The position numbers and the translations under genes are program-made. From Bacteroidia bacterium (lineage in GTDB: Bacteria; Bacteroidota; Bacteroidia; Bacteroidales; Paludibacteraceae): a stretch of DNA of 64,000 nucleotides. Under the pieces are notes generated by a model, which ran no database searches, was not told where the DNA came from, and saw only the letters and a list, made by a program, of their open reading frames with translations. Below are positions 1 through 64,000 of this stretch, one piece after another. The stretch lies in the NCBI GenBank assembly GCA_009929375.1, contig SAAO01000010.1:33429-97428 (forward strand), in the 5' to 3' direction. Within the stretch, counting starts at the first letter, position 1; each line of letters begins with the position of its first letter.

Positions 1-1
1 T

Positions 2-1111
2 TCGTGGATTATTCAGAGGTCTGACGATCCGGATTGCCGACCTGATTCCATTTCATTACTCGTAAGCGATTCCATTTATAAACAACGTCTTTCCAAAATG
101 CCATGCGTGATGGAAATGCCGTTCAATAATTCTGTTCGCTCTTTTATAGAACTTTACACTGTACGCAAACGTCGTCAGCTTGAATATATGCTGGGAATGA
201 GCGATTATTACTTCCCTATTTTCGAACAGGTGCTGGCTGCTAATAATTTACCTCTTGAGCTTAAATATCTTCCTATCATTGAATCGGCTCTGAATACCAC
301 AATTGTCTCGCGCATGGGAGCTGCCGGTTTATGGCAGTTTATGATTGCTACCGGACGTATGTATGGCCTCGAAGTGAATACGCTGGTCGACGAACGCCTC
401 GATCCGATAAAAGCGACGCATGCTGCAGCTCATTTTCTGAAAGATCTTTACTCGATTTATGGCGACTGGCATTTGGTGATTGCAGCTTATAACTGTGGTC
501 CGGGCAATGTAAACAAAGCTATTCGCCGTGCTGGTGGAAAACGCGATTACTGGGCAATTTACCCTTACCTGCCTGCTGAAACGCGCGGTTATGTACCCAT
601 TTTTATTGCTGCAAATTATTCGATGCATTATGCCCACAAGCATAATATCTGTAAAGCAAAAGTGCAAATGCCTGTGATTACCGATACTATTATGGTGCGC
701 GAACGAATTCATCTTGAGCAAATTGCGTCAGTGCTGAATTTACCTCTTGAACAGGTCCGCTTACTCAATCCTCAGTACCGGAAAGATATAGTGCCTGGTA
801 ATATTAAGCCTTACTCGGTTTGTCTGCCACTGAATTATGCAAATACATTTATCGATAAATATGCCGATATTGTAAGCTTTAAAGCTGACTCGCTTGTAAA
901 CAACCGTCGAAGTGAAATTGAAATTGTACAGGCCGCACCTGTTTCGCCCGGTGGTTCGGGACGGGTAATTTACCACAAAGTGACTAAAGGACAGACCTTA
1001 GGTGGTATTGCTACCCGTTATGGCGTTTCGGTAAACAGCATTAAAAGATGGAATGGATTACGTTCAACTAAAATACAGGTTGGAAAACGTTTGAAAATAA
1101 TCAAATCTTAA
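2..1111 (+). CDS. Lytic transglycosylase, MltD-like, with LysM domain (5' end outside window)
   Basis: Murein lytic transglycosylase that would cleave peptidoglycan glycan strands in the periplasm or at the outer membrane. The reading frame is open from base 2 without a stop, so the ORF-track start at 98 is only an internal Met and the true N-terminus lies upstream of the window. The SLT (GH23) domain is visible: the likely catalytic Glu is in PIIESALN, followed by SRMGAAGLWQFM and AAYNCGPGNV, all family hallmarks. A single LysM peptidoglycan-binding repeat closes the protein (YHKVTKGQTLGGIATRYGVS, about the last 50 residues). The next gene, a MerR regulator, begins 12 bp downstream on the same strand. 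Family is certain; the exact subgroup is inferred. Confidence 0.93.
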   Translation, partial: SWIIQRSDDPDCRPDSISLLVSDSIYKQRLSKMPCVMEMPFNNSVRSFIELYTVRKRRQLEYMLGMSDYYFPIFEQVLAANNLPLELKYLPIIESALNTTIVSRMGAAGLWQFMIATGRMYGLEVNTLVDERLDPIKATHAAAHFLKDLYSIYGDWHLVIAAYNCGPGNVNKAIRRAGGKRDYWAIYPYLPAETRGYVPIFIAANYSMHYAHKHNICKAKVQMPVITDTIMVRERIHLEQIASVLNLPLEQVRLLNPQYRKDIVPGNIKPYSVCLPLNYANTFIDKYADIVSFKADSLVNNRRSEIEIVQAAPVSPGGSGRVIYHKVTKGQTLGGIATRYGVSVNSIKRWNGLRSTKIQVGKRLKIIKS

Positions 1112-1123
1112 AACACCGTAGTT

Positions 1124-1444
1124 ATGGAAAAACTGTATTATTCCATTTCTGAAGTATCCGAAATTTTAGGAGTTAGTCAATCGAATCTGCGGTTTTGGGA
1201 AAAGGAGTTTAAACAGCTCAAACCCAAACGAAACGCTAAAGGAACGCGTTTTTATACGCAGGATGATATTGATGTGCTGAAAAAAATTATGTTTCTGGTA
1301 AACGATCAGCGTCTGACTCTCGAAGGTGCAAAGCGGCGTTTAGGCCAGCAACGCGATGTGGTTCAGAAACAGCAGGCTTTGTCCGACAGACTCAGAAAGA
1401 TACGTGCTGAATTAAAGGCTCTTGCAGCAGAACTCAATCATTGA
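1124..1444 (+). CDS. MerR-family transcriptional regulator (short)
   Basis: Small DNA-binding regulator of 106 residues. The N-terminal winged helix-turn-helix of the MerR family is clear (YYSISEVSEILGVSQSNLRFW, then GTRFYTQDDIDVL), followed by a Gln/Lys/Leu-rich helix that should form the dimerising coiled coil. There is no C-terminal effector domain and no cysteine cluster, so it is not an obvious metal or redox sensor. It starts 12 bp after the lytic transglycosylase stop and is probably cotranscribed with it. This pairing suggests, but does not show, a role in cell-envelope control. Target and signal are unknown. Confidence 0.9.
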   Translation: MEKLYYSISEVSEILGVSQSNLRFWEKEFKQLKPKRNAKGTRFYTQDDIDVLKKIMFLVNDQRLTLEGAKRRLGQQRDVVQKQQALSDRLRKIRAELKALAAELNH

Positions 1445-1575
1445 ATACATTTTTGTAATGTTATTTTAATGAAAAGAAAGGAACCTTTCGGGTTCCGTTT
1501 CTGTTTAAAACAGAAAAATATATTTACTCAATCCGGATGACCTCTTATTTTGGCCATTTATATATTAAGATTATT

Positions 1576-2637
1576 ATGAACAAAAAAATCATTTCTTTTA
1601 TTGTCATTGCTTTATTGGTATTCTCGCAATCGCTTTCAGCAAAGGGGAAACCCAAAAATGTTATTTTTATTATTGGTGATGGAATGGGGCTTGCTCAGAT
1701 TCATGCCGGAATGGTTGTGAATGGAAACAAACTCGAAATGGAAGCTTTCCGTCATATCGGATTGGTGAAAACATATTCGAACAGCCATTTTACTACTGAT
1801 TCGGGTGCCGGTGGCACGGCTCTGGCTTGTGGTGTCAAAACCAATAATGGCATGATAGGCATGGGGCCTGACTCTGTAGCTGTGGAGTCGGTTTTGCATT
1901 TAGCCGAAAAGAAAAATCTTTCAACCGGCGTGGTTTCGGCCTGTGCGGTAACTCACGCAACTCCTGCAAGTTTTGTTGCACATCAGATAAACCGAAATAT
2001 GTATGAAGAAATTGCAGCCGATTTTCTGAATACCGATATTGATGTGTTTATCGGAGGGGGACGAAACAATTTCGAAAAACGTGTCGATCAGCGCAATCTG
2101 TCGGCCGAACTAAAAAACAAAGGTTATAATGTAGCATATTCGGCCAAAGAAGTGAAAGCTGTGAAATCGGGTAAAGTGGCAGGTTTGCTATACCCTGAAC
2201 ACACTCCGGCTATGCCTGAGCGTGGTGATTATTTGCCTGAAATGTCGATGGCTGCTGTTGATTTGCTGGACGATAATAAAAAGGGATTTTTCCTTATGAT
2301 TGAAGGTTCGCAAATTGACTGGGCAGGACATGATAATGATGGAAACAGAGTGCCACTCGAAGTAATTGATCTTGATAAAACTATTGGACGCGTACTCGAT
2401 TATGCACGTCGCAAAGGCAATACACTTGTTATTGTAACAGCCGACCACGAAACAGGAGGTTTGACTTTACCTGATGGTAATCTGAAAAACAAAACCATAA
2501 AACCGGCTTTTAGTACAAAAAATCACTCTGGCGTAATGGTGCCTGTATTTGCTTTCGGACCCGGTGCTGAGGAGTTTACAGGTTTTATGGAAAATACTGA
2601 TCTTAAGAAGAAGATTTCCCGTTTGTTGAAACTTTAA
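1576..2637 (+). CDS. Alkaline phosphatase (PhoA family), exported
   Basis: Metal-dependent phosphomonoesterase, expected in the periplasm. I place the start at 1576 rather than the ORF-track 1537 because MNKKIISFIVIALLVFSQSLSA is a clean signal peptide, whereas the 13 upstream codons add a polar tail. Family motifs are present in order: IIGDGMG (metal Asp, residue 35), TTDSGAGGTA with the Ser nucleophile at about residue 76, EGSQIDWAGHDND, and TADHETGGL, with NHSG near the C-terminus. At 353 residues it is shorter than E. coli PhoA (471) but normal for Bacteroidetes homologues. A strong terminator follows directly. No Pho box was recognised upstream. Confidence 0.93.
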   Translation: MNKKIISFIVIALLVFSQSLSAKGKPKNVIFIIGDGMGLAQIHAGMVVNGNKLEMEAFRHIGLVKTYSNSHFTTDSGAGGTALACGVKTNNGMIGMGPDSVAVESVLHLAEKKNLSTGVVSACAVTHATPASFVAHQINRNMYEEIAADFLNTDIDVFIGGGRNNFEKRVDQRNLSAELKNKGYNVAYSAKEVKAVKSGKVAGLLYPEHTPAMPERGDYLPEMSMAAVDLLDDNKKGFFLMIEGSQIDWAGHDNDGNRVPLEVIDLDKTIGRVLDYARRKGNTLVIVTADHETGGLTLPDGNLKNKTIKPAFSTKNHSGVMVPVFAFGPGAEEFTGFMENTDLKKKISRLLKL

Positions 2638-2657
2638 TTCTCATAAATGATATTAGG

Positions 2658-2711
2658 AAACGGTTTTCTGAGATTTTCACTAAATGAGAATCCTGAAAAC
2701 CGTTTTTTTTT
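2658..2711 (+). terminator. Rho-independent terminator after the alkaline phosphatase gene
   Basis: Arms AAACGGTTTTC and GAAAACCGTTT pair perfectly. The inner GATTTTCA/TGAGAATC extends the stem with one wobble, and a run of T residues follows. Confidence 0.9.
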
Positions 2712-2717
2712 GATTGC

Positions 2718-3032
2718 ATGGCAAATATTGAAAAAGAAAAGCGCACTGTGGCACAAATGGTGCGTATATATTGTTTTCTGAAACATAAACAATCGCAGGG
2801 TTTATGCAGCGAATGCAGCAGTTTGCTGGCTTATTCGCACAAACGGCTCGATGGTTGTAAATTTGGCGACGAAAAGCCCGCATGCGCCAAATGCAGTGTG
2901 CATTGTTATCAACCTGCAATGCGTGAGCAAATACGCGTTGTAATGCGTTTTTCAGGGCCTTTTATGCCCTTTGTACATCCGATTGAAACAATAGAGCATT
3001 ATTTGCCTTATCTCTTTAAACAAAAGAAATAA
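2718..3032 (+). CDS. YgbA-like protein (nitrous oxide-stimulated promoter family)
   Basis: Protein of 104 residues matching the YgbA/NO-stimulated-promoter family. The diagnostic cysteines are visible: LCSECSSL, then DGCKFGDEKPACAKCSVHCYQP, followed by MREQIRVVMRFSGPFMPF and a conserved His-Pro. The Cys arrangement suggests metal or Fe-S binding. In enterobacteria ygbA is induced by nitric oxide; here no NsrR-type site was seen and no nitrosative stress genes are adjacent, so function is assigned by family only. The start is the ATG just after the upstream terminator, and the stop lies 3 bp from the end of the convergent FMN-binding gene. Confidence 0.85.
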   Translation: MANIEKEKRTVAQMVRIYCFLKHKQSQGLCSECSSLLAYSHKRLDGCKFGDEKPACAKCSVHCYQPAMREQIRVVMRFSGPFMPFVHPIETIEHYLPYLFKQKK

Positions 3033-3035
3033 AGA

Positions 3036-3545
3036 CTATTTTTTTGCGGGTAGTTTTTTGCTGCCGTTGAGTGAAAGGTATTTTACATTTTCGATGACAG
3101 CAAGGGCAGTCCTTGTTGCACCTGTGTATGCATCAGGTTTTATTGCGCCCGCCTTTTGTATCCGTTTTCCATTCCATGAATTGAAGAATCCCTGATCAGT
3201 AAGCATTTGTATGTACGATGGGGTTTCGTAATGTGATAGCAGAGCGACTTTTTTGATTATAAAGTTTTTATCGGTAATAATCATTACGGGTGTGGCATTA
3301 TTGTATCCGATAATCTGATTACAATACTCGCGGCTTGTCATTGCATAACCTATGGTTTTTTGTTTTACATCAAGTACTTTGTACCAATAATCATTAATCT
3401 CCTCTACTTTTATTGCTGTGGGGAATACTTCATTTACAACTTCTTTGTTTGATACCTGGTGCAGAACCATGCGATTCCGGCGTCCCTGCGCAGTCGACAG
3501 TACTGTGATGAATAATAACAACAGGATAAGTTCAGATTTTTTCAT
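3036..3545 (-). CDS. FMN-binding domain protein (RnfG/NqrC type), exported
   Basis: Exported protein of 169 residues with an N-terminal signal peptide (MKKSELILLLLFITVLSTAQ). The C-terminal half carries the flavinylation motif DAYTGATRTA; Thr at about residue 144 is the expected site of covalent FMN attachment by ApbE, by comparison with NqrC and RnfG. The stretch VMIITDKNFIIKKVALLSHYETP resembles the FMN-binding fold preceding this motif. No rnf, nqr or apbE gene is adjacent, so it may be a stand-alone periplasmic electron carrier. It is transcribed convergently to the ygbA-like gene. Family call is good; redox partner unknown. Confidence 0.85.
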   Translation of the reverse strand: MKKSELILLLLFITVLSTAQGRRNRMVLHQVSNKEVVNEVFPTAIKVEEINDYWYKVLDVKQKTIGYAMTSREYCNQIIGYNNATPVMIITDKNFIIKKVALLSHYETPSYIQMLTDQGFFNSWNGKRIQKAGAIKPDAYTGATRTALAVIENVKYLSLNGSKKLPAKK

Positions 3546-3562
3546 TTTTTTTGATCAGATGA

Positions 3563-3603
3563 AAAACGGTTCGAACTGGTTCTGATACAGTCCGAACCGT
3601 TTT
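3563..3603 (-). terminator. Terminator of the DUF4270 gene
   Basis: Sixteen-base arms (AAAACGGTTCGAACTG and CAGTCCGAACCGTTTT) pair with one G-T wobble. On the minus strand the stem is followed by TTTTT. Confidence 0.85.
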
Positions 3604-3637
3604 AAGGTTTATACGAAATATAAGCTAAATTTTGTCG

Positions 3638-5047
3638 TCAGAATCCACTGTACACCATTTTCAGTTTCATGCGTTTCTCAGGATCAGGATGTGAGCCAGA
3701 ATAAATTTTAGTGGTACTCATTGTGTTCTGATGTTTTATTTCAATAATACTATTGCTGCCGTTGTAAGTTAACGAAACGGGAACAAGTATCATTTCAATA
3801 TCTCCGGTAATGTTCGGATTATTTTTGAATTTAGTTGAAATGAGCTTCGCCATATCGAAGCTATAATAAAAATTATACTTACTGGTGTCATCTTCATCGA
3901 GTTCGTATGATACAGAAGCTACAATGGCAGTGGTATCGGTTGGCAAAAGTCTTTTTCTGAAAAACTCTTCGTATTTCGATTTCTCAACCAGCAACAGATT
4001 TTTTGCCAAAGGCTGAGCAAGAGTGGTGTCTTTTACATCTGTCGCATCAATCCGCAGGGTTGCGCTGTTAATTATAAGTTTGCGGCCCGGCGTACTTATA
4101 CTGTTTTTAATCTGCTCAAGCGGAATTTTTATTTTTGTATAAATGTTAGCCGGCGACGAAATCAGATTGATTTCAGGTTTGTTGTCGTAATATGATTTTA
4201 CTTCGGCTTTCTTTGGTTGCTGAAAACGGTTTACCTGACGAACTTCAGGGCTTGCCGAGTAGTTTACATATGTTTTTACTACAGTGGGAACGGTATCGCC
4301 CGGCGCAAAATATTTATAGCTGAAATAATAACGCATTACGATACTTCGTACGTAAATCATACTGGCCGAACCAAAATCGGTCGTAATGTACATCCCGTTA
4401 AATAGTTTGTGAAATTTCGTCACGTTATTTTCAGTGTCCGACTCGTTGTCGTTGAAAACACGGGGTAACATATTGTCCGAAAAGCGTTTCACAAAGTCGG
4501 AACTAAGATTAAAGGCGATAGCAGTAGTGTCGCTACGTGGAATTACAGCATCTTTAGCTGTGAAAATTCGAGAACCAAGCAGCACTTTGTTAGCAGGATC
4601 GACATAATCGTCGGGTTTGATATTGCTTGAATATGCCTGGCTGTAGTTGAAAATATTACCACGATTCATTTCGTACACATTTACCTGCATAGGTGAATAC
4701 TTATCACCAAACCACGAGTAATAATACATGAAAAGTTTTATTGAGTCACCTTTTGATCCGGCGGGATATTCAAAATCCACAGGAGGCATAAATTGTGCAA
4801 ATATGTCGGCGTAAGTGGTACCCGTGTTCGATATATTGTCCACAAACGTACCCAAAAGGAATGAGTCGGGGCGCGAATAAATTGACTCTACCCAATAGTT
4901 TTCGCTGGTAAGGTCAAACGATCTGGCATCAACTATGATAGTATCGCCCGGAAGCTGTATGCCTGCTCCTATGTCGGTAATGTCATCGTTGCATGAAACT
5001 GCCAAAACGGACAGAAGAGTAACAATAAAAAACGATTTAAATTTCAT
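3638..5047 (-). CDS. DUF4270 lipoprotein
   Basis: Lipoprotein of 469 residues; signal peptide MKFKSFFIVTLLSVLAVSC ends in a lipobox with Cys at residue 19. The sequence after it (DITDIGAGIQLPGDTIIVD) and the long beta-rich body match the Bacteroidetes DUF4270 family, found next to the glycogen synthase-like gene in many Bacteroidales. Function is not established; the family is expected at the cell surface or the periplasmic face of the outer membrane. No catalytic motif is evident. A -7 element lies 70 bp upstream on the minus strand, and a terminator follows the gene. Confidence 0.9.
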   Translation of the reverse strand: MKFKSFFIVTLLSVLAVSCNDDITDIGAGIQLPGDTIIVDARSFDLTSENYWVESIYSRPDSFLLGTFVDNISNTGTTYADIFAQFMPPVDFEYPAGSKGDSIKLFMYYYSWFGDKYSPMQVNVYEMNRGNIFNYSQAYSSNIKPDDYVDPANKVLLGSRIFTAKDAVIPRSDTTAIAFNLSSDFVKRFSDNMLPRVFNDNESDTENNVTKFHKLFNGMYITTDFGSASMIYVRSIVMRYYFSYKYFAPGDTVPTVVKTYVNYSASPEVRQVNRFQQPKKAEVKSYYDNKPEINLISSPANIYTKIKIPLEQIKNSISTPGRKLIINSATLRIDATDVKDTTLAQPLAKNLLLVEKSKYEEFFRKRLLPTDTTAIVASVSYELDEDDTSKYNFYYSFDMAKLISTKFKNNPNITGDIEMILVPVSLTYNGSNSIIEIKHQNTMSTTKIYSGSHPDPEKRMKLKMVYSGF

Positions 5048-5104
5048 GAAAGTTATATGTTTATGAAATCAGTATGGCAAATAATGTACGACAAGCCAAA
5101 GTAT

Positions 5105-5125
5105 TACTTTTGTGCTTCAAAAGTA
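5105..5125. promoter_or_regulatory. Palindromic double -7 element upstream of the DUF4270 gene
   Basis: TACTTTTG, five bases, then CAAAAGTA form a perfect inverted repeat. Each arm matches the Bacteroidetes -7 consensus TAnnTTTG, one per strand. The minus-strand copy (5118-5125) is placed to drive DUF4270. No good -33 TTTG was found for either. Confidence 0.55.
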
Positions 5126-5210
5126 GGTCGTTTTTGTCTTGTTAATGCTGTTTGGAATGAAATAATTTGTTTTTTTAAGAAGAATTTTGATATCCTCTGA
5201 TTGTAACGAA

Positions 5211-6023
5211 TTACATCAGGCTGTCATAGAATCTGACATAATCATCGGCATAATCCTCAGGATCCTGAAATTCAAGGAATTTTGAGTTGTTTTCGCCAAT
5301 ATATTTCAACACTTCACTGTTTATGTTTTTGCTCGATTGAACGACTCCGTCCGAGAAATCAATCGCAAACCTGGTAAGTGCAGCGAAATCAAGTTCTTTA
5401 CCTTTGATTTTTTGTACATCCTCATCTTCAATGCCTTCGAGGCGCAGATTTTCGGCAAAACTGGGTCGGAATGGCTTTTTAAATTCATCGTCGAAAACAG
5501 AATATACTACTTTCGAATTTTTAAAAAACGGATCCTGATTATATGCTTTTTTGATATAAAGTGGTGCAAGAGCAGTCATCCATCCTTCACAGTGAATAAT
5601 ATCCGGTGTCCAGCGGAGTTTTTTCACTGTTTCCATTACACCACGTATAAAGAAAATTGTACGTTCGTCGTTGTCATCGTATTCTTCTCCGTTATCATCG
5701 GCTACAGTATTTTTTCGATGAAAATAGTCTTCGTTGTCGATAAAATAAACCTGCATGCGTGCAGCCTGAATAGAAGCTACTTTGATAATGAGCGGATGGT
5801 CGGTGTCGTCGATAATAAGATTCATTCCCGAGAGGCGAATCACTTCGTGCAGTTGATTGCGTCTTTCGTTTACAGCTCCGAATTTTGGCATGAAAGTGCG
5901 GGTTTCACGACCTCTGTCCTGAACAGCCTGAGGTAAAAAACGACCCATGTTTGCGATTTCCGATTCCGGTAAGTAAGGGAAAATTTCCTGTGAGATATAA
6001 AGAACTTTGTTAGCTTTTTTCAT
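5211..6023 (-). CDS. Glycogen/starch synthase-like protein, N-terminal GT5 half only
   Basis: Protein of 270 residues resembling only the N-terminal Rossmann half of GT5 glycogen synthases (VLYISQEIFPYLPE at the start, then PDIIHCEGWMTALAPLYIKK). The C-terminal nucleotide-sugar-binding half of a GT-B enzyme (family length about 480) is missing. The N-terminal KTGGL motif that binds ADP-glucose is replaced by ESEIANMG. Homologues of this size sit between DUF4270 and panC in Bacteroidales and are annotated as glycogen synthase, so the short form looks inherited rather than freshly broken. Catalytic activity is doubtful from the sequence. It is divergent from panC. Confidence 0.85.
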   Translation of the reverse strand: MKKANKVLYISQEIFPYLPESEIANMGRFLPQAVQDRGRETRTFMPKFGAVNERRNQLHEVIRLSGMNLIIDDTDHPLIIKVASIQAARMQVYFIDNEDYFHRKNTVADDNGEEYDDNDERTIFFIRGVMETVKKLRWTPDIIHCEGWMTALAPLYIKKAYNQDPFFKNSKVVYSVFDDEFKKPFRPSFAENLRLEGIEDEDVQKIKGKELDFAALTRFAIDFSDGVVQSSKNINSEVLKYIGENNSKFLEFQDPEDYADDYVRFYDSLM

Positions 6024-6063
6024 GCTTTTATACGGGGACCAATAAAAATTTCAAATCAGTATG

Positions 6064-6071
6064 CAAAGATA
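6064..6071 (-). promoter_or_regulatory. Probable promoter -7 element for the GT5-like gene
   Basis: The minus strand reads TATCTTTG, a match to TAnnTTTG, 41 bp before the start codon. CTTG lies 22 bp further upstream as a weak -33. Confidence 0.6.
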
Positions 6072-6330
6072 TATAAAAAAAATCGGATATACACAAGTTT
6101 TATCAGTTTTTTGTTAAGTGGCTTGTTTTACGGTGTTGATATACAGTGTTATATGAGTTGTGTAGATGGCGCGCTATATTATCTTATGTCTTTATTGTTG
6201 ATTATATAAACGTCTGAAATCTTATATGTTAAGTGTTTAATGTGTATGTAATCAATACTTTAATCTGAGATGCTGAATTGTATTATATGTTTTTAAGAGG
6301 GCTCAAAGTTTATTTCCGAATAAGTTTTCG

Positions 6331-6338
6331 TACTTTTG
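6331..6338 (+). promoter_or_regulatory. Probable promoter -7 element for panC-panD
   Basis: TACTTTTG matches TAnnTTTG and is followed by GCAC, a common context in this window. TTTA at 6309-6312 is a weak -33. Confidence 0.6.
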
Positions 6339-6493
6339 CACTCAATTTTTTAAAATCAGATTTTGCACATGCAATGTATATTTATACTGTTGTGTGATTG
6401 CCTGGAGATTTATGAAAAAACAATACAAAAGATTTACTGTTTTATCAGTAGATATTTTGTATGACAATTGTCAAAAAAAATAATTTAAAGCGC

Positions 6494-7339
6494 ATGAAAA
6501 TAATTTCGGACCCCCGAAAGCTTCAGACTGAAATTGAAAATTTCAGAAAATCAGGCCTTAAAATTGGTTTTGTGCCTACCATGGGTGCATTGCACAGAGG
6601 TCATATAACCCTTGTAGAAAACTCTGTACGCGAGAATGATGTGACTGTAGTCAGCATTTTTGTGAATCCGACTCAGTTTAATAATGCCGACGATTTGAAA
6701 AAATATCCCCGCGATTTAAACAAAGATGCAGAACTGCTCAGCAATGCCGGTTGCAACCTTGTTTTTGCTCCCGAACCTGCTGATATTTACTCGGATAACG
6801 AACTCAATGAACGTTTTTCTTTCGACTTCGAAGGTCTCGATAAAGTGATGGAAGGAAAATTTCGTCCCGGACATTTCAATGGCGTTGTACAAATTGTAAG
6901 CAAACTTTTCACGCTTGTAGAGCCCCACAAAGCATATTTTGGAGAAAAGGATTTTCAGCAGCTGGCCATTATTCATCTTATGGTTCGTAAGATGGGCTTC
7001 AGCGTTGAAATTGTTGACTGTAAAATTGTAAGGGAAGAGAGCGGACTTGCTTTGAGCAGTCGTAACGAGAGATTGACTGCTGAACAAAAGGTGCAGGCTG
7101 CCCGCATTTCGGCAATTCTTTTTGAAAGTGTGAAGCTTGCCAAAACCAAAACGCCTGAAGAACTGCATTTATGGGTGCTCTTGCAGCTCGAAAAAGCACC
7201 GGGTTTGAAGGCTGAGTATTTCGAAATCGCAAATTCAGTGACACTTCAGACCCTCAAAAGCTGGGACGAACCTGCTGTGGGTTGTGTGGCTGTATTCTGT
7301 GGCGATGTGCGACTTATCGACAACGTCAGATATAATTAA
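6494..7339 (+). CDS. panC: Pantothenate synthetase (pantoate-beta-alanine ligase)
   Basis: ATP-dependent condensation of pantoate with beta-alanine to give pantothenate, the precursor of CoA, in the cytosol. The start at 6494 (MKIISDPRKLQ) gives 281 residues, the usual PanC length; the ORF-track start adds 11 basic residues that the family lacks. Adenylyl-transferase motifs are clear: FVPTMGALHRGH, VVSIFVNPTQF, AYFGEKDFQQL and SGLALSSRNERL. panD follows 35 bp downstream and supplies beta-alanine, so the two form an operon. coaX near 59.6 kb catalyses the next step of the same pathway. Confidence 0.97.
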   Translation: MKIISDPRKLQTEIENFRKSGLKIGFVPTMGALHRGHITLVENSVRENDVTVVSIFVNPTQFNNADDLKKYPRDLNKDAELLSNAGCNLVFAPEPADIYSDNELNERFSFDFEGLDKVMEGKFRPGHFNGVVQIVSKLFTLVEPHKAYFGEKDFQQLAIIHLMVRKMGFSVEIVDCKIVREESGLALSSRNERLTAEQKVQAARISAILFESVKLAKTKTPEELHLWVLLQLEKAPGLKAEYFEIANSVTLQTLKSWDEPAVGCVAVFCGDVRLIDNVRYN

Positions 7340-7374
7340 TTCAAAAAAAAGAAAACAATCAAAACTAAAATACA

Positions 7375-7725
7375 ATGTTAGTAACCGTTGTAAAATCCAA
7401 AATCCATCGCGTAACCGTTACCGAGGCTAATCTTAATTATATCGGAAGCATTACGATTGATATGGATTTGATGGATGCTGCCAATATCATTGCAAACGAG
7501 AAGGTATCTATCGTGAACAATAACAATGGTGCACGATTCGAAACTTATGTAATACCCGGTGAACGTGCCTCGGGTGTTATTTGTCTCAATGGAGCTGCTG
7601 CACGATTGGTTCAGCCCGGAGATGTGATCATTATTATGTCGTTCGGAATGATGGAAATGGAAGAAGCCCGCAACTTTAAACCGGCTGTGGTTTTTCCTGA
7701 TACTGCTACCAATAAGTTGGTGTAA
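7375..7725 (+). CDS. panD: Aspartate 1-decarboxylase proenzyme
   Basis: Pyruvoyl-dependent decarboxylation of aspartate to beta-alanine, supplying PanC. The 116-residue proenzyme has the self-processing site Gly24-Ser25 in NYIGSITID; cleavage turns Ser25 into the pyruvoyl group. [17 protein letters not shown] and [11 protein letters not shown] are also family-typical. Second gene of the panCD operon. After it the sequence runs into a pyrimidine-rich stretch before hisH. Confidence 0.97.
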
Positions 7726-7789
7726 GCTTTTACCATTATTGGGCGCATAATACGTGTTTGCTGTGACCCACTTTGTTGTTTTTTTGCCG

Positions 7790-7835
7790 AAATGACTTTT
7801 GACTTTCGTCTTTTGTCTTTCAACTTTTGTCTCAA
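7790..7835. repeat. Low-complexity stretch of TTTTGACTTTCGTC-type words before hisH
   Basis: TGACTTTTGACTTTCG, CTTTTGTCTTT and CTTTTGTCTC follow one another. The same words recur at about 27.03 kb (reverse orientation) and 63.93 kb. Not coding. Confidence 0.6.
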
Positions 7836-7841
7836 TAAAAA

Positions 7842-8429
7842 ATGAAAGTAGTAATTATAAAATACAATGCAGGGAATATTCGTTCGGTGCTTTTTGCGCT
7901 CGAAAGGATAGGAGTCGAAGCTGTAGTGACCGACGATCACGACGAAATACGTTCTGCCGATCGCGTTATTTTTCCCGGAGTGGGCGAAGCTTCGTCGGCA
8001 ATGAAATATCTGAAGGAAAAAGGGCTCGATAAACTTATCGCGTCACTCACACAACCTGTGTTGGGAATTTGTTTGGGCATGCAGTTGATGTGTTCTTTCT
8101 CGGAAGAAAACAATACTGAATGTCTTGGTATTTTTGCAGAAAAAGTGAAGCGTTTTCCTGATAATGCAGGTTTGAAAGTGCCGCAGATTGGTTGGAACAA
8201 TGTAACACAGCTTCGTACAAAACTTTTCGATAGCGTTCCGGACAATGCGTATATGTATTTTGTACATGGCTATTATGTGGAAGATTGCGAAAATGCCATT
8301 GCACGCACCGATTATGCTGGAGTATACAGTTCGGCACTTCACAAGGATAATTTTTATGCTGTCCAGTTTCACCCCGAAAAATCAGGCGAAGCAGGACAGA
8401 AAATACTGGAAAACTTTATACAAATGTGA
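7842..8429 (+). CDS. hisH: Imidazole glycerol phosphate synthase, glutamine amidotransferase subunit
   Basis: Class I glutaminase that feeds ammonia to HisF in histidine biosynthesis. The nucleophile Cys77 lies in GICLGMQ; the oxyanion region FPGVGEA and the catalytic His-Glu in QFHPEKSG complete the triad. Length of 195 residues is normal. Neither hisF nor hisA is adjacent: upstream is panD and downstream a long repeat-like hairpin then tgt. hisG is also in this window but 50 kb away. The his genes are therefore scattered, at least in part, and the partner HisF must be encoded elsewhere. Confidence 0.95.
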   Translation: MKVVIIKYNAGNIRSVLFALERIGVEAVVTDDHDEIRSADRVIFPGVGEASSAMKYLKEKGLDKLIASLTQPVLGICLGMQLMCSFSEENNTECLGIFAEKVKRFPDNAGLKVPQIGWNNVTQLRTKLFDSVPDNAYMYFVHGYYVEDCENAIARTDYAGVYSSALHKDNFYAVQFHPEKSGEAGQKILENFIQM

Positions 8430-8646
8430 TGATGTGATGATGAGTTGATGTGTTGATGTGATAATATGATGATGTGATGATTCGATTATCTCTTACAAAA
8501 CAAATATCTTATCAATCAATTACTAAACTGATCAACCAATCAACTAATCAACCATTTATCCAATCAACTAATTGACTAATCACCTTATCATCTTATCGCC
8601 TCATTACCACATCATCACATCAACACATCACCCCATTATCACATCA
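8430..8646. repeat. Long imperfect inverted repeat of GATGATGTGATG-type words between hisH and tgt
   Basis: Arms 8430-8473 and 8603-8646 are inverted copies over 44 bases with about 36 identities; most differences are A/G transitions. The 129-base centre is built from short words such as CAATCAACTAAT. The region fills the entire hisH-tgt gap, begins one base after the hisH stop and ends 5 bases before the tgt start. Not coding. Confidence 0.8.
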
Positions 8647-8651
8647 ATAAA

Positions 8652-9782
8652 ATGACTTTTGAACTTCAACATAACGACCCACAATCGAAAGCGCGTGCCG
8701 GATTAATTACCACCGATCACGGGCAAATTGAAACGCCGATTTTCATGCCTGTGGGTACTGTGGCTTCGGTAAAAGCTGTGCATTTTCACGAACTTCGCGA
8801 GGATATCAAAGCACAGATTATTCTCGGAAATACTTATCATCTTTATCTCCGTCCGGGTATAGAAATTCTCGAACAGGCCGGAGGTTTGCATAAATTTAAT
8901 GGCTGGGATCGTCCGATATTGACTGATAGTGGCGGGTTTCAGGTTTTTTCGCTAACCGGAAACAGAAAACTCAACGAGGAAGGTGCCACTTTTCGTTCGC
9001 ACATTGATGGTAGCAAGCATTTGTTTACACCTGAACGTGCTGTGGAAATTCAGCGTTCTATTGGTGCCGACATTATTATGGCTTTCGATGAATGTACTCC
9101 CGGTGATGCCGATTACAATTATGCCAAAAAATCGATGGAACTTACGCATCGCTGGTTGGCGCGTGGCGTGAAGCATTTCGATGCTACAGAGCCAAAATAT
9201 GGTTACTCGCAGACTTTTTTCCCCATTGTACAGGGTTGTGTGTATCCCGATTTACGTCGTCAGTCGGCTGAGTTTGTGGCTTCACAAAACCGTGAGGGAA
9301 ATGCTATCGGCGGACTTGCAGTAGGTGAGCCTACCGAAAAGATGTACGAGATGATCGAAATTGTAAACGAAATTCTGCCCGAAAACAAACCACGTTATCT
9401 GATGGGAGTTGGTACTCCGCAGAATATTCTGGAAGGTATTGAACGCGGCGTGGATATGTTTGATTGTGTAATGCCAACCCGTAACGGTCGTAACGGAATG
9501 CTCTTTACATCGCAGGGAATCATGAATATGCGTAACGAGAAATGGAAAAACGATTTTTCGCCACTCGACGAATTCGGAACGTCCTATGTCGATCGTGTGT
9601 ACACCAAAGCTTATCTTCGTCACTTGTTTATCAGTAAAGAGCTGTTGGCCATGCAGATTGCTTCTATTCACAATCTGGCTTTTTATCTGTGGCTCGTGGG
9701 CGAAGCGCGCAAACATATTATTGCAGGTGATTTCAGTCAGTGGAAACGTGGTATGATTGAACAATTGGGGCGCAGACTCTGA
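8652..9782 (+). CDS. tgt: tRNA-guanine transglycosylase lacking the zinc-binding cysteines
   Basis: Exchanges G34 of GUN-anticodon tRNAs for a queuosine precursor. The 376-residue TIM-barrel enzyme keeps the active-site Asp in ILTDSGGFQVFSL and the nucleophile Asp in DMFDCVMPTRNGRNG. The classical Cys-x-Cys-x2-Cys zinc site, normally in a DPxCxCYTC segment, is replaced here by DEFGTSYVDRVY, while the fourth ligand His survives in IHNLAFYLW. The change is read straight from the codons and the rest of the protein is intact, so this looks like a lineage variant rather than decay. It is separated from hisH only by a repeat-like hairpin. Confidence 0.95.
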   Translation: MTFELQHNDPQSKARAGLITTDHGQIETPIFMPVGTVASVKAVHFHELREDIKAQIILGNTYHLYLRPGIEILEQAGGLHKFNGWDRPILTDSGGFQVFSLTGNRKLNEEGATFRSHIDGSKHLFTPERAVEIQRSIGADIIMAFDECTPGDADYNYAKKSMELTHRWLARGVKHFDATEPKYGYSQTFFPIVQGCVYPDLRRQSAEFVASQNREGNAIGGLAVGEPTEKMYEMIEIVNEILPENKPRYLMGVGTPQNILEGIERGVDMFDCVMPTRNGRNGMLFTSQGIMNMRNEKWKNDFSPLDEFGTSYVDRVYTKAYLRHLFISKELLAMQIASIHNLAFYLWLVGEARKHIIAGDFSQWKRGMIEQLGRRL

Positions 9783-9949
9783 TTTTTTGCTTTCGAACGC
9801 TAATGATTCGATAAATTGTGAAAAAATACTTCAAAAAATAAGTCACAATCAAAAATCTGATTACTTTTACACAAAATATCAGTCCGAGTATTTATATCAC
9901 TCTGATTTAGGCAGTAATATTGTTTGAAACTGAAAAATAAACTTTCCAT

Positions 9950-11050
9950 ATGGGTTTTGACTATCGCAAAATAGGATTGAAGCGAATTGATACTTATATT
10001 ATCAAAAAGTTTCTGGGCACATATTTTTATTCTATAGTGCTGATTCTGAGTATTGCGGTAGTGTTTGACCTTACCGAAAAGCTGGATAATTTTTTCGATA
10101 ATAACGCACCTCTCAAAGCCATTGTTTTCGACTATTATATGGGTTTTATCCCGTTCTATATGAACATGTTCAGCCCGTTGTTTACTTTTATAGCCGTTAT
10201 TTTCTTTACTTCGAAAATGGCTACAAATACCGAGATTATTGCAATTCTGGCGAGTGGTGTGAGTTTCCGCAGGTTAATGATGCCTTATTTGATTTCGGCG
10301 GCTGTCATTTCCGGTCTTGCTTTTGTGCTTGGTGGATATGTAATTCCACCTGCCAACGAAAAACTGCTCGACTTCGAAGATAAGTACGTGAAGAAATTCA
10401 AATCGAACAATGCACGAAATGTGCAAATGGAGGTTGAGAAAGGCGTTATTCTGTATATTGAACGCTACGAAATTTCCGAAAACAGAGGATATCGTTTCTC
10501 GCTCGAAAAATTTGATGGTAAATCGCTTGTATCGCGCCTGACGGCTGAAACCGTGACCTGGGATTCAGCTTATAACTGGAAGATTACCAACTATATGCAG
10601 CGCGATTTCAATGGTATGCGCGAGAAACTTACGCGTGGCATCGATCTCGATACGGTGATTAATGTGCAGCCGCAGGAGTTTTTTATCAGTTCGAAGGAAA
10701 GTGCTCAAATGAATAATACACAGCTTCGGGAATATCTCAAAAGGCAAAAAAACAGAGGTGTTGGGAATATTCAGGCATTTGAGGACGAGTATTACAAACG
10801 ATATTCGATGCCATTGGCCGCTTTTATCATGACTTTGATTGGTGTGTCGCTTTCTTCGCGAAAAGTCAGGGGAGGAATGGGACTGCATCTTGGGATAGGA
10901 CTTGCGCTCAGTTCATTGTACATTCTGTTTTCCACGCTGTCCACCACCTTTTCGGTGAGTGGCGCTATGTCGCCCTTCGCTGCAGTGTGGTTACCAAACT
11001 TTGTCTTTTTGCTGGTAGGTATATATCTTTACCGTACAGCTCCGAAATAA
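9950..11050 (+). CDS. LptF/LptG-family permease (lipopolysaccharide export)
   Basis: Inner-membrane permease of the Lpt transporter, which with LptB lifts LPS from the inner membrane. 366 residues. A first membrane segment (TYFYSIVLILSIAVVF) and two more (FIPFYMNMFSPLFTFIAVIF and the hydrophobic run around FLVLGGYVI-like residues 115-130) precede a soluble beta-jellyroll (about 130-265). Three C-terminal segments follow, as in the YjgP/YjgQ family. Whether it is LptF or LptG cannot be decided by eye; it resembles LptG in order of features. lptC lies at the other end of the window. A bidirectional terminator separates it from mgsA. Confidence 0.9.
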   Translation: MGFDYRKIGLKRIDTYIIKKFLGTYFYSIVLILSIAVVFDLTEKLDNFFDNNAPLKAIVFDYYMGFIPFYMNMFSPLFTFIAVIFFTSKMATNTEIIAILASGVSFRRLMMPYLISAAVISGLAFVLGGYVIPPANEKLLDFEDKYVKKFKSNNARNVQMEVEKGVILYIERYEISENRGYRFSLEKFDGKSLVSRLTAETVTWDSAYNWKITNYMQRDFNGMREKLTRGIDLDTVINVQPQEFFISSKESAQMNNTQLREYLKRQKNRGVGNIQAFEDEYYKRYSMPLAAFIMTLIGVSLSSRKVRGGMGLHLGIGLALSSLYILFSTLSTTFSVSGAMSPFAAVWLPNFVFLLVGIYLYRTAPK

Positions 11051-11067
11051 CACAAAAAACTCCCGGC

Positions 11068-11113
11068 AAAAATAAAGGGGAGTGACTTTACAGAGTCACT
11101 CCCCTTTTATTTT
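11068..11113. terminator. Bidirectional terminator between the Lpt permease gene and mgsA
   Basis: AAAATAAAGGGGAGTGACT pairs with AGTCACTCCCCTTTTATTTT around a short loop. A-rich and T-rich flanks make it usable from both convergent genes. Confidence 0.9.
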
Positions 11114-11125
11114 GAGGGCCGGGTA

Positions 11126-11569
11126 TCAGCGGTCGAATTTAATGTATTTGGGTTCGGTGGGTTCGTAGTCGTCGTTATCCCACAGGGTACTGGTGATCAT
11201 CAGATCGGCACTGTATCGGTTACAGGCTATGGGCACATTGTGAACGCGGCACTGACGGAGCAACATTTGAATATCGGCTTCGTGAGGCTGTGCATTGAGG
11301 TCGTCGATCAGGAAAACGGCGAGGTTGATTTGTTTGCGTACCACAAGGGCTGCAATTTCGGCATCGCCTCCCATAGGACCCGAGTTCATACGGGTAATGT
11401 CGGCCTCCACTCCCACTCTTTCGAATGCTTCCTGTATAAGACCTCCTGTGGTTCCGGTACATATAATTTTATGTTTGGCCAGCATTTCGGCATTGTGCAC
11501 TGCCCATTCCACCATGTCGGACTTGCGGCGATCGTGTGCAACCAAAGCGATAGTCAGTTGCTTTTTCAT
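11126..11569 (-). CDS. mgsA: Methylglyoxal synthase
   Basis: Converts dihydroxyacetone phosphate to methylglyoxal, a phosphate-releasing bypass of lower glycolysis. Catalytic landmarks are present: VAHDRRKSDMVEW with the N-terminal His, CTGTTGGLI for phosphate binding, MNSGPMGGDAEIA with the catalytic Asp, and the His in LNAQPHEADIQ. I start at MKKQLTIAL (11569), 147 residues, because the ORF-track start at 11593 lies at or before the transcription start implied by the -7 element at 11598-11605. Monocistronic and convergent to the Lpt permease gene. Confidence 0.95.
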   Translation of the reverse strand: MKKQLTIALVAHDRRKSDMVEWAVHNAEMLAKHKIICTGTTGGLIQEAFERVGVEADITRMNSGPMGGDAEIAALVVRKQINLAVFLIDDLNAQPHEADIQMLLRQCRVHNVPIACNRYSADLMITSTLWDNDDYEPTEPKYIKFDR

Positions 11570-11579
11570 ATTGCTTATA

Positions 11580-11627
11580 TTCTCTGTTTTCATATCGCAA
11601 AGTTAAGCATATTTTTAAAACAGAGAA
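11580..11627 (-). promoter_or_regulatory. mgsA promoter enclosed by an 11-bp inverted repeat
   Basis: The minus strand reads TAACTTTG at 11598-11605, a -7 match. TTCTCTGTTTT (11580-11590) and AAAACAGAGAA (11617-11627) are perfect inverted copies centred on that element, an arrangement suited to an operator or a cruciform. Confidence 0.55.
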
Positions 11628-11774
11628 AGGTTGGAGGAAAAACTTAGCAGACTAAGACTCCAATGGGAGTTTTGAAGTAAGATTTGAACATGATAAATAG
11701 CAAATTTACAAAAAAAAATAACTTCATTTCATGAATGATGCTTATCTTTACAGATCAAAAAAAAGTCATTAAAA

Positions 11775-12671
11775 ATGGGAGACGAACGCAGTAAGATAGC
11801 CCGCAGGGTAACGTGGGTAGGTTTTTTTATGAATCTTGCGCTAACGATATTTAAACTGACAGCCGGGATATTGGGAAAAAGTACAGCTATGGTGGCAGAT
11901 GCGATACACTCGCTATCGGATTTTGTGACCGATGTGATTGTGATTGTATTTATAGGTATATCGGGGAAGGCGAAGGACGAAGACCACAAGTACGGGCACG
12001 GTAAGTATGAAACATTTGCAACGCTGCTGATAAGTCTGGCCCTGCTGTTAGTGGGTGGCGGCATTATGTACAGTGGTATAAAAAACTGTATCAAGGCGCT
12101 GAATGGAGAGCTTCTTGCAGAGCCGGGTATGCTGGCGCTTTACGCTGCGCTGATATCGATAGTGCTGAAGGAAGGGCTGTACCGGTACACAAAAATTGCG
12201 GGTGAAAAGATCGACAGTCAGGCAGTGATTGCGAATGCCTGGCATCACAGAAGCGATGCATTTTCGTCGGTGGGGACAGCTCTGGGTATATCGGGCGCTA
12301 TTTTTCTGGGTGAATCGTGGCGTATACTCGACCCGCTGGCCGGGATAGTGGTAAGTGTGTTTATTATAAAAGTGGCCTTAGAGCTGGGTATGCCAAGTGT
12401 GCATGAATTGCTTGAGAAAGCCCTGCCTGTGGCTACAGAAAACGAAATAGTACAAATTATAGAGTCGAACGAAGAGATTAAGGCACATCACAATCTGAAA
12501 ACGCGTAAAATAGGAAATGTGTATGCCATTGATGTACATATTAAAATGGACCGTGATATCAGTTTTGTGCATTCGCACGATATAGCCAGTGATCTGGAGA
12601 AGAAGCTCAGGGAGCGCTTTGGCGAGCAAACCATAACGAATATACATACCGAGCCACTGAGGACTGTGTGA
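11775..12671 (+). CDS. Cation diffusion facilitator (CDF) family transporter
   Basis: Proton-coupled exporter of divalent metal ions (Zn, Fe, Mn or Cd) in the inner membrane, 298 residues. The membrane domain holds the paired metal-site motifs: MVADAIHSLSDFVTD on the second helix and NAWHHRSDAFSSVGT on the fifth, both HxxxD-like. A cytoplasmic C-terminal domain follows (TRKIGNVYAIDVHIKMDRD, then HSHDIASDLEKKL and TNIHTEP), as in FieF/YiiP. Substrate cannot be fixed by eye. Divergent from mgsA, convergent with the Wzz-like gene. Confidence 0.94.
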   Translation: MGDERSKIARRVTWVGFFMNLALTIFKLTAGILGKSTAMVADAIHSLSDFVTDVIVIVFIGISGKAKDEDHKYGHGKYETFATLLISLALLLVGGGIMYSGIKNCIKALNGELLAEPGMLALYAALISIVLKEGLYRYTKIAGEKIDSQAVIANAWHHRSDAFSSVGTALGISGAIFLGESWRILDPLAGIVVSVFIIKVALELGMPSVHELLEKALPVATENEIVQIIESNEEIKAHHNLKTRKIGNVYAIDVHIKMDRDISFVHSHDIASDLEKKLRERFGEQTITNIHTEPLRTV

Positions 12672-12767
12672 GCGATGGTTTGATACAGCAATATAAAAAA
12701 ACGGAATGCAAAATAATATGCATTCCATTTTTTTAGTGATATGTGATGGTTTATGTGATAATGATAT

Positions 12768-13739
12768 TTAATTGTTTCCTTTGAGGAAAGCCATAATTCG
12801 TGAAATACTTTCGACAAAGCCTGCGAGCAGTAATCCGGCTACAAGACCAATAAGCATACCGTACATAGCATATTCCATGCGTCCGTTGACCGGTTGAGGC
12901 GAAACCACAAGCGAAGAAGGTATTTCGACCGGATTGGTGAAGCGCGATAGTTTGAGCTGGGCAGCGTTACGGAGTTCCTGAATGCGCATCAAATCGCCGT
13001 AAAAGAGCTGTTTGCGCTGTTCACCCATGATAAGAGAGTTTTTTTCGAAGCTCAGTTGCGCGTTGTCCTTTTCCCTGAAATAATACATAGCTGCCAGACT
13101 GTCGATACGGTTCAACTCTCTGTCGCAAATGCTGATCTGATTTTTGAGGTCGTTGATCCGGGCATTGTACTGTGACAGAATCACTGCATTGCTATTGAGG
13201 TAGTTGAGCATAGCCTTTTCGACTACATTGACCTGAGCGATATTTTTTGTTTTGAGGCGGATATGTACTCTGTCTCGCATACGGACATTCATGGTATCGG
13301 TGAGCGAATGTGAGTCAAGATAATCAACCTTGTCGGCCACACTGTCGCGCATATAATCGATCATATAGTAAGCAGCGAGCTGTACGATATTATCGGCCAC
13401 AGAATCGGGCAGATTGAGTTTTCCGGTAAGCGAGGTATACGGATTGCGCGGATCGGAGTTTTCGAGTTGACGAAAAACCTGACGAACTGTTTGTGCATCG
13501 GCTCCCAGAATAAGGGCTGTACCTTCGGCCTTGTAGATACGGGCTGCAGGACGTGAGAGGTAAAGCCCCACAGCAACTCCTGCTACGACAGTGGCTGCCA
13601 CATACCATTTGCGACGGTAGATAAGTCGCGACAGTTTGCCCATGTAAACCAGTAAACCATGAAAAACTTTACGCAACCAGGCGAAAAGTATCGAAAAAAG
13701 ATCCAGTAAATTAATCTCGCTTTGTTTTTTTTCTTCCAT
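12768..13739 (-). CDS. Wzz/chain-length-determinant-like membrane protein
   Basis: Protein of 323 residues from MEEKKQSEIN (13739); the longer ORF adds only MRLNI. Topology fits Wzz-type proteins: cytosolic N-terminus, first membrane helix (WYVAATVVAGVAVGLYLS, about residues 45-65), a long periplasmic part with coiled-coil character (about 150-260), and a C-terminal membrane helix (AMYGMLIGLVAGLLLAGFV) after a Pro-rich QPVNG segment. Such proteins set polysaccharide chain length, but no polysaccharide cluster is adjacent. It lies 24 bp after the rhomboid gene and is likely cotranscribed. Substrate unknown. Confidence 0.75.
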   Translation of the reverse strand: MEEKKQSEINLLDLFSILFAWLRKVFHGLLVYMGKLSRLIYRRKWYVAATVVAGVAVGLYLSRPAARIYKAEGTALILGADAQTVRQVFRQLENSDPRNPYTSLTGKLNLPDSVADNIVQLAAYYMIDYMRDSVADKVDYLDSHSLTDTMNVRMRDRVHIRLKTKNIAQVNVVEKAMLNYLNSNAVILSQYNARINDLKNQISICDRELNRIDSLAAMYYFREKDNAQLSFEKNSLIMGEQRKQLFYGDLMRIQELRNAAQLKLSRFTNPVEIPSSLVVSPQPVNGRMEYAMYGMLIGLVAGLLLAGFVESISRIMAFLKGNN

Positions 13740-13762
13740 AATATTTAATCGCAATAATATTT

Positions 13763-14440
13763 TTAGTCTTTATCCTGTTCAGTTTCATTTTCGGCCCAGT
13801 AAGGAGGCTCATCACCCTCGGGCTCCTCTTCATCGTCCCAGACTTTTACGGGGCGCTGAGGACCCTGTTTATAAAAAACAGCGGCAAATATCAATCCCGA
13901 AATACCTCCGGCCAAATGTCCTTCCCACGACACGGGGTCGTTGGCCTGCCACGGAAATAAGTGCCAGAACATATTGCCATAGAGCAATGTAACGACAAAC
14001 GAAATGGCGATAAGTGAAATGTGACGCCGCATCAATCCGCTGAAAAACAGAAACGAAGCGAGGGCATACACCAATCCGCTTGCACCTATATGCCAGCTTT
14101 CGCGACCCACAACCCACAGAAGGAAACCACTACTGATATAAAGCAGGAGGAATACCCTGTTGGCAATTTGTTTGTAAAAATAATACAATGCCGCCGATAA
14201 TACAAAAAAAGAAATTGTATTATTCAATAAATGTGACCATCCCGAATGCACAAAAACATAGCTGAACACATTCCACAGCCTGCTCAGATCGCGCGGATAT
14301 ACTCCAGCTTTATGAAAATCCCAATCCATTCCCTTTTCGAGAATAAAGACCAGAAACATAAATAAAGTCAGAACGGCGGGGATAAAAACCGTATAAAAAA
14401 TTCGTCGTATTCCCTGCTGTTTGTTTTCGTTGTTTTGCAT
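13763..14440 (-). CDS. Rhomboid-family intramembrane serine protease
   Basis: Membrane-embedded serine protease of about 225 residues. The catalytic Ser is in WHIGASGLVYA and the His partner in WEGHLAGGISG; the conserved segment YVFVHSGWSHLLNNTISF precedes them, giving the usual six-helix core. A short acidic cytosolic tail ends the protein. I choose Met 27 of the ORF (14440) because a -7 element (TAAATTTG, minus strand 14461-14468) lies inside the longer reading frame, so the first 26 codons would not be transcribed from it. Probably an operon with the downstream Wzz-like gene. Confidence 0.9.
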   Translation of the reverse strand: MQNNENKQQGIRRIFYTVFIPAVLTLFMFLVFILEKGMDWDFHKAGVYPRDLSRLWNVFSYVFVHSGWSHLLNNTISFFVLSAALYYFYKQIANRVFLLLYISSGFLLWVVGRESWHIGASGLVYALASFLFFSGLMRRHISLIAISFVVTLLYGNMFWHLFPWQANDPVSWEGHLAGGISGLIFAAVFYKQGPQRPVKVWDDEEEPEGDEPPYWAENETEQDKD

Positions 14441-14460
14441 CTCAGCTATTTTGTGATATA

Positions 14461-14468
14461 CAAATTTA
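14461..14468 (-). promoter_or_regulatory. Probable -7 element of the rhomboid gene
   Basis: The minus strand reads TAAATTTG, matching TAnnTTTG, 21 bp before the chosen start codon. No clear -33 motif. Confidence 0.5.
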
Positions 14469-14624
14469 CGGTTTTTTCTAAATGATAACGTATATTTTTT
14501 CATTAAATTATGTAGCATGTTTTAAAAGTTTAAATCCTCTAAAGCTAAAATTCATATATACAGAGCATAAGAAAATATGGGTTGGGACATATTCCTGCAT
14601 AATATTACAGTTATTGAAATATGC

Positions 14625-14632
14625 TAATTTTG
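14625..14632 (+). promoter_or_regulatory. Possible -7 element for the glycogen operon
   Basis: TAATTTTG matches TAnnTTTG, 147 bp before the debranching-enzyme start in an AT-rich gap that is otherwise featureless. The -33 element is not evident. Confidence 0.4.
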
Positions 14633-14779
14633 ATTAGAATTCATTTTGTAATTACAATAATTTTAAATAAATTGCGAACCAATTCAGACAAAAGAATACA
14701 ATCTGAAAAAACAAATATAAAGGTCACCCTTTCGTTTTTTTACTCCTGTTGCAAGTTTACAATATAACACTAATACTAT

Positions 14780-16711
14780 ATGAGTTACCTCAATTTTGAT
14801 AAAGCGCTGTTGATGAATCTTGAAAGATCGTTATCGAAAGAAATGATCCGTACAAATCGGGCAGGAGCTTATAACAGTACCACACTAATCGATTGTAATA
14901 CCCGCAAATATCACGGCCAGCTGGTAATTCCGCTTCCCGGGATAGACGATTCGAATCATGTATTGCTCTCGTCGCTCGACGAAACAGTGATTCAGCATGG
15001 AGCGGAGTTTAATCTGGGTATTCACAAGTACGATGGAAATAATTTCAGTCCCAACGGACACAAATATATCCGCCAGTTCGACTGTGAAGTGATTTCGCGC
15101 ACGGTTTACCGCGTGGGTGGTGTTGTGCTGTCGAAAGAACGTATGCTTGTGTCGTTCGAACCCCGTGTATTGTTTAAATACACATTGCTCGATGCACACT
15201 CTCCCACTACGCTGCGATTCAAACCTTTTCTGGCATTCCGCAGTGTAAATGAGCTTACGCATCAAAACGACAGGGCTGACAGCTCGTACACTGAAGTTGG
15301 TAATGGCATTAGCACTTGCCTTTACGACAACTATCCATGTCTTTTTATGCAGTTCTCGAAAAAGAACACCTACGTTCACAACCCCGACTGGTACAAAAAT
15401 ATTGAATACTATAAGGAAAAGGAAAGAGGATACGAATATCTCGAAGATCTTTTGGTGCCGGGCTATTTCGAATTGCCTATAAAAAAAGGTGAATCCATAA
15501 TTTTTTCTGCAGGTATTACCGAAGTATCGCCCCGTAAACTGACACAGTTGTGGGATACCGAACTTGAGAGACGACATTCGCGAACCGACATGTTCAGCTG
15601 TCTGAAAAATTCGGCTCAGCAGTTTTACAAACGCGAAGGCGATCGGACTTATCTGCTGGCAGGCTATCCGTGGTTCGGAGCACGCGCCCGTGATCAGTTT
15701 GTGGCGCTGCCCGGTTGCACACTGACCATCGACCGTATGGATTATTTCGACGACATAATGAAAACATCGCTGGATGAAGTCAGTAAATTTATGTCGGGAA
15801 AAACTGAAGGCATTAAACTTCAGGGCATTGACGAGCCGGACGTATTGCTTTGGCTACTCTGGACATTTCAGCAATACGCCAAAACGGTTTCGATAGAAAA
15901 GGCAGCCGAACGGTTTTCAGAAACAGCCACTGAAATTGTAGCATTTATACGTAAACAAAAACATCCGAACCTGTTTTTACATAACAATGGATTGTTGTAT
16001 GTGAATGGTACTGAAAAACCAGCCACATGGATGAATGCCACCGAAGATGGCTTGCCAATTACGCCACGCACAGGCTATGTAGTGGAAATAAATGCTTTGT
16101 GGTACAACTGTCTGAAGTTTACAGCCGAGCTAACGCGCACGGCAGGCAACGAACATTCGGCCGACCTGCTCGACTATCAGGCTGAAATGGCCCGCGAGTC
16201 GTTTGTACAAACATTCTGGAACGGCACTTACCTATACGATTATGTGGTGGGCACTTACAATGACCCTGAAGTACGTCCTAATATGATTTTGGCAGTAGCG
16301 CTGCCATATTCGCCGCTCGACCGCCAGCAACAGAAATCGGTACTGGATATCACCACCCGCGAACTTCTGACCCCCAAAGGCCTGAGAACGATAAGTCCTA
16401 AAAGCGGTTCGTACCGTCCGGTTTACATAGGCGGAATGCTCGAACGAAACAGAAATTATCACAACGGACCGGTATGGCCCTGCACTTTCGGAGCCTTTGC
16501 CGCAGCATATCTGCGCATTTACAAGGAAAGTGGAAAATCGTTTATTGAACGTATGTTGCTTGGTTTCGAAGCCGAAATGACGGAATTGTGTGTGGGTACT
16601 ATTCCTGAACTTTTCGACGGAAATCCACCATTCAAAGGACACGGAGGAATGTCGTTTGCCATGAGTGTGGCCGAGGTATTGAGAGTTTTGAAATTGTTGA
16701 AAAAGTACTAA
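14780..16711 (+). CDS. Amylo-alpha-1,6-glucosidase / glycogen debranching enzyme (GH133)
   Basis: Hydrolyses alpha-1,6 branch points of glycogen or limit dextrins. At 643 residues it has the two-part structure of bacterial GDE-C proteins: an N-terminal beta-rich domain (about 1-240; NRAGAYNSTTLIDCNTRKYHG) and an (alpha/alpha)6 barrel (about 280-640) with RTYLLAGYPWFGARARDQF, WMNATEDG, RTGYVVEINALWYN and NYHNGPVWPCTFGA. No signal peptide, so it acts in the cytosol. First gene of a three-gene operon with a GT4 glycosyltransferase and a GH57 amylase. Confidence 0.95.
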   Translation: MSYLNFDKALLMNLERSLSKEMIRTNRAGAYNSTTLIDCNTRKYHGQLVIPLPGIDDSNHVLLSSLDETVIQHGAEFNLGIHKYDGNNFSPNGHKYIRQFDCEVISRTVYRVGGVVLSKERMLVSFEPRVLFKYTLLDAHSPTTLRFKPFLAFRSVNELTHQNDRADSSYTEVGNGISTCLYDNYPCLFMQFSKKNTYVHNPDWYKNIEYYKEKERGYEYLEDLLVPGYFELPIKKGESIIFSAGITEVSPRKLTQLWDTELERRHSRTDMFSCLKNSAQQFYKREGDRTYLLAGYPWFGARARDQFVALPGCTLTIDRMDYFDDIMKTSLDEVSKFMSGKTEGIKLQGIDEPDVLLWLLWTFQQYAKTVSIEKAAERFSETATEIVAFIRKQKHPNLFLHNNGLLYVNGTEKPATWMNATEDGLPITPRTGYVVEINALWYNCLKFTAELTRTAGNEHSADLLDYQAEMARESFVQTFWNGTYLYDYVVGTYNDPEVRPNMILAVALPYSPLDRQQQKSVLDITTRELLTPKGLRTISPKSGSYRPVYIGGMLERNRNYHNGPVWPCTFGAFAAAYLRIYKESGKSFIERMLLGFEAEMTELCVGTIPELFDGNPPFKGHGGMSFAMSVAEVLRVLKLLKKY

Positions 16712-16726
16712 AACTAATTGTTGAAA

Positions 16727-17980
16727 ATGAAGGCATTAATGTTTGGGTGGGAATTTCCTCCACATATTCTGGGCGGATTAGGAACTGCAAGCTACGGACT
16801 TACAAAAGGTATGGCTTTGCAGCCCGATATGGAAATCACCTTTGTGATTCCAAAACCTCATGGCGATGAAGATCAGAGCTTTCTGAAAATAATCGGTGCA
16901 TGCAATGTGCCTGTGGTCTGGAAAGAAAACGACTGGCAACATGTAAATCATCGCATCGGGCATCTGATGCATCCCGACGAATACTTCTGGCTGCGCAATG
17001 GCATAAAATACGATTTTTCACGTATTTATACCAATGAACTGGGCTGTATCGACTTTTCGGGCCGATATCCGGACAATCTGCTGGAGGAAATCTCGAATTA
17101 CGAAGCAGTGGCCAGTGTACTTGCCAATCAGCTTGACTTTGACATTATTCACTCGCACGACTGGCTGACCTATCCGGCTGGTGTGTTTGCCAAACAAATC
17201 ACAGGAAAACCGCTTGTTATTCATGTGCATGCGACCGATTTCGACCGCAGCCGTGGTCAGGTAAATCCCACGGTTTACAGCATTGAAAAACGCGGTATGG
17301 ACATGGCCGACCACATCATGACAGTGAGTGAACTTACACGAAAAATAGTAATTGAGAAATACCATCAGGATCCGCGCAAGGTAACTACTGTACACAATGC
17401 CGTAGAGCCACTTCCCGATGCAGATTCGTTTACAAAAACCCCTCGTCGCGACAAAGTAGTTACTTTCTTAGGACGTATTACCATGCAAAAAGGACCTGAA
17501 TACTTTGTGGAAGCAGCGCATCGCGTACTTCAGAAAACAAAAGGTGTTCGTTTTGTGATGGCCGGAAGCGGCGATATGATGAATGCCATGATAGACCTGG
17601 CTGCCAAACGTGGCATTGCGGATAGATTTCATTTTACAGGCTTCCTGAAAGGTCGTCAGGTACACGAAATGCTTGCCGAAAGCGATGTGTATATTATGCC
17701 TTCGGTATCTGAACCCTTTGGAATTTCCCCACTCGAAGCCATGCAGGTCGGTACACCAACCATTATTTCGAAACAATCGGGCTGTGCCGAAATTCTGACA
17801 CATGCCATCAAAACCGATTACTGGGATATTGATGCTATGGCAGATGCCATTTATTCTATTGTAAAAAATCCGGCCATGTACAACAGCCTTCGTGATCTCG
17901 GTCGCGAAGAAGTTAACAACATCAAGTGGTATGATGCCGGTCTGAAAGTCAGAGGAATTTACGACAGTGTAATGAAATAA
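16727..17980 (+). CDS. GT4 glycosyltransferase, glycogen synthase-like
   Basis: Retaining GT-B glycosyltransferase of 417 residues. Start set at ATG 16727 (MKALMFGWEFPPHILGGLG); the ORF-track start is a TTG nine bases upstream. The N-terminal half has the GGLGTASYGLTKG donor/acceptor loop and HSHDWLTYPAG; the C-terminal half has VTFLGRITMQKGPEYFVEA and the E-x7-E motif in SEPFGISPLEAMQVG. Its position between debranching enzyme and amylase points to alpha-glucan synthesis. This complete GT-B enzyme, rather than the half-size GT5 protein at 5.2 kb, is the more credible glycogen synthase here. The exact sugar donor is inferred. Confidence 0.92.
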   Translation: MKALMFGWEFPPHILGGLGTASYGLTKGMALQPDMEITFVIPKPHGDEDQSFLKIIGACNVPVVWKENDWQHVNHRIGHLMHPDEYFWLRNGIKYDFSRIYTNELGCIDFSGRYPDNLLEEISNYEAVASVLANQLDFDIIHSHDWLTYPAGVFAKQITGKPLVIHVHATDFDRSRGQVNPTVYSIEKRGMDMADHIMTVSELTRKIVIEKYHQDPRKVTTVHNAVEPLPDADSFTKTPRRDKVVTFLGRITMQKGPEYFVEAAHRVLQKTKGVRFVMAGSGDMMNAMIDLAAKRGIADRFHFTGFLKGRQVHEMLAESDVYIMPSVSEPFGISPLEAMQVGTPTIISKQSGCAEILTHAIKTDYWDIDAMADAIYSIVKNPAMYNSLRDLGREEVNNIKWYDAGLKVRGIYDSVMK

Positions 17981-18042
17981 TGAGATTTTACAATCACAAA
18001 TACAGATACAAAAACGACAACAACTTATTAACTACTAATAAT

Positions 18043-19335
18043 ATGCGAAACATTTGCTTTTACTTTCAGATACATCAACCCCTGAGGCTTAAACGCTACC
18101 GTTTCTTCGAAATTGGTCAGGATCATTATTATTACGACGATTTTCAGACCGAAGACAAAATACGTACTTTGGTTGAACAATCGTATCTGACAGCCAACCG
18201 CACCATTTCTGAAATGATCAGAAGTTCGAATGGCAAATTCAAATGTGCCTTTTCGATATCGGGAATTGCACTCGAACAACTCGAACAATATGCTCCCGAA
18301 GTAATCGACAGCTTTAAGGAACTTGCAAATACCGGAAGTGTGGAGTTTTTGGGCGAAACATATGCTCATTCATTGTCGTCAATTTACGACACAAACGAAT
18401 TCGAAAGTCAGATAAAAGCACATGCCGACAAAATTGAGTCACTTTTCGGACAACGTCCGACTGCTTTCCGCAATTCGGAACTGATTTACTCTGACGAAAT
18501 CGGGGAAATTATTTCAAAAGCAGGCTTTAAAGTTATGCTCCTCGATGAAGCCAAGCATATTCTGGGCTGGAAAAGTCCGAACTTTGTTTACAATCACTCA
18601 TACATTAGCAAGTTGAAGTTATTGATCCGTAATCAGAAACTCAGCGATGATATTGCATTCAGATTTTCACACAACAACTGGCACGATTATCCGCTGACCG
18701 CCGAAAAATTTATTGGCTGGCTGGCAGATATGCCTGAAAATGAGAAAATCATCAATCTGTGGATGAGCTATGAATCGTTTGGATTGTATCAACCTGCCTT
18801 TACAGGTATATTTGACTTTCTGAAGGCTCTTCCATACCATGCTATGGAACAAAAAATGAGTTTTGTAACGCCTACCGAGGCTGCTAAGAAAAACGAAAGT
18901 GCCGGCGCCATTACAATCCCATATCCTATCAGTTGGGCAGGACATGAAAAAGATCTGAGCCCTTGGACCGGCAACGACCTGCAACAGGAAGCACTCAATA
19001 AACTTTATGCTGTAGGCGAACGCGTACGTCTGTGTCAGGATAAAGCCCTGCAACACGACTGGTTGATGTTGCAATCCACCGATCATTTCCGGTATATGAG
19101 TCATAAAGACGCAGCCGGAACTAATTATGACAACGCCTATGAAGCATTTATGAATTACATGAATGTACTGGCCGATTTTCTGGAACGCGTGGATTATCAG
19201 TATCCTACAAATATTGAAAATGAAGAACTGAATGAACTGCTGAAAACAATCCATAATCAGGACAACGAAATTGAAGAACTTCAGGCTGAAGTAAAAAAAC
19301 TAAAAGCACGAAAGGTCAAAAGTTCAGAAGCATAA
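18043..19335 (+). CDS. GH57 family alpha-amylase-like protein
   Basis: Glycoside hydrolase of the GH57 family, about 430 residues from MRNICFYFQIHQPLRL. The HQP of family region 1 is only nine residues from this start, so the 21 extra codons of the ORF are probably leader. Other family landmarks are VEFLGETYAHSLS (region of the catalytic Glu), RNSELIYSDEIG and LWMSYESFG. The C-terminal 40 residues are a charged coiled coil (NEIEELQAEVKKLKA). No signal peptide; acts on intracellular alpha-glucan. Third gene of the glycogen operon, closed by a strong terminator. Confidence 0.92.
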   Translation: MRNICFYFQIHQPLRLKRYRFFEIGQDHYYYDDFQTEDKIRTLVEQSYLTANRTISEMIRSSNGKFKCAFSISGIALEQLEQYAPEVIDSFKELANTGSVEFLGETYAHSLSSIYDTNEFESQIKAHADKIESLFGQRPTAFRNSELIYSDEIGEIISKAGFKVMLLDEAKHILGWKSPNFVYNHSYISKLKLLIRNQKLSDDIAFRFSHNNWHDYPLTAEKFIGWLADMPENEKIINLWMSYESFGLYQPAFTGIFDFLKALPYHAMEQKMSFVTPTEAAKKNESAGAITIPYPISWAGHEKDLSPWTGNDLQQEALNKLYAVGERVRLCQDKALQHDWLMLQSTDHFRYMSHKDAAGTNYDNAYEAFMNYMNVLADFLERVDYQYPTNIENEELNELLKTIHNQDNEIEELQAEVKKLKARKVKSSEA

Positions 19336-19339
19336 AAAC

Positions 19340-19380
19340 AAATCAGGCTGCTCTTTTTAAAAGAAGCAGCCTGATTTTTA
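19340..19380. terminator. Bidirectional terminator between the glycogen operon and tex
   Basis: AAATCAGGCTGCT and AGCAGCCTGATTT are perfect inverted arms with a T-rich tail on the plus strand. The convergent tex gene ends 5 bp away. Confidence 0.9.
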
Positions 19381-19384
19381 ATAT

Positions 19385-21520
19385 TTATTTCTTTATCAGT
19401 TTAAGCTGTACCCGCTTTCGCACTGCATCGACTTCGAGCACCTGCACATGCACATGCTGATGAAGTGCCACCACTTCGGCAGGATTGCTGATAAATTTAT
19501 CGGCCATATTCGAGATGTGAATCAGTCCGTTTTCCTTGATACCCACATCCACAAAAGCACCAAAGTTGGTAATATTGGTTACAATACCCGGAAGTTCCAT
19601 TCCTGAATGCAAATCGGCAATTGTCTTCACATTTGGGTCAAATTCAAACACTTTCACGCCTTCGCGCGGATCGCGACCGGGTTTTTCAAGTTCTTCGAGT
19701 ATATCGGTAAGCGTGGGAATTCCCACTTTGTCGCTTACATATTTTTGTTTTTCAATGCTTTGAATCAGTGTTTTGTTTCGCACCAGTTCCTTTACAGCCA
19801 CACCCAGATCCTTCGACATTTTTTCTACAATCGGATAACTTTCAGGATGCACAGCCGAGTTATCGAGCGGATTTTCAGCATCGGGAATGCGCAAAAAACC
19901 TGCACATTGCTCAAAAGTCTTTGCTCCCATTTTAGGAACTTTCAATAAATCCCTACGACTTCTGAACGCACCATTTTCAGCCCTGTAAGTCACAATATTC
20001 TGTGCAAGCTGAGGGCCGAGACCAGATATATAAGTCAGCAAATGCTTACTCGCCGTATTGAGGTTCACTCCTACCCTGTTCACTGCATTTTCAACAGTCT
20101 GGTCGAGTGCCTTTTTAAGCTGCGCCTGATCCACATCGTGCTGATACTGTCCCACACCAATCGATTTCGGGTCGATTTTCACCAGCTCAGCCAGCGGATC
20201 CATCAAACGACGACCAATAGACACAGCACCACGCACAGTGACATCATAATCGGGAAATTCCTCACGCGCAGTTTTCGACGCCGAATACACCGAAGCACCA
20301 TTCTCGCTAACTACAAAAACCTTTACTTCGCGGTCGTAGCGGATATTCTGAATAAAATGCTCGGTTTCGCGACTTGCTGTTCCGTTTCCAATGGCTATGG
20401 CCTGAATATCATAAGCTTCCACCATTTTCTGAATTTTGCGCATGGCCTGTGCGTATTCATTCTGAGGTGCATGTGGATAAATGGTTTCGTTGTGAAGCAG
20501 ATTTCCCTGTGCATCTAGACAAACAATTTTACAACCCGTACGATAACCCGGATCGACTCCCAGCGTACGTTTTTGTCCCAATGGCGGTGCCAGCAAAAGC
20601 TGACGCAGATTTTCGGCAAATACACGAATCGCCTCTGTATCGGCTTTGGCTTTGCTTTCGGCGGCAAATTCGTTTTCAACCGCAGGTTTCAACAGTCGTT
20701 TGTAAGCATCTTTCACTGCTTCAGCTACCTGGTCGGCAGCTTCATTATCAGCCCGTACAAAAATTCGTTCAAGTCGTTCCATGCAACGATCATCATCCGG
20801 ATTAATACTCACACGCAGAAAACCTTCAGCCTCACCACGACGCATCGCCAGCAGTCTGTGTGAAGAACAACGGCTCAGTTTTTCGCTCATTTCGAAATAG
20901 TCGCGGTATTTTTGCGCTTCCTCTTCTTTGCCTTTTATAATCTTCGAGCTGATAACCGCATCGTATGCAAAATTCCTGCGTACCGCATTTCGGGCATTTT
21001 CGCTTTCGTTTACCCATTCGGCAATAATATCGCGGGCTCCAGCAAGTGCATCGGCTACAGTTTCCACATTTTCGCCGGTAAATTGCTGCGCCATACGTCC
21101 CACATCGCCACTGTTCTGCTTCATTATCATTTTGGCAAGCGGTTCAAGACCTTTTTCACGGGCTATTTCGGCACGGGTACGGCGTTTAGGTTTGAATGGC
21201 AGATAAATATCTTCGAGTTCGGTAGCATTCCAGCAGTTTTCGATACGTTTGCGAAGTTCATCGGTGAGTTTATCCTGCTCCTCGATAGTTTTCAGCACTG
21301 TTTCGCGACGCTTCAGCAATTCGCAAAGTTTATCGTACTGTTCACGGGTATCGGCAAGCTGCACTTCGTCCATACCATCAGTCATTTCTTTACGGTAACG
21401 ACTGATAAAAGGAATTGTAGCACCTTCGTCGAGCAAGCGGATGGCATTACGAATCTGTTTTTCGGAAAGTTGCAGCGAATCTGCAATCAGTTTTATAATC
21501 TGAGGGTTATCTGACGACAT
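19385..21520 (-). CDS. tex: Tex-family RNA-binding/transcription accessory protein
   Basis: Cytosolic nucleic-acid-binding protein of 711 residues with full Tex architecture. The N-terminal helical Tex_N part carries the signature ATIPFISRYRKEMTDGMDE. A YqgF-like RNase H fold follows (GQKRTLGVDPGYRTGCKIVCLD, IAIGNGTASRETE). Next is a helix-hairpin-helix pair (LLTYISGLGPQLAQNIVTYR, LLKVPKMGAKTFEQCAGFLR), and the protein ends in an S1 domain (GMELPGIVTNITNFGAFVDVG). Role in transcription elongation or RNA quality control is known only broadly. Immediately upstream is holA on the same strand. Confidence 0.97.
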   Translation of the reverse strand: MSSDNPQIIKLIADSLQLSEKQIRNAIRLLDEGATIPFISRYRKEMTDGMDEVQLADTREQYDKLCELLKRRETVLKTIEEQDKLTDELRKRIENCWNATELEDIYLPFKPKRRTRAEIAREKGLEPLAKMIMKQNSGDVGRMAQQFTGENVETVADALAGARDIIAEWVNESENARNAVRRNFAYDAVISSKIIKGKEEEAQKYRDYFEMSEKLSRCSSHRLLAMRRGEAEGFLRVSINPDDDRCMERLERIFVRADNEAADQVAEAVKDAYKRLLKPAVENEFAAESKAKADTEAIRVFAENLRQLLLAPPLGQKRTLGVDPGYRTGCKIVCLDAQGNLLHNETIYPHAPQNEYAQAMRKIQKMVEAYDIQAIAIGNGTASRETEHFIQNIRYDREVKVFVVSENGASVYSASKTAREEFPDYDVTVRGAVSIGRRLMDPLAELVKIDPKSIGVGQYQHDVDQAQLKKALDQTVENAVNRVGVNLNTASKHLLTYISGLGPQLAQNIVTYRAENGAFRSRRDLLKVPKMGAKTFEQCAGFLRIPDAENPLDNSAVHPESYPIVEKMSKDLGVAVKELVRNKTLIQSIEKQKYVSDKVGIPTLTDILEELEKPGRDPREGVKVFEFDPNVKTIADLHSGMELPGIVTNITNFGAFVDVGIKENGLIHISNMADKFISNPAEVVALHQHVHVQVLEVDAVRKRVQLKLIKK

Positions 21521-21586
21521 GAAAAAAATATTTGATTTGAAGATGTTCTACGGAAGGATACAATGAACTTAAGGAATATGGAGAGA

Positions 21587-22606
21587 TCAGTGTAACATTT
21601 TATAAATGAGTTCTTTCATAAGCTCACCATCATCTACTCCATTACTGTCGATACCTTTTCCACGGGCATCAGTTTCGCGAATCCAGGTGATAATGTTCAT
21701 CGTTTTCCAGGCACCAAAAGTTTTGGCCGCTGCTTCGTAATCTTTTACAAAATAAGGATTTATTTTAAGTTCCGAGGCAACAGCACCCTGACTTTTATCG
21801 CTCAGATAATGATAAATCATGAGGTTGCTGAAAAAGTTGAATAATTGGGCAAGAATCATTACATTTGGATTATTCTTTTTATTATCAGCAAAATAACGAA
21901 TAATCCGGTTGGCTTTTACGATGTCTCTTTTGATCAAAGCAGCCTGCAATTCGAACACATTAAAATCCTTGCTTATACCGATATTTTTTTCGACATGCTC
22001 AGGTGTGATGCGGTTTGTATCGGCTGGTTTTGTAAGCAAAAGTTTATCCATTTCATTTGCCACCTTGCTCAGATCGGTGCCCAGAAAATCAGTCAGCATC
22101 TGAATGGCCTTTTCGTCGACCATTACATTCTTCGATTTTGCATAGCGGCTTATCCATGCGCCCATTTCGTAATCGCGCAGTTTCACTGACTCGTACACCA
22201 CACCGGTTTTTCCAATATCCTGTACCCACTTTTTACGTTTATCGGGCGTTCCGTATTTATACGCGAAAACCAGGATGGTTGACGAAAGTGGTTTTTGCAA
22301 ATAATACTGTAGCGCGTCCCAGTCTTTTATCATTTGCGCCTCACGCACCACCACAATCTGATATGGTGACATCATTGGATAGCGTTTTGCGGCATTGACA
22401 ATGGTGGTCATATCAGTATCCTTGCCATATACCACAGTAAGGTCGAACTCCCGCTGACTTTCGTCCAGAATTTCATTCTGAATAAAATCCGTAATCACAT
22501 CAATATAATAAGCCTCTTCGCCCATAAGCAAATAAAGAGGCGCATATGATTTACGCCTCAGTTCGCTCATAATATTCTCAAACGAAAGTCCTGCCTGTTT
22601 AGCCAT
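21587..22606 (-). CDS. holA: DNA polymerase III subunit delta
   Basis: Clamp-loader subunit that opens the beta sliding clamp; 339 residues, normal length. Recognised from the N-terminal segment LYLLMGEEAYYIDVITDFI, the region TVVYGKDTDMTTIVNAAKRYPMM, RQIVVVREAQ-like PYQIVVVREAQMIKDW, and the helical C-terminus with NVFELQAALIKRDIVKANRI. On the minus strand upstream of tex with a 66-bp gap. In many Bacteroidetes holA neighbours an HsdR-N-type gene, as here with amn between. Confidence 0.93.
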   Translation of the reverse strand: MAKQAGLSFENIMSELRRKSYAPLYLLMGEEAYYIDVITDFIQNEILDESQREFDLTVVYGKDTDMTTIVNAAKRYPMMSPYQIVVVREAQMIKDWDALQYYLQKPLSSTILVFAYKYGTPDKRKKWVQDIGKTGVVYESVKLRDYEMGAWISRYAKSKNVMVDEKAIQMLTDFLGTDLSKVANEMDKLLLTKPADTNRITPEHVEKNIGISKDFNVFELQAALIKRDIVKANRIIRYFADNKKNNPNVMILAQLFNFFSNLMIYHYLSDKSQGAVASELKINPYFVKDYEAAAKTFGAWKTMNIITWIRETDARGKGIDSNGVDDGELMKELIYKMLH

Positions 22607-22607
22607 G

Positions 22608-22680
22608 GAAATATAGTATGGAGTATTTAGTCGGTAGTATTTATCAGTAATTAGTCGGTAGCGTTTCGCGGATAAATTTG
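22608..22680. repeat. Low-complexity stretch with repeated TTAGTCGGTAG words between amn and holA
   Basis: TTAGTCGGTAG occurs twice within 35 bp and TAATTAGTCGGTAG has a reverse-complement relative (CTAATTACTACCGACTA) at about 63.94 kb. Not coding. Confidence 0.55.
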
Positions 22681-22708
22681 CAAAATAAGTTCTGCAAATA
22701 ATAAAAAA

Positions 22709-23482
22709 CTACTCGAAACGTAGGTGCTTAATGGTTTTACTGTTATTCATAAGCGACGACAAAGCTTTCACACCAATCTTAATATGTTCTTCGACAAAAC
22801 TGGCGGTCACTTTTTTATCACTTTCTGATGTTTTAATACCATCTTCCTGAAGTGGCATATCGGACACTAAAAGCAGTGCACCAATAGGAATACTATTGTA
22901 AAAACCGGCCGAAAACAAAGTCGCTGTTTCCATATCGATAGCCATAGCACGGGTTGCACGCAGATATTCGCGGAATCGTTCGTCGTGTTCCCATACACGG
23001 CGGTTAGTGGTATAAACGGTTCCTGTCCAGTAATCCTTTCCAAAGTCACGAATGTTCGACGACACAGCACGCTGCAGGCTAAATGCCGGAAGTGCAGGAA
23101 TTTCGGGTGGAAAATAATCATTCGAGGTACCTTCGCCACGTATAGCAGCACTTGGTAAAATGTAATCGCCCATTTTGTTTTTATCGCGCAAACCTCCGCA
23201 TTTTCCAAGGAAAAGCACAGCTTTAGGCTCCACTGCCGACAAAATATCCATGATAATTGCTGCGTTCGGGCTTCCCATACCAAAGTTTATAATGGTAATT
23301 CCATTGGCCGATGCATTAATCATATTTCCATCGCGGCCCAGCACAGGCACATTGAACCATTCGGCAAAAAGTTCTACATAATTATTAAAGTTAGTCAGCA
23401 ATATATATTCCGTGAACTCATTCAGTGGGCGTTTTGTATAACGGGGTAACCAGTTTTCGACAATTTCTCTTTTAGTCTTCAT
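22709..23482 (-). CDS. amn: AMP nucleosidase (short form)
   Basis: Cleaves AMP to adenine and ribose 5-phosphate. At 257 residues from MKTKREIVENW it corresponds to the nucleoside-phosphorylase-fold catalytic domain alone; E. coli Amn has 484 residues with an extra N-terminal regulatory domain. Typical segments are NGITIINFGMGSPNAAIIMDI, VLFLGKCGGLRDKNKMGDY, AIRGEGTSNDYFPPEIPALP and AMAIDMETATLFSAGF with the catalytic Glu. The short form is usual in Bacteroidetes. Divergent from the HsdR-N protein with a 93-bp gap. Confidence 0.9.
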   Translation of the reverse strand: MKTKREIVENWLPRYTKRPLNEFTEYILLTNFNNYVELFAEWFNVPVLGRDGNMINASANGITIINFGMGSPNAAIIMDILSAVEPKAVLFLGKCGGLRDKNKMGDYILPSAAIRGEGTSNDYFPPEIPALPAFSLQRAVSSNIRDFGKDYWTGTVYTTNRRVWEHDERFREYLRATRAMAIDMETATLFSAGFYNSIPIGALLLVSDMPLQEDGIKTSESDKKVTASFVEEHIKIGVKALSSLMNNSKTIKHLRFE

Positions 23483-23575
23483 AAATCTCATTTTATTTAT
23501 GTGTTAGAATTTTTGTATTTTCGCATTTGCTATTCAACGCTATTAAGAAATACACCAACACAAAAATACTAAAAA

Positions 23576-24037
23576 ATGTGGCAATTAAATCTCCCGTTGT
23601 ACAATTTTCGTATAAAAAATCAGAACGATAAACAATTTATCTTCGATGCCCAGCGACGAAAATTTGTATCACTCACCCCAGAAGAATGGGTTCGCCAGCA
23701 TTTTATACGTTTTCTGATTGAAGATAAAAAATTCCCCGCCGCATGGATTGCCATTGAAAAACAGCTGAATATCAATGGCATGAAAAAACGATGCGATGCC
23801 ATTGTGTACGATGAATTTGCAAAGCCACTGGTGCTTATCGAGTTTAAAGCGCCCGAAGTGCCCATTACGCAGGCCACTTTCGATCAGGCAGTGGTATATA
23901 ATCTGAAACTGAATGTAAGTTTCTTTATCATCAGCAATGGTTTGCAACATTATGCCTGCAAGATTGATTTCGAAGCAGGAAAATATCTTTTCTTTCAGGA
24001 AATCCCCGATTTTGCCTCCATCTTATCTGCTATTTGA
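23576..24037 (+). CDS. HsdR N-terminal-domain-like PD-(D/E)xK protein
   Basis: Stand-alone protein of 153 residues resembling the N-terminal nuclease domain of type I restriction HsdR. The PD-(D/E)xK layout is visible: Asp74 in RCDAIVYDE, then Glu89 and Lys91 in VLIEFKAPE, with a conserved Gln in TQATFDQAV. There is no helicase domain and no hsdM or hsdS nearby, so it is not a restriction system. Homologues of this size sit near holA in many Bacteroidetes, which suggests a housekeeping DNA role. Activity is inferred only. Followed by a 390-bp non-coding region. Confidence 0.85.
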   Translation: MWQLNLPLYNFRIKNQNDKQFIFDAQRRKFVSLTPEEWVRQHFIRFLIEDKKFPAAWIAIEKQLNINGMKKRCDAIVYDEFAKPLVLIEFKAPEVPITQATFDQAVVYNLKLNVSFFIISNGLQHYACKIDFEAGKYLFFQEIPDFASILSAI

Positions 24038-24083
24038 TTAATTATTCACTAAAATTTCTGACTTAAATTCAGTTTTACGACTC

Positions 24084-24109
24084 GTTTTTATGTTTTGCAA
24101 CATAAAAAC
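24084..24109. promoter_or_regulatory. Palindrome 1 (ATGTTTTGCAACAT core)
   Basis: GTTTTTATGTT-TTGC-AACATAAAAAC: perfect 11-base arms and a 4-base centre, with no T tail, so operator-like rather than a terminator. The 14-bp core differs from palindrome 2 only at its two central bases. Confidence 0.6.
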
Positions 24110-24239
24110 AGGCATTTGTAACATATTTGTAATATGTCAGACTTTACATATATACATTTGATTAAGTGCAACTTACATTCAATATAGTGAAAATCTATAG
24201 ATATATTTCTAACAAAAAATCATTTTTTAGCTCAAAAAG

Positions 24240-24272
24240 TTTGGATTATATGTTTTAAAACATGTATTTTTG
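24240..24272 (+). promoter_or_regulatory. Promoter with embedded palindrome 2 (ATGTTTTAAAACAT)
   Basis: TTTG (24240-24243), a 21-bp spacer and TATTTTTG (24265-24272) match both Bacteroidetes promoter elements. The spacer contains the perfect 14-bp palindrome ATGTTTTAAAACAT (24250-24263), where a bound regulator would block sigma contact. Drives the secreted protein pair with a leader of about 145 nt. Confidence 0.75.
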
Positions 24273-24423
24273 CATCGTCATAAAGAAATTATTTATATGA
24301 CACAGTTAACTCGAACAAAGAAATACCATGATACGCGAAAAATCACATGGAAATTCTTTGTTCGTTTCGTTTTTTAAAAGGTATATAAAAAAGATTGTTT
24401 TGAACTTAATTAAAATGAGAAGT

Positions 24424-24786
24424 ATGAAAAAGGTTTTAGTTACATTGCTTATTGCTTTTGCAAGCGTTTCAGGCTCAATGGCCATGGAACTGAATGAATA
24501 CAAGGTATTCTACAAGCTGAACAATGAAGTTACGTTTAAGTCGCTGAACCGCTATCTGAAATTAGAAGAATGTCAGCAGATTAAACTGAAAGACAAATTT
24601 GTTGCATTAGAAAACGACATCAAGGCTGCCCTCAGCGAAGGAGATGCCGAAGCTGCCGAACAATCAATGAATGAAAGCCTCGAATATCTGCGCTCGGTTT
24701 TGAGCGAAGAACAGTTCGACAAATTCGTTCTTGCACTAAATGCAACCATTAATTACAGCCGCGAAATTCTTTACGCAGCCAATTAA
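24424..24786 (+). CDS. Small secreted protein of unknown function, paralogue 1
   Basis: 120 residues from MKKVLVTLL; signal peptide MKKVLVTLLIAFASVSGSMA. The mature part is predicted mostly helical and charged. It opens with MELNEYKVFYKLNNEVTFKSLNRYL, closely matching ALELNEYKVFNRLSNESTQKSLARYL in the next gene, and both share an L(T/S)xxQ(Y/F)xKxxxALN segment near the end. The two lie 78 bp apart and are likely one transcript. I recognise the type from other Bacteroidales but know of no assigned function. The ORF-track start (24328) would put 32 non-signal residues in front and is rejected. Confidence 0.8.
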   Translation: MKKVLVTLLIAFASVSGSMAMELNEYKVFYKLNNEVTFKSLNRYLKLEECQQIKLKDKFVALENDIKAALSEGDAEAAEQSMNESLEYLRSVLSEEQFDKFVLALNATINYSREILYAAN

Positions 24787-24864
24787 TGATCCTGAAAAAA
24801 AATACGGTAGATGCCGTATTTCAACAATTTACAAAATACAAATCAAAAATAAAAACAGAAAATT

Positions 24865-25233
24865 ATGAAAATCAGAAATATTTTTACCGCAATTTTTATG
24901 CTGGCCACAGTAAGTTTTTCGGCCAGCGCACTTGAACTTAACGAATACAAGGTATTTAACCGTCTGAGCAACGAAAGCACTCAGAAATCGCTTGCCCGCT
25001 ACCTGCAAGCCAGCGAAGCACAGGCCGAAATGCTGAAAACTGTTTTCGAACAAACCGGAAATAAAATGAAACATGCCATTGAAAATGAGAACGAAGTTGC
25101 TGCTGAAAAAGCCATGTGGTTCAATCTTGCAAATGCAAAAAGCATTTTGACTCCTGCTCAGTACAAAAAATACCTGGTGGCGCTCAACCTGACTGTACAT
25201 AGTCGCAACTATGAGGTTTTGGCCGAGAAATAA
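24865..25233 (+). CDS. Small secreted protein of unknown function, paralogue 2
   Basis: 122 residues with signal peptide MKIRNIFTAIFMLATVSFSASA. The mature protein is a helical, Glu/Ala/Lys-rich domain, homologous along its full length to paralogue 1 (shared LNEYKVF, KSL.RYL, AAE.AM and a closing LT.AQYKKYLVALNLT). It probably arose by tandem duplication followed by marked divergence. No cysteines and no catalytic motif. The motif LTPAQY is reminiscent of LTxxQ envelope-stress proteins (Spy/CpxP), but the similarity is too short to claim. Closed by a terminator. Confidence 0.8.
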   Translation: MKIRNIFTAIFMLATVSFSASALELNEYKVFNRLSNESTQKSLARYLQASEAQAEMLKTVFEQTGNKMKHAIENENEVAAEKAMWFNLANAKSILTPAQYKKYLVALNLTVHSRNYEVLAEK

Positions 25234-25259
25234 TCTCAATTCGTATTTTTTAGAAAACC

Positions 25260-25299
25260 AGACGGAACTTTCTCTTTATGAAAGCTCCGTCTTTTTTTT
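25260..25299 (+). terminator. Terminator after the small secreted protein pair
   Basis: AGACGGAACTTTC pairs with GAAAGCTCCGTCT, followed by eight T residues. Confidence 0.9.
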
Positions 25300-25391
25300 A
25301 TGAGAGCAACAAAAAACGCTTCAGAAGCAAGCAAATTAAAATAATTTCATGTTTGTTTTTATTACATATTTTATATATTACACATTTTACT

Positions 25392-25399
25392 TACTTTTG
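25392..25399 (+). promoter_or_regulatory. Probable -7 element of the carboxylase operon
   Basis: TACTTTTG matches TAnnTTTG, 90 bp before the carboxyltransferase start. TTTA 18 bp upstream is a weak -33. Confidence 0.55.
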
Positions 25400-25488
25400 T
25401 GCAGTTTTTGACATATGCACATCAATGAACGAAAAGAGCATTGATTTGTTAGAAGAATATTGAATCAATAGAATTTTAGAAACCAATA

Positions 25489-27024
25489 ATGAATAAAAAC
25501 GAAGTATTCGGGCAAAGATTGAAGGCTTTGCAGGAAATGGAAGACAATGCGGCACACCGTCAGCATTTGAAAGGAAAACTCACAGCCCGCGAACGTATTA
25601 ATATACTTTTCGACGAGGGAACATTTTTCGAACTTGATGCTTTTGTAGCTCCTGCACAAACGCCTATGAGCAGCAAACAATCGAACTTTGGTGATGGTGT
25701 GGTGGTTGGTCGCGGACTTGTTCAGGGTCGTAGCGTGTTTGCTTACGCTCAGGATTTCACCGTACTTGGCGGTTCGTTGGGTTATGCCCACGGAATGAAA
25801 ATTGCAAAAGTACAGGAAATGGCGCTTAAACTGGGTGCTCCTATTGTTGGACTTATGGACTCAGGCGGAGCGCGTATTCAGGAAGGCGTAAAAAGTCTCT
25901 CGGCTTATGCCTCAATTTTCCGCAACAATGTGCAGTCGTCGGGTATTATTCCGCAAATTTCTGCCATTCTCGGCCCGGCAGCCGGTGGAGCTGTGTATTC
26001 CCCTGCCCTCACCGATTTTATTTTCATGACCAATCAGACATCGTATATGTTTGTAACCGGTCCGGACGTGGTAAAAGAAGTTTTAAACGAGGAAATTGAT
26101 ATGGAAGGCCTCGGAGGTGGCAATGTACATGCCTCGAAAAGTGGTGTGGCACATTTTGTTTCCGACGACGAGGAACACACTATAATGCTTATCCGTAAAC
26201 TTTTATCATACATTCCTTCAAACAATTACGAAACACTTCCTGTATCGAACCGTGTAAGCATGTACAGTTCGCGTCAGGAGTTTCTTGATAAAATCATTCC
26301 CGACGACCCAAACCGTCCTTACGACATGAAGGAAGTCATCAATATTATTGTGGACAAAGACAGTTTTTTCGAAGTACACGAAAAATTTGCCCAGAACATT
26401 CTGGTGGGTTTTGCCCGCCTCAACGGAAAATCCATCGGCATTGTGGCCAACCAACCTAAAGTAATGGCCGGAACGCTCGATATAAATGCCAGCGTAAAAG
26501 GTGCACGTTTCGTTCGTTTCTGCGATGCTTTCAACATTCCGTTGCTTATTATGGAAGATGTACCAGGCTTTCTGCCCGGCATTGGACAGGAACACAGCGG
26601 TATTATCCGTAATGGCGCTAAGTTGCTTTACGCATTTTGCGAAGCTACTGTTCCTAAAATCACAGTTATCACACGCAAAGCATACGGAGGCGCATACATT
26701 GTAATGAGCAGTAAAAATACCGGTGGTGACTTTAACTTTGCATGGCCTACAGCCGAAATTGCGGTTATGGGACCCGGAGGTGCTATTAAAATTGTGAACA
26801 AGCATGAACTGAAAAATGCAGAGAATAAAGCCGAAGTGGAACGCGAACTTATTGAAAAATATAAAAATGAAGTTGCGAATCCATATAAAGCTGAAGAGTT
26901 TGGTCTGGTTGATGAGGTAATACGCCCATCCGATACGCGAAATATTCTGATTACAGCTTTCGAAATACTGGCAAACAAACAGTATCTGAAACCTGCACGA
27001 AAACACGGAAGTATTCCGCTTTAA
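25489..27024 (+). CDS. Acyl-CoA carboxylase carboxyltransferase subunit (propionyl-CoA carboxylase / methylmalonyl-CoA decarboxylase alpha type)
   Basis: Transfers carboxyl groups between biotin and an acyl-CoA, probably propionyl-CoA. 511 residues, two crotonase-like halves: GDGVVVGRGLVQGRSVFAY and LMDSGGARIQEGVKSL in the first, MEDVPGFLPGIGQEHSGII, AYGGAYIVMSSK and AEIAVMGPGGA in the second, all typical of PccB/MmdA. Biotin carboxylase and biotin carrier genes follow on the same strand, so the set looks like an ATP-driven carboxylase. No sodium-pump (mmdB-like) subunit is present. The reverse reaction in propionate formation remains possible; substrate is inferred from family. Confidence 0.93.
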   Translation: MNKNEVFGQRLKALQEMEDNAAHRQHLKGKLTARERINILFDEGTFFELDAFVAPAQTPMSSKQSNFGDGVVVGRGLVQGRSVFAYAQDFTVLGGSLGYAHGMKIAKVQEMALKLGAPIVGLMDSGGARIQEGVKSLSAYASIFRNNVQSSGIIPQISAILGPAAGGAVYSPALTDFIFMTNQTSYMFVTGPDVVKEVLNEEIDMEGLGGGNVHASKSGVAHFVSDDEEHTIMLIRKLLSYIPSNNYETLPVSNRVSMYSSRQEFLDKIIPDDPNRPYDMKEVINIIVDKDSFFEVHEKFAQNILVGFARLNGKSIGIVANQPKVMAGTLDINASVKGARFVRFCDAFNIPLLIMEDVPGFLPGIGQEHSGIIRNGAKLLYAFCEATVPKITVITRKAYGGAYIVMSSKNTGGDFNFAWPTAEIAVMGPGGAIKIVNKHELKNAENKAEVERELIEKYKNEVANPYKAEEFGLVDEVIRPSDTRNILITAFEILANKQYLKPARKHGSIPL

Positions 27025-27085
27025 GGACGAAAGTCAAAGGACAAAAGACATTAGACTTTTGATCTCAGACTTTTATCTCAGACAA
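27025..27085. repeat. Low-complexity stretch of GACGAAAGTCAAAGGAC-type words in the carboxylase operon
   Basis: ACGAAAGTCAAAGGACAAA is close to the reverse complement of the stretch before hisH, and TCTCAGAC occurs twice. Not coding; it fills the gap between carboxyltransferase and biotin carboxylase. Confidence 0.55.
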
Positions 27086-27132
27086 ACAACACTGATAAAT
27101 AAAAGAACACGATACTTTTTAAAGTGAATCGA

Positions 27133-28629
27133 ATGAAAAAAAGACTTTTAATTGCAAACAGAAGCGAAATTGCTATTCGCATTATCCGATCGGCGCACAA
27201 GCTGGGAATAATTGCGGTGGTTTTTCAGAGCGACCGCGAACCGGATGCGCTTTATCTGCAATATGCCGACGAAGTAATCGCGGCAAAAGATGCTGGTGAT
27301 GAGAAACCGGTTTTCCTGAATCCCGAAAAAATTGTAAAACTGGCGCTCGAAAACGAAATCGACATGATTCATCCGGGCTATGGTTTTTTATCTGAAAATC
27401 CTGATTTTGCACTGCTTTGTGAAAATAATGGTATAAACTTCATAGGTCCGTCGCCACAATTAATCCGCGACATGGGACTGAAAACTGTGGCTAAAAGCAT
27501 GGCTATTAAAGCCGGATTACCTTTGGTTCCCGGTAGCGATGGTCCTGTAAAAGATGCTGCAGCCGCTAAAGAATTTGCCGACAGCATTGGCTATCCCGTA
27601 ATTCTGAAAGCTTCGGCCGGAGGTGGTGGACGTGGTATGCGTATTGTGGAAAAACCGGAAACCATTGAACGTCAATTCAAATCGGCATCCGACGAAGCAT
27701 TGGCTGCTTTTGGCAACGGCGATATGTTTATTGAGAAATATCTGCAAAACCCCAAACATCTGGAATTCCAGATTATGGGCGACAAACATGGCAATGTGAT
27801 TCATTTGGGCGAACGAGAATGTTCGCTTCAGCGTAAACACCAAAAAATTGTGGAGGAAGCGCCTTCAGCATCTGTCACAGAACAGATGCGTCACGATATG
27901 GGCGAAATGGCTGTACGTTTTGCAAAAGCCATTGGATATTACTCTGCCGGAACCATCGAATTTATTATGGACGAAGATGGTTCATATTATTTCATGGAAA
28001 TGAATACCAGAATTCAGGTAGAACATCCTGTCAGTGAAATGATTACAGGAGTCGATCTGGTTGACTGGCAAATTCGCGTGGCGCTGGGCGAAAAACTTAC
28101 GCTTACTCAGAACGATATCAAACTGAAAGGCTGGGCCATCGAATGTCGTGTCAACACAGAGGATCCGCAAAACCGTTTCAGTCCGCAAACGGGCTTTATC
28201 GACAAGATTCAGTTCCCTGCAGGTGATCATATTCGCATTGAAACAGGCGTACAAAGTGGTGCTGTGGTGACTCCGTATTTCGATTCAATGATAGCAAAAA
28301 TCATTGTTCATGGCGACAACCGTCAGGATGTGATTGACAAAACGCTGAATGCACTTGAAAATTTCACAATGATAGGACTGAAAACCACAGTTCCGTTTTG
28401 TCGTACAGTGCTAAGACACCCCGACTTTGTGAACGCAAGTTATACCACGCGCTGGGTCGATTCAGTTTTCACTCCCGAAATGCTTGAAAACGAAGAAGAA
28501 GAAATGATTGGTGCGCTTGCTGCAACTATTATGTACGCTTCTGAATATCTGCAACTTTCATCGGACATACCAAGTTATAAAAGCGACAGGCTAAACGTTT
28601 GGGTACTTAATAAAAGACTGAATTACTGA
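27133..28629 (+). CDS. accC: Biotin carboxylase subunit
   Basis: ATP-dependent carboxylation of biotin on the carrier protein. 498 residues from ATG 27133 (MKKRLLIANRSEIAIRII); the ORF-track start is a GTG three codons upstream. ATP-grasp features: VILKASAGGGGRGMRIV (glycine-rich loop), ECSLQRKHQKIVEEAPS, FMEMNTRIQVEHPVSE with metal and catalytic residues, and the C-terminal RVNTEDPQNRFSPQTG. No biotinyl domain is fused; the carrier is the next gene. Second gene of the carboxylase operon. Confidence 0.96.
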   Translation: MKKRLLIANRSEIAIRIIRSAHKLGIIAVVFQSDREPDALYLQYADEVIAAKDAGDEKPVFLNPEKIVKLALENEIDMIHPGYGFLSENPDFALLCENNGINFIGPSPQLIRDMGLKTVAKSMAIKAGLPLVPGSDGPVKDAAAAKEFADSIGYPVILKASAGGGGRGMRIVEKPETIERQFKSASDEALAAFGNGDMFIEKYLQNPKHLEFQIMGDKHGNVIHLGERECSLQRKHQKIVEEAPSASVTEQMRHDMGEMAVRFAKAIGYYSAGTIEFIMDEDGSYYFMEMNTRIQVEHPVSEMITGVDLVDWQIRVALGEKLTLTQNDIKLKGWAIECRVNTEDPQNRFSPQTGFIDKIQFPAGDHIRIETGVQSGAVVTPYFDSMIAKIIVHGDNRQDVIDKTLNALENFTMIGLKTTVPFCRTVLRHPDFVNASYTTRWVDSVFTPEMLENEEEEMIGALAATIMYASEYLQLSSDIPSYKSDRLNVWVLNKRLNY

Positions 28630-28632
28630 TAA

Positions 28633-28700
28633 ATTGCTGTATTGGTTAATTAGCCAATTAGTTGATTGGTGAAATTGTAAATTGTAAAAAATAAAATTGT
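28633..28700. repeat. Low-complexity stretch of ATTAGTTGATTGG and AATTGTAAATTG words
   Basis: AATTAGTTGATTGG is the reverse complement of CCAATCAACTAATT in the hisH-tgt spacer. ATTGTAAATTGTAAA then repeats as short tandem words. Lies between accC and the biotin carrier gene; not coding. Confidence 0.55.
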
Positions 28701-28710
28701 AAATACCTGT

Positions 28711-29259
28711 ATGGGAACTTCATATGTATACAAACGCGATGCTTCGCGACTTTTCATTGCCCTTCGCGACAATGGCAAACGCTTCAAACTCTACATTCCC
28801 AAAGAGTCGAATCCGGTGATTAACGGACAGGAGCTCGATATTAATTTTGTGGAGCAGGAAGATCTGCACTATGCTTTCGACTGGAAAGGCAAACGTTTTC
28901 ACTGCGAACTTGTATCGCGTGATCAGAACAAAGCTGTGATCAAGGTTAACGGGGTGGAATACAAATTCAGTATTGAATCTATTTTCTCGTATGTTCGTCG
29001 CGGAATGATTAATTCCGATGCCAATAAAATTGACGAAAACAATATCGTTGCACCTATGCCCGGAAAAATTGTGGATTTATTTCTGTCCGAAGGCGATCTG
29101 GTAAACAAGGGCGAACCTGTTCTTACGCTGGAAGCCATGAAAATGCAGAACGAAATTACTGCAAACTGCAACGGAGTAATTCGTAAAATCAAAGTACAGA
29201 CAGGACAATCGGTCATGAAAGACGAACTTTTGGTTGAAATTCAATCGATTGACGTATAA
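28711..29259 (+). CDS. Biotin carboxyl carrier protein of the acyl-CoA carboxylase
   Basis: Carries the carboxybiotin between the biotin carboxylase and carboxyltransferase subunits. 182 residues. The C-terminal biotinyl domain (about 112-182) contains VAPMPGKIVDLFLSEGD and the biotinylation site EAMKMQ with Lys144. The N-terminal 110 residues (KRFKLYIPKESNPVINGQ, VIKVNGVEYKFSIES) form a beta-rich linker domain like the BT domain that docks carrier and core subunits in propionyl-CoA carboxylase. Third gene of the operon, followed by a terminator. Confidence 0.94.
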   Translation: MGTSYVYKRDASRLFIALRDNGKRFKLYIPKESNPVINGQELDINFVEQEDLHYAFDWKGKRFHCELVSRDQNKAVIKVNGVEYKFSIESIFSYVRRGMINSDANKIDENNIVAPMPGKIVDLFLSEGDLVNKGEPVLTLEAMKMQNEITANCNGVIRKIKVQTGQSVMKDELLVEIQSIDV

Positions 29260-29282
29260 AAGCTATTATAAATTATTTTATT

Positions 29283-29336
29283 GAAACCTGATTTTTTCCA
29301 ACAAGAGATTGTATGGATAAAATCAGGTTTCTTTTT
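29283..29336 (+). terminator. Terminator of the carboxylase operon
   Basis: Eighteen-base arms beginning GAAACCTGATTTT and ending AAAATCAGGTTTC, one mismatch, followed by TTTTT. It lies inside the over-extended ORF of the next gene. Confidence 0.9.
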
Positions 29337-29339
29337 ATT

Positions 29340-29347
29340 TATCTTTG
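29340..29347 (+). promoter_or_regulatory. Probable -7 element of the DnaQ-like exonuclease gene
   Basis: TATCTTTG matches TAnnTTTG, 39 bp before ATG 29386 and directly after the operon terminator. Confidence 0.6.
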
Positions 29348-29385
29348 TATCCATTATTGGTTACTTGTCTACTAAAATTTTAAAA

Positions 29386-29955
29386 ATGACTTTTACCGCC
29401 ATAGATTTTGAAACAGCTCACGCCTCATTTCCATGCGAAATAGGGCTTACTGTGGTTGAGAACGGACAAATAATTGAAAGCCGTTCGTGGTTGATAAAGC
29501 CTGCATGTTTTCCTTACATAAATCCATGGAACGAACGTGTGCACGGAATTTCGTCGGCAGAACTGGTCGATGCACCGGATTTTGGAACATTGTGGAGTGA
29601 GATTCATCAATATTTCGACGACCGGATGCTCGTGGCACACAATGCTGCATTTGATATGAGCGTTTTAAGAGCAGCACTGGCCTATTACGATTTAGCAATA
29701 CCCTATTCAGAATATTTTTGCAGCGTAAGTCTGTCGCGCAGAATATGGAAAGAGCTGCCAGGTCATTCGCTTGGCACTGTAGCACAACATTTAGGATTTC
29801 ATTTTAATCATCACCGCGCAGGCGACGATGCCGAAGTTTGTGCGCGTATTGCACTGAAGGCTCTGGAAAACAATGCTCAGGAGGAAGCAACATTGAACGA
29901 AATTCTGAAAAGCCTTAATGTAAAGATTCACAATCTACGAAAAGCAGGAAAGTAA
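29386..29955 (+). CDS. DnaQ-like 3'-5' exonuclease (DEDDh)
   Basis: Exonuclease of 189 residues. DEDDh residues are visible: Asp and Glu in FTAIDFETAH (Exo I), Asp in VAHNAAFDMSVL (Exo II), and His plus Asp in HHRAGDDAEVCA (Exo III). Start at 29386 (MTFTAIDFET) because the 35 upstream codons of the ORF track begin at a TTG and cross the previous terminator. It could be a proofreading-like epsilon protein or a general exonuclease; the family includes small stand-alone enzymes in Bacteroidetes. Single gene with its own promoter. Confidence 0.92.
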   Translation: MTFTAIDFETAHASFPCEIGLTVVENGQIIESRSWLIKPACFPYINPWNERVHGISSAELVDAPDFGTLWSEIHQYFDDRMLVAHNAAFDMSVLRAALAYYDLAIPYSEYFCSVSLSRRIWKELPGHSLGTVAQHLGFHFNHHRAGDDAEVCARIALKALENNAQEEATLNEILKSLNVKIHNLRKAGK

Positions 29956-30089
29956 CATTTTCATATTTAAATCTGAATTTTATCGTCATTTTAATACTAT
30001 AAACTCAAAAATAGTTTTTATTTATTATTTAAAATCTTTAAAATATAAAATTAGCGGGTAATTTCAATGAAACATTTCCCATTTATAAC

Positions 30090-30097
30090 TAAATTTG
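30090..30097 (+). promoter_or_regulatory. Probable -7 element of ddh
   Basis: TAAATTTG matches TAnnTTTG and is followed by GCGC, 37 bp before the start codon. No convincing -33. Confidence 0.55.
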
Positions 30098-30134
30098 CGC
30101 CCCTGTAAACAATAAAACTAAAATAATTGACATT

Positions 30135-31037
30135 ATGACTAAAATTCGTGCTGCCATCGTGGGTTATGGCAATATCGGAAAATCGGTTCTCGAAGCCTTG
30201 CAGGCAGCTCCCGATTTCGAAGTAGCCGGCGTTGTACGTCGCGCATCGTCAGTAGGAAACAATCCTGCCGAACTGAGCAATATTCCAGTGGTTGACGATA
30301 TTAAGAAACTCGACAAGGTAGATGTAGCCATTCTTTGCTCACCAACACGCAGTGTACCTGCTCAAGCCAAAGAAATTCTGGCGCTGGGCATTAACACAGT
30401 GGACAGTTACGATATTCATGGTGGCATTTGGGATCTTCGTCAAAGTCTTGAACCCATTGCGCAGGGCAACAACACTGTTGCCATTATTTCGGCAGGTTGG
30501 GATCCGGGAAGCGACTCAGTTGTACGCGCCTTGCTTCAGGCAGTTGCGCCAAAGGGAATTACTTACACTAATTTCGGACCAGGTATGAGCATGGGTCACA
30601 CTGTAGCTGTAAAAGCTATTGACGGAGTAAAAAAAGCACTTTCGATGACCATTCCACTGGGCACAGGTATTCATCGCCGCATGGTGTACATTGAACTGAA
30701 AGACGGTTACAAATTCGAAAATGTAGCGGCTGCCATCAAAGCCGACGAATATTTTGCACACGACGAAACACATGTTTTTCAGGTAGAAGATGTGGATAAT
30801 CTGGTGGATATGGGACATGGCGTAAATCTGGTTCGTAAAGGAGTTTCGGGCACCACTTACAATCAACTTTTCGAATTCAATATGAAAATCAACAATCCTG
30901 CGCTTACTGCTCAGATTCTGGTTGCCTGCGCCCGTGCTACCAAACGCACAGCTCCCGGCGCTTATACCATGATTGAAATTCCAATGATTAACTTGCTTTA
31001 CGGCGAAAAAGAATCGCTTATCCGTAGTCTCGTTTAA
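30135..31037 (+). CDS. ddh: meso-diaminopimelate D-dehydrogenase
   Basis: NADPH-dependent reductive amination giving meso-diaminopimelate directly, a one-step route to lysine and peptidoglycan precursor. 300 residues. The N-terminal Rossmann motif is VGYGNIGKSVLEAL; further family segments are GVVRRASSVG, VDSYDIHGGIWDLRQ, ISAGWDPGSDSVVRALLQ, GPGMSMGHTVAVKAIDGVK and TYNQLFEFNMKINNPALTA. Single gene between its own promoter and terminator. Ddh is common in Bacteroidales, so transfer need not be invoked. Confidence 0.95.
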   Translation: MTKIRAAIVGYGNIGKSVLEALQAAPDFEVAGVVRRASSVGNNPAELSNIPVVDDIKKLDKVDVAILCSPTRSVPAQAKEILALGINTVDSYDIHGGIWDLRQSLEPIAQGNNTVAIISAGWDPGSDSVVRALLQAVAPKGITYTNFGPGMSMGHTVAVKAIDGVKKALSMTIPLGTGIHRRMVYIELKDGYKFENVAAAIKADEYFAHDETHVFQVEDVDNLVDMGHGVNLVRKGVSGTTYNQLFEFNMKINNPALTAQILVACARATKRTAPGAYTMIEIPMINLLYGEKESLIRSLV

Positions 31038-31058
31038 TAATTAATTTATAAGTTTTTT

Positions 31059-31100
31059 AAATCCCCCTTTGCTCCTGAAGCATTGCGGGGATTTTTTTTT
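31059..31100 (+). terminator. Terminator after ddh
   Basis: AAATCCCC and GGGGATTT arms with a 20-base loop, then nine T residues. Confidence 0.8.
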
Positions 31101-31177
31101 GAATGATAAGTAACAAACTATACAGTATTTTATCAAAATATCAGACATCTTAAAATATCAGTTCAAGCCGAAAATGT

Positions 31178-31185
31178 TATCTTTG
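31178..31185 (+). promoter_or_regulatory. Probable -7 element of the AsmA-like gene
   Basis: TATCTTTG matches TAnnTTTG and is followed by CAAAG, 88 bp before the start. Confidence 0.5.
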
Positions 31186-31273
31186 CAAAGCAGAATTACA
31201 GGAATAAAACAACGTCTCGTTTTTATTCCTGTTACTTCGTTCGAAAAAATGAGTTCTGAGGGCTCTGGGTTAT

Positions 31274-34006
31274 ATGACAAGGAAAAAAATCTTTCGTTTA
31301 CTGGCATTCATCTTCGCCGGCCTGGTTTTTCTTTTGGCAGCAGGTATCGTTGTGCTGCCCTGGCTCCTGCGCGACAAAATAATTGAACGGGCAAAAACCG
31401 AACTCAACAACAATCTCAACGCCATAGTCGATTTCAGGGATGTCAATATCAGCCTTATACGCAACTTTCCATACGCTTCGGTACGTTTCGAGGATTTTTA
31501 TATTTCCGGAAAAAATGAATTTGTAAACGACACGCTTATTTTCAGCAAAAATATCGATCTGAGCATCAACCTGAAAAGCCTTTTTAGCGATACAGGTTAC
31601 GATATCCGCAAAATGGAATTCAACAATTCGAAAGTGGTGGTGCGCGTACTCGAAGGTGGACGGGCCAACTGGAAAATAATGAAAACCGACAGTACTGCGA
31701 CCACCGACACCAGCGATATGAATTTTCACTGGAAGCTTAACTCGTTTGTGATTAACAATGCCGACATTTATTATCTCTACGACAAGGGAGATATGGACTT
31801 TATTCTGAAAAATGTAAATCACAGTACTACAGGGGACTTAACTGCCGACAGTTCGTTACTCGTAACCCGCACAAGCTGCGACTCGCTGAGTTTTATCTGG
31901 GACGGAATGGCTTACGTACACAATGCTCAGGCTGAACTTATTGCCGACATTGATGCCAACCTCAACAATATGATTTTTAAAATCAGTCGCAACAGTTCGA
32001 AGCTTAATGCGCTACCATTTTCAATCGATGGCTGGATTCAGAGCATTCCTGAAGGCTGGGATATGGATCTTAAACTGAATGCTGGCGATGTGGATTTTAA
32101 ATCGCTGCTTTCGGTGATTCCGGCTATTTACAGCGAATCGTTTGCTGACCTGAAAACGGGTGGCGAAGTGGACATTACAGGCATTGCAAAAGGTAAATGG
32201 GCAGGCGATTTTTATCCGGCTTTCGACTTTGGTATCAGCACAAAAAATGCGTGGTTTCAGTATCCGGCACTACCCTCACGGCTCGAAAACATAAATGTGG
32301 AAGCCCGCATACAAAACCCGGGACGCACACTCGACGATACGCAAATCGACGTTACAAATTTCTCGTTTTTGTTGGGCGGAAATCCATTCAGGGCTTCTCT
32401 TTCACTTTTGCAACCAGTTTCCGATCCTGCATTTACACTGAAAGCAGTGGGAAAACTGAACACTTCGTACATCGCTAAAATTTATCCGCTCGATGAAAAA
32501 ACGAATGTACAGGGCATGCTCGATATGAATCTGGACGTATCCGGTCGTAAATCGTGGTTCTCAGCCAATCAGTACGATAAATTCAGATTTAATGGTTTCC
32601 TGAATGCCAGCGATGTGATACTTCAAACTTCCATGCTTGCTCAGAGAACAGAAATTCCGGTTGCGGAATTGAAATTCAGTAACCGTTTTGCGGAAGTAAG
32701 CCGGTTGAAAATGAAGTATGGACAAAACGATCTTAACCTTTACGGTCGTGTTGAAAATTTTATCGGCTATCTGCTTTACGATTCCGAATTGAAAGGACAG
32801 TTGAAAGCTACTTCACAACAACTGAACCTGAACGACTTTTTCAGCGAAAATAAGTCAGAAAAAAACAATAAGACTACCGGAAATGACAGCGTTCAATCTG
32901 TAATGAAAACCATTCTGATTCCGGAAAATCTCAATCTGAGCATTGATGCCAGCGTGGAAAAACTCACATTTGCCGAAATGCTTCTCAGTCAGAGCAAAGC
33001 CTCACTTTCTATGGCTGACCACCAGCTTCAGATTCGCAATCTGAGTACTGATGCTTTTGGTGGAAAAATGAAAATGAGTGGTACATACAACAGCACCGAT
33101 ACGCTTCAACCCGCATTTCAGATGAAAATCAATCTCGACGATGTGGTTTTCAAACAGATTTTCAGCCAGGTAGAAACTCTGCGCAAATATGTGCCCGTGT
33201 TCGAAAAGGTTTCGGGAGAATTTTCGGCAGGTCTTTTGTTGAACACAAAAATGGGAGCAGGTATGTCGCCACTGCTTCAAACGCTGAATGGTGATGGAAG
33301 TCTTTCGGCAGGATCAATAAGTATCGACAATCTGAAAGTGCTGGAAACCATTTTGAAAGCTGTGAAGAAAGCCGAAGTTTTTCCGGTCGAAATCGAAGAA
33401 GCAGGTATGACTTTTGAGTTTGTAGACGGAAAAATGATCACCAAGCCCTTCAGTCTGAAACTTTGGGACACATGGCTAACCCTCAGTGGTATAACCGGAT
33501 ACGATAAAACCATTAATTACAATGGAAAAATTCAGTTATCCGACAAATACAAACTTGGTCGGTTATCCGTTTTTAATGTGACCATCGGAGGTACTTTCAG
33601 TAAACCTACAGTGAAAGTGGATTTATTCAATACCATAAGCGAGATAGTGAAAGAAACTGCCGAAAAAGCAGAAACTGCTATTGTCGAAAGAATTGAAGAA
33701 GTAAAAGATGCCGCTATCGAAGAAGCCCGAAAAGAAAAGGAAAAAGCCGTAGCCTTAGCCCGCATTCAGGCCGACAGATTGGTAGAAGCTGCTGCCCAAC
33801 AAGGTGAAAAGCTGATAGCAGAAGCAAAGAAACAGGGCGACAGACTGGTCGAACAAACCACAAATCCGATTACCAAAGCAATAGCAAAAGCTGCAGCGGA
33901 GAAACTAACTGACGAAGCTAAGAAAAAAGCAGAAGAACTTAACCAAAAAGCAAAGGAAGAAGCTCAAAAGTTGATCGACAAAGCATCGGAAGAAACCAAA
34001 TATTAA
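31274..34006 (+). CDS. AsmA-family protein with Lys/Glu/Ala-rich helical tail
   Basis: Large envelope protein of 910 residues. One N-terminal membrane helix (LLAFIFAGLVFLLAAGIVVLP) anchors it in the inner membrane. The following AsmA N-terminal segment (NLNAIVDFRDVNISLIRNFP) and the C-terminal AsmA-like domain (about 560-790; MSPLLQTLNGDGSLSAGSI, then GKIQLSDKYKLG) are typical of proteins thought to help phospholipid or LPS transport across the envelope. The last 110 residues are a highly charged alpha-helical stretch (KAAAEKLTDEAKKKAEEL) of LEA or coiled-coil type, which is not a usual part of AsmA. Followed 45 bp on by a TPR/PD40 gene. Function is by family only. Confidence 0.88.
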   Translation: MTRKKIFRLLAFIFAGLVFLLAAGIVVLPWLLRDKIIERAKTELNNNLNAIVDFRDVNISLIRNFPYASVRFEDFYISGKNEFVNDTLIFSKNIDLSINLKSLFSDTGYDIRKMEFNNSKVVVRVLEGGRANWKIMKTDSTATTDTSDMNFHWKLNSFVINNADIYYLYDKGDMDFILKNVNHSTTGDLTADSSLLVTRTSCDSLSFIWDGMAYVHNAQAELIADIDANLNNMIFKISRNSSKLNALPFSIDGWIQSIPEGWDMDLKLNAGDVDFKSLLSVIPAIYSESFADLKTGGEVDITGIAKGKWAGDFYPAFDFGISTKNAWFQYPALPSRLENINVEARIQNPGRTLDDTQIDVTNFSFLLGGNPFRASLSLLQPVSDPAFTLKAVGKLNTSYIAKIYPLDEKTNVQGMLDMNLDVSGRKSWFSANQYDKFRFNGFLNASDVILQTSMLAQRTEIPVAELKFSNRFAEVSRLKMKYGQNDLNLYGRVENFIGYLLYDSELKGQLKATSQQLNLNDFFSENKSEKNNKTTGNDSVQSVMKTILIPENLNLSIDASVEKLTFAEMLLSQSKASLSMADHQLQIRNLSTDAFGGKMKMSGTYNSTDTLQPAFQMKINLDDVVFKQIFSQVETLRKYVPVFEKVSGEFSAGLLLNTKMGAGMSPLLQTLNGDGSLSAGSISIDNLKVLETILKAVKKAEVFPVEIEEAGMTFEFVDGKMITKPFSLKLWDTWLTLSGITGYDKTINYNGKIQLSDKYKLGRLSVFNVTIGGTFSKPTVKVDLFNTISEIVKETAEKAETAIVERIEEVKDAAIEEARKEKEKAVALARIQADRLVEAAAQQGEKLIAEAKKQGDRLVEQTTNPITKAIAKAAAEKLTDEAKKKAEELNQKAKEEAQKLIDKASEETKY

Positions 34007-34050
34007 AGCAATCATAATAAACCTAATATCACTAATTTCATTTCAAAAAA

Positions 34051-35463
34051 ATGCATAATTTCAGATTTCTATTAGTCATTTTATTAAGTACATTCATTGT
34101 TTCAGGAGTTTTTGCTCAGTCGGCAGCCGAAGGTGAAAATCTTTTCAACAACCGTCAGTACGCGAAAGCGAAAGCGGTTTATGCAGCACTGCTAAAACGC
34201 AATTCAAAAGATGCGCTGAATAATTACCGCTATGCCCGTTGTTGCTACGAACTGAAAGAATATGAAACTGCGATTACGCATTTCGAACTTTCGGGCACAC
34301 GATACCCGCTCACAACTATGTATCTGGGTGAATTATATTTTCACACTTACCGCTTTGCCGAATCGGTGGCAGCCTACCAAACTTATATCCAGAGTCTTGA
34401 AGCAGAAGATCCGAAAATTCAGGAATTTGAAGGCAAAATAAAAACTTCGGAACTGGGCGAACGTTTGCTCAATCGCGTGGAAGACATTGCGATTATCGAC
34501 AGCATTGTGGTAAATAAAAATGAGTTTTTGCGGTTTTATAAACAAAGTCGTGAAACAGGTTCGGTGACTCAGGAACGCATCCGACTGATAAACAAACAAA
34601 TTCAGGACAAAATCATCTACAAAACCGAACGCGGTGACCGATCGTACTTTTCGGACTCGATCAAAGGAAATATGGATATTTTTACATCGTTCAAACTTCT
34701 CGACGAATGGTCGAAGCCACTCCCGATTTCTAAAAACATTAACACCAAAGCCAACGAAAACTATCCGTTTTTACTGCTCGATGGTCTTACCCTGTTTTTC
34801 GCTTCCGATGGTGAAGGCTCGCTGGGTGGATACGATATTTTTTACACGCGTTATTCACCACCTGCCAAAGATTATCTGAATCCGGAAAATGTTGGTTTTC
34901 CGTTCAATTCGCCATGGAACGACTATATGATGATTATGGACGATTTGCAAAAAGTGGGCTGGTTTGCCTCCGATCGTTATCAGCCTGCCGGTAAAATTGT
35001 AATTTATAAATTTGAGCTCAATAACCCTAAAAAATACTTCCGTTCGGAGGATGCCGAACAAACCAGACTTGTGGCCCGATTGCTCAAAACCCGCAAAGCC
35101 GACAAAAGCAAATTCAAAAATGTGATTGAAACTGTAAGCCCCGAAAAAGAAGTCGCAAAAGAGGAATTCGTTGTTGTCATTAACGACTCAACTGTATATC
35201 ATCAGCTTGATCAGTTTCAGAGCATGAAAGCACTCGAAATTTTCAAAAGTTGCATTTCACTTAAAGATGAGCAGAATAATCTTCAAAATGAGCTCGATAA
35301 ACTCCGTTCAGACTATGCGACAATTGAAAATCAGGAAGAAATGAGCAAACTTGCCGAGATGATTAAAGCGAAAGAAAAATTATGGCTAAGCAACGAAGCA
35401 TTAATAAAAAACAAATTCATAGAAGCTTCAAATGAAGAAATAAAATTTATTGATAAAAATTAG
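34051..35463 (+). CDS. Exported TPR / PD40 (WD40-like) protein
   Basis: 470 residues. Signal peptide FRFLLVILLSTFIVSGVFA. TPR repeats occupy about residues 25-130 (AEGENLFNNRQYAKAKAVYA, CCYELKEYETAITHFE). A PD40-type beta-propeller part (about 220-320) has DGLTLFFASDGEGSLGGYDIF and MDDLQKVGWFASDR, as in OmpA-linked PD40 proteins such as PorE. No OmpA domain is present; the C-terminus is a coiled coil (about 385-465). It probably belongs to envelope assembly or a type IX secretion-associated group, but this is inference. Lies between the AsmA-like gene and nfeD. Confidence 0.75.
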   Translation: MHNFRFLLVILLSTFIVSGVFAQSAAEGENLFNNRQYAKAKAVYAALLKRNSKDALNNYRYARCCYELKEYETAITHFELSGTRYPLTTMYLGELYFHTYRFAESVAAYQTYIQSLEAEDPKIQEFEGKIKTSELGERLLNRVEDIAIIDSIVVNKNEFLRFYKQSRETGSVTQERIRLINKQIQDKIIYKTERGDRSYFSDSIKGNMDIFTSFKLLDEWSKPLPISKNINTKANENYPFLLLDGLTLFFASDGEGSLGGYDIFYTRYSPPAKDYLNPENVGFPFNSPWNDYMMIMDDLQKVGWFASDRYQPAGKIVIYKFELNNPKKYFRSEDAEQTRLVARLLKTRKADKSKFKNVIETVSPEKEVAKEEFVVVINDSTVYHQLDQFQSMKALEIFKSCISLKDEQNNLQNELDKLRSDYATIENQEEMSKLAEMIKAKEKLWLSNEALIKNKFIEASNEEIKFIDKN

Positions 35464-35508
35464 TTTTCTAAAAAAATATTCGTACTTTTACCAGAAAATA
35501 TTAAGGAA

Positions 35509-35979
35509 ATGGAAATTACAATTGTCCTTTTGTTACTCTTAATGGGAGTTATTTTCTTCCTGCTTGAGTTATTCCTTATTCCCGGTATTTCAATCGCCGG
35601 TATTGCGGGAACAGTTTTTATGGGTGGAGCCGTATATTATGCATATACTGCTATTGGTACCACTGCCGGCCATTTGACACTTGCCGGAGGAGTGTTGCTT
35701 TTGGCAATTGCTGTCTGGGTTTTCATTCGTTCGAAAGCTCTTGAAAAAATGTCGCTTAAAGCTGAAATTGACGGAAAAAACGACCCTTTGAAGGGTGTTA
35801 GTATGGAAGTTGGCGACAAAGGAGTTGCAGCGTCACGACTTGCGCCAATGGGTCGTATCAAAATTAACGGACATTTGGTGGAAGCAAAAACAAACGATGA
35901 CTTTATCGACGAAGGCGTGGAAGTCATTATTGTGGAAATAAGAAACACAAATGTTGTGGTTGAAAGAGCTGTTCAATAA
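35509..35979 (+). CDS. NfeD-like membrane protein
   Basis: 156 residues: three hydrophobic helices (MEITIVLLLLLMGVIFFLLEL, ISIAGIAGTVFMGGAVYYAY, HLTLAGGVLLLAIAVWVFI) followed by the soluble OB-fold NfeD C-terminal domain (about 95-156; VGDKGVAASRLAPMGRIKINGH). This short NfeD class, without the ClpP-like protease part, is normally paired with flotillin genes. Here floA follows 55 bp downstream, making a standard nfeD-floA pair thought to act in membrane microdomains. Confidence 0.92.
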   Translation: MEITIVLLLLLMGVIFFLLELFLIPGISIAGIAGTVFMGGAVYYAYTAIGTTAGHLTLAGGVLLLAIAVWVFIRSKALEKMSLKAEIDGKNDPLKGVSMEVGDKGVAASRLAPMGRIKINGHLVEAKTNDDFIDEGVEVIIVEIRNTNVVVERAVQ

Positions 35980-36034
35980 GGTGTTTTTCATTGTAATAAA
36001 CAAAATCAAATACTAACTTTTAAAACAAAAAACT

Positions 36035-37021
36035 ATGCTTGGAATTGAAATTGTAGGTTTGGTAATATTAGGTGTATTACTGCTCCTTTTTTTCTATTAC
36101 GTTCCGTTTTTGCTCTGGATTTCGGCCAAAGTATCGGGCGTAAGTATTTCGCTGATTCAGCTTTTCCTGATGCGCATTCGTAAAGTGCCCCCTCACACAA
36201 TTGTGGCATGTATGATTGAAGCTCACAAAGCCGATTTACCTGAAGTAAAACGTGACGGACTTGAAGCTCACTACCTGGCCGGCGGACATATCGAACGTGT
36301 GGTTCATGCACTTGTATCGGCCTCAAAAGCCAATATCGACCTGTCGTTTAAAATGGCAACTGCAATCGACCTTGCCGGACGTGATGTATTTCAGGCTGTA
36401 CAAATGTCGGTTAACCCGAAAGTAATCGATACTCCTCCTGTAGCTGCTGTGGCCAAAGACGGTATTCAGCTTATTGCCAAAGCCCGTGTTACCGTACGTG
36501 CCAACATCAAACAGCTTGTGGGTGGTGCAGGTGAAGAAACAATTCTGGCCCGTGTGGGTGAAGGTATTGTATCGTCAATCGGTTCGAGTGAATCGCACAA
36601 AAGCGTACTCGAAAATCCTGATTCAATTTCGAAACTGGTTTTGAAAAAAGGATTGGATGCCGGAACAGCTTTCGAAATTCTATCCATTGATATCGCAGAT
36701 ATCGACATAGGTAAAAACATTGGTGCTCAACTCCAGATGGATCAGGCCGAAGCCGATAAAAATATTGCACAGGCAAAGGCCGAAGAGCGTCGTGCAATGG
36801 CTGTGGCTACCGAACAGGAAATGAAAGCCAAATCGCAGGAGATGCGCGCGAAGGTTATCGAAGCCGAAGCCGATGTACCACGTGCTATGGCTGAAGCATT
36901 CCGTAGTGGAAATCTCGGAATAATGGATTACTACAAAATGAAAAATATCGAAGCTGATACTTCAATGCGCGAAAATATCGCTAAACCTTCGGGTGGCACA
37001 GCTACTAAAGGCGAAAAGTAA
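36035..37021 (+). CDS. floA: Flotillin-like protein FloA
   Basis: Membrane scaffold of functional microdomains, 328 residues. N-terminal re-entrant or membrane helix ([23 protein letters not shown]), then SPFH-like domain with [21 protein letters not shown] and [23 protein letters not shown] helical coiled-coil tail rich in Glu/Ala repeats follows ([20 protein letters not shown]). Matches the YqfA/UPF0365 family at normal length. Pairs with the NfeD protein just upstream. A terminator follows, then repeat-like DNA and the IS3 element. Confidence 0.95.
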
Positions 37022-37042
37022 GTTTCAGAATTTCATTCATAC

Positions 37043-37077
37043 AAAAAAAGTAAAGCTCATAGGGCTTTACTTTTTTT
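37043..37077 (+). terminator. Terminator after floA
   Basis: AAAAAAAGTAAAGC and GCTTTACTTTTTTT are perfect inverted arms around an 7-base loop; the T tail is part of the arm. Confidence 0.9.
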
Positions 37078-37143
37078 GTTGTTAAGTTCATTGAAATGTG
37101 TAATGATATATTTCGAACACAATAGAACACATAGAAATTATTT

Positions 37144-37249
37144 AAGAAAAAAACTTAGTTCACATAGTAAAAGTATCTGACGATACTTTTATCGCTCTGA
37201 AATTATCCCGATATTCGGGATAATCCTATGGGTTCTTAGTCTTTTCTTT
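37144..37249. repeat. Composite palindromic intergenic element next to the IS
   Basis: Imperfect outer arms (AAGAAAAAAACTTAGTTC and its diverged inverse ending at 37249) enclose two perfect inner hairpins, AAAAGTATC-tgac-GATACTTTT (37169-37190) and ATTATCCCGA-tat-TCGGGATAAT (37202-37224). No ORF. Resembles extragenic palindromic repeats of Bacteroidetes genomes; copy number cannot be judged here. Confidence 0.65.
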
Positions 37250-37304
37250 TGTTTTCAAAACTACTGTGTGCTATGTGGTGAAAATATATTAACAATTATT
37301 ATCA

Positions 37305-37307
37305 ATT
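37305..37307. repeat. Target-site duplication (left copy), ATT
   Basis: ATT immediately before the left IS end is repeated immediately after the right end at 38860-38862. A 3-bp duplication is usual for IS3-family elements. Confidence 0.75.
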
Positions 37308-37373
37308 TGTGTCGTCCTGAAATTTGTTTACAGTTTTGATTAATAATCCTGTATTTACTTTACAATTAATTTT

Positions 37374-37381
37374 TATCTTTG
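37374..37381 (+). promoter_or_regulatory. -7 element for the IS-internal small RNA candidate
   Basis: TATCTTTG, an exact TAnnTTTG match, 42 bp inside the left inverted repeat. No -33 motif at the usual spacing. Confidence 0.45.
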
Positions 37382-37386
37382 TGCTA

Positions 37387-37502
37387 TCATATTGAAGCGG
37401 AGTTAGGCTCTGCTGAGGAGCCAACCTAACAAGGATTAGATATGATTAGCGACAAGTAAGTCAAAAAAAGCAGGGTAGTTGATTTTCAGCTATCCTTTTT
37501 TT
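37387..37502 (+). ncRNA. Candidate small RNA in the IS tail
   Basis: A plus-strand -7 element TATCTTTG (37374-37381) precedes a stem-loop (GTTAGGCTC...GAGCCaacCTAAC, 37402-37430). About 40 nt later comes a strong terminator: GGGTAGTTGA pairs with TCAGCTATCC including two wobbles, followed by seven Ts. The expected transcript is about 115 nt, opposite in direction to the transposase. There is no ORF longer than five codons. Because the terminator is symmetrical, an alternative reading is that this is only the orfB terminator plus spacer. Expression is not shown. Confidence 0.45.
37463..37502. terminator. Bidirectional terminator inside the IS tail
   Basis: A 10-bp stem (GGGTAGTTGA with TCAGCTATCC) has a run of seven A on one side and seven T on the other, so it can stop orfB transcription and the opposite-strand candidate RNA. 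Confidence 0.75.
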
Positions 37503-37536
37503 ATGACAACTAAGAGCTATTTATGCCTAAAAAAAC

Positions 37537-38409
37537 CTAATACGAGAGTACATTTTGACTGGTTTTATAATAGGTCTTCCATCTTCTTTTTAATACACCT
37601 GTTAGTTTATGAGCACTTTCGGGTGTTTTCATATCCAAACTAGCATGAGGTCTGTTGCAATTGTAAATTGATATAATACGTTTCAATTCGCACATAGCCT
37701 GTTCCAGCGAAACTAATTTCATTTGATTAAGCCATTCAGTTTTCAGTATTCCGTTAACGCGCTCAGCTATTGCATTTTCACGAGGATCTCCATTCTCGGT
37801 CATGCTAATTTTTACGTTATTTTTATTCAATAATTTCACGTAATCATTACAACAGTATTGAACTCCTCTGTCTGAATGGTGTATTAATCCTTCAGTCCGC
37901 TTAGGTACTTGTTTTAATGCCATTTGTAAAGCCTCTACGGTATATTTGGCTTCTAAAGTATTTCCAATTGCCCAGCCCACTATTTTCCGGGAATAAGCAT
38001 CGGTTACCAGATTCAGATAAACAAATCCATTTGATACTTGAATATATGTAATGTCACTTACCCATAATTGATTAGCCGTTGTTGGAACAAATCCTTTTAT
38101 CAAATTTGGATACTTGCGCAGCCAATGATTGCTATAAGTTGTTCTTGCCATATTTCGGCGTTTTTTTATCAATAATCCATGCCTTCGCATAAAATCAAAA
38201 AAACAATCTCTTCCCAAATCTAACTCCTCAGGCAGCCATGGTTGAATGATTTCCAATAGCTTGCGTCCGCCTATTTTAGGCATAAGTTTTCGTTGGTTTT
38301 CAACTAATTGAAGCAGTATTTCCTCTTTTACTTCTTCTTTGTAGTTGTATTTTATTCGCTGATAGTAGGCTTGCCTACTTTTGCCAAACATGTCGCACAA
38401 AGTATCCAT
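37537..38409 (-). CDS. IS3-family transposase OrfB (DDE integrase domain)
   Basis: 290 residues from its first ATG; expected mainly as the C-terminal part of an OrfAB fusion. The rve integrase core has the DDE triad: Asp in LWVSDITYIQVS, Asp in LIHHSDRGVQYC and Glu in NAIAERVNGILKTEW. The N-terminal HTH_21 region (RQAYYQRIKYNYKEEV, then HGLLIKKRRN) and the closing YNCNRPHASLDMKTPE motif are typical. The frame continues open upstream of the ATG into the slippery site at 38460-38466, which supports frameshift expression. Confidence 0.95.
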   Translation of the reverse strand: MDTLCDMFGKSRQAYYQRIKYNYKEEVKEEILLQLVENQRKLMPKIGGRKLLEIIQPWLPEELDLGRDCFFDFMRRHGLLIKKRRNMARTTYSNHWLRKYPNLIKGFVPTTANQLWVSDITYIQVSNGFVYLNLVTDAYSRKIVGWAIGNTLEAKYTVEALQMALKQVPKRTEGLIHHSDRGVQYCCNDYVKLLNKNNVKISMTENGDPRENAIAERVNGILKTEWLNQMKLVSLEQAMCELKRIISIYNCNRPHASLDMKTPESAHKLTGVLKRRWKTYYKTSQNVLSY

Positions 38410-38441
38410 ATCTAAATCGGAACTGTTTGTGCGCAGCTCTG

Positions 38442-38810
38442 TTACCGTTTGGCTCCAGGCTTTTTTCTAATATCGACTTTTAGCTCACGTTCAGCAATGT
38501 TAATCATGGTGTTTAAGGCCAATGTTTTAAATTGCTCACGTTTTAATTCGTCTTCTAACTTCTTGATTTTTAATTCAAGTTTTTCTTCTGCTGTGGTTTT
38601 TTGAACTTCTTTTGCCATAAATTGGTGCAACTTTTTGTCCGTTTCACTTGGTTTTGATAGTCCAAATTTACGCATCCAGTTGTAGATATTGTTACAGCCT
38701 GTAAAATTATACTTAATTTTTAATTCTGTGTGCGTTGCTCCATGGTATAAATACTCTTTTACTACCTGAAGTTGTAAATCGTCCGATAATTTGTTTACTT
38801 TTCTACTCAT
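38442..38810 (-). CDS. IS3-family OrfA (helix-turn-helix protein)
   Basis: 122 residues, the DNA-binding part of the transposase. An N-terminal helix-turn-helix (LQLQVVKEYLYHGATHTELKI, YNWMRKFG) is followed by a leucine-zipper-like coiled coil (KLELKIKKLEDELKREQFKTL), normally used for oligomerisation. The stop lies 24 bases beyond the slippery heptamer, the usual layout where OrfA acts alone as a regulator and OrfAB as transposase. Confidence 0.93.
   Translation of the reverse strand: MSRKVNKLSDDLQLQVVKEYLYHGATHTELKIKYNFTGCNNIYNWMRKFGLSKPSETDKKLHQFMAKEVQKTTAEEKLELKIKKLEDELKREQFKTLALNTMINIAERELKVDIRKKPGAKR
38460..38466 (-). other. Programmed -1 frameshift site A_AAA_AAG
   Basis: On the minus strand orfA codons read AGA AAA AAG CCT, giving the heptamer A AAA AAG in phase. 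A -1 slip enters the orfB frame (AAA GCC TGG AGC...), which stays open to its ATG and on to the stop at 37537. This is the classical IS3-family signal. Confidence 0.88.
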
Positions 38811-38867
38811 TGTCCTGTTTTGTGTTTACTTTTTCGTAAACCTATTTCAGGACTAGACAATTACTTA

Positions 38868-39905
38868 CTATCTGAAATTGACTATTTCTTTCAGGATTCC
38901 TTCTTTGGGATTCCAGCCATCTTTTCCTTTCAGCACATTCTCAACTGTCCACTCCTTTTGTTGCTTTTTATTAAGTTGTTTAGCCCATTTCACGCGTTGA
39001 GTTTTATCAGCTCCGGGCCCTGTATTTGAAAATTCCGCATAAAAAGTTGTTTTTTCGGCTTCGGGCTTTTTCCAATTATGCCAGCCTTCTGGTAAAATAT
39101 GACTACCCAGTTCGCATTCGCGAAATACTGTTTGCGCATAAATACGCCATGGGCGACCCAGATACACCTTTGTAACATCAGGCTCAGCTGTCAGTTTGCA
39201 GCGATAAAACAGATAACCGTACTTCGTATCTTTCAGGGTGGAAGCGGCTGTAATATACGAATCTTTCAGGCTGTGAATCACACATTCTTCGAAAACGGCT
39301 GTCGACCAGCCAAAAATAAAATCGGTGGTTCCCTCAATGTAACAATTACGATAATACTGACGACTATTGTCGGCATAGGTAAACAGGGTATCCTGAAAAC
39401 CCAAAAAACGACAATTGTAGAATACACAACGATCTCCGCTCACATGTGCAGCCACAGCTTGCCCTACAGGTCCTGCACTGTTTTTGAAAGTGATGTTCGC
39501 TGCATAGAAGTCCTGTCCGTACACGAAAAACGATGCCGAGCCCGAAGTTCCGGTTTCTTCACCAAAAGCAGTTTTCTTTTGAGCCCAATCGCCATAAGTC
39601 AGGATAGTTTTTTCAGCACTCTCTCCTATCATACTCACAAGTTGCTTGTTAGCGGGCAAAACCAGCTTTTCCTGATATACGCCATTACGGATGAAAATAG
39701 TTGTACGTTTTTTACGATATGCAGGTACTGCATCGATGGCAGCCTGCACGGTAACAAAATCACCCGAACCATCCTGCGCCACCACAAAGTCGGCCGAATC
39801 GGGATGAAAAACCGGCTCTGTATTTTTACCATTGATGTAATTCTGAGCAGTTAAAATGCTTGTTATCAAAACAAACATTGAGAAAAACATAAACTTTTTT
39901 TTCAT
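38868..39905 (-). CDS. Pectinesterase (CE8), exported
   Basis: Removes methyl esters from homogalacturonan, preparing it for lyases or hydrolases. 345 residues with signal peptide (KFMFFSMFVLITSILTAQ). Right-handed beta-helix family motifs: CRFLGFQDTLFTY (transition-state Gln and first catalytic Asp), IEGTTDFIFGWSTA (second Asp) and VYLGRPWRIYAQTVF (substrate Arg). Eight bases separate its stop codon from the right end of the IS3 element, so the gene is intact. The GH105 gene lies 14 bp upstream on the same strand; the two form a small pectin unit without visible SusCD partners. Confidence 0.95.
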   Translation of the reverse strand: MKKKFMFFSMFVLITSILTAQNYINGKNTEPVFHPDSADFVVAQDGSGDFVTVQAAIDAVPAYRKKRTTIFIRNGVYQEKLVLPANKQLVSMIGESAEKTILTYGDWAQKKTAFGEETGTSGSASFFVYGQDFYAANITFKNSAGPVGQAVAAHVSGDRCVFYNCRFLGFQDTLFTYADNSRQYYRNCYIEGTTDFIFGWSTAVFEECVIHSLKDSYITAASTLKDTKYGYLFYRCKLTAEPDVTKVYLGRPWRIYAQTVFRECELGSHILPEGWHNWKKPEAEKTTFYAEFSNTGPGADKTQRVKWAKQLNKKQQKEWTVENVLKGKDGWNPKEGILKEIVNFR

Positions 39906-39919
39906 GTCAAATAAAATAT

Positions 39920-41107
39920 TTATTTCATTTTTGAAAGTTCAATAGCAGCCAGAATGAACGGACCAAGCACCTTTGGATCGTCACTTCTGACTGGTTCACT
40001 GATATAATACTGATAACTGCCATCGCGATAAGGAGTACCTCCCAAACCGGCCACGCTGCAGGCTTTCGTAACAGAGTAAGTGCTATCAGCATTCATCACC
40101 ACACTATGCTTTATCAATCCATCGAATGCTTTAATTGCAGGTTTTCTGAATTTTTTGGCAGGCAGGTAACCATTGTTTACAGCTTTTGTAAGTGCATACG
40201 AAAACATAGCGGTACCCGACGATTCGAGATAATTTCCGCTCTTGTGAGGCATATTTGTCACCTGCCACCACATGCCCGTTCTTTTGTCCTGATATTTAAT
40301 GACCGAAGCTGAAAGTCTGTTCAACAATTTGATCATGTAAGGCCTGTCGGGATGATTCACCGGGAGATATTCGAGCACATCCACAACAGCCATCATATAC
40401 CAGCCAATACTTCTGCTCCAGAAATTAGGTGATTGCCCGGTAGTCTTATTGGCCCAGCGCTCAAGACGACTTTCGTCCCAGCCGTGATAATTAAGACCTG
40501 TTTTCGGATCGAAAGTATGTTTATCGGCCACACGAAACTGCGTGATCACATCGTCGAAAACTTCGATAGGCTGATCGAAAATGGCAGCAAAACGTGTGTA
40601 AAAAGGCGCACCCATATACAAACCATCGAGCCATATCTGGTGAGGATATACTTTTTTATGCCAGAAAGCACGCTCCTCAACCCGCGGATGGGTATAAAGC
40701 TGAGAACGCAGCAAACGAATAGCCGACACATATTTCGGATCCTGAGTAATGGTAAACATATCGAACAGAAAATTTCCTCCGTTCAACTTATCAATATTAT
40801 ATTCATCAGGATGATACGTTTTAATTTCGCCCGAAGCTGATATAAACTGGTCAGCAAAAGTCTTTACATATCTGTAATAAGCCGTATCTGAAGTCTGATA
40901 AAACAGTTTAATATACGATGCAGCCATCAAACCGTGCGTGTAATTCCATTTAGGCTCATTCACAAAATCACCCATCCATAATTCCGGATTACGTTTCATT
41001 TCTGAATCTGCAATCTTCCGGGCCCAATCGACATAATCAGTAACAGGTTTTGCTGCATAAAGAGGTAAAATTACCGTACAAAGCGAAATAAAAATGAGTT
41101 TTTTCAT
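39920..41107 (-). CDS. GH105 unsaturated rhamnogalacturonyl/galacturonyl hydrolase, exported
   Basis: Hydrolyses the 4,5-unsaturated uronic acid left by pectate or rhamnogalacturonan lyases. About 395 residues with signal peptide (KKLIFISLCTVILPLYA). The (alpha/alpha)6-barrel is recognised from ELWMGDFVNEPKWNYTHGLM, HQIWLDGLYMGAPFYTRFA with the catalytic Asp, SPNFWSRSIGWYMMAVVDVLEY and AGLGGTPYRDGSYQYYISEP. Start at MKKLIF (41107); two extra codons (MY) are possible. Operon with the pectinesterase, 14 bp apart. A pectin lyase is not in this window. Confidence 0.94.
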   Translation of the reverse strand: MKKLIFISLCTVILPLYAAKPVTDYVDWARKIADSEMKRNPELWMGDFVNEPKWNYTHGLMAASYIKLFYQTSDTAYYRYVKTFADQFISASGEIKTYHPDEYNIDKLNGGNFLFDMFTITQDPKYVSAIRLLRSQLYTHPRVEERAFWHKKVYPHQIWLDGLYMGAPFYTRFAAIFDQPIEVFDDVITQFRVADKHTFDPKTGLNYHGWDESRLERWANKTTGQSPNFWSRSIGWYMMAVVDVLEYLPVNHPDRPYMIKLLNRLSASVIKYQDKRTGMWWQVTNMPHKSGNYLESSGTAMFSYALTKAVNNGYLPAKKFRKPAIKAFDGLIKHSVVMNADSTYSVTKACSVAGLGGTPYRDGSYQYYISEPVRSDDPKVLGPFILAAIELSKMK

Positions 41108-41457
41108 ATACATAATAGCGCAACTTGATTTAAACTAATCTGATGACAGATTACAAAATTCGTCATTTTTTTCAGAATAACTGTGTACAGATTGACTTTA
41201 AAAGTAAAAAAAATGAGAATTGTGAACAAAAATAATTTATGCGGAGAAATAAATTGACATAATCACAATAAACCACACAAAAACCACTACACACTTTGAA
41301 TCAAAGTGAGCAAAAAACCACCATTCACACATAGAAAAATGACAAATTGTAGTCTCACAGGCATTTTTTGAACATCAAAAGGCTCTTTAAACTCAAAAAA
41401 ACACTACTTTTGTCGAGCAAATAGTTGAAAAAAAATTACTAACATTTTGATTGATCA
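41108..41457. other. Divergent intergenic region between the GH105 and GNAT genes
   Basis: 350 bp, AT-rich. A plus-strand -7 element TACTTTTG sits at 41405-41412, 45 bp before the GNAT start. Nothing else recognised; no clear promoter or HTCS/LacI-type operator was found for the pectin pair. Confidence 0.5.
41405..41412 (+). promoter_or_regulatory. Probable -7 element of the GNAT acyltransferase gene
   Basis: TACTTTTG matches TAnnTTTG; no good -33. Confidence 0.5.
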
Positions 41458-42546
41458 ATGAAACCAATTATTGCCCGCATTGACAGAGAATTACTAAAAA
41501 AAGAACTGAGTCCGGATAAATTCTTAAGACCCACCAACAAAGCCCATAACGAAATCTATATAATCACCGCTCACGATTCGCCAAACGTAATGCTTGAAAT
41601 TGGTCGTTTACGCGAATTATCTTTCCGTTCGGGAGGAGGTGGAACCGGTGAAGAAATTGATACTGACAAGTACGACTATATGGAAAAACCATATCGTCAA
41701 CTTATAGTATGGGATCCGCAGGCTGAAGAAATCATTGGTGGTTATCGCTTTCTACCCGGTACTGAAGTGGAATTGAACGAAAACGGACAACCCAAATTCG
41801 TAATGGCACACTTATTCACTTTCAGCGAAAAATTCGTGAAAGAGTTTATGCCTTATACCATAGAACTCGGACGTGCCTTTGTGCAGCCCGATTACCAAAC
41901 CTCGAAGATGGGCACCAAAAGCCTTTTTGCGCTGGATAATCTCTGGGACGGTTTGGGAGCACTGATTCACTCAGTCAAAAATGCCAGATATTTTATCGGA
42001 AAAGTCACGATATACAATAGTTATCCAACCACAGCCCGTGAGTTGATTTATGAATATATGTTCAGATATTTTCCTGATCCGGACAAACTGATTCGTCCGA
42101 AACAACCGGTTGAAGTTAGCACCGAAACTATCAAAAAAGCAAAAAAACTGTTCTCAGGCAAAAACTCGTCGGAAGATTACAAAGCACTTCAAAAGGCAGT
42201 CCGCGCTGAAGAAGAAACCATTCCTCCGTTATTCAACGCATACATCGGTTTAAGTGATACGATGCGTATGTTTGGAAGTATTCTCGATCACGATTTCGGT
42301 TCTGTGTACGAAACCGGTATTATGGTTACAATGGCCGACCTGCTTGAAACAAAGAAAAAAAGATATATTGAACCTTATATCGAATATCTGAAAAAAGTAC
42401 TTGAAGAGCGAAAGGCTGCAAAAAAACTTGCCCGCGAAGCAAAGCTAAAAGCTAAAGAACTGAAATTGAAAGAAAAAGCAAAGAAAGAAAAGGAAAAGAA
42501 GAAAAAAGCTTCTGAAAAAAAAGAAGAGAAAAAAAAGAAAAAATAA
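41458..42546 (+). CDS. GNAT-fold N-acyltransferase (OlsB/GlsB-like, formerly hemolysin-like) with Lys-rich tail
   Basis: 362 residues. The first 260 match the Acetyltransf_5 group: VMLEIGRLRELSFRSGGGGTG, YRQLIVWDPQAEEIIGGYR, IELGRAFVQPDYQTS and LWDGLGALI. These relate to OlsB and to Bacteroides GlsB, which put a 3-hydroxy-acyl chain on an amino acid in glycine or ornithine lipid synthesis. In Bacteroides glsB is paired with glsA; no O-acyltransferase gene is adjacent here. The last 60 residues are almost only Lys, Glu and Ala (KEKKKKASEKKEEKKKKK), possibly for membrane-surface binding. Lipid role is inferred. Confidence 0.82.
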   Translation: MKPIIARIDRELLKKELSPDKFLRPTNKAHNEIYIITAHDSPNVMLEIGRLRELSFRSGGGGTGEEIDTDKYDYMEKPYRQLIVWDPQAEEIIGGYRFLPGTEVELNENGQPKFVMAHLFTFSEKFVKEFMPYTIELGRAFVQPDYQTSKMGTKSLFALDNLWDGLGALIHSVKNARYFIGKVTIYNSYPTTARELIYEYMFRYFPDPDKLIRPKQPVEVSTETIKKAKKLFSGKNSSEDYKALQKAVRAEEETIPPLFNAYIGLSDTMRMFGSILDHDFGSVYETGIMVTMADLLETKKKRYIEPYIEYLKKVLEERKAAKKLAREAKLKAKELKLKEKAKKEKEKKKKASEKKEEKKKKK

Positions 42547-42572
42547 TTGCGATATAATAATTAATCGCTTAT

Positions 42573-42607
42573 ACCCCGGAGTCAATGGCTCCGGGGTCTT
42601 TTTTTTT
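42573..42607 (+). terminator. Terminator after the GNAT gene
   Basis: ACCCCGGAG pairs with CTCCGGGGT around an 7-base loop, followed by a long T run. Confidence 0.92.
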
Positions 42608-42682
42608 CAATATTTATATACAATAAAAAGAGAACGTATTAATACATTATTCTGAACAAATCAACTGATCGTCAATAAAAAA

Positions 42683-42713
42683 CTTGTTTTAATAAATTAT
42701 TTTATTATTTTTG
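42683..42713 (+). promoter_or_regulatory. Promoter of the sialidase gene
   Basis: CTTG (42683-42686), a 19-bp spacer and TATTTTTG (42706-42713) fit the Bacteroidetes promoter with one change in the -33. A leader of about 105 nt follows. Confidence 0.65.
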
Positions 42714-42824
42714 CGAAATATAATAAACAAAAGAAATTTAAACACCCGGATTAGATCAATATAGTTTAATTATAAGAGGCGTAAATAATATCATTCAGAA
42801 ATAAATTCATAAATTAATCATATC

Positions 42825-45800
42825 ATGAAAAAAGTTCAACAAATTTTGCTTATCCTGAGTATTATTCTCAGTACAGGATTTGCCGGTGCGCAAATAAACG
42901 GTACAGCGGGGCAACCTCTGCCATCTGACGCACACAATCCTGTTTACTATTTCATCGAATCAGCTTCGGATGGTTCTTTCACATTTAATAGTTTTACAGG
43001 AGATTTCAGAGGAAATGTCATTATTTGTCCTGCTTCTTCGGGCAAGCTTATGCACAAGCCACTCAGTGCAGCACCTACTGTGGATCATGCACTTTGGGCA
43101 ATTGTAAACATTTCGGGTAATAACTATCTGAAAAACAAAGCTACAGGAATGTATATGTCAGGTTCGCATAGTGCAGCAGTTGATTATACCGGCAAAACAT
43201 TTAACTACGTGCTGATTGGCAATAATCAATACCGTATGTACACTACCGATGCCGGATCAAGCTGTACAAATACATGGAAAGACAATTTGTGCGACAGACT
43301 TAACACTGGTTTTCAGCTCAATAGTATGACTGCCTGGTATTTTATAGCTCAGCCACAGACTCCACTTGAAGTAGCGATTCTGACTGCGCGCAGTGCTGTT
43401 CTAAACTCCAAACAGGGTATTCATCCGGGACAATACAGCGCCGAAAGCCGTACCACACTTAATGCCGCTATCGCTGCAGCTGAATCTGTCAGAGATAATG
43501 CTTCTGCCACTGAAGAAGATAAAACAACTGCCACTACCACTTTAAACAATGCAATTACGGCTTACAACAACAGTAAAAACGTAATAAAAATAAGCACCAA
43601 CGAAAACGAATACTGGTATTTTATTAAAGGTCAGAGAGGAAGCACTGCTTTGAGTCTTTTTGCCGAAAATCAGGGAGCAGGGAAACAGGTTTTAAACAAG
43701 GAACGGTCATTGAAAGATACACAATTGTGGAAAGTTGTGGCCAACGGAGATGGATATGTAATTCAGAATAAGGCTGATGCCACATATATGAATGGCGATG
43801 CAGGTGCAAGTCCGGTGAATATGGGTACAAAAGCTGAAATTCCCGCAGTAAATTTTAAAATTACAAAATCGACCTATGCCAACGATGTGACCGATAAAAT
43901 TGACTTTTTTCTGATCGAGAACACAGGAGCAAGCGTAACTTTCAGAGTTCATTCAGGAAGTAGCTCAAACAATTTCGGATTAATGAACTACACTGGTGGC
44001 GCTTCCGATAATTGTTCGTTCCAGTTTTTGACTTACGATCCCTCGGATGTCCTTTCAATTGCCATACTGAATGCCGAAAACCTTTACAGTAAATCACCGA
44101 CAGGCATCAATCCGGGTACATATACCACAAGCGTTAAAAGTACATTCAGAGCTGCTATAGACGCTGCTATTACAATTAATAACGGGAACTCGACAAATAC
44201 TGAAAAAGAAACTGCTGCAATATCACTTGCACAGGCACAAACTGATTTTAAAGCTGCCTGCAATCCGATTGTTCTGAGTACTCCCGAAAAAGATGTATGG
44301 TATTATATCAGCAATGTAAACACAGTTTATGCTAACGGAAAAGTAATTGTAAACCAAAACAACACTGCAGGAACTCCGATATTATTTACCGATAAATCGC
44401 TCGATCCGAATAAATTATGGCAATTTATCGATGCCGGAAACGGAAAAATGTCGATTAAAAACCGTGCTTCAGGATTTTATATTCCTGCCAATCCTCGAAG
44501 TGAAGGAACGAGCACAACCCCAGTACCTTTTACAGCCACTTTCCTTGGCGAAGATGGTCAATTTACTTTCAATGCCGATGGACAAAATCCTCTGCATGCA
44601 CAGCAGTCAGGTTCGGTTTTGGTAACATGGGCGGGCGGTTTGAACACAGCTTCGGCCTGGCGACTTGAACAACTTCCGGAGGCTGATAACAATATAGAAG
44701 TAAGCATTTCCGGTTCAACCATTAAACAGAGATATACTGAAACCGGTATTGGAAACAGAAATCAGACACTGATGTACGCTACCCTGAACACTTCGGGCTT
44801 GGTAGGTGCTGTAAGCTTGAAATCAGTCAGTGTTGATTTCTCCGGCACAACAAACATTAATGCCATCGAAAGAATTAAAATTTATGCCTCTGGCAACAAT
44901 ACAAAACTCAACACAAGCACACACACACTGCTCGGAACGATTGAGAGTCCATCTTCCATACAAAGTGTAAATGTAAACTTTGAAACTCCTCTTGCTATAG
45001 GTCTGGGTTCAACAGTGATACACTTTGTAGCCGATGTGTCTGAAACAGCTTCAGAAGGCGATAAACTTGCAGTACGACTTCTTTCGGTTGGGTACGAAAA
45101 CAATGGTGAAAAATCCTATGTACCAACCACAAAAGCAGCTCCGTTTGCGACAACTGTATTCCTGAAACAAAGTATTGTATACACTCCCGGCGATTACAAT
45201 TCAGTAAGCTATCGTATTCCGGCTTTGATTACAGCTGCCGATGGTTCATTAATTGTTCTGACCGACAAACGTAAAAATCATTCCGGTGACCTGCCTGCCG
45301 ATATCGATGTGGTTGCTAATCGTAGTACCGATGGTGGAAAAACCTGGTCAGCACCAATTACTGTTGCACAGGGAACAGGAAATTCGAATGGCTTTGGCGA
45401 TGCTGCAATTATAAAAGCAAAATCAGGAAAACTTATTGCATTATTTGTAAATGGCACCGGATTCTTCGGTTCAACAGCAGCAAATCCAATGAAACACTTC
45501 ATGTCGACAAGTACCGATAACGGACTGACATGGAGCACACCGCGCGATATTACAACCCAACTTTACGGAGCAGGTTGTTCTGATCCTGTTCGTGCCACAT
45601 GGTTGGGTTCATTCTTTGGTTCTGGTCGTGGACTCACAACCCGCTCGGGCAGAGTGATGGCTGTAATTGCGGTGCGCGAACCTAACAAAAGCACATTCCA
45701 GAACTACGCTGTATATTCTGATGACGAAGGAGAAACATGGAAAGTTTCGAACACAGCCATTGTAGGTGGCGACGAAGCCAAGGTTGTGGAACTTAACAAC

Positions 45801-46418
45801 GGCGATATTCTGATGAGCAGTCGTACCGGCGGTAACAGACTCTGGGCGAAATCTACAGATGGTGGAGTGACATGGGGAAGCAAAAATTCCTGGTCAGAAA
45901 TATGGGGAAATGCCTGCGATGCTGACATTGTACGTTTTACATCAACTTTGGATGGGTTTGATAAAAACAGAATTATTCACACACTACCAAACGCCAGCGA
46001 TCGTCGTAACCTCAGCATGTGGCTAAGCTACGATGAAGGAACTACATGGCCTGTAAAGAAAACAATTTGTCCGAATACTTCAGCTTATTCATCAATCACC
46101 ATATTGCCCGACAGTACGATTGGTGTGTATTATGAAACAGACGGTGATCAGGCTTATACCATGATGTTTGTAAATTTCTCACTCGACTGGCTGACTAACG
46201 GAGTCGACAAACTCAAAACAAGCACAGGTTTTTCTCAAAACAAATTGAGCGACATCAATGTATATGCTGAAAACGGATATATCAGAATTAAAGGAAGCGA
46301 TGCAAAACCACGTGTATTTATGCTGAACGGAGTTGCAGTAGCCTCTGAATCGAAACTAAATCCGGGTATTTACATTGTTGAAGTAGAAAACACAATTCAT
46401 AAGTTAACTGTAAAATAA
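42825..46418 (+). CDS. Modular secreted exo-sialidase (GH33) with T9SS sorting domain
   Basis: 1197 residues with signal peptide (QQILLILSIILSTGFAGAQ). Two or three ricin-like/carbohydrate-binding segments alternate with FIVAR-like helical repeats (LEVAILTARSAVLNSKQGIHPG, LSIAILNAENLYSKSPTGINPG). A BNR-associated N-terminal domain follows (about 620-770), then the GH33 propeller (about 780-1130). The propeller has YRIP with its catalytic Arg and Asp boxes STDGGKTW, STDNGLTW, SDDEGETW, STDGGVTW and SYDEGTTW. The last 70 residues (DINVYAENGYIRIKG to IYIVEVENTIHKLTVK) look like a type IX secretion sorting domain, so the enzyme should be released or surface-bound. Releases terminal sialic acid; no nan genes adjoin. 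Confidence 0.92.
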   Translation: MKKVQQILLILSIILSTGFAGAQINGTAGQPLPSDAHNPVYYFIESASDGSFTFNSFTGDFRGNVIICPASSGKLMHKPLSAAPTVDHALWAIVNISGNNYLKNKATGMYMSGSHSAAVDYTGKTFNYVLIGNNQYRMYTTDAGSSCTNTWKDNLCDRLNTGFQLNSMTAWYFIAQPQTPLEVAILTARSAVLNSKQGIHPGQYSAESRTTLNAAIAAAESVRDNASATEEDKTTATTTLNNAITAYNNSKNVIKISTNENEYWYFIKGQRGSTALSLFAENQGAGKQVLNKERSLKDTQLWKVVANGDGYVIQNKADATYMNGDAGASPVNMGTKAEIPAVNFKITKSTYANDVTDKIDFFLIENTGASVTFRVHSGSSSNNFGLMNYTGGASDNCSFQFLTYDPSDVLSIAILNAENLYSKSPTGINPGTYTTSVKSTFRAAIDAAITINNGNSTNTEKETAAISLAQAQTDFKAACNPIVLSTPEKDVWYYISNVNTVYANGKVIVNQNNTAGTPILFTDKSLDPNKLWQFIDAGNGKMSIKNRASGFYIPANPRSEGTSTTPVPFTATFLGEDGQFTFNADGQNPLHAQQSGSVLVTWAGGLNTASAWRLEQLPEADNNIEVSISGSTIKQRYTETGIGNRNQTLMYATLNTSGLVGAVSLKSVSVDFSGTTNINAIERIKIYASGNNTKLNTSTHTLLGTIESPSSIQSVNVNFETPLAIGLGSTVIHFVADVSETASEGDKLAVRLLSVGYENNGEKSYVPTTKAAPFATTVFLKQSIVYTPGDYNSVSYRIPALITAADGSLIVLTDKRKNHSGDLPADIDVVANRSTDGGKTWSAPITVAQGTGNSNGFGDAAIIKAKSGKLIALFVNGTGFFGSTAANPMKHFMSTSTDNGLTWSTPRDITTQLYGAGCSDPVRATWLGSFFGSGRGLTTRSGRVMAVIAVREPNKSTFQNYAVYSDDEGETWKVSNTAIVGGDEAKVVELNNGDILMSSRTGGNRLWAKSTDGGVTWGSKNSWSEIWGNACDADIVRFTSTLDGFDKNRIIHTLPNASDRRNLSMWLSYDEGTTWPVKKTICPNTSAYSSITILPDSTIGVYYETDGDQAYTMMFVNFSLDWLTNGVDKLKTSTGFSQNKLSDINVYAENGYIRIKGSDAKPRVFMLNGVAVASESKLNPGIYIVEVENTIHKLTVK

Positions 46419-46440
46419 TAAGTTCCACTTCGGGGAAAAC

Positions 46441-46478
46441 AAAAGGGGAAAACCACTCAATGCGGTTTTCCCCTTTTT
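46441..46478. terminator. Bidirectional terminator between the sialidase and DPP III genes
   Basis: AAAAGGGGAAAACC and GGTTTTCCCCTTTTT are perfect inverted arms around a 9-base loop; convergent genes flank it. Confidence 0.92.
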
Positions 46479-46497
46479 ATTTGTAATAACTCAGCTT

Positions 46498-48537
46498 TTA
46501 ATTGTAATTTGGCAACGCTGAATATTCTTTCGAATAACGCAGATTTTGATCCACATAATTCTCGTCGTACGAAATTTTCACATCTGTTACTTTTCCGTTT
46601 TTATCAGTAACCAAAGTGTAAACCGGATTTACAAAACCACGATAAGGTGCCAGATTCAGTTTTTTATATCTGTCGAGCACTTCGGTATGTATTTCCTGAT
46701 TTACTTTTACTGCATAAGTTTCAACCATGGTTTTGGCAGCTTCGTAATCGCCTGTCGATTTTATACGCTGAATTTCGGTTAGCAATTCTCCAAACAATCC
46801 ACGCAATTTTTCGTAATCGTTCACAACCACAAAAGTTTCGCCATCTCGTTTTTTAAGTTCCACTACCTTGTCGGCTTTGCCTTTTTCGTAAACCCACGAA
46901 GCGATAAGCTGACGGTTTCGCATATGCGCCTGTTCAATATTCTTTCCGGGCTGTATACGGGTGAGCTGCGTCATCAAACCATTCATAATATATTGATAAT
47001 AGGCCGCTTTATAAGCCTCAGCATCGGGTAATAGCCCCAGCTCAACCGCTTTTTTATCGCCCATATAATACAATCCGAACAAATCGGCACGGGCTTCTTC
47101 CACCGGCGAACCATAAGCACGCAACGCATCCGGATCGATTCCCGGAAGCAGTTTTCCCGAACCATGACCGAGACATTCGTGCAGGTCAGTGTGCAGATTA
47201 TTGGTAAGCGAACCATATTTTTTAGCACGCTCAAGTTCAACCTGACTCCACATAAATTCTTCGGCAAAACCACTGCCGAGCGAAGCCTGATCGTAAGCTT
47301 CGGTAATATTCTCAATGGTGACCGATTTTGAACCATAGTCGCGACGAATCCAGTTTGAGTTTGGTAAATTCACTCCAATCGGTGTCGAAGGATAGCAATC
47401 GCCGCCAAGCATAGCAGCGGTAATTACTTTTGCCGATACACCTTTCACTTTTTCCTTTTTAAACTCAGGATTTATGGGAGAATTGTCTTCAAACCATTGC
47501 GCATTGTCGCTTATAATCTGCGTACGTTTTGTAGCTTCAATATTTTTGAAATTAATAAGCGATTCCCAGCTGGCTTTCATTCCGAGTGGGTCGCCATAAG
47601 TCTCGGTAAAGCCATTTATAAAATCAATCTGAGACTCTACATCCTGCACCCATTTGATAGCATATTCGTCGAAAGTTTTCAAATCGCCATTGCGGTTAAA
47701 CGCAATCAGTGTTTCAATTACCTCACGTTGTTTGTCGTTTTCGGCAACGGCAGCAGCTTTTTCGAGCCATCCCACAATACGTTCGAGCGCAGCACTATAC
47801 ATGCCACCCACTTTATAGGTTTTCTCAACCAACTTTCCGTTTTCCTTTACTAATTTTGAGTTCAATCCATACGAAACTGGCGTATTATCGTTCGGATCTT
47901 TCATTTTGGCATAGAAATTTTCCACTTCGGCCTGCGTTACTCCCTCGTAATAATTATTGGCCGAAGTCAGAATTAAATCCACACCCGGCTCCTGATTAGT
48001 ACGTTTCGGATAAAGCGTCGGATCGAAAATAACCGGAGAGATACGGGCCACAAGTTGCGCTGCTGTTTCGTTTTCGAGCAAAGGCAAAAGCTTTGCATCG
48101 GTTTGATTTACGGCAGTTTCAAAAAAAGCTTTCGAAAAAGCCGGCGTAAATTTCTCTTCGGAATAATGATGATGAATGCCATTACCCATCCAAACCTGTT
48201 TCAGATAAGTAGTGAGAGCTGCAAACTCTTCCGAATTTCGATCGCCTTTGTAGTTTTCGTAAACCGCCTCGAGTGTACGGCGAATGGTCAGATTATTTTT
48301 ATGATTCTGATCGTACAGAATATCGCGACCTTCGAGTGCCGCCTGCGTTAGATAATAAATCATTTCCTTCTGCTTCAGTGTGAGTTGCTCAAAATCGGGA
48401 ACCCGATAGCGCAATATCTCCACATCGGCAAACTTATCAACCTGATAATTAAAATCCTCAATCGTCGGGGCGTTGTCTTTAGCACCTCCGCAAGCCATTA
48501 AAGCTGTTGTCATAAATGCAAATGTTAGTTTCTTCAT
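46498..48537 (-). CDS. Dipeptidyl-peptidase III-like zinc metallopeptidase (M49), lipoprotein
   Basis: Removes dipeptides from peptide N-termini. 679 residues from MKKLTFAFMTTALMACGG, a lipoprotein signal with Cys at residue 16. The M49 HExxGH zinc motif appears as LHECLGHGSGKLLPG, and the third ligand Glu is in PVEEARADLFGLYYM. The ORF-track start at 48600 is rejected because the promoter elements at 48590-48620 lie within and upstream of those extra codons. Many Bacteroidetes carry this exported M49 form. Monocistronic, facing the sialidase gene across a shared terminator. Confidence 0.93.
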   Translation of the reverse strand: MKKLTFAFMTTALMACGGAKDNAPTIEDFNYQVDKFADVEILRYRVPDFEQLTLKQKEMIYYLTQAALEGRDILYDQNHKNNLTIRRTLEAVYENYKGDRNSEEFAALTTYLKQVWMGNGIHHHYSEEKFTPAFSKAFFETAVNQTDAKLLPLLENETAAQLVARISPVIFDPTLYPKRTNQEPGVDLILTSANNYYEGVTQAEVENFYAKMKDPNDNTPVSYGLNSKLVKENGKLVEKTYKVGGMYSAALERIVGWLEKAAAVAENDKQREVIETLIAFNRNGDLKTFDEYAIKWVQDVESQIDFINGFTETYGDPLGMKASWESLINFKNIEATKRTQIISDNAQWFEDNSPINPEFKKEKVKGVSAKVITAAMLGGDCYPSTPIGVNLPNSNWIRRDYGSKSVTIENITEAYDQASLGSGFAEEFMWSQVELERAKKYGSLTNNLHTDLHECLGHGSGKLLPGIDPDALRAYGSPVEEARADLFGLYYMGDKKAVELGLLPDAEAYKAAYYQYIMNGLMTQLTRIQPGKNIEQAHMRNRQLIASWVYEKGKADKVVELKKRDGETFVVVNDYEKLRGLFGELLTEIQRIKSTGDYEAAKTMVETYAVKVNQEIHTEVLDRYKKLNLAPYRGFVNPVYTLVTDKNGKVTDVKISYDENYVDQNLRYSKEYSALPNYN

Positions 48538-48589
48538 ATACTTTGGGATTAAAAACGTATTCTTTGAATAAAAGTTTTTACACAATTCA

Positions 48590-48620
48590 CAAAGGTACAA
48601 AATATGGTTTTAAAATCAAA
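48590..48620 (-). promoter_or_regulatory. Promoter of the DPP III gene, full consensus
   Basis: On the minus strand TTTG (48617-48620), a 19-bp spacer and TACCTTTG (48590-48597) match both Bacteroidetes elements exactly. The start codon at 48537 is 52 bp downstream. Confidence 0.8.
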
Positions 48621-48670
48621 CCTGACAGCTTTCGGGCTTGAATAATATCAGCCCTGTCAATAACAGACTG

Positions 48671-48826
48671 CGACCGGTATTAGTGGCAGATCACCACTAG
48701 TATTAGTGGTGCATCGACACTAGTGTTAGTGGTAGCTCGTTACTAGTATTAGTGGTAGCTCGTTACTAGTATTAGTAATAGTCTCTTACTAGTATTAGTA
48801 ATAGTCTCTTACCAGTACGCATTATT
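48671..48826. repeat. Seven-unit tandem repeat, 23-bp period, each unit palindromic
   Basis: The core (A)CTAGTATTAGT recurs at exact 23-bp steps (48675, 48698, 48721, 48744, 48767, 48790, 48813). Middle units read CCACTAgtatTAGTGG or TTACTAgtatTAGTAA, so the arms of the inner palindrome change together. Terminal units are diverged. Lies between the divergent DPP III and VWA genes; not coding. Confidence 0.88.
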
Positions 48827-48935
48827 AAACAAAATAATTTGTATAAAATAATAATATGCTGCAACGAAAAAAAAGACAATTGCATCAATCACAACAGAAC
48901 TCAAAATCTAATCAACTTTAAAAAAATCAGAAATC

Positions 48936-50399
48936 ATGAAACAAACTCTTCGTTTGATGGCTTCAGCGCTGTTAGTGTTTGCATTTACAGCATGCGACAG
49001 CAGTTATCTTGATGGCAATTTCAACTATTATCCCGACATGGAAATGTCTGATAATCCTACGGGCGAAAATTACAAAGAATACACCGAGAACCAGTTTATT
49101 GCCACAGCTGATCAACCGGTTTCCACATTTTCGGTCGATGCCGATGGTGGTTCGTATGCCAATATGCGCCGTTTTATGCATTTAGGACAGGTTCCTCCCA
49201 AGGCTGCTGTACGTATCGAAGAATTCCTCAACTATTTTACTTTCGACTATACCGACCCCACAGGAGTTGAAAATGTGGCCATTAATTCTGAAATTTCTGA
49301 ATGTCCCTGGAATACTTCGCACCACTTATTAAGAGTGGGAATGAAAGGCAAAAGTATTCCCGAAGCCGAATTGCCAAATTCGAATTTTGTATTTCTGATT
49401 GATGTTTCGGGTTCAATGGATAGTCCTGATAAACTTCCGGTTCTGAAAACAGGTTTCAAAATGATGGTCGATCAAATGCGCGACGGCGACCGTGTTGCCA
49501 TTGTGACTTATGCCGGAAGTGCCTCTGTTTTACTTGAATCGACTTATGGCGACGAAAAAACAAAGATTAAAAAAGCCATCGATAAACTTGGAGCCGGAGG
49601 TTCAACTGCCGGAGCAAAAGGTATTCTGACGGCTTACGAAATTGCAGAAAAAAATCTGATTTCAGGTGGTAACAACCGTATCATTATCGGTTCGGACGGT
49701 GACTTTAACGTGGGGCCTTCCTCTACCGACGAGTTGGTAAAATTAGTGGAAGAAAAACGTGACGGAGGCATTTACCTGACGACTCTCGGCGTGGGCACAG
49801 GAAATCTGAACGACAATATGATGGAGCAAATAGCCAACAAGGGCAACGGAAACTACGAATATATCGACAGTGCCGACGAATTGATGAAAGTCTTTGTAAA
49901 TGAAAAATCGAAATTTTACACCGTAGCCAAAGATTCAAAAATTCAAATCACCTTCAACACAGACAAAGTACTAAAATACAGACTAATTGGTTACGAAAAC
50001 CGTTCGCTCAATGAGGAAGATTTCGAGAACGACTCAACTGATGCCGGTGAAATTGGCGCAGGACAAACCATCACAGCGCTGTACGAACTGGAATTATCGC
50101 CCAACAAAACGGCTGATGCTTATGCTCAGTTCGATTTCCGCTACAAAAAACCGTCAGAAACTGCAAGTCGACTGATTCAACACACTGTCGCCGGAAATCC
50201 TGTCGCAGCAGTATCGGCATCGGAAAATATGCGCTTTGCCATTTCACTCAGTGCTTTCGGACTAATATTGAGAGAATCAGAATTTAAAGGCACAGCCGAC
50301 AAAACCATGATTTTGAATTTTGCCCAAAATGCAAAAACTTTCGATCCACATGGATACAGAACTCAGTTTATAGAAATTGTAAACAAATGGAAACCCTGA
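48936..50399 (+). CDS. VWA-domain lipoprotein (YfbK-like)
   Basis: 487 residues; signal peptide LMASALLVFAFTAC with lipobox Cys at about residue 20. An N-terminal von Willebrand-associated region (STFSVDADGGSYANMRRFM, PPKAAVRIEEFLNYFTFDY) precedes the VWA domain (about 140-330) with metal-site motif FLIDVSGSMDSPDKL. The DUF3520-like C-terminal domain ends the protein. Matches the YfbK family of outer-membrane or periplasmic VWA lipoproteins, whose function is not established. The 23-bp tandem array lies 110 bp upstream. A terminator follows. Confidence 0.92.
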   Translation: MKQTLRLMASALLVFAFTACDSSYLDGNFNYYPDMEMSDNPTGENYKEYTENQFIATADQPVSTFSVDADGGSYANMRRFMHLGQVPPKAAVRIEEFLNYFTFDYTDPTGVENVAINSEISECPWNTSHHLLRVGMKGKSIPEAELPNSNFVFLIDVSGSMDSPDKLPVLKTGFKMMVDQMRDGDRVAIVTYAGSASVLLESTYGDEKTKIKKAIDKLGAGGSTAGAKGILTAYEIAEKNLISGGNNRIIIGSDGDFNVGPSSTDELVKLVEEKRDGGIYLTTLGVGTGNLNDNMMEQIANKGNGNYEYIDSADELMKVFVNEKSKFYTVAKDSKIQITFNTDKVLKYRLIGYENRSLNEEDFENDSTDAGEIGAGQTITALYELELSPNKTADAYAQFDFRYKKPSETASRLIQHTVAGNPVAAVSASENMRFAISLSAFGLILRESEFKGTADKTMILNFAQNAKTFDPHGYRTQFIEIVNKWKP

Positions 50400-50434
50400 C
50401 ATAACCTTAACAAATACGTGTTTTTTCAAAACGG

Positions 50435-50462
50435 CCGGAAGCTGTGAAGCTTCCGGTTTTTT
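50435..50462 (+). terminator. Terminator after the VWA gene
   Basis: CCGGAAGC-tgtgaa-GCTTCCGG followed by TTTTTT. Confidence 0.92.
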
Positions 50463-50661
50463 CATCTCTGATATTTATTTTGAAAGAAAATTAAACTTTA
50501 ATCAGTCAAAGTAGAATTAAAAATCTCTAAATAAGCAAATTTCAAAAAACAATTAAACGCATTCAATTGTATAAAAGTATTATATAAACATCAAAATAAT
50601 TGCATCTGATCTCTCGCTCCGGGATAGGAAAATTGTGACTGAAAATAAAAACCAAACTATT

Positions 50662-51681
50662 ATGCAAACTTCAAAAATAAAAAGAACCTATCAGCTGGGA
50701 AGTCAGTGGCCAATGGAAAATCCGTTTCTGTTTTGCGCACATCATTATGACATTTACCCTCCGGGAAACGAAAAAATGGCTCCTTCGGTATCACTAAAAG
50801 GCCGTAACATCGGCAGCGACTTTTCGGGAAAAGATGGTTTCAGTATGTATCATGGCGAAACAGTTCCCGGTTTTCCTTCGCATCCGCATCGCGGTTTCGA
50901 AACTGTGACCATAGTGCTCGAAGGACTGATTGACCATTTCGACTCGAAAGGAAATGAAGGACGCTATGGAAACGGCGATGTTCAATGGATGACCGCAGGA
51001 GCAGGTTGTCAGCACAACGAAATGTTTCCGCTCATTCACACCGACAAAAAGAATATTTTGCAACTGTTTCAGATTTGGCTCAACCTGCCTGCTCGCAATA
51101 AATTTGCCGAGCCGGGTTATAAAATGCTGTGGAATGAGGATATTCCTATTCTCAGATTAGCCGACAGCAAAGGTAATGTTAGCGAAATAAAACTTATAAA
51201 CGGAACGCTGAACGAACACAGAGGTCTCCCCGCTCCCATTAATTCATGGGCTGCAGAAGCACAAAACAATGTATTGATTGCCCTTTTCAAAATGGAACCG
51301 AGTGCTACATTTGAACTGCCGTCGGTTTCGCCCACATTATCGAGAAACATTTATTTTTATAAAGGAAATGATGCCATAAGAATTGATGGACATGAATTAA
51401 AAGCGCGTCAGGGTGCAAAACTCGATGGAAAAACCAATATTCTGATAGAAAACGGCAATAGCGAAAGCTACTTTTTACTGCTCGAGGGCGAACCTATTAA
51501 CGAACCGGTTGCAAGCTACGGACCATTTGTAATGAATACCGAGGCCGAGATCCATCAAGCATTCCGCGATTACCGCGAAACTGAGTTTGGTGGCTGGCCA
51601 TGGCGCACACACGATGAAACACACGACCGAAATACCGGACGTTTTGCCAAATACGGAGATGGCAGCGAAGAATACCGATAG
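50662..51681 (+). CDS. Pirin-family bicupin protein
   Basis: 339 residues from ATG 50662 (MQTSKIKRTYQLG); the ORF-track start is a GTG nine codons upstream. Two cupin domains. The N-terminal one has the metal site: HPHRGFETVTIVLEG supplies two His, and GCQHNEMFP supplies His and Glu. Pirins bind iron; bacterial members include quercetinase-like enzymes and redox regulators, so the reaction is not assigned. The C-terminus (EFGGWPWRTHDETHDRNTGRFA) is typical of the longer class. Ends 4 bp from the convergent PLP-enzyme gene. Confidence 0.9.
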   Translation: MQTSKIKRTYQLGSQWPMENPFLFCAHHYDIYPPGNEKMAPSVSLKGRNIGSDFSGKDGFSMYHGETVPGFPSHPHRGFETVTIVLEGLIDHFDSKGNEGRYGNGDVQWMTAGAGCQHNEMFPLIHTDKKNILQLFQIWLNLPARNKFAEPGYKMLWNEDIPILRLADSKGNVSEIKLINGTLNEHRGLPAPINSWAAEAQNNVLIALFKMEPSATFELPSVSPTLSRNIYFYKGNDAIRIDGHELKARQGAKLDGKTNILIENGNSESYFLLLEGEPINEPVASYGPFVMNTEAEIHQAFRDYRETEFGGWPWRTHDETHDRNTGRFAKYGDGSEEYR

Positions 51682-51685
51682 GAAA

Positions 51686-52909
51686 CTATAAAGCCTGTAG
51701 GAAGTCTTCGAACAAATCAGCAGCATCTTCCAACCCAACCGAAATGCGTATAGTACAGTCAGAAACATTCATGGCTTTGCGCATTTCGGCTGTAAAATTT
51801 CCGTAAATAGTGGAGGCCGGATGAATAGCCAACGATTTATTATCGAAAAGGTTGGTAGCTCTTTTGATTAGCTTCAGCTTGTTGAGAAATGCAAAACAGG
51901 CCTCGCGTGAAGCCAGATTGAATGTAAACATTGCGCCCGGTGTAGCTCCAAACTGTGAAACTGCAAGCGAATGAAATTTATTAGCAGACAGTCCGTTATA
52001 ATTAACCGAACTGATTTGTGGTAATTCTGAAAGTTTAGTCACCAGTTCAAAACAGGTTTTAGTAGCTTTTGAATAACGCAAATCCATTGTCTCGAGACCA
52101 AGTGTTTGCATGTAAGCCACCTGTGGTGTCATATAAGCACCCAGATTACGGTGAATTTCCTTTTTCAGTTTCACTGTGAATGCCATATTTCCTGAATCCT
52201 TTGCCAGTACATGCAATTTTGGTGACGAAAGCCAATCGAAAGTACCATAATCTACAATCAAGCCACCCAACGAAGTTGCCCCACCTGAAATGTATTTTGT
52301 ACTCGACACCAGTTCAATGTCAACCCCAAAATCCTTTGCTTTAAAAACTGTAAACGGAATAATAGTTGTGTCGGCCACAAGAGGAATGTTTTTAGCTTTA
52401 CAAATTACCGAAAGTGCGTTCAGATCAGCGACCTCCATTTGCGGATTTGTAATTATTTCCAGAAACAGTGCACAGGTATTTTCGTCAATCTGTGCTTCGG
52501 TTTCATCGGCATTTGTCAAATCGCAAAAACGTGTTTCAACCCCGAAAGCAGCCAGCGTAGATGCAAAAAACGAATAAGTATTACCAAACAAATGTCGCGA
52601 AGTTACAATGTTGCTGCCACTTTTAGCAATTGTAATAATAGCATTCGAAATGGCTGCCATTCCCGAATTAAGCGCCGTAACCGAAGCAGCACCGGTGATA
52701 GCCTTCACCCTGTCCTCGAAATACTGAACAGTAGGATTACTGATACGCGAATATGCAAAGTCGGCTGTTTTGCCGGTAAATGCAAGTTCCATTTGCTCAG
52801 CCGATTCAAATTCGTAAGCTGCTGAATTGTACACAGGCATACTCAATGCATTGTAGGCATCGGGTTTTGTATATTCGGTATGCAATAACTCAGTTATGGG
52901 CGATTTCAT
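51686..52909 (-). CDS. Cys/Met-metabolism PLP-dependent enzyme
   Basis: 407 residues of the trans-sulfuration fold (cystathionine gamma-synthase/lyase and O-acetylhomoserine sulfhydrylase). The PLP-binding Lys is in VSSTKYISGGATSLGG; other landmarks are FAYSRISNPTVQYFEDRV, ALNSGMAAISNAI, Asp in LVADTTIIPFTVF and TIRISVGLEDAADL. The TP(N/T) segment before the PLP Asp and the length resemble O-acetylhomoserine aminocarboxypropyltransferase, but substrate cannot be set by eye. No met genes adjoin. Confidence 0.88.
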   Translation of the reverse strand: MKSPITELLHTEYTKPDAYNALSMPVYNSAAYEFESAEQMELAFTGKTADFAYSRISNPTVQYFEDRVKAITGAASVTALNSGMAAISNAIITIAKSGSNIVTSRHLFGNTYSFFASTLAAFGVETRFCDLTNADETEAQIDENTCALFLEIITNPQMEVADLNALSVICKAKNIPLVADTTIIPFTVFKAKDFGVDIELVSSTKYISGGATSLGGLIVDYGTFDWLSSPKLHVLAKDSGNMAFTVKLKKEIHRNLGAYMTPQVAYMQTLGLETMDLRYSKATKTCFELVTKLSELPQISSVNYNGLSANKFHSLAVSQFGATPGAMFTFNLASREACFAFLNKLKLIKRATNLFDNKSLAIHPASTIYGNFTAEMRKAMNVSDCTIRISVGLEDAADLFEDFLQAL

Positions 52910-52931
52910 TTGTTTATAATTTTATATATCT

Positions 52932-52955
52932 GCCCCCTAACCCCCTAAAGGGGGA
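52932..52955. repeat. Short palindromic repeat CCCCCTAAAGGGGG
   Basis: CCCCCTAACCCCCTAAAGGG with a perfect CCCCC-TAAA-GGGGG hairpin, in AT-rich surroundings. The string is familiar from intergenic regions of other Bacteroidetes. Lies upstream of the PLP-enzyme gene. Confidence 0.65.
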
Positions 52956-53167
52956 ATTACTCGGGCACATTAAGTTTTTGTTGAACTATTAAACATCCCT
53001 TTGTGTGTCCTAAATTTTAATTTGGGTCATGGGTGTTTCATGTGTTTATAATTTAATTTGCAAAATAATATGGCAGAATCAAACATTCAATAATTTGCAA
53101 AAAGCAAACAAAATGTATATTACGATACCTTCTGTCTGCTTTTTGTCTGAAATGTTGTTTATTTCAA

Positions 53168-55627
53168 TTATCTTAATGCAGCACCAAGTTTCGATTCAAA
53201 ATTGGCAAGCATTTTTTTCATAATAGCATCAATCTGACTGTCGGTAAGCGTTTTGGTTTCATCCTGTAAAACAAAATTCACCGCATACGATTTTTTACCT
53301 TCTGGAAGATTCTTTCCTTCGTACACATCGAAAAGTGTTACTTTTTTCAGTAGTTTGCGCTCGGTATCGAAAGCTATTTTCTCTATTTCAGCAAAAGTGA
53401 CCTGTTTGTCAATCAAAAGCGCAAAGTCACGTTTTACTTCAGGATATTTCGAGATTTCGCTGTACTGTACTTTGTGTTTGGCAATTTCAGTCATCAAAGC
53501 ATTCCAGTTCAAATCAGCATAATATACTTCCTGATCGATATCGAGCATTTTACGGATTTTCGGGTGCACCATTCCAAACACAGCCAATTTATATCCGCGG
53601 GGACTATAAACTGTAAGTGCTTCGGAAAGCAGATCGTCTGAAAATTCACCAATCACCAGTTTGCGGAGATTCACGCCCAAACGACGGAAGATATTTTCGA
53701 CATAAGCTTTCAGTTCGTAAACACTTGTTTTTTGCTGTGCAACCGACCACGACTGACCAAACTTATCGCCTGTGAGCCACATTCCCAAATGGAAATCTTC
53801 GGAATAAGCTGCAAGCACTTCGCCTTCTTTCTTTTTATCAATATTATAATAGTAGCAATTGCCGAATTCGTAGAATTTCAGATCGGCATTTCTACGGTTA
53901 ATATTGCGCTGGATATTTTCAAGTCCGCCAAAAAGCAGTGTCTGACGCATTACATTCAAATCGTTACTCAACGCATTGATAATTTTTACGCAATTGCCTT
54001 CGGGGAATGAAGTTAAGCCGGCATAATATCCTCCTTTTGTCAGCGAGTTGTTCAGAATTTCGTTGAAACCCTGAGCTGTAAGTTGTTCGGCAATCAGATT
54101 CTGAAGTTTATGACTATCAGGGCGGGAACTATAGCTCAAAGTCGAAACCAGGTTTTCGCCAATTTCCACATTGTTATATCCGTAAATACGCAGAATATCT
54201 TCAATCACATCCACATCACGCTGCACATCAACACGATAAACAGGCACATGAAGAAGGTAACCAGCTTCGGTGCGTTCTACAATTTTCATTTCGAGCGCAT
54301 TCAGAATGGTTTCAATATTTTCGCGGCCAATTGCTTTACCAATCAGCGAATTTATTTTTTCTACAGTCACACTTACTTCGAAAGGCTTCACTTCCTGCGG
54401 ATACACGTCCACCACTTCGCTCGAAATAACGCCACCGGCTACTTCCTGTATGAGAAGCGCACAACGTTTAAGCACATAAATAGTATTTGTAGGATCGCAA
54501 CCACGCTCGAAACGGAACGAGGCATCGGTATTCAAACCATGACGACGGGCCGTTTTGCGAATAGAAACAGGGTGGAAATAAGCGCTTTCCAAAAACACAT
54601 TCTGAGTAGTTTCAGTCACACCCGAGCTAAGTCCGCCAAACACACCTCCAATACACATTGGTTTTTCAGCATCACAAATCATCAAATCGGCAGCGTTCAG
54701 TTTTCGTTCAACGCCATCGAGGGTTACAAAAGGAGTTCCTTCAGGCATACATTTCACACGCACTTCGCCACCAGCAATTTTATCAGCATCGAAAGCGTGA
54801 AGCGGCTGTCCCAGTTCATGTAACACAAAATTTGTAACATCCACAATATTATTAATCGGGCGGAGACCAATAGTCAGCAAAGCATTTTTCAACCAATCGG
54901 GCGATTCGGTTACTTTAACTCCCGAAATAGTCACAGCCGAATAACGGGGACAAGCATCAGGATTTTCAACAGTCACAGGAATGCTCAACGCTGAGTTTTG
55001 CACTTTGAAAGCATCCACTGCGGGACGGGTCAGTTTTATTTCGGGATTTTTAAGTGCAAAATAAGCAGCCAGGTCGCGCGCCACACCAAAATGTGAAGCT
55101 GCATCAACTCTGTTAGGCGTAATATCCACTTCAATAAGGTAATCGCTTTTTATTCCGTAATAATCTTTAGCAAGCATACCCACCTGCACATCTTCAGGCA
55201 ATACAATAATACCGGCATGCGAAGTTCCGATACCAATTTCATCCTCGGCACAAATCATACCCATCGACTCCACACCACGAATTTTCGACCGTTTTATAGT
55301 AAACGATTCTTCACCTGAATACAATTTTGTACCCACAGTAGCCACCACTACTTTTTGTCCTGCAGCCACATTCGGCGCACCACAAACAATTTGCAAAGGC
55401 TCTCCGGAACCAACATCTACAGTAGTAACATGTAAATGATCAGAATTTTCGTGATCGGCGCAAGTCAGCACTTTTCCAATCACCAAACCTTCGAGTCCAC
55501 CTTTTACAGTCTGAACTTCTTCTACTCCACCTACTTCAAGACCTATCGAAGTCAGTGCTTTTCCTAATTCTACAGGCTCCACATCCACATTGATGTATTG
55601 CTTTAGCCAGTTGTAAGAGATATTCAT
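53168..55627 (-). CDS. pheT: Phenylalanine-tRNA ligase beta subunit
   Basis: Beta subunit of the (alpha-beta)2 synthetase, 819 residues, full length. Domains in order: N-terminal tRNA-binding OB fold (about 40-155; VIGKVLTCADHENSDHLHVTTVD, QIVCGAPNVAAGQKV), B3/B4 editing domain (about 210-385; LHELGQPLHAFDADKI), B5 (about 410-480), catalytic-like core (about 490-690) and the C-terminal FDX-ACB anticodon domain (SEISKYPEVKRDFALLID). pheS is not adjacent, as is usual in Bacteroidetes. Single gene. Confidence 0.97.
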   Translation of the reverse strand: MNISYNWLKQYINVDVEPVELGKALTSIGLEVGGVEEVQTVKGGLEGLVIGKVLTCADHENSDHLHVTTVDVGSGEPLQIVCGAPNVAAGQKVVVATVGTKLYSGEESFTIKRSKIRGVESMGMICAEDEIGIGTSHAGIIVLPEDVQVGMLAKDYYGIKSDYLIEVDITPNRVDAASHFGVARDLAAYFALKNPEIKLTRPAVDAFKVQNSALSIPVTVENPDACPRYSAVTISGVKVTESPDWLKNALLTIGLRPINNIVDVTNFVLHELGQPLHAFDADKIAGGEVRVKCMPEGTPFVTLDGVERKLNAADLMICDAEKPMCIGGVFGGLSSGVTETTQNVFLESAYFHPVSIRKTARRHGLNTDASFRFERGCDPTNTIYVLKRCALLIQEVAGGVISSEVVDVYPQEVKPFEVSVTVEKINSLIGKAIGRENIETILNALEMKIVERTEAGYLLHVPVYRVDVQRDVDVIEDILRIYGYNNVEIGENLVSTLSYSSRPDSHKLQNLIAEQLTAQGFNEILNNSLTKGGYYAGLTSFPEGNCVKIINALSNDLNVMRQTLLFGGLENIQRNINRRNADLKFYEFGNCYYYNIDKKKEGEVLAAYSEDFHLGMWLTGDKFGQSWSVAQQKTSVYELKAYVENIFRRLGVNLRKLVIGEFSDDLLSEALTVYSPRGYKLAVFGMVHPKIRKMLDIDQEVYYADLNWNALMTEIAKHKVQYSEISKYPEVKRDFALLIDKQVTFAEIEKIAFDTERKLLKKVTLFDVYEGKNLPEGKKSYAVNFVLQDETKTLTDSQIDAIMKKMLANFESKLGAALR

Positions 55628-55673
55628 ATATATTGTCTTATAGCTTAATATTCACCTTTTTTGAAACAAGCCA

Positions 55674-55681
55674 CAAAGATA
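55674..55681 (-). promoter_or_regulatory. Probable -7 element of pheT
   Basis: The minus strand reads TATCTTTG, 46 bp before the start codon; no -33 at the usual distance. Confidence 0.5.
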
Positions 55682-55965
55682 CAGATTTTTTGCAAATTAT
55701 TTTTTCTAATTATTGAATAGATTCGCACCTGTGTACATTATATTATGAAATTTCGAATCGACATTTGTAAAAATGTACGCCCGTAAGATATTACAATAGT
55801 CAATTCAACAATCATCAGCCATTCACACTAACAAATATTTAAGCCACAATACTCTGCACAGTTGTGACTTACAGACATTTTTTTGAAATTATCAAAAATC
55901 ATTAATTTGTTAAATCAGATTACAAATTTCATGCACATTTCACTGCTATTTGTGTATGTTTTTAT

Positions 55966-55973
55966 TATATTTG
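55966..55973 (+). promoter_or_regulatory. Probable -7 element of the acyl-CoA ligase gene
   Basis: TATATTTG matches TAnnTTTG, 40 bp before the start codon; no -33 at the usual distance. Confidence 0.5.
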
Positions 55974-56013
55974 TGGGTTGATAAAAAAATAACAAGCAAA
56001 ACAGAAAAAACAC

Positions 56014-57768
56014 ATGATACAGGAAAATTTTATTCGACTTTTTGAAGACTCGTTCAGAAAAAACTGGGATTTACCGGCATTCAGCGATTATGGCGACGAT
56101 ACAACCCTCACCTATGCCGATGTGGCTAAACGTGTATCCAAGTTGCATATACTTTTCGATCAGTGCAAACTGAAACCCAACGACAAGGTAGCACTTATTG
56201 GCCGTAACAATGCCAACTGGGCAGTTACCTATCTGGCCACCGTAACCTACGGAGCTATCATTGTACCTATTTTGCAGGACTTTAATCCGAATGATGTGCA
56301 TCACATTACCAATCATTCCGAATCATTACTGCTGTTTACCGGCGACAATATCTGGGAAAATCTCGAAGAAGAAAAACTAACCACCGTGAAGGCCGTTTTT
56401 TCACTGACCAATTTCAACTGTATCACTTTGCTCAACAAAGAGGAGCGTCCCGAGCTGGCCGAGAACGAGATCCACGAACAATTAGTAGTTAAATATCTGC
56501 AACCCGATTATATCAACAGTCTGTTTCATGCCAAATATCCGCATGGATTTCATCGCGATAACGTGCGTTATATCGACAAGCCTAACAGCGAAATTGTTTC
56601 TATCAACTACACATCGGGCACTACAGGCTTCAGCAAAGGCGTAATGACTAGCGGAAACGCCCTTGCCGGGAATATCACATTCGGATTCAGAACAAAACTG
56701 GTTGGCCCCGGCTACCGTATCGTATCATTCCTGCCATTAGCACATGCTTATGGTTGTGCATTCGATTTTCTGACCCCGACCTGCTCAGGCAGTCATATTC
56801 ATTTTATCGGAAAAACGCCATCTCCTAAAATTCTTCTTAAAGCATTTGCAGAGGTTAAACCAAGCGTAATTTTCTGCGTTCCGCTTATTATCGAGAAGAT
56901 TTACAAAAAGCAAATTCAACCAATGCTAGCAAAACCATCGGTACGTTGGGTGCTCAGCATTCCGTTGCTCGATCAGCGGGTGCTTGCGCAAATTCGCAAA
57001 AAACTGGTAGATGCCTTCGGAGGAGAATTTTCTGAAATTGTGGTTGGTGGCGCACCAATGAATGCTGAGGTGGAAGAGTTTTTCCACAAAATTAAATTCC
57101 CGTTCACAATAGGATATGGAATGACTGAATGTGCTCCGCTGATCAGCTACTCAAACACCAACGATTTTATTCCGAAATCGGCAGGTAAGGTACTCGATAT
57201 AATGCAGGTAAAAATTATCGATGCCGATCCCGAAACCGGCGTTGGCGAAATCTGTGTGCGTGGCGAAAATGTTATGAATGGATATTACAAAAATGAAGAG
57301 GCTACAGCTTCCATACTCGACAAAGATGGCTGGTTGCATACAGGTGACTTAGGCACTGTAGATGAGAACGGCAATATATTTATTCGTGGTCGTAATAAAA
57401 CAATGATTCTGGGTGCCAGCGGACAAAATATTTTCCCTGAAGAAATTGAAGCCCGTCTCAACAATATGCCATACGTAATGGAAAGCCTTGTTATAGAAAG
57501 CAACGGACGTCTTATTGCACTTGTTTGTCCTGATTACGAAGCTGTGGATGCCGAACATCTCGACCAAAAACAACTGGAAAATGTAATGGAAGAAAACCGG
57601 AAGCAACTGAACGCAATGGTGGCATCATACGAGTCTGTTGCTAAAATTCAGTTATATCCCCATGAGTTTGAAAAAACACCGAAAAAAAGCATAAAAAGAT
57701 ATCTTTATTCAGCCGGGTTTCAGGAACCATTAAACGCTGACAAACAACAAGATACACAACAAATATAA
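56014..57768 (+). CDS. Long-chain fatty acid-CoA ligase-like AMP-binding enzyme
   Basis: ATP-dependent activation of a carboxylic acid, probably a long-chain fatty acid, to its CoA thioester. 584 residues. ANL-superfamily motifs: SINYTSGTTGFSKGVM (P-loop), FLPLAHAYGCAFD, FTIGYGMTECAPLISYS, DGWLHTGDLGTVDENGNIFI and GRNKTMILGASGQNIFPEEI, with the C-terminal catalytic Lys in EKTPKKSIKRYLY. The ACSBG/FadD15-like class is common in Bacteroidales. No fatty-acid genes adjoin; substrate inferred. Confidence 0.92.
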   Translation: MIQENFIRLFEDSFRKNWDLPAFSDYGDDTTLTYADVAKRVSKLHILFDQCKLKPNDKVALIGRNNANWAVTYLATVTYGAIIVPILQDFNPNDVHHITNHSESLLLFTGDNIWENLEEEKLTTVKAVFSLTNFNCITLLNKEERPELAENEIHEQLVVKYLQPDYINSLFHAKYPHGFHRDNVRYIDKPNSEIVSINYTSGTTGFSKGVMTSGNALAGNITFGFRTKLVGPGYRIVSFLPLAHAYGCAFDFLTPTCSGSHIHFIGKTPSPKILLKAFAEVKPSVIFCVPLIIEKIYKKQIQPMLAKPSVRWVLSIPLLDQRVLAQIRKKLVDAFGGEFSEIVVGGAPMNAEVEEFFHKIKFPFTIGYGMTECAPLISYSNTNDFIPKSAGKVLDIMQVKIIDADPETGVGEICVRGENVMNGYYKNEEATASILDKDGWLHTGDLGTVDENGNIFIRGRNKTMILGASGQNIFPEEIEARLNNMPYVMESLVIESNGRLIALVCPDYEAVDAEHLDQKQLENVMEENRKQLNAMVASYESVAKIQLYPHEFEKTPKKSIKRYLYSAGFQEPLNADKQQDTQQI

Positions 57769-57830
57769 TTTCTTTCAAAAAAAAATAAAAAAAAATCGAG
57801 TAAAGATAAACGTAGTATCAAAATTTGATG

Positions 57831-57838
57831 TAATTTTG
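57831..57838 (+). promoter_or_regulatory. -7 element, small lipoprotein copy 1
   Basis: TAATTTTG matches TAnnTTTG. The following CAGCGATTTTGAATTGC is duplicated almost exactly before copy 2. Confidence 0.55.
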
Positions 57839-57894
57839 CAGCGATTTTGAATTGCAAAATAAAACATGTTAAATTTTTAAAAGGTTTAAACGAA

Positions 57895-58065
57895 ATGAAA
57901 AAAGTATTTTTGTTCTTTGCTGTTGCAGCTATTTTCGCATCTTGCGGTCCTAAAGCTACAGAAGAAACTACAGTTGCAGAAGATTCAGCAGTAGTTGTTG
58001 AAGAAGTTGTAGTTGACTCAGTTGCTACTGACAGCGTTGCTGACACTACAGTAGTTGCTCAGTAA
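57895..58065 (+). CDS. Small lipoprotein of unknown function, copy 1
   Basis: 56 residues from MKKVFLFFAVAAIFASCGPK; the ORF track starts 16 codons earlier, inside a leader that copy 2 shares as DNA but not as a clean protein. Lipobox FASC with Cys17. The mature 40 residues are acidic and Val/Ala/Thr/Asp-rich (VVEEVVVDSVATDSVADTTV), with no recognisable domain and probably no stable fold. Own promoter and terminator. Nearly the same gene follows 300 bp downstream. Confidence 0.82.
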   Translation: MKKVFLFFAVAAIFASCGPKATEETTVAEDSAVVVEEVVVDSVATDSVADTTVVAQ

Positions 58066-58092
58066 TAAGCAAACGTAATTAATTACGAACGT

Positions 58093-58125
58093 AAAACCTG
58101 ATTGAGTGATCAATCAGGTTTTTTT
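58093..58125 (+). terminator. Terminator, small lipoprotein copy 1
   Basis: AAAACCTGATTGA-gtga-TCAATCAGGTTTT followed by further Ts. Confidence 0.92.
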
Positions 58126-58306
58126 GTATTCAAAAATCAACATACAAAAAAAGCAAACTGCTGCATTATTATCAAAGGTCATACTCTGAAAAGCCTTTGA
58201 TAAGCCATTTTTGCATTTTTTCGGCTCAAAAACAGAAAAATCACGTTCTTCGCAAAAAAAAATTAAAAAAAAACGATAATTACTAACGCAGTTTCAAAAA
58301 AAGTAG

Positions 58307-58314
58307 TAATTTTG
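58307..58314 (+). promoter_or_regulatory. -7 element, small lipoprotein copy 2
   Basis: TAATTTTG in the same context (GCATCGATTTTGAATTGC) as copy 1. Confidence 0.55.
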
Positions 58315-58369
58315 CATCGATTTTGAATTGCAAAATGAACATGTTTAATTTTAAAAAGAAACAAACGAA

Positions 58370-58540
58370 ATGAAAAAAGTATTTTTATTTTTTGCTGTAG
58401 CAATGGTATTTGGTGCCTGCGCTCCTAAAGCTACTGAAGAAGCTGCTGCTACTGAAGATTCAGTTGCTGTTGTAGAAGAAGTTGTAGTTGATTCAGTTGC
58501 TACTGACAGCGTTGCTGACACTACTGCTGTAGCTCAGTAA
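58370..58540 (+). CDS. Small lipoprotein of unknown function, copy 2 (not in the ORF track)
   Basis: Read directly from the sequence: ATG at 58370, stop at 58540, 56 residues, exactly the length of copy 1. Signal MKKVFLFFAVAMVFGAC with lipobox Cys17. The mature part is largely identical to copy 1, sharing VVEEVVVDSVATDSVADTT and a final AQ; differences cluster just after the Cys (APKATEEAAATEDSV versus GPKATEETTVAEDSA). Promoter region and leader are duplicated too; the terminators are unrelated in sequence. Function unknown. Confidence 0.85.
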   Translation: MKKVFLFFAVAMVFGACAPKATEEAAATEDSVAVVEEVVVDSVATDSVADTTAVAQ

Positions 58541-58573
58541 TTTTATTGCCCGTAGCTGGAAACAGCAGGGTCT

Positions 58574-58605
58574 AAAGTCCGTTACATTTTGTAGCGGACT
58601 TTTTT
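58574..58605 (+). terminator. Terminator, small lipoprotein copy 2
   Basis: AAGTCCGtTACA pairs with TGTAgCGGACTT, followed by a T run. Confidence 0.88.
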
Positions 58606-58616
58606 ATTGTTCAACA

Positions 58617-58646
58617 TTGACAATCAAAGCTTTTTTTGTAACTTTG
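58617..58646 (+). promoter_or_regulatory. Promoter of hisG
   Basis: TTG (58617-58619), a 19-bp spacer and TAACTTTG (58639-58646) fit the Bacteroidetes promoter; ATG is 26 bp downstream. The ORF-track extension to 58607 overlaps this promoter. Confidence 0.65.
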
Positions 58647-58672
58647 CGAGCCTCAAAACAAAACAGATAAAT

Positions 58673-59524
58673 ATGCTAAGAATTGCTGTACAAGCCAAAG
58701 GACGTTTATACGAAGAAACAATGTCGCTCCTTACTGAGTCGGGTATCAAACTTGAATCAGGGAAGAGACTATTGCTTTTACCTGCCCGAAATTTTCCGAT
58801 TGAAGTTCTTTTTTTGCGCGACGATGATATTCCACAATCTGTAGCCGATGGAGTAGCCGATATTGGGGTTGTTGGTGAAAATGAATATGCTGAAAAAAAG
58901 AAAAACGTTGTGATTACCCGTCGCTTGGGTTTCAGCAAATGCCGCCTGTCGCTTGCCATTCCAAAAGAACAGGAATACCACAATATTTCATGGTTTAACA
59001 ACAAGGTTATTGCAACTTCATACCCTGAAATCCTGAAAGATTTCCTTGCTGAGAACAATGTAAAAGCCGATATTCACGTGATTACCGGCTCGGTTGAAAT
59101 TGCTCCGGGAATCGGACTTGCCGACGCTATTTTCGACATTGTAAGTTCGGGTAGCACTTTGGTCAGCAATCATCTGAAAGAGGTCGAAGTAATTATGAAG
59201 TCAGAAGCGCTTCTTATTCAGCACCCCGACCTTTCGGCTGAAAAGCAACAAATTCTCGACGAACTACTGTTTCGTATCGAAGCCGTTCAGGTAGCCGAGG
59301 ACAAAAAGTATGTTTTGATGAACGTACCCACTGAGAACATCGAAAAAATCATTGAAGTATTGCCGGGAATGAAAAGTCCGACCATCATGCCGCTTGCCAA
59401 AGAAGGCTGGAATTCGCTTCATGCGGTAATAGATGAAAAAGGCTTCTGGGAAGTAATCGGAAAACTCAAAGCATTGGGTGCAGAAGGCATTTTGGTGATC
59501 CCTATCGAAAAAATGATTCTTTGA
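58673..59524 (+). CDS. hisG: ATP phosphoribosyltransferase (long form)
   Basis: First step of histidine biosynthesis: PRPP plus ATP to phosphoribosyl-ATP. 283 residues from MLRIAVQAKGRL, the long hexameric form. The catalytic part (about 1-205) has VADGVADIGVVGENEY, CRLSLAIPKEQ and ADAIFDIVSSGSTLVSN (PRPP loop). The C-terminal 75 residues (YVLMNVPTENIEKIIEVLPG) are the HisG-C regulatory domain for histidine feedback inhibition. No other his gene adjoins; coaX follows 34 bp later and may be cotranscribed. Confidence 0.96.
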   Translation: MLRIAVQAKGRLYEETMSLLTESGIKLESGKRLLLLPARNFPIEVLFLRDDDIPQSVADGVADIGVVGENEYAEKKKNVVITRRLGFSKCRLSLAIPKEQEYHNISWFNNKVIATSYPEILKDFLAENNVKADIHVITGSVEIAPGIGLADAIFDIVSSGSTLVSNHLKEVEVIMKSEALLIQHPDLSAEKQQILDELLFRIEAVQVAEDKKYVLMNVPTENIEKIIEVLPGMKSPTIMPLAKEGWNSLHAVIDEKGFWEVIGKLKALGAEGILVIPIEKMIL

Positions 59525-59558
59525 TAAAGCCGGGAATTCTGTTTTATAACAAAAAGTG

Positions 59559-60317
59559 ATGAATCAGAGCGGAGTGCCGGAACAAAAAGTACAATTATGC
59601 ATCGATCAGGGAAATTCCAGTGTAAAAGCAGGAATTTTCTCAGGAGACGATTTGCTTGAGACTTTCAGATTCGACAAATTTACCCGGGAAGCACTCGATA
59701 CAATTGAAATAAAGTACAATATCGGATCTGCAATTATTTCGAGCGTAACCAGCACTGAAGATGAATTAAAAAAGCTTTTTGCAAATAAAAGTATAAATTT
59801 AGTTGTTCTGTCTCATAAAACAAAGTTACCCTTTACAATGGGTTATAATACACCGGAAACACTGGGTAAAGACAGAATAGCCGCAGTAGCCGGAGCTGCA
59901 TTTTTAAAAAAGAATTGCAATCTTCTTGTAATTGATGCCGGAACGGCAATTACTTACGATTTTATAGATAGTAACGGCCACTATCACGGAGGCAATATTG
60001 CACCGGGAATTGACTTAAGACTCAAATCCTTACATCTGTTTACCGGAAAACTTCCACTGGTTGAAGCAAAAAACGAGTTTTCACTTTTGGGAAAAAACAC
60101 AGAGTCTGCCATATTAAATGGTGTTTTAAATGGCATTATTTTCGAAATAAATGGTTACATCGACGCCTTAAAATTTAAATATCCTGAACTTTCAGTATTT
60201 TTAACGGGCGGTAGCACATTTTACTTTGATGGAAAACTAAAAAGTGCCATCTTTGCAGAAAGAAATTTAGTATTAATCGGGCTAAACCGCATACTCCTAT
60301 TCAATGTTCAGAAATAA
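59559..60317 (+). CDS. coaX: Type III pantothenate kinase
   Basis: Phosphorylates pantothenate, the first step from vitamin B5 to CoA. About 252 residues. Motifs of the ASKHA-fold type III enzyme: LCIDQGNSSVKAGIF (phosphate 1), YNTPETLGKDRIAAVAGA, LLVIDAGTAITYDFID and HGGNIAPGIDLRLKSLH; the C-terminal GGSTFYF is the adenosine region. Acts on the product of panC/panD at the other end of the window. Its 3' end overlaps the next gene by 14 bp, so they are cotranscribed. Confidence 0.95.
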   Translation: MNQSGVPEQKVQLCIDQGNSSVKAGIFSGDDLLETFRFDKFTREALDTIEIKYNIGSAIISSVTSTEDELKKLFANKSINLVVLSHKTKLPFTMGYNTPETLGKDRIAAVAGAAFLKKNCNLLVIDAGTAITYDFIDSNGHYHGGNIAPGIDLRLKSLHLFTGKLPLVEAKNEFSLLGKNTESAILNGVLNGIIFEINGYIDALKFKYPELSVFLTGGSTFYFDGKLKSAIFAERNLVLIGLNRILLFNVQK

Positions 60318-61554
60318 AATTTTTCTCCTGACTGTTTCATTTGCAGCTATTAGCATTTTCGGTACCGCACAAAACAATACGAATTCGCCTTACACCCGAT
60401 ATGGATACGGCGAAATTCCGGGAACATACTCAGGAGAGCAAAAAGCCATGGGAGGTGTTGCACTTGGGTTGCGTTCGAAAACCGGTGTTAACACCATGAA
60501 TCCGGCCTCGTACAGTTCAGTGGATAGTACCACTTTCATGTTCGATTTAGGCCTTACAGGCTTACTGTCGCGATTCAGTAGCCCGCAAGGAGCAAAAACA
60601 AGCTTCAACGGCAATCTCGATTATCTAAACATGCAGTTTCCTTTAATGAAAAATGTAGGATTCAGTGCAGGGATGCTGCCCTTCTCATTTTCAGGATATA
60701 ACTTTTACAACAACGGAATTCTCCCTTTATCCCAATACCCTGACACCATCACTTCCACACGTACTTATTCCGGCCGTGGCGGTATCAGTCAGGTATATGC
60801 AGGACTTGCCATCGAACTTTTCGACCACATTTCGCTGGGAGCAAACGCATATTATATGTTTGGAAGTGCTGTAAATTCAAGGGAATTACGATTCAGCGAC
60901 TCCAATATTTATGGTTCTGCCCAAAGTGACTCAATCACAGTGAACAGTTTTCGATTTCGATACGGTGCACAATTTTACAATACATTTGCAAAAAAGCATC
61001 ATGTGTCGTTAGGATTAATCTACGAGCCTAAAATAAATCTTAACGCAAAGTACTCTGAAGCTACCGGAAGTGTGCTCACGGAGCTTACTCCCTACGAAGA
61101 AGTACATTCAAAATTCGAAATGCCTGAAATGCTGGGAGCCGGGTTAGCTTATACTTTCGACAAACGACTTACACTCGCTGCCGACTATAGCTTAACAAAA
61201 TGGGGAGACGCCGTGTATATGGGAGTTCGTGACACATTAAATAATCAATCGAAAATTTCTCTTGGTGCCGAATACCAACCCAATGCCCGTGGACGTTATT
61301 ATTATGAAAAGATATATTACAGAGCAGGTTTAAACCTGAGTGATCCGTATTATAAAATTGGAGGAATTCAACAGCCCAAAAACTTTGGCATAACTTTTGG
61401 ATTTGGGTTGCCATTGAAGAATAGCAGTACAGTAGTAAATGCTGCATTCGAATATGGAAAAACAGGTAACGCCGGTAATCTACGCGAAGATTATTTTAAA
61501 TTCACACTTAATGCTGCATTCAACGAACTGTGGTTCTTCAAACGCAAATTGTAA
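60304..61554 (+). CDS. Outer-membrane beta-barrel protein
   Basis: 416 residues with signal peptide (KIFLLTVSFAAISIFGTA). The mature protein begins NNTNSPYTRYGYGEIPG and continues with alternating amphipathic strands ending in FNELWFFKRKL, a terminal aromatic pattern typical of outer-membrane barrels. Segments such as GLRSKTGVNTMNPASYSSVD recall FadL-like or PorV-like 14-strand barrels. Overlaps coaX by 14 bp and precedes a TPR protein and lptC; this order is common in Bacteroidales. Substrate or role unknown. Confidence 0.8.
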   Translation: MFRNKIFLLTVSFAAISIFGTAQNNTNSPYTRYGYGEIPGTYSGEQKAMGGVALGLRSKTGVNTMNPASYSSVDSTTFMFDLGLTGLLSRFSSPQGAKTSFNGNLDYLNMQFPLMKNVGFSAGMLPFSFSGYNFYNNGILPLSQYPDTITSTRTYSGRGGISQVYAGLAIELFDHISLGANAYYMFGSAVNSRELRFSDSNIYGSAQSDSITVNSFRFRYGAQFYNTFAKKHHVSLGLIYEPKINLNAKYSEATGSVLTELTPYEEVHSKFEMPEMLGAGLAYTFDKRLTLAADYSLTKWGDAVYMGVRDTLNNQSKISLGAEYQPNARGRYYYEKIYYRAGLNLSDPYYKIGGIQQPKNFGITFGFGLPLKNSSTVVNAAFEYGKTGNAGNLREDYFKFTLNAAFNELWFFKRKL

Positions 61555-61585
61555 TAAACAAAAAATAAACAATCAATAAAAGAAT

Positions 61586-62995
61586 ATGAAAACTAGAAAC
61601 TTAATCGTAATTCTTTTAAGCCTGGTAATGTTTACCAACTGCTACGCGCAGAAACCCGGCAAAAAAGACAAGAAAAGCAAAAACGCAGAAACAGAAGTTG
61701 TGGCAACTCCTGAAAATGATGTACCTGAAACAGTTGACGAAGCACCTGTTGCTACCGAAGAGTGTTTGATAAACATTAGTTTATTCAACGAATCGGCTAA
61801 AAACAAACAATATGCAGACGCACTTGGTCCCTGGACCAAAGCTTACGAGCAATGCCCCGGAGCTAACCGTGCTATCTACAGCCGTGGACGTGAAATCCTG
61901 CATTGGGAAATTTCACAGGCTAAAGATGATGCCACCTATCAGAAAGTTTTTGATAAACTGATGGGTATGTACGACAATCGTATCAAATACTTTGGAAAAG
62001 ACGAACGCTATCCTACAGCATGGATTCTCGGTCTGAAAGGTATGGATTACATCAATTTTGTAAAAAATGACCCTTTGAAGAAAAAAGCATACGCATGGTT
62101 GGAAAAATCGGTTGATGGTATGGGTGAAAACAGTGAACTTGAAGTAATTCGTTTATTCATTGTAACCTCAAACGAAATCTACAAAGCAGAACCTGCTCAT
62201 GCTGAAAAATACATTAACGACTACGTTAAAGTAAACAGCCTTCTTGATAAAATGGCTAACAACACTGAAAACAAAAATGCTGCAATTGCTGCTCAGGTAA
62301 GAGATGGAGTTGACGCCCTGTTTGTTCAGAGTGGTGCTGCTAATTGCGAAACACTCGATGGTATCTATAAAGATAAAATAGCTCAGAATTCAACCAACGA
62401 AGCATATCTGAACAACGTTATCAGTTTTTACAAACGTATACGTTGTACAACCTCAGATGTTTACTTCCAGGCTGCAGTAGCTGCTCACAAAATCAAACCA
62501 ACAGCTGAATCGGCCAATGCACTTGCTGAAATGTCATACAAAGCTGGCGAGCACAGCAAAGCCATTGCATATTACGATGAAGCTACCAAACTGGCTACTG
62601 AAAAAATGGATAAAGCTGACTACCAGTACAAAATCGCGCAGATTTATTATACTGAAATGAACAATTACCCACGTTCACGTGAGTATGCACGCAATTCACT
62701 GGAATTCAACCCTAACAATGGTAGCGCATATCTTCTGATTGGTATCATGTACGCAAAATCACGCTCAATCTACGACGATCCTGTACTTTCAAAAACAGTT
62801 TATTGGGTAGCTGTTGATAAATTTGTACGTGCAAAACAGGTTGATCCGAGCATTGCCGATGAAGCCAATAAACTCATCAACACATACAGCGGACACTTCC
62901 CAACAAAAGACGATATGTTCTTCCAGCCACAACTTAAAGCCGGATCTACATTCTTTGTAGGAGGTTGGATTGGCGAGAGTACAACCTGTAGATAA
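61586..62995 (+). CDS. Exported TPR-repeat protein
   Basis: 469 residues with signal peptide (KTRNLIVILLSLVMFTNCYA; a Cys sits near the cleavage site but without a full lipobox). A Lys-rich then Pro/Glu/Val-rich linker (about 23-55) precedes helical repeats of TPR type (ALAEMSYKAGEHSKAIAYYDEA, YPRSREYARNSLEFNPNNGS). Likely a periplasmic scaffold. Its stop is 2 bp before the lptC start, so the two are coupled. Specific function unknown. Confidence 0.82.
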   Translation: MKTRNLIVILLSLVMFTNCYAQKPGKKDKKSKNAETEVVATPENDVPETVDEAPVATEECLINISLFNESAKNKQYADALGPWTKAYEQCPGANRAIYSRGREILHWEISQAKDDATYQKVFDKLMGMYDNRIKYFGKDERYPTAWILGLKGMDYINFVKNDPLKKKAYAWLEKSVDGMGENSELEVIRLFIVTSNEIYKAEPAHAEKYINDYVKVNSLLDKMANNTENKNAAIAAQVRDGVDALFVQSGAANCETLDGIYKDKIAQNSTNEAYLNNVISFYKRIRCTTSDVYFQAAVAAHKIKPTAESANALAEMSYKAGEHSKAIAYYDEATKLATEKMDKADYQYKIAQIYYTEMNNYPRSREYARNSLEFNPNNGSAYLLIGIMYAKSRSIYDDPVLSKTVYWVAVDKFVRAKQVDPSIADEANKLINTYSGHFPTKDDMFFQPQLKAGSTFFVGGWIGESTTCR

Positions 62996-62997
62996 AC

Positions 62998-63573
62998 TTG
63001 AAAAACACAAGATTTACATATAATCCACTCAACATAACAACTGTCCTCACGTCAGTTGTTATGTTGTTTATAATTGCCTGTTCGCCTGTCGAAACAGACA
63101 AAATAGAAGCTATTGTCGATCGTTCTGCGCTGCCAAAACTCAGAGCCACCGAAATAACCACAGTTATTTCTGACTCAGGCATTACACGATATCGGATTTC
63201 AACTCCGCAATGGGATGTGTACGACAAAACAGAACAACCCTATTGGGAGTTTCCAATGGGCATACACTGCGAAAGTTTCGATCAGAATCTGAAAATCGAC
63301 GCAAATATTCACAGCAATTATGCAAAGTTCTATAGCAACCAGCAACTATGGGAGCTAAAGGGAAATGTAAAAATGATGAATATCAAGGGAGAACTTTTTG
63401 AGACAGAACAACTGTTCTGGAACCAGCGGGAAGAGAAACTTTATACCGATAGCATAGTCAAAATCACTCAGGCCACACATATTCTGAATGTGATGGGCTT
63501 CGAATCAAACCAACAAATGACACGCTATAAGTTCCGTAAAACAAACGGAATATTCCCTGTCGAAGAGAAGTAG
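62998..63573 (+). CDS. lptC: LPS export periplasmic protein LptC, TTG start
   Basis: Periplasmic bridge component of the Lpt machine. 191 residues, lipoprotein-like: the N-terminal TVLTSVVMLFIIACSPVE has a lipobox Cys at about residue 28. The body (RATEITTVISDSGITRYRIS, QPYWEFPMGIHCESFD, WELKGNVKMMNIKGELFETE, LFWNQREEKLYTDS) matches LptC/DUF1239. The start is a TTG; the first in-frame ATG would leave only seven residues before the Cys, too short for a signal peptide, so TTG is preferred. Two bases separate it from the upstream stop. Confidence 0.9.
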   Translation: MKNTRFTYNPLNITTVLTSVVMLFIIACSPVETDKIEAIVDRSALPKLRATEITTVISDSGITRYRISTPQWDVYDKTEQPYWEFPMGIHCESFDQNLKIDANIHSNYAKFYSNQQLWELKGNVKMMNIKGELFETEQLFWNQREEKLYTDSIVKITQATHILNVMGFESNQQMTRYKFRKTNGIFPVEEK

Positions 63574-63595
63574 CAAAACAAACTATTACGATCAT

Positions 63596-63629
63596 AAGAG
63601 GCTCAGAATTCATTTTCTGAGCCTCTTTA
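63596..63629 (+). terminator. Terminator after lptC
   Basis: AAGAGGCTCAGAA and TTCTGAGCCTCTT are perfect inverted arms, followed by TATTTT. Confidence 0.88.
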
Positions 63630-63713
63630 TTTTCTACCATACTAAACAAAAAAACAATAAAAGGATCAAACCTGAACTTTGAAACTCTGTAACTTTAAAC
63701 TCCAAAACTTATA

Positions 63714-63815
63714 TTCGGGCGTGCCCCTTCGGGTCGGGCTTTCCGCTACAATGCCGGTATGAAGCTGATTATTGACTAATAAAGCTACACCCGGCATTTC
63801 CGCTGCAATCCCTCA
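63714..63815. repeat. Repeat-like element with TTTCCGCTACAAT direct repeats
   Basis: Starts GGGCGTGCCCCTTCGGGTC and contains TTTCCGCTACAAT (63740-63752) and TTTCCGCTGCAAT (63797-63809). ATGCCGGT and ACCCGGCAT between them are near-perfect inverted ends. The GGGTCGGGCTTTCCGCT wording is familiar from dispersed Bacteroidetes intergenic repeats. Not coding. Confidence 0.65.
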
Positions 63816-64000
63816 CGCATCGCTAACCACAAGTTCTCAGCATTAATCAACCACCCAATAAGCTTCTTTCTGGCTACCATACAAAACCTGTTTATCTTCA
63901 GTCAATAATACTTTCTAATTACTACTTATCTTTTGACTTTCGACTAATTACTACCGACTACTTACTTGTCACTCTCTCACCTTCTCACCTCTCACCTTCT
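63816..64000. other. Non-coding window end with pyrimidine-rich low-complexity words
   Basis: No ORF. It includes CTTTTGACTTTCGACTAATT, CTACCGACTACTTAC and a final run of CTCACCTTCT repeats, related to the stretches at 7.8, 22.6 and 27.0 kb. Confidence 0.55.

Follow-up and report, generated by a model that had tools for sequence, protein, structure and literature searches.

A genus-specific secreted-protein operon with a structured leader and a predicted Cur-type operator within its promoter spacer

Two nearly identical palindromes lie 160 bp apart (start to start) in front of a pair of secreted-protein genes in a genome of the Paludibacter group, and they raise the question of which regulator reads them and what it does to the promoter that one of them occupies. 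An earlier note had located both palindromes, and they are found as it described, ATGTTTTGCAACAT at 24090-24103 and ATGTTTTAAAACAT at 24250-24263 (neither assigned to a strand) of the window, the whole 64-kb stretch of DNA that was analysed. Strictly speaking, the upstream one is palindromic in its half-sites only (ATGTT-TTGC-AACAT). The upstream core extends to an inverted repeat of 26 bp with 11-bp arms (GTTTTTATGTT/AACATAAAAAC, 24084-24109), about 50 bp 3' of the stop codon of an HSDR_N-like gene. Within the 64-kb window, ATGTTNTNNAACAT matches these two sites only, with 0.09 matches in shuffles, and about 0.002 matches of ATGTTNNNNAACAT are expected in the 383-bp intergenic region. Together with the genome counts given below, these figures rule out a chance origin of the palindromes.

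The sequence of the sites points to BT4338/Cur, the Crp-family carbon-limitation regulator of Bacteroides, for which the consensus wwwTATGTTnTAnAACATAwww has been published (PMC3878776). Measured against these 22 bp, the site at 24250 has an exact core with a single flank base off (G at 24264), and the site at 24090 has exact flanks with a centre one base off nTAn. The consensus of the motif is identical to the published BT4338 motif. Pattern searches of the 3.87-Mb genome found 13 sites with the strict core ATGTTNTANAACAT where about 0.8 are expected, none of the 13 inside a large ORF, and 25 matches of the looser ATGTTNNNNAACAT against 10 for the reversed control. The motif stands well above background and is intergenic, and the concern that the palindrome might occur at background frequency fell away. 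As read from the translated flanking ORFs, the targets of ATGTTNTANAACAT include fusA2 (an EF-G paralogue), araDA/galM (two sites), pfl (pyruvate formate-lyase), nanA (a sialic-acid lyase/epimerase pair), and a glucose/galactose transporter. Four FopS sRNA genes are preceded by such sites, too. fusA2 is the strongest activated BT4338 target (PMC6989115), and its site is present with 0-1 mismatch in 25 of 30 genus relatives, mostly 47-48 bp 5' of an TACATTGC-like -7 box. Because of the consensus match, the fusA2 and sugar-gene targets, and the retention of the fusA2 site in relatives, there is good evidence that both palindromes are Cur-type operators.

The palindromes 5' of the four FopS-family (RF04319) genes (L059:4193, L049:4150 and L055:3929 on the - strand, L048:8844 on the + strand; the L049 match is slightly under the gathering score) are centred at -71.5 in three cases and at -31.5 in one. 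These positions suggest that Cur may drive FopS sRNAs, at -71.5. The RbpB/FopS paper calls the regulator of GibS elusive, and a link between Cur and FopS was not found in it (PMC11697453).

Three Crp/Fnr proteins are encoded in the genome (L066, L067, and L068). The Crp/Fnr family protein L066, on C38, is found in 46 of 48 genus genomes, has relatives across the order at roughly 40-69% identity, and has the Crp/Fnr-family regulator 2GAU as its best PDB match. Upstream of six L066 orthologues from other families (L101, L105, L113, L117, L119, and L127), perfect or one-mismatch sites lie at 47-108 bp; the L066 genes of the genus itself have a weaker upstream site, mostly with about 2 mismatches. 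The BT4338 gene is likewise preceded by reported sites (PMC3878776). We regard L066, which is widely conserved, as the likely candidate for the regulator. It had been pointed out that no regulator gene is adjacent to the palindromes, which is true, but a global regulator need not adjoin its target. With three Crp/Fnr genes in the genome, and with binding by L066 being a prediction, the motif might instead be used by L067, L068, or an unrelated factor. However, the motif marks the genes of a BT4338-type regulon, fusA2, ara, and pfl among them, and of the three proteins it is L066 whose orthologues are preceded by sites, whereas the upstream regions of L067 and L068 contain no Cur-type site, so another factor is highly improbable.

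The second palindrome overlaps the core promoter. The reading that it fills the spacer of a full Bacteroidetes promoter was upheld: on the + strand, the -33 element TTTG (24240-24243) is followed after a 21-bp spacer by the -7 box TATTTTTG (24265-24272; Bacteroidetes TAnnTTTG), which places the putative start site at about 24277. According to column statistics, the -33 element is weakly conserved in relatives. The composite ATGTTNTANAACATNTANTTTTG, in which TAnTTTTG follows 15 bp from the start of the palindrome, occurs in 30 of 48 genus genomes with 0 control matches and is missing from all 246 Bacteroidales genomes sampled outside the genus. Nearly all distinct composites (32 of 35) stand ahead of a member of the secreted-protein family. 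In the 36 genus genomes in which the protein was looked for, the family is present in 21 of 21 composite-positive versus 4 of 15 composite-negative genomes (p=2e-6); put the other way round, the exact composite is found in 21 of 25 family-bearing genomes and in 0 of 11 without the family, and G001, G002, and G008 bear the family without the composite. The spacer site is 91% identical between copies versus 46% for the preceding 60 bp, the former value being partly due to selection, because the set was picked by site and -7 box. In a less biased check, an RNA model built from nothing but the leader retrieved 30 copies, all of which follow the palindrome; one of these palindromes has a single mismatch, and one is followed by TATCTTTG as -7 box. 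Conservation upstream of orthologues holds for the spacer palindrome within the promoter and fails for the upstream palindrome, which is mostly absent. A TTTAAC element is also conserved ahead of the promoter, 19-24 bp 5' of the spacer palindrome, in most relatives and is possibly the half-site of another factor or an UP-like element.

On the assumption that position -12 is the initial T of the -7 box, the centre of the spacer site falls at -20.5. The remaining strict sites for which a promoter could be recognised have their centres at about -31 to -75, with two at -31.5 to -34.5, three at -52.5 to -53.5, and six at -69.5 to -74.5. Most of the other sites are found 26-69 bp upstream of the -7 box. 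A location 5' of the -33 element, as at Cur-activated promoters, is not found here (-20.5 versus -52.5 at fusA2 and -71.5 at three FopS genes). The overlap with a promoter may not be unique, because the sites at L048 (nanA), L049, and L059 (both FopS) also have TAnTTTTG 13 bp after the site start; the FopS RNAs of L049 and L059 start further downstream of this possible -7 box. BT4338 acts as a repressor, too, with 140 ChIP-associated repressed genes versus 35 activated ones (PMC6989115), and has been described as repressor of sigH-1 (PMC12596196). A dimer bound across -31 to -10 should obstruct the polymerase, so that a site in the spacer suggests that starvation leads to repression. At carbon shortage, a Cur-type regulator would probably occupy the palindrome between the -33 and -7 elements, and once bound it would keep the polymerase away and switch the secreted-protein operon off, a response opposite to that of fusA2 and the sugar genes, whose sites lie 5' of the promoter.

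The main rival to repression is that Cur activates the operon, be it from the upstream palindrome or through an atypical contact made at the spacer, because close second sites at 41, 51, 52, and 63 bp in some promoters would be centred at about -61.5, -71.5, -72.5, and -83.5, all of them classical positions for class I activation by CRP. The sites of fusA2, a known activated target, and of FopS also sit 5' of the promoter, and the weak -33 element leaves some room for activation from an atypical position. Most promoters, however, have the spacer site alone, a dimer at -20.5 should exclude sigma, and the second site in the window is located at about -180, which makes activation unlikely. Even less can be said for the looping repressor that the earlier note had proposed, which would bind both palindromes and loop the 160 bp of DNA. 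Both sites are truly present, and comparable long spacings are seen in L020 (183 bp), L025 and L080 (165 bp), and L078 (157 bp), but a convincing second site occurs in only about 12 of 35 promoters, at spacings of 41, 51, 52, 63, 157, 160, 165, and 183 bp. By rule, second sites were counted in 13 of 35 promoters versus 5% expected from shuffles and are thus enriched, yet they are not kept as a pair: about two thirds of the promoters are without one, among them those of the closest homologues L017 and L018, which have the promoter site. The long spacings are out of helical register with one another, and operators paired in regular helical phasing were not found among the 35 promoters, the spacings ranging from 41 to 183 bp. 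Crp-type dimers are not known to form looping tetramers. As the motif is, moreover, that of the known Crp-family activator/repressor BT4338/Cur (PMC3878776, PMC6989115) and not of a local looping repressor, looping is very unlikely. For the upstream palindrome taken by itself, the inverted repeat might mainly be a 3'-end hairpin of the HSDR_N-like gene that happens to look like an operator, which would fit its place shortly after the stop codon, the long arms also present in L080 and L157, and L133, where the palindrome lies inside a terminator-like TTAAGGCCAAAAACA...TGTTTTTGGCCTTAATTTTT 52 bp past the upstream gene. Because of this L133 site, conservation of the upstream palindrome may partly stem from a hairpin. 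We nevertheless consider this reading rather unlikely for the window, as 24084-24109 is not followed by a U-run, is not reported by a terminator scan of the window, and matches the full Cur flanks. In L133, the strong terminator-like inverted repeat (TTAAGGCCAAAAACA...TGTTTTTGGCCTTAA) with its Cur-type palindrome stands right after the upstream gene, about 166 bp 5' of the spacer palindrome.

The operon encodes, on the + strand, the secreted helical proteins A (24424..24786, 120 aa, with signal peptide) and B (24865..25233, 122 aa), a paralogue of A with about 42% identity. The start of A was placed at ATGAAAAAG at 24424 and not at the ATG at 24328, because relatives start there; the latter ATG lies inside the leader hairpin. 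Both proteins have signal-peptide-like N-termini, and AlphaFold predicted a confident all-helical core for protein B (mean pLDDT 82), for which a PDB fold search returned no match with E<=0.001. The family is nearly genus-restricted (25 of 36 genus genomes, 1 of 24 others in the order). Searches of Pfam, NCBIfam, and PDB sequences and folds gave no reliable match to a protein of known function, weak matches with E>0.005 being taken as noise. After gene B, a terminator hairpin with T8 (25260..25300, + strand, on which the T-run is read) ends the unit before the carboxyltransferase gene at 25489. Since a promoter box TACTTTTG (25392-25399) lies ahead of them, the downstream genes of a biotin-dependent carboxylase, from 25489 on, probably form a unit of their own. 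On the other side, 23576-24037 and 22709-23491 hold the gene of a protein that consists of a lone HSDR_N_2 domain (PF13588) and, next to it, a nucleosidase-like gene, and these two are apparently operon neighbours in several relatives, too.

Between the promoter and gene A, a structured leader is found on the + strand. Stem-loop 1 (GUCAUAAAGAAAUUAUUUAUAUGAC, 24277..24301) forms the putative 5' end of the transcript, and stem-loop 2 (24312..24377; stem 24312-24330 / 24346-24364), which is followed by GUUUCGUUUUUU, is terminator-like and ends 46 nt before the start codon. In the alignment 3' of the -7 box, the conserved RNA consists of the two stem-loops with a linker between them, and a U-run closes the second stem-loop. 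Seven divergent members have fold z-scores of -3 to -4.6. Covariation analysis counted 19 cells changed on both sides with pairing kept versus 6.4 in shuffles, in agreement with a MAFFT alignment, and 91% of cells pair versus at most 54% with slid partners. With the leader RNA model, 30 copies were found in 24 of 48 genus genomes, each of them behind this promoter, and 148 further genomes of the order yielded no copy. A known Rfam RNA was rejected, as Rfam gave no credible match for the leader, and the covariance models of FopS (RF04319) and GibS (RF04182) found nothing at E<=5 in 24230-24440.

A terminator hairpin with a U-run ahead of a start codon is what an attenuator should have. Stem-loop 2 resembles an intrinsic terminator and stands 46 nt ahead of the start codon at 24424; the leader would thus probably act as an attenuator or give rise to a short RNA. 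Attenuation by a leader peptide was dismissed, as the ORF MTNLIQR is present in about a third of the copies and elsewhere its start is lost or its frame shifted. The literature contained no relevant description of an attenuator of this kind. Alternatively, the leader might not be an attenuator but an sRNA of about 90 nt that brings its own terminator, in which case the protein operon would be transcribed by read-through. Stem-loop, conserved single-stranded linker, and terminator are similar to the anatomy of an sRNA, an antiterminator was not seen on inspection of the leader folds, Cur-type sites precede the FopS genes in this genome, and Cur controls the sRNA MasB in B. thetaiotaomicron (PMC10994844). 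On the other hand, each of the 30 strong copies comes directly after this promoter, and solitary strong copies, by which a separate sRNA family would show itself, were not found away from the secreted-protein operon. In L044, L020, and the L022/L027/L085 group, stem 2, the terminator stem, is lost while promoter and gene are kept. An independent small RNA is thus conceivable but somewhat doubtful.

Taken together, we consider it fairly probable that both palindromes are Cur/BT4338-type operators, that the one in the spacer shuts the genus-specific secreted-protein operon off at carbon shortage, and that a leader terminator follows. Transcripts that are nevertheless started would still have to pass the two-stem leader with its intrinsic-terminator-like hairpin. 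A two-layer, genus-specific starvation switch, in which the spacer operator turns the promoter off when carbon is scarce and the leader chooses between a ~90-nt RNA and the secreted-protein mRNA, is put forward more tentatively, at somewhat below even chances. The kind of operator was already known; the placement of a Cur-type site in the spacer and the leader coupled to it are new. With this locus, the carbon-limitation regulon of Cur would reach beyond gut Bacteroides into the Paludibacter group, for which no relevant description of a Crp regulon was found in the literature. It also offers a candidate for direct repression by Cur in which operator, promoter, and start site can all be predicted to the base, and it exposes a conserved RNA leader that is absent from Rfam and restricted to the genus in the genomes searched.

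Among known systems, the LTXXQ/CpxP-Spy periplasmic proteins (PF07813) are, like the present family, small, secreted, and all-helical and have an L-[ST]-x-x-Q motif in which the Q is invariant, but only 1 of 41 family members here reaches E=0.005 and no PDB fold match was obtained, so the resemblance is weak and would serve as a lead only. With terminator-based attenuators in 5' UTRs, the leader shares an intrinsic-terminator-like hairpin and a U-run between promoter and start codon, whereas neither an antiterminator nor a conserved leader peptide was found here. The Cur-controlled sRNA MasB (PMC10994844) is likewise a short structured transcript under a Cur-type promoter, but the structured RNA described here has no sequence match in Rfam and in every case forms the 5' leader of a protein-coding operon. 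The closest counterpart is the BT4338/Cur/MalR regulon of B. thetaiotaomicron (PMC3878776, PMC6989115, PMC10294740), with which the operator consensus, the key target fusA2, and arabinose, pfl, and other sugar targets are shared; sites 5' of the regulator's own gene are found there as in relatives of the present genome. The three papers make no mention of the secreted-protein operon as a Cur target, and in contrast to that regulon, the site described here sits between the -33 and -7 elements in the promoter of this genus-specific operon.
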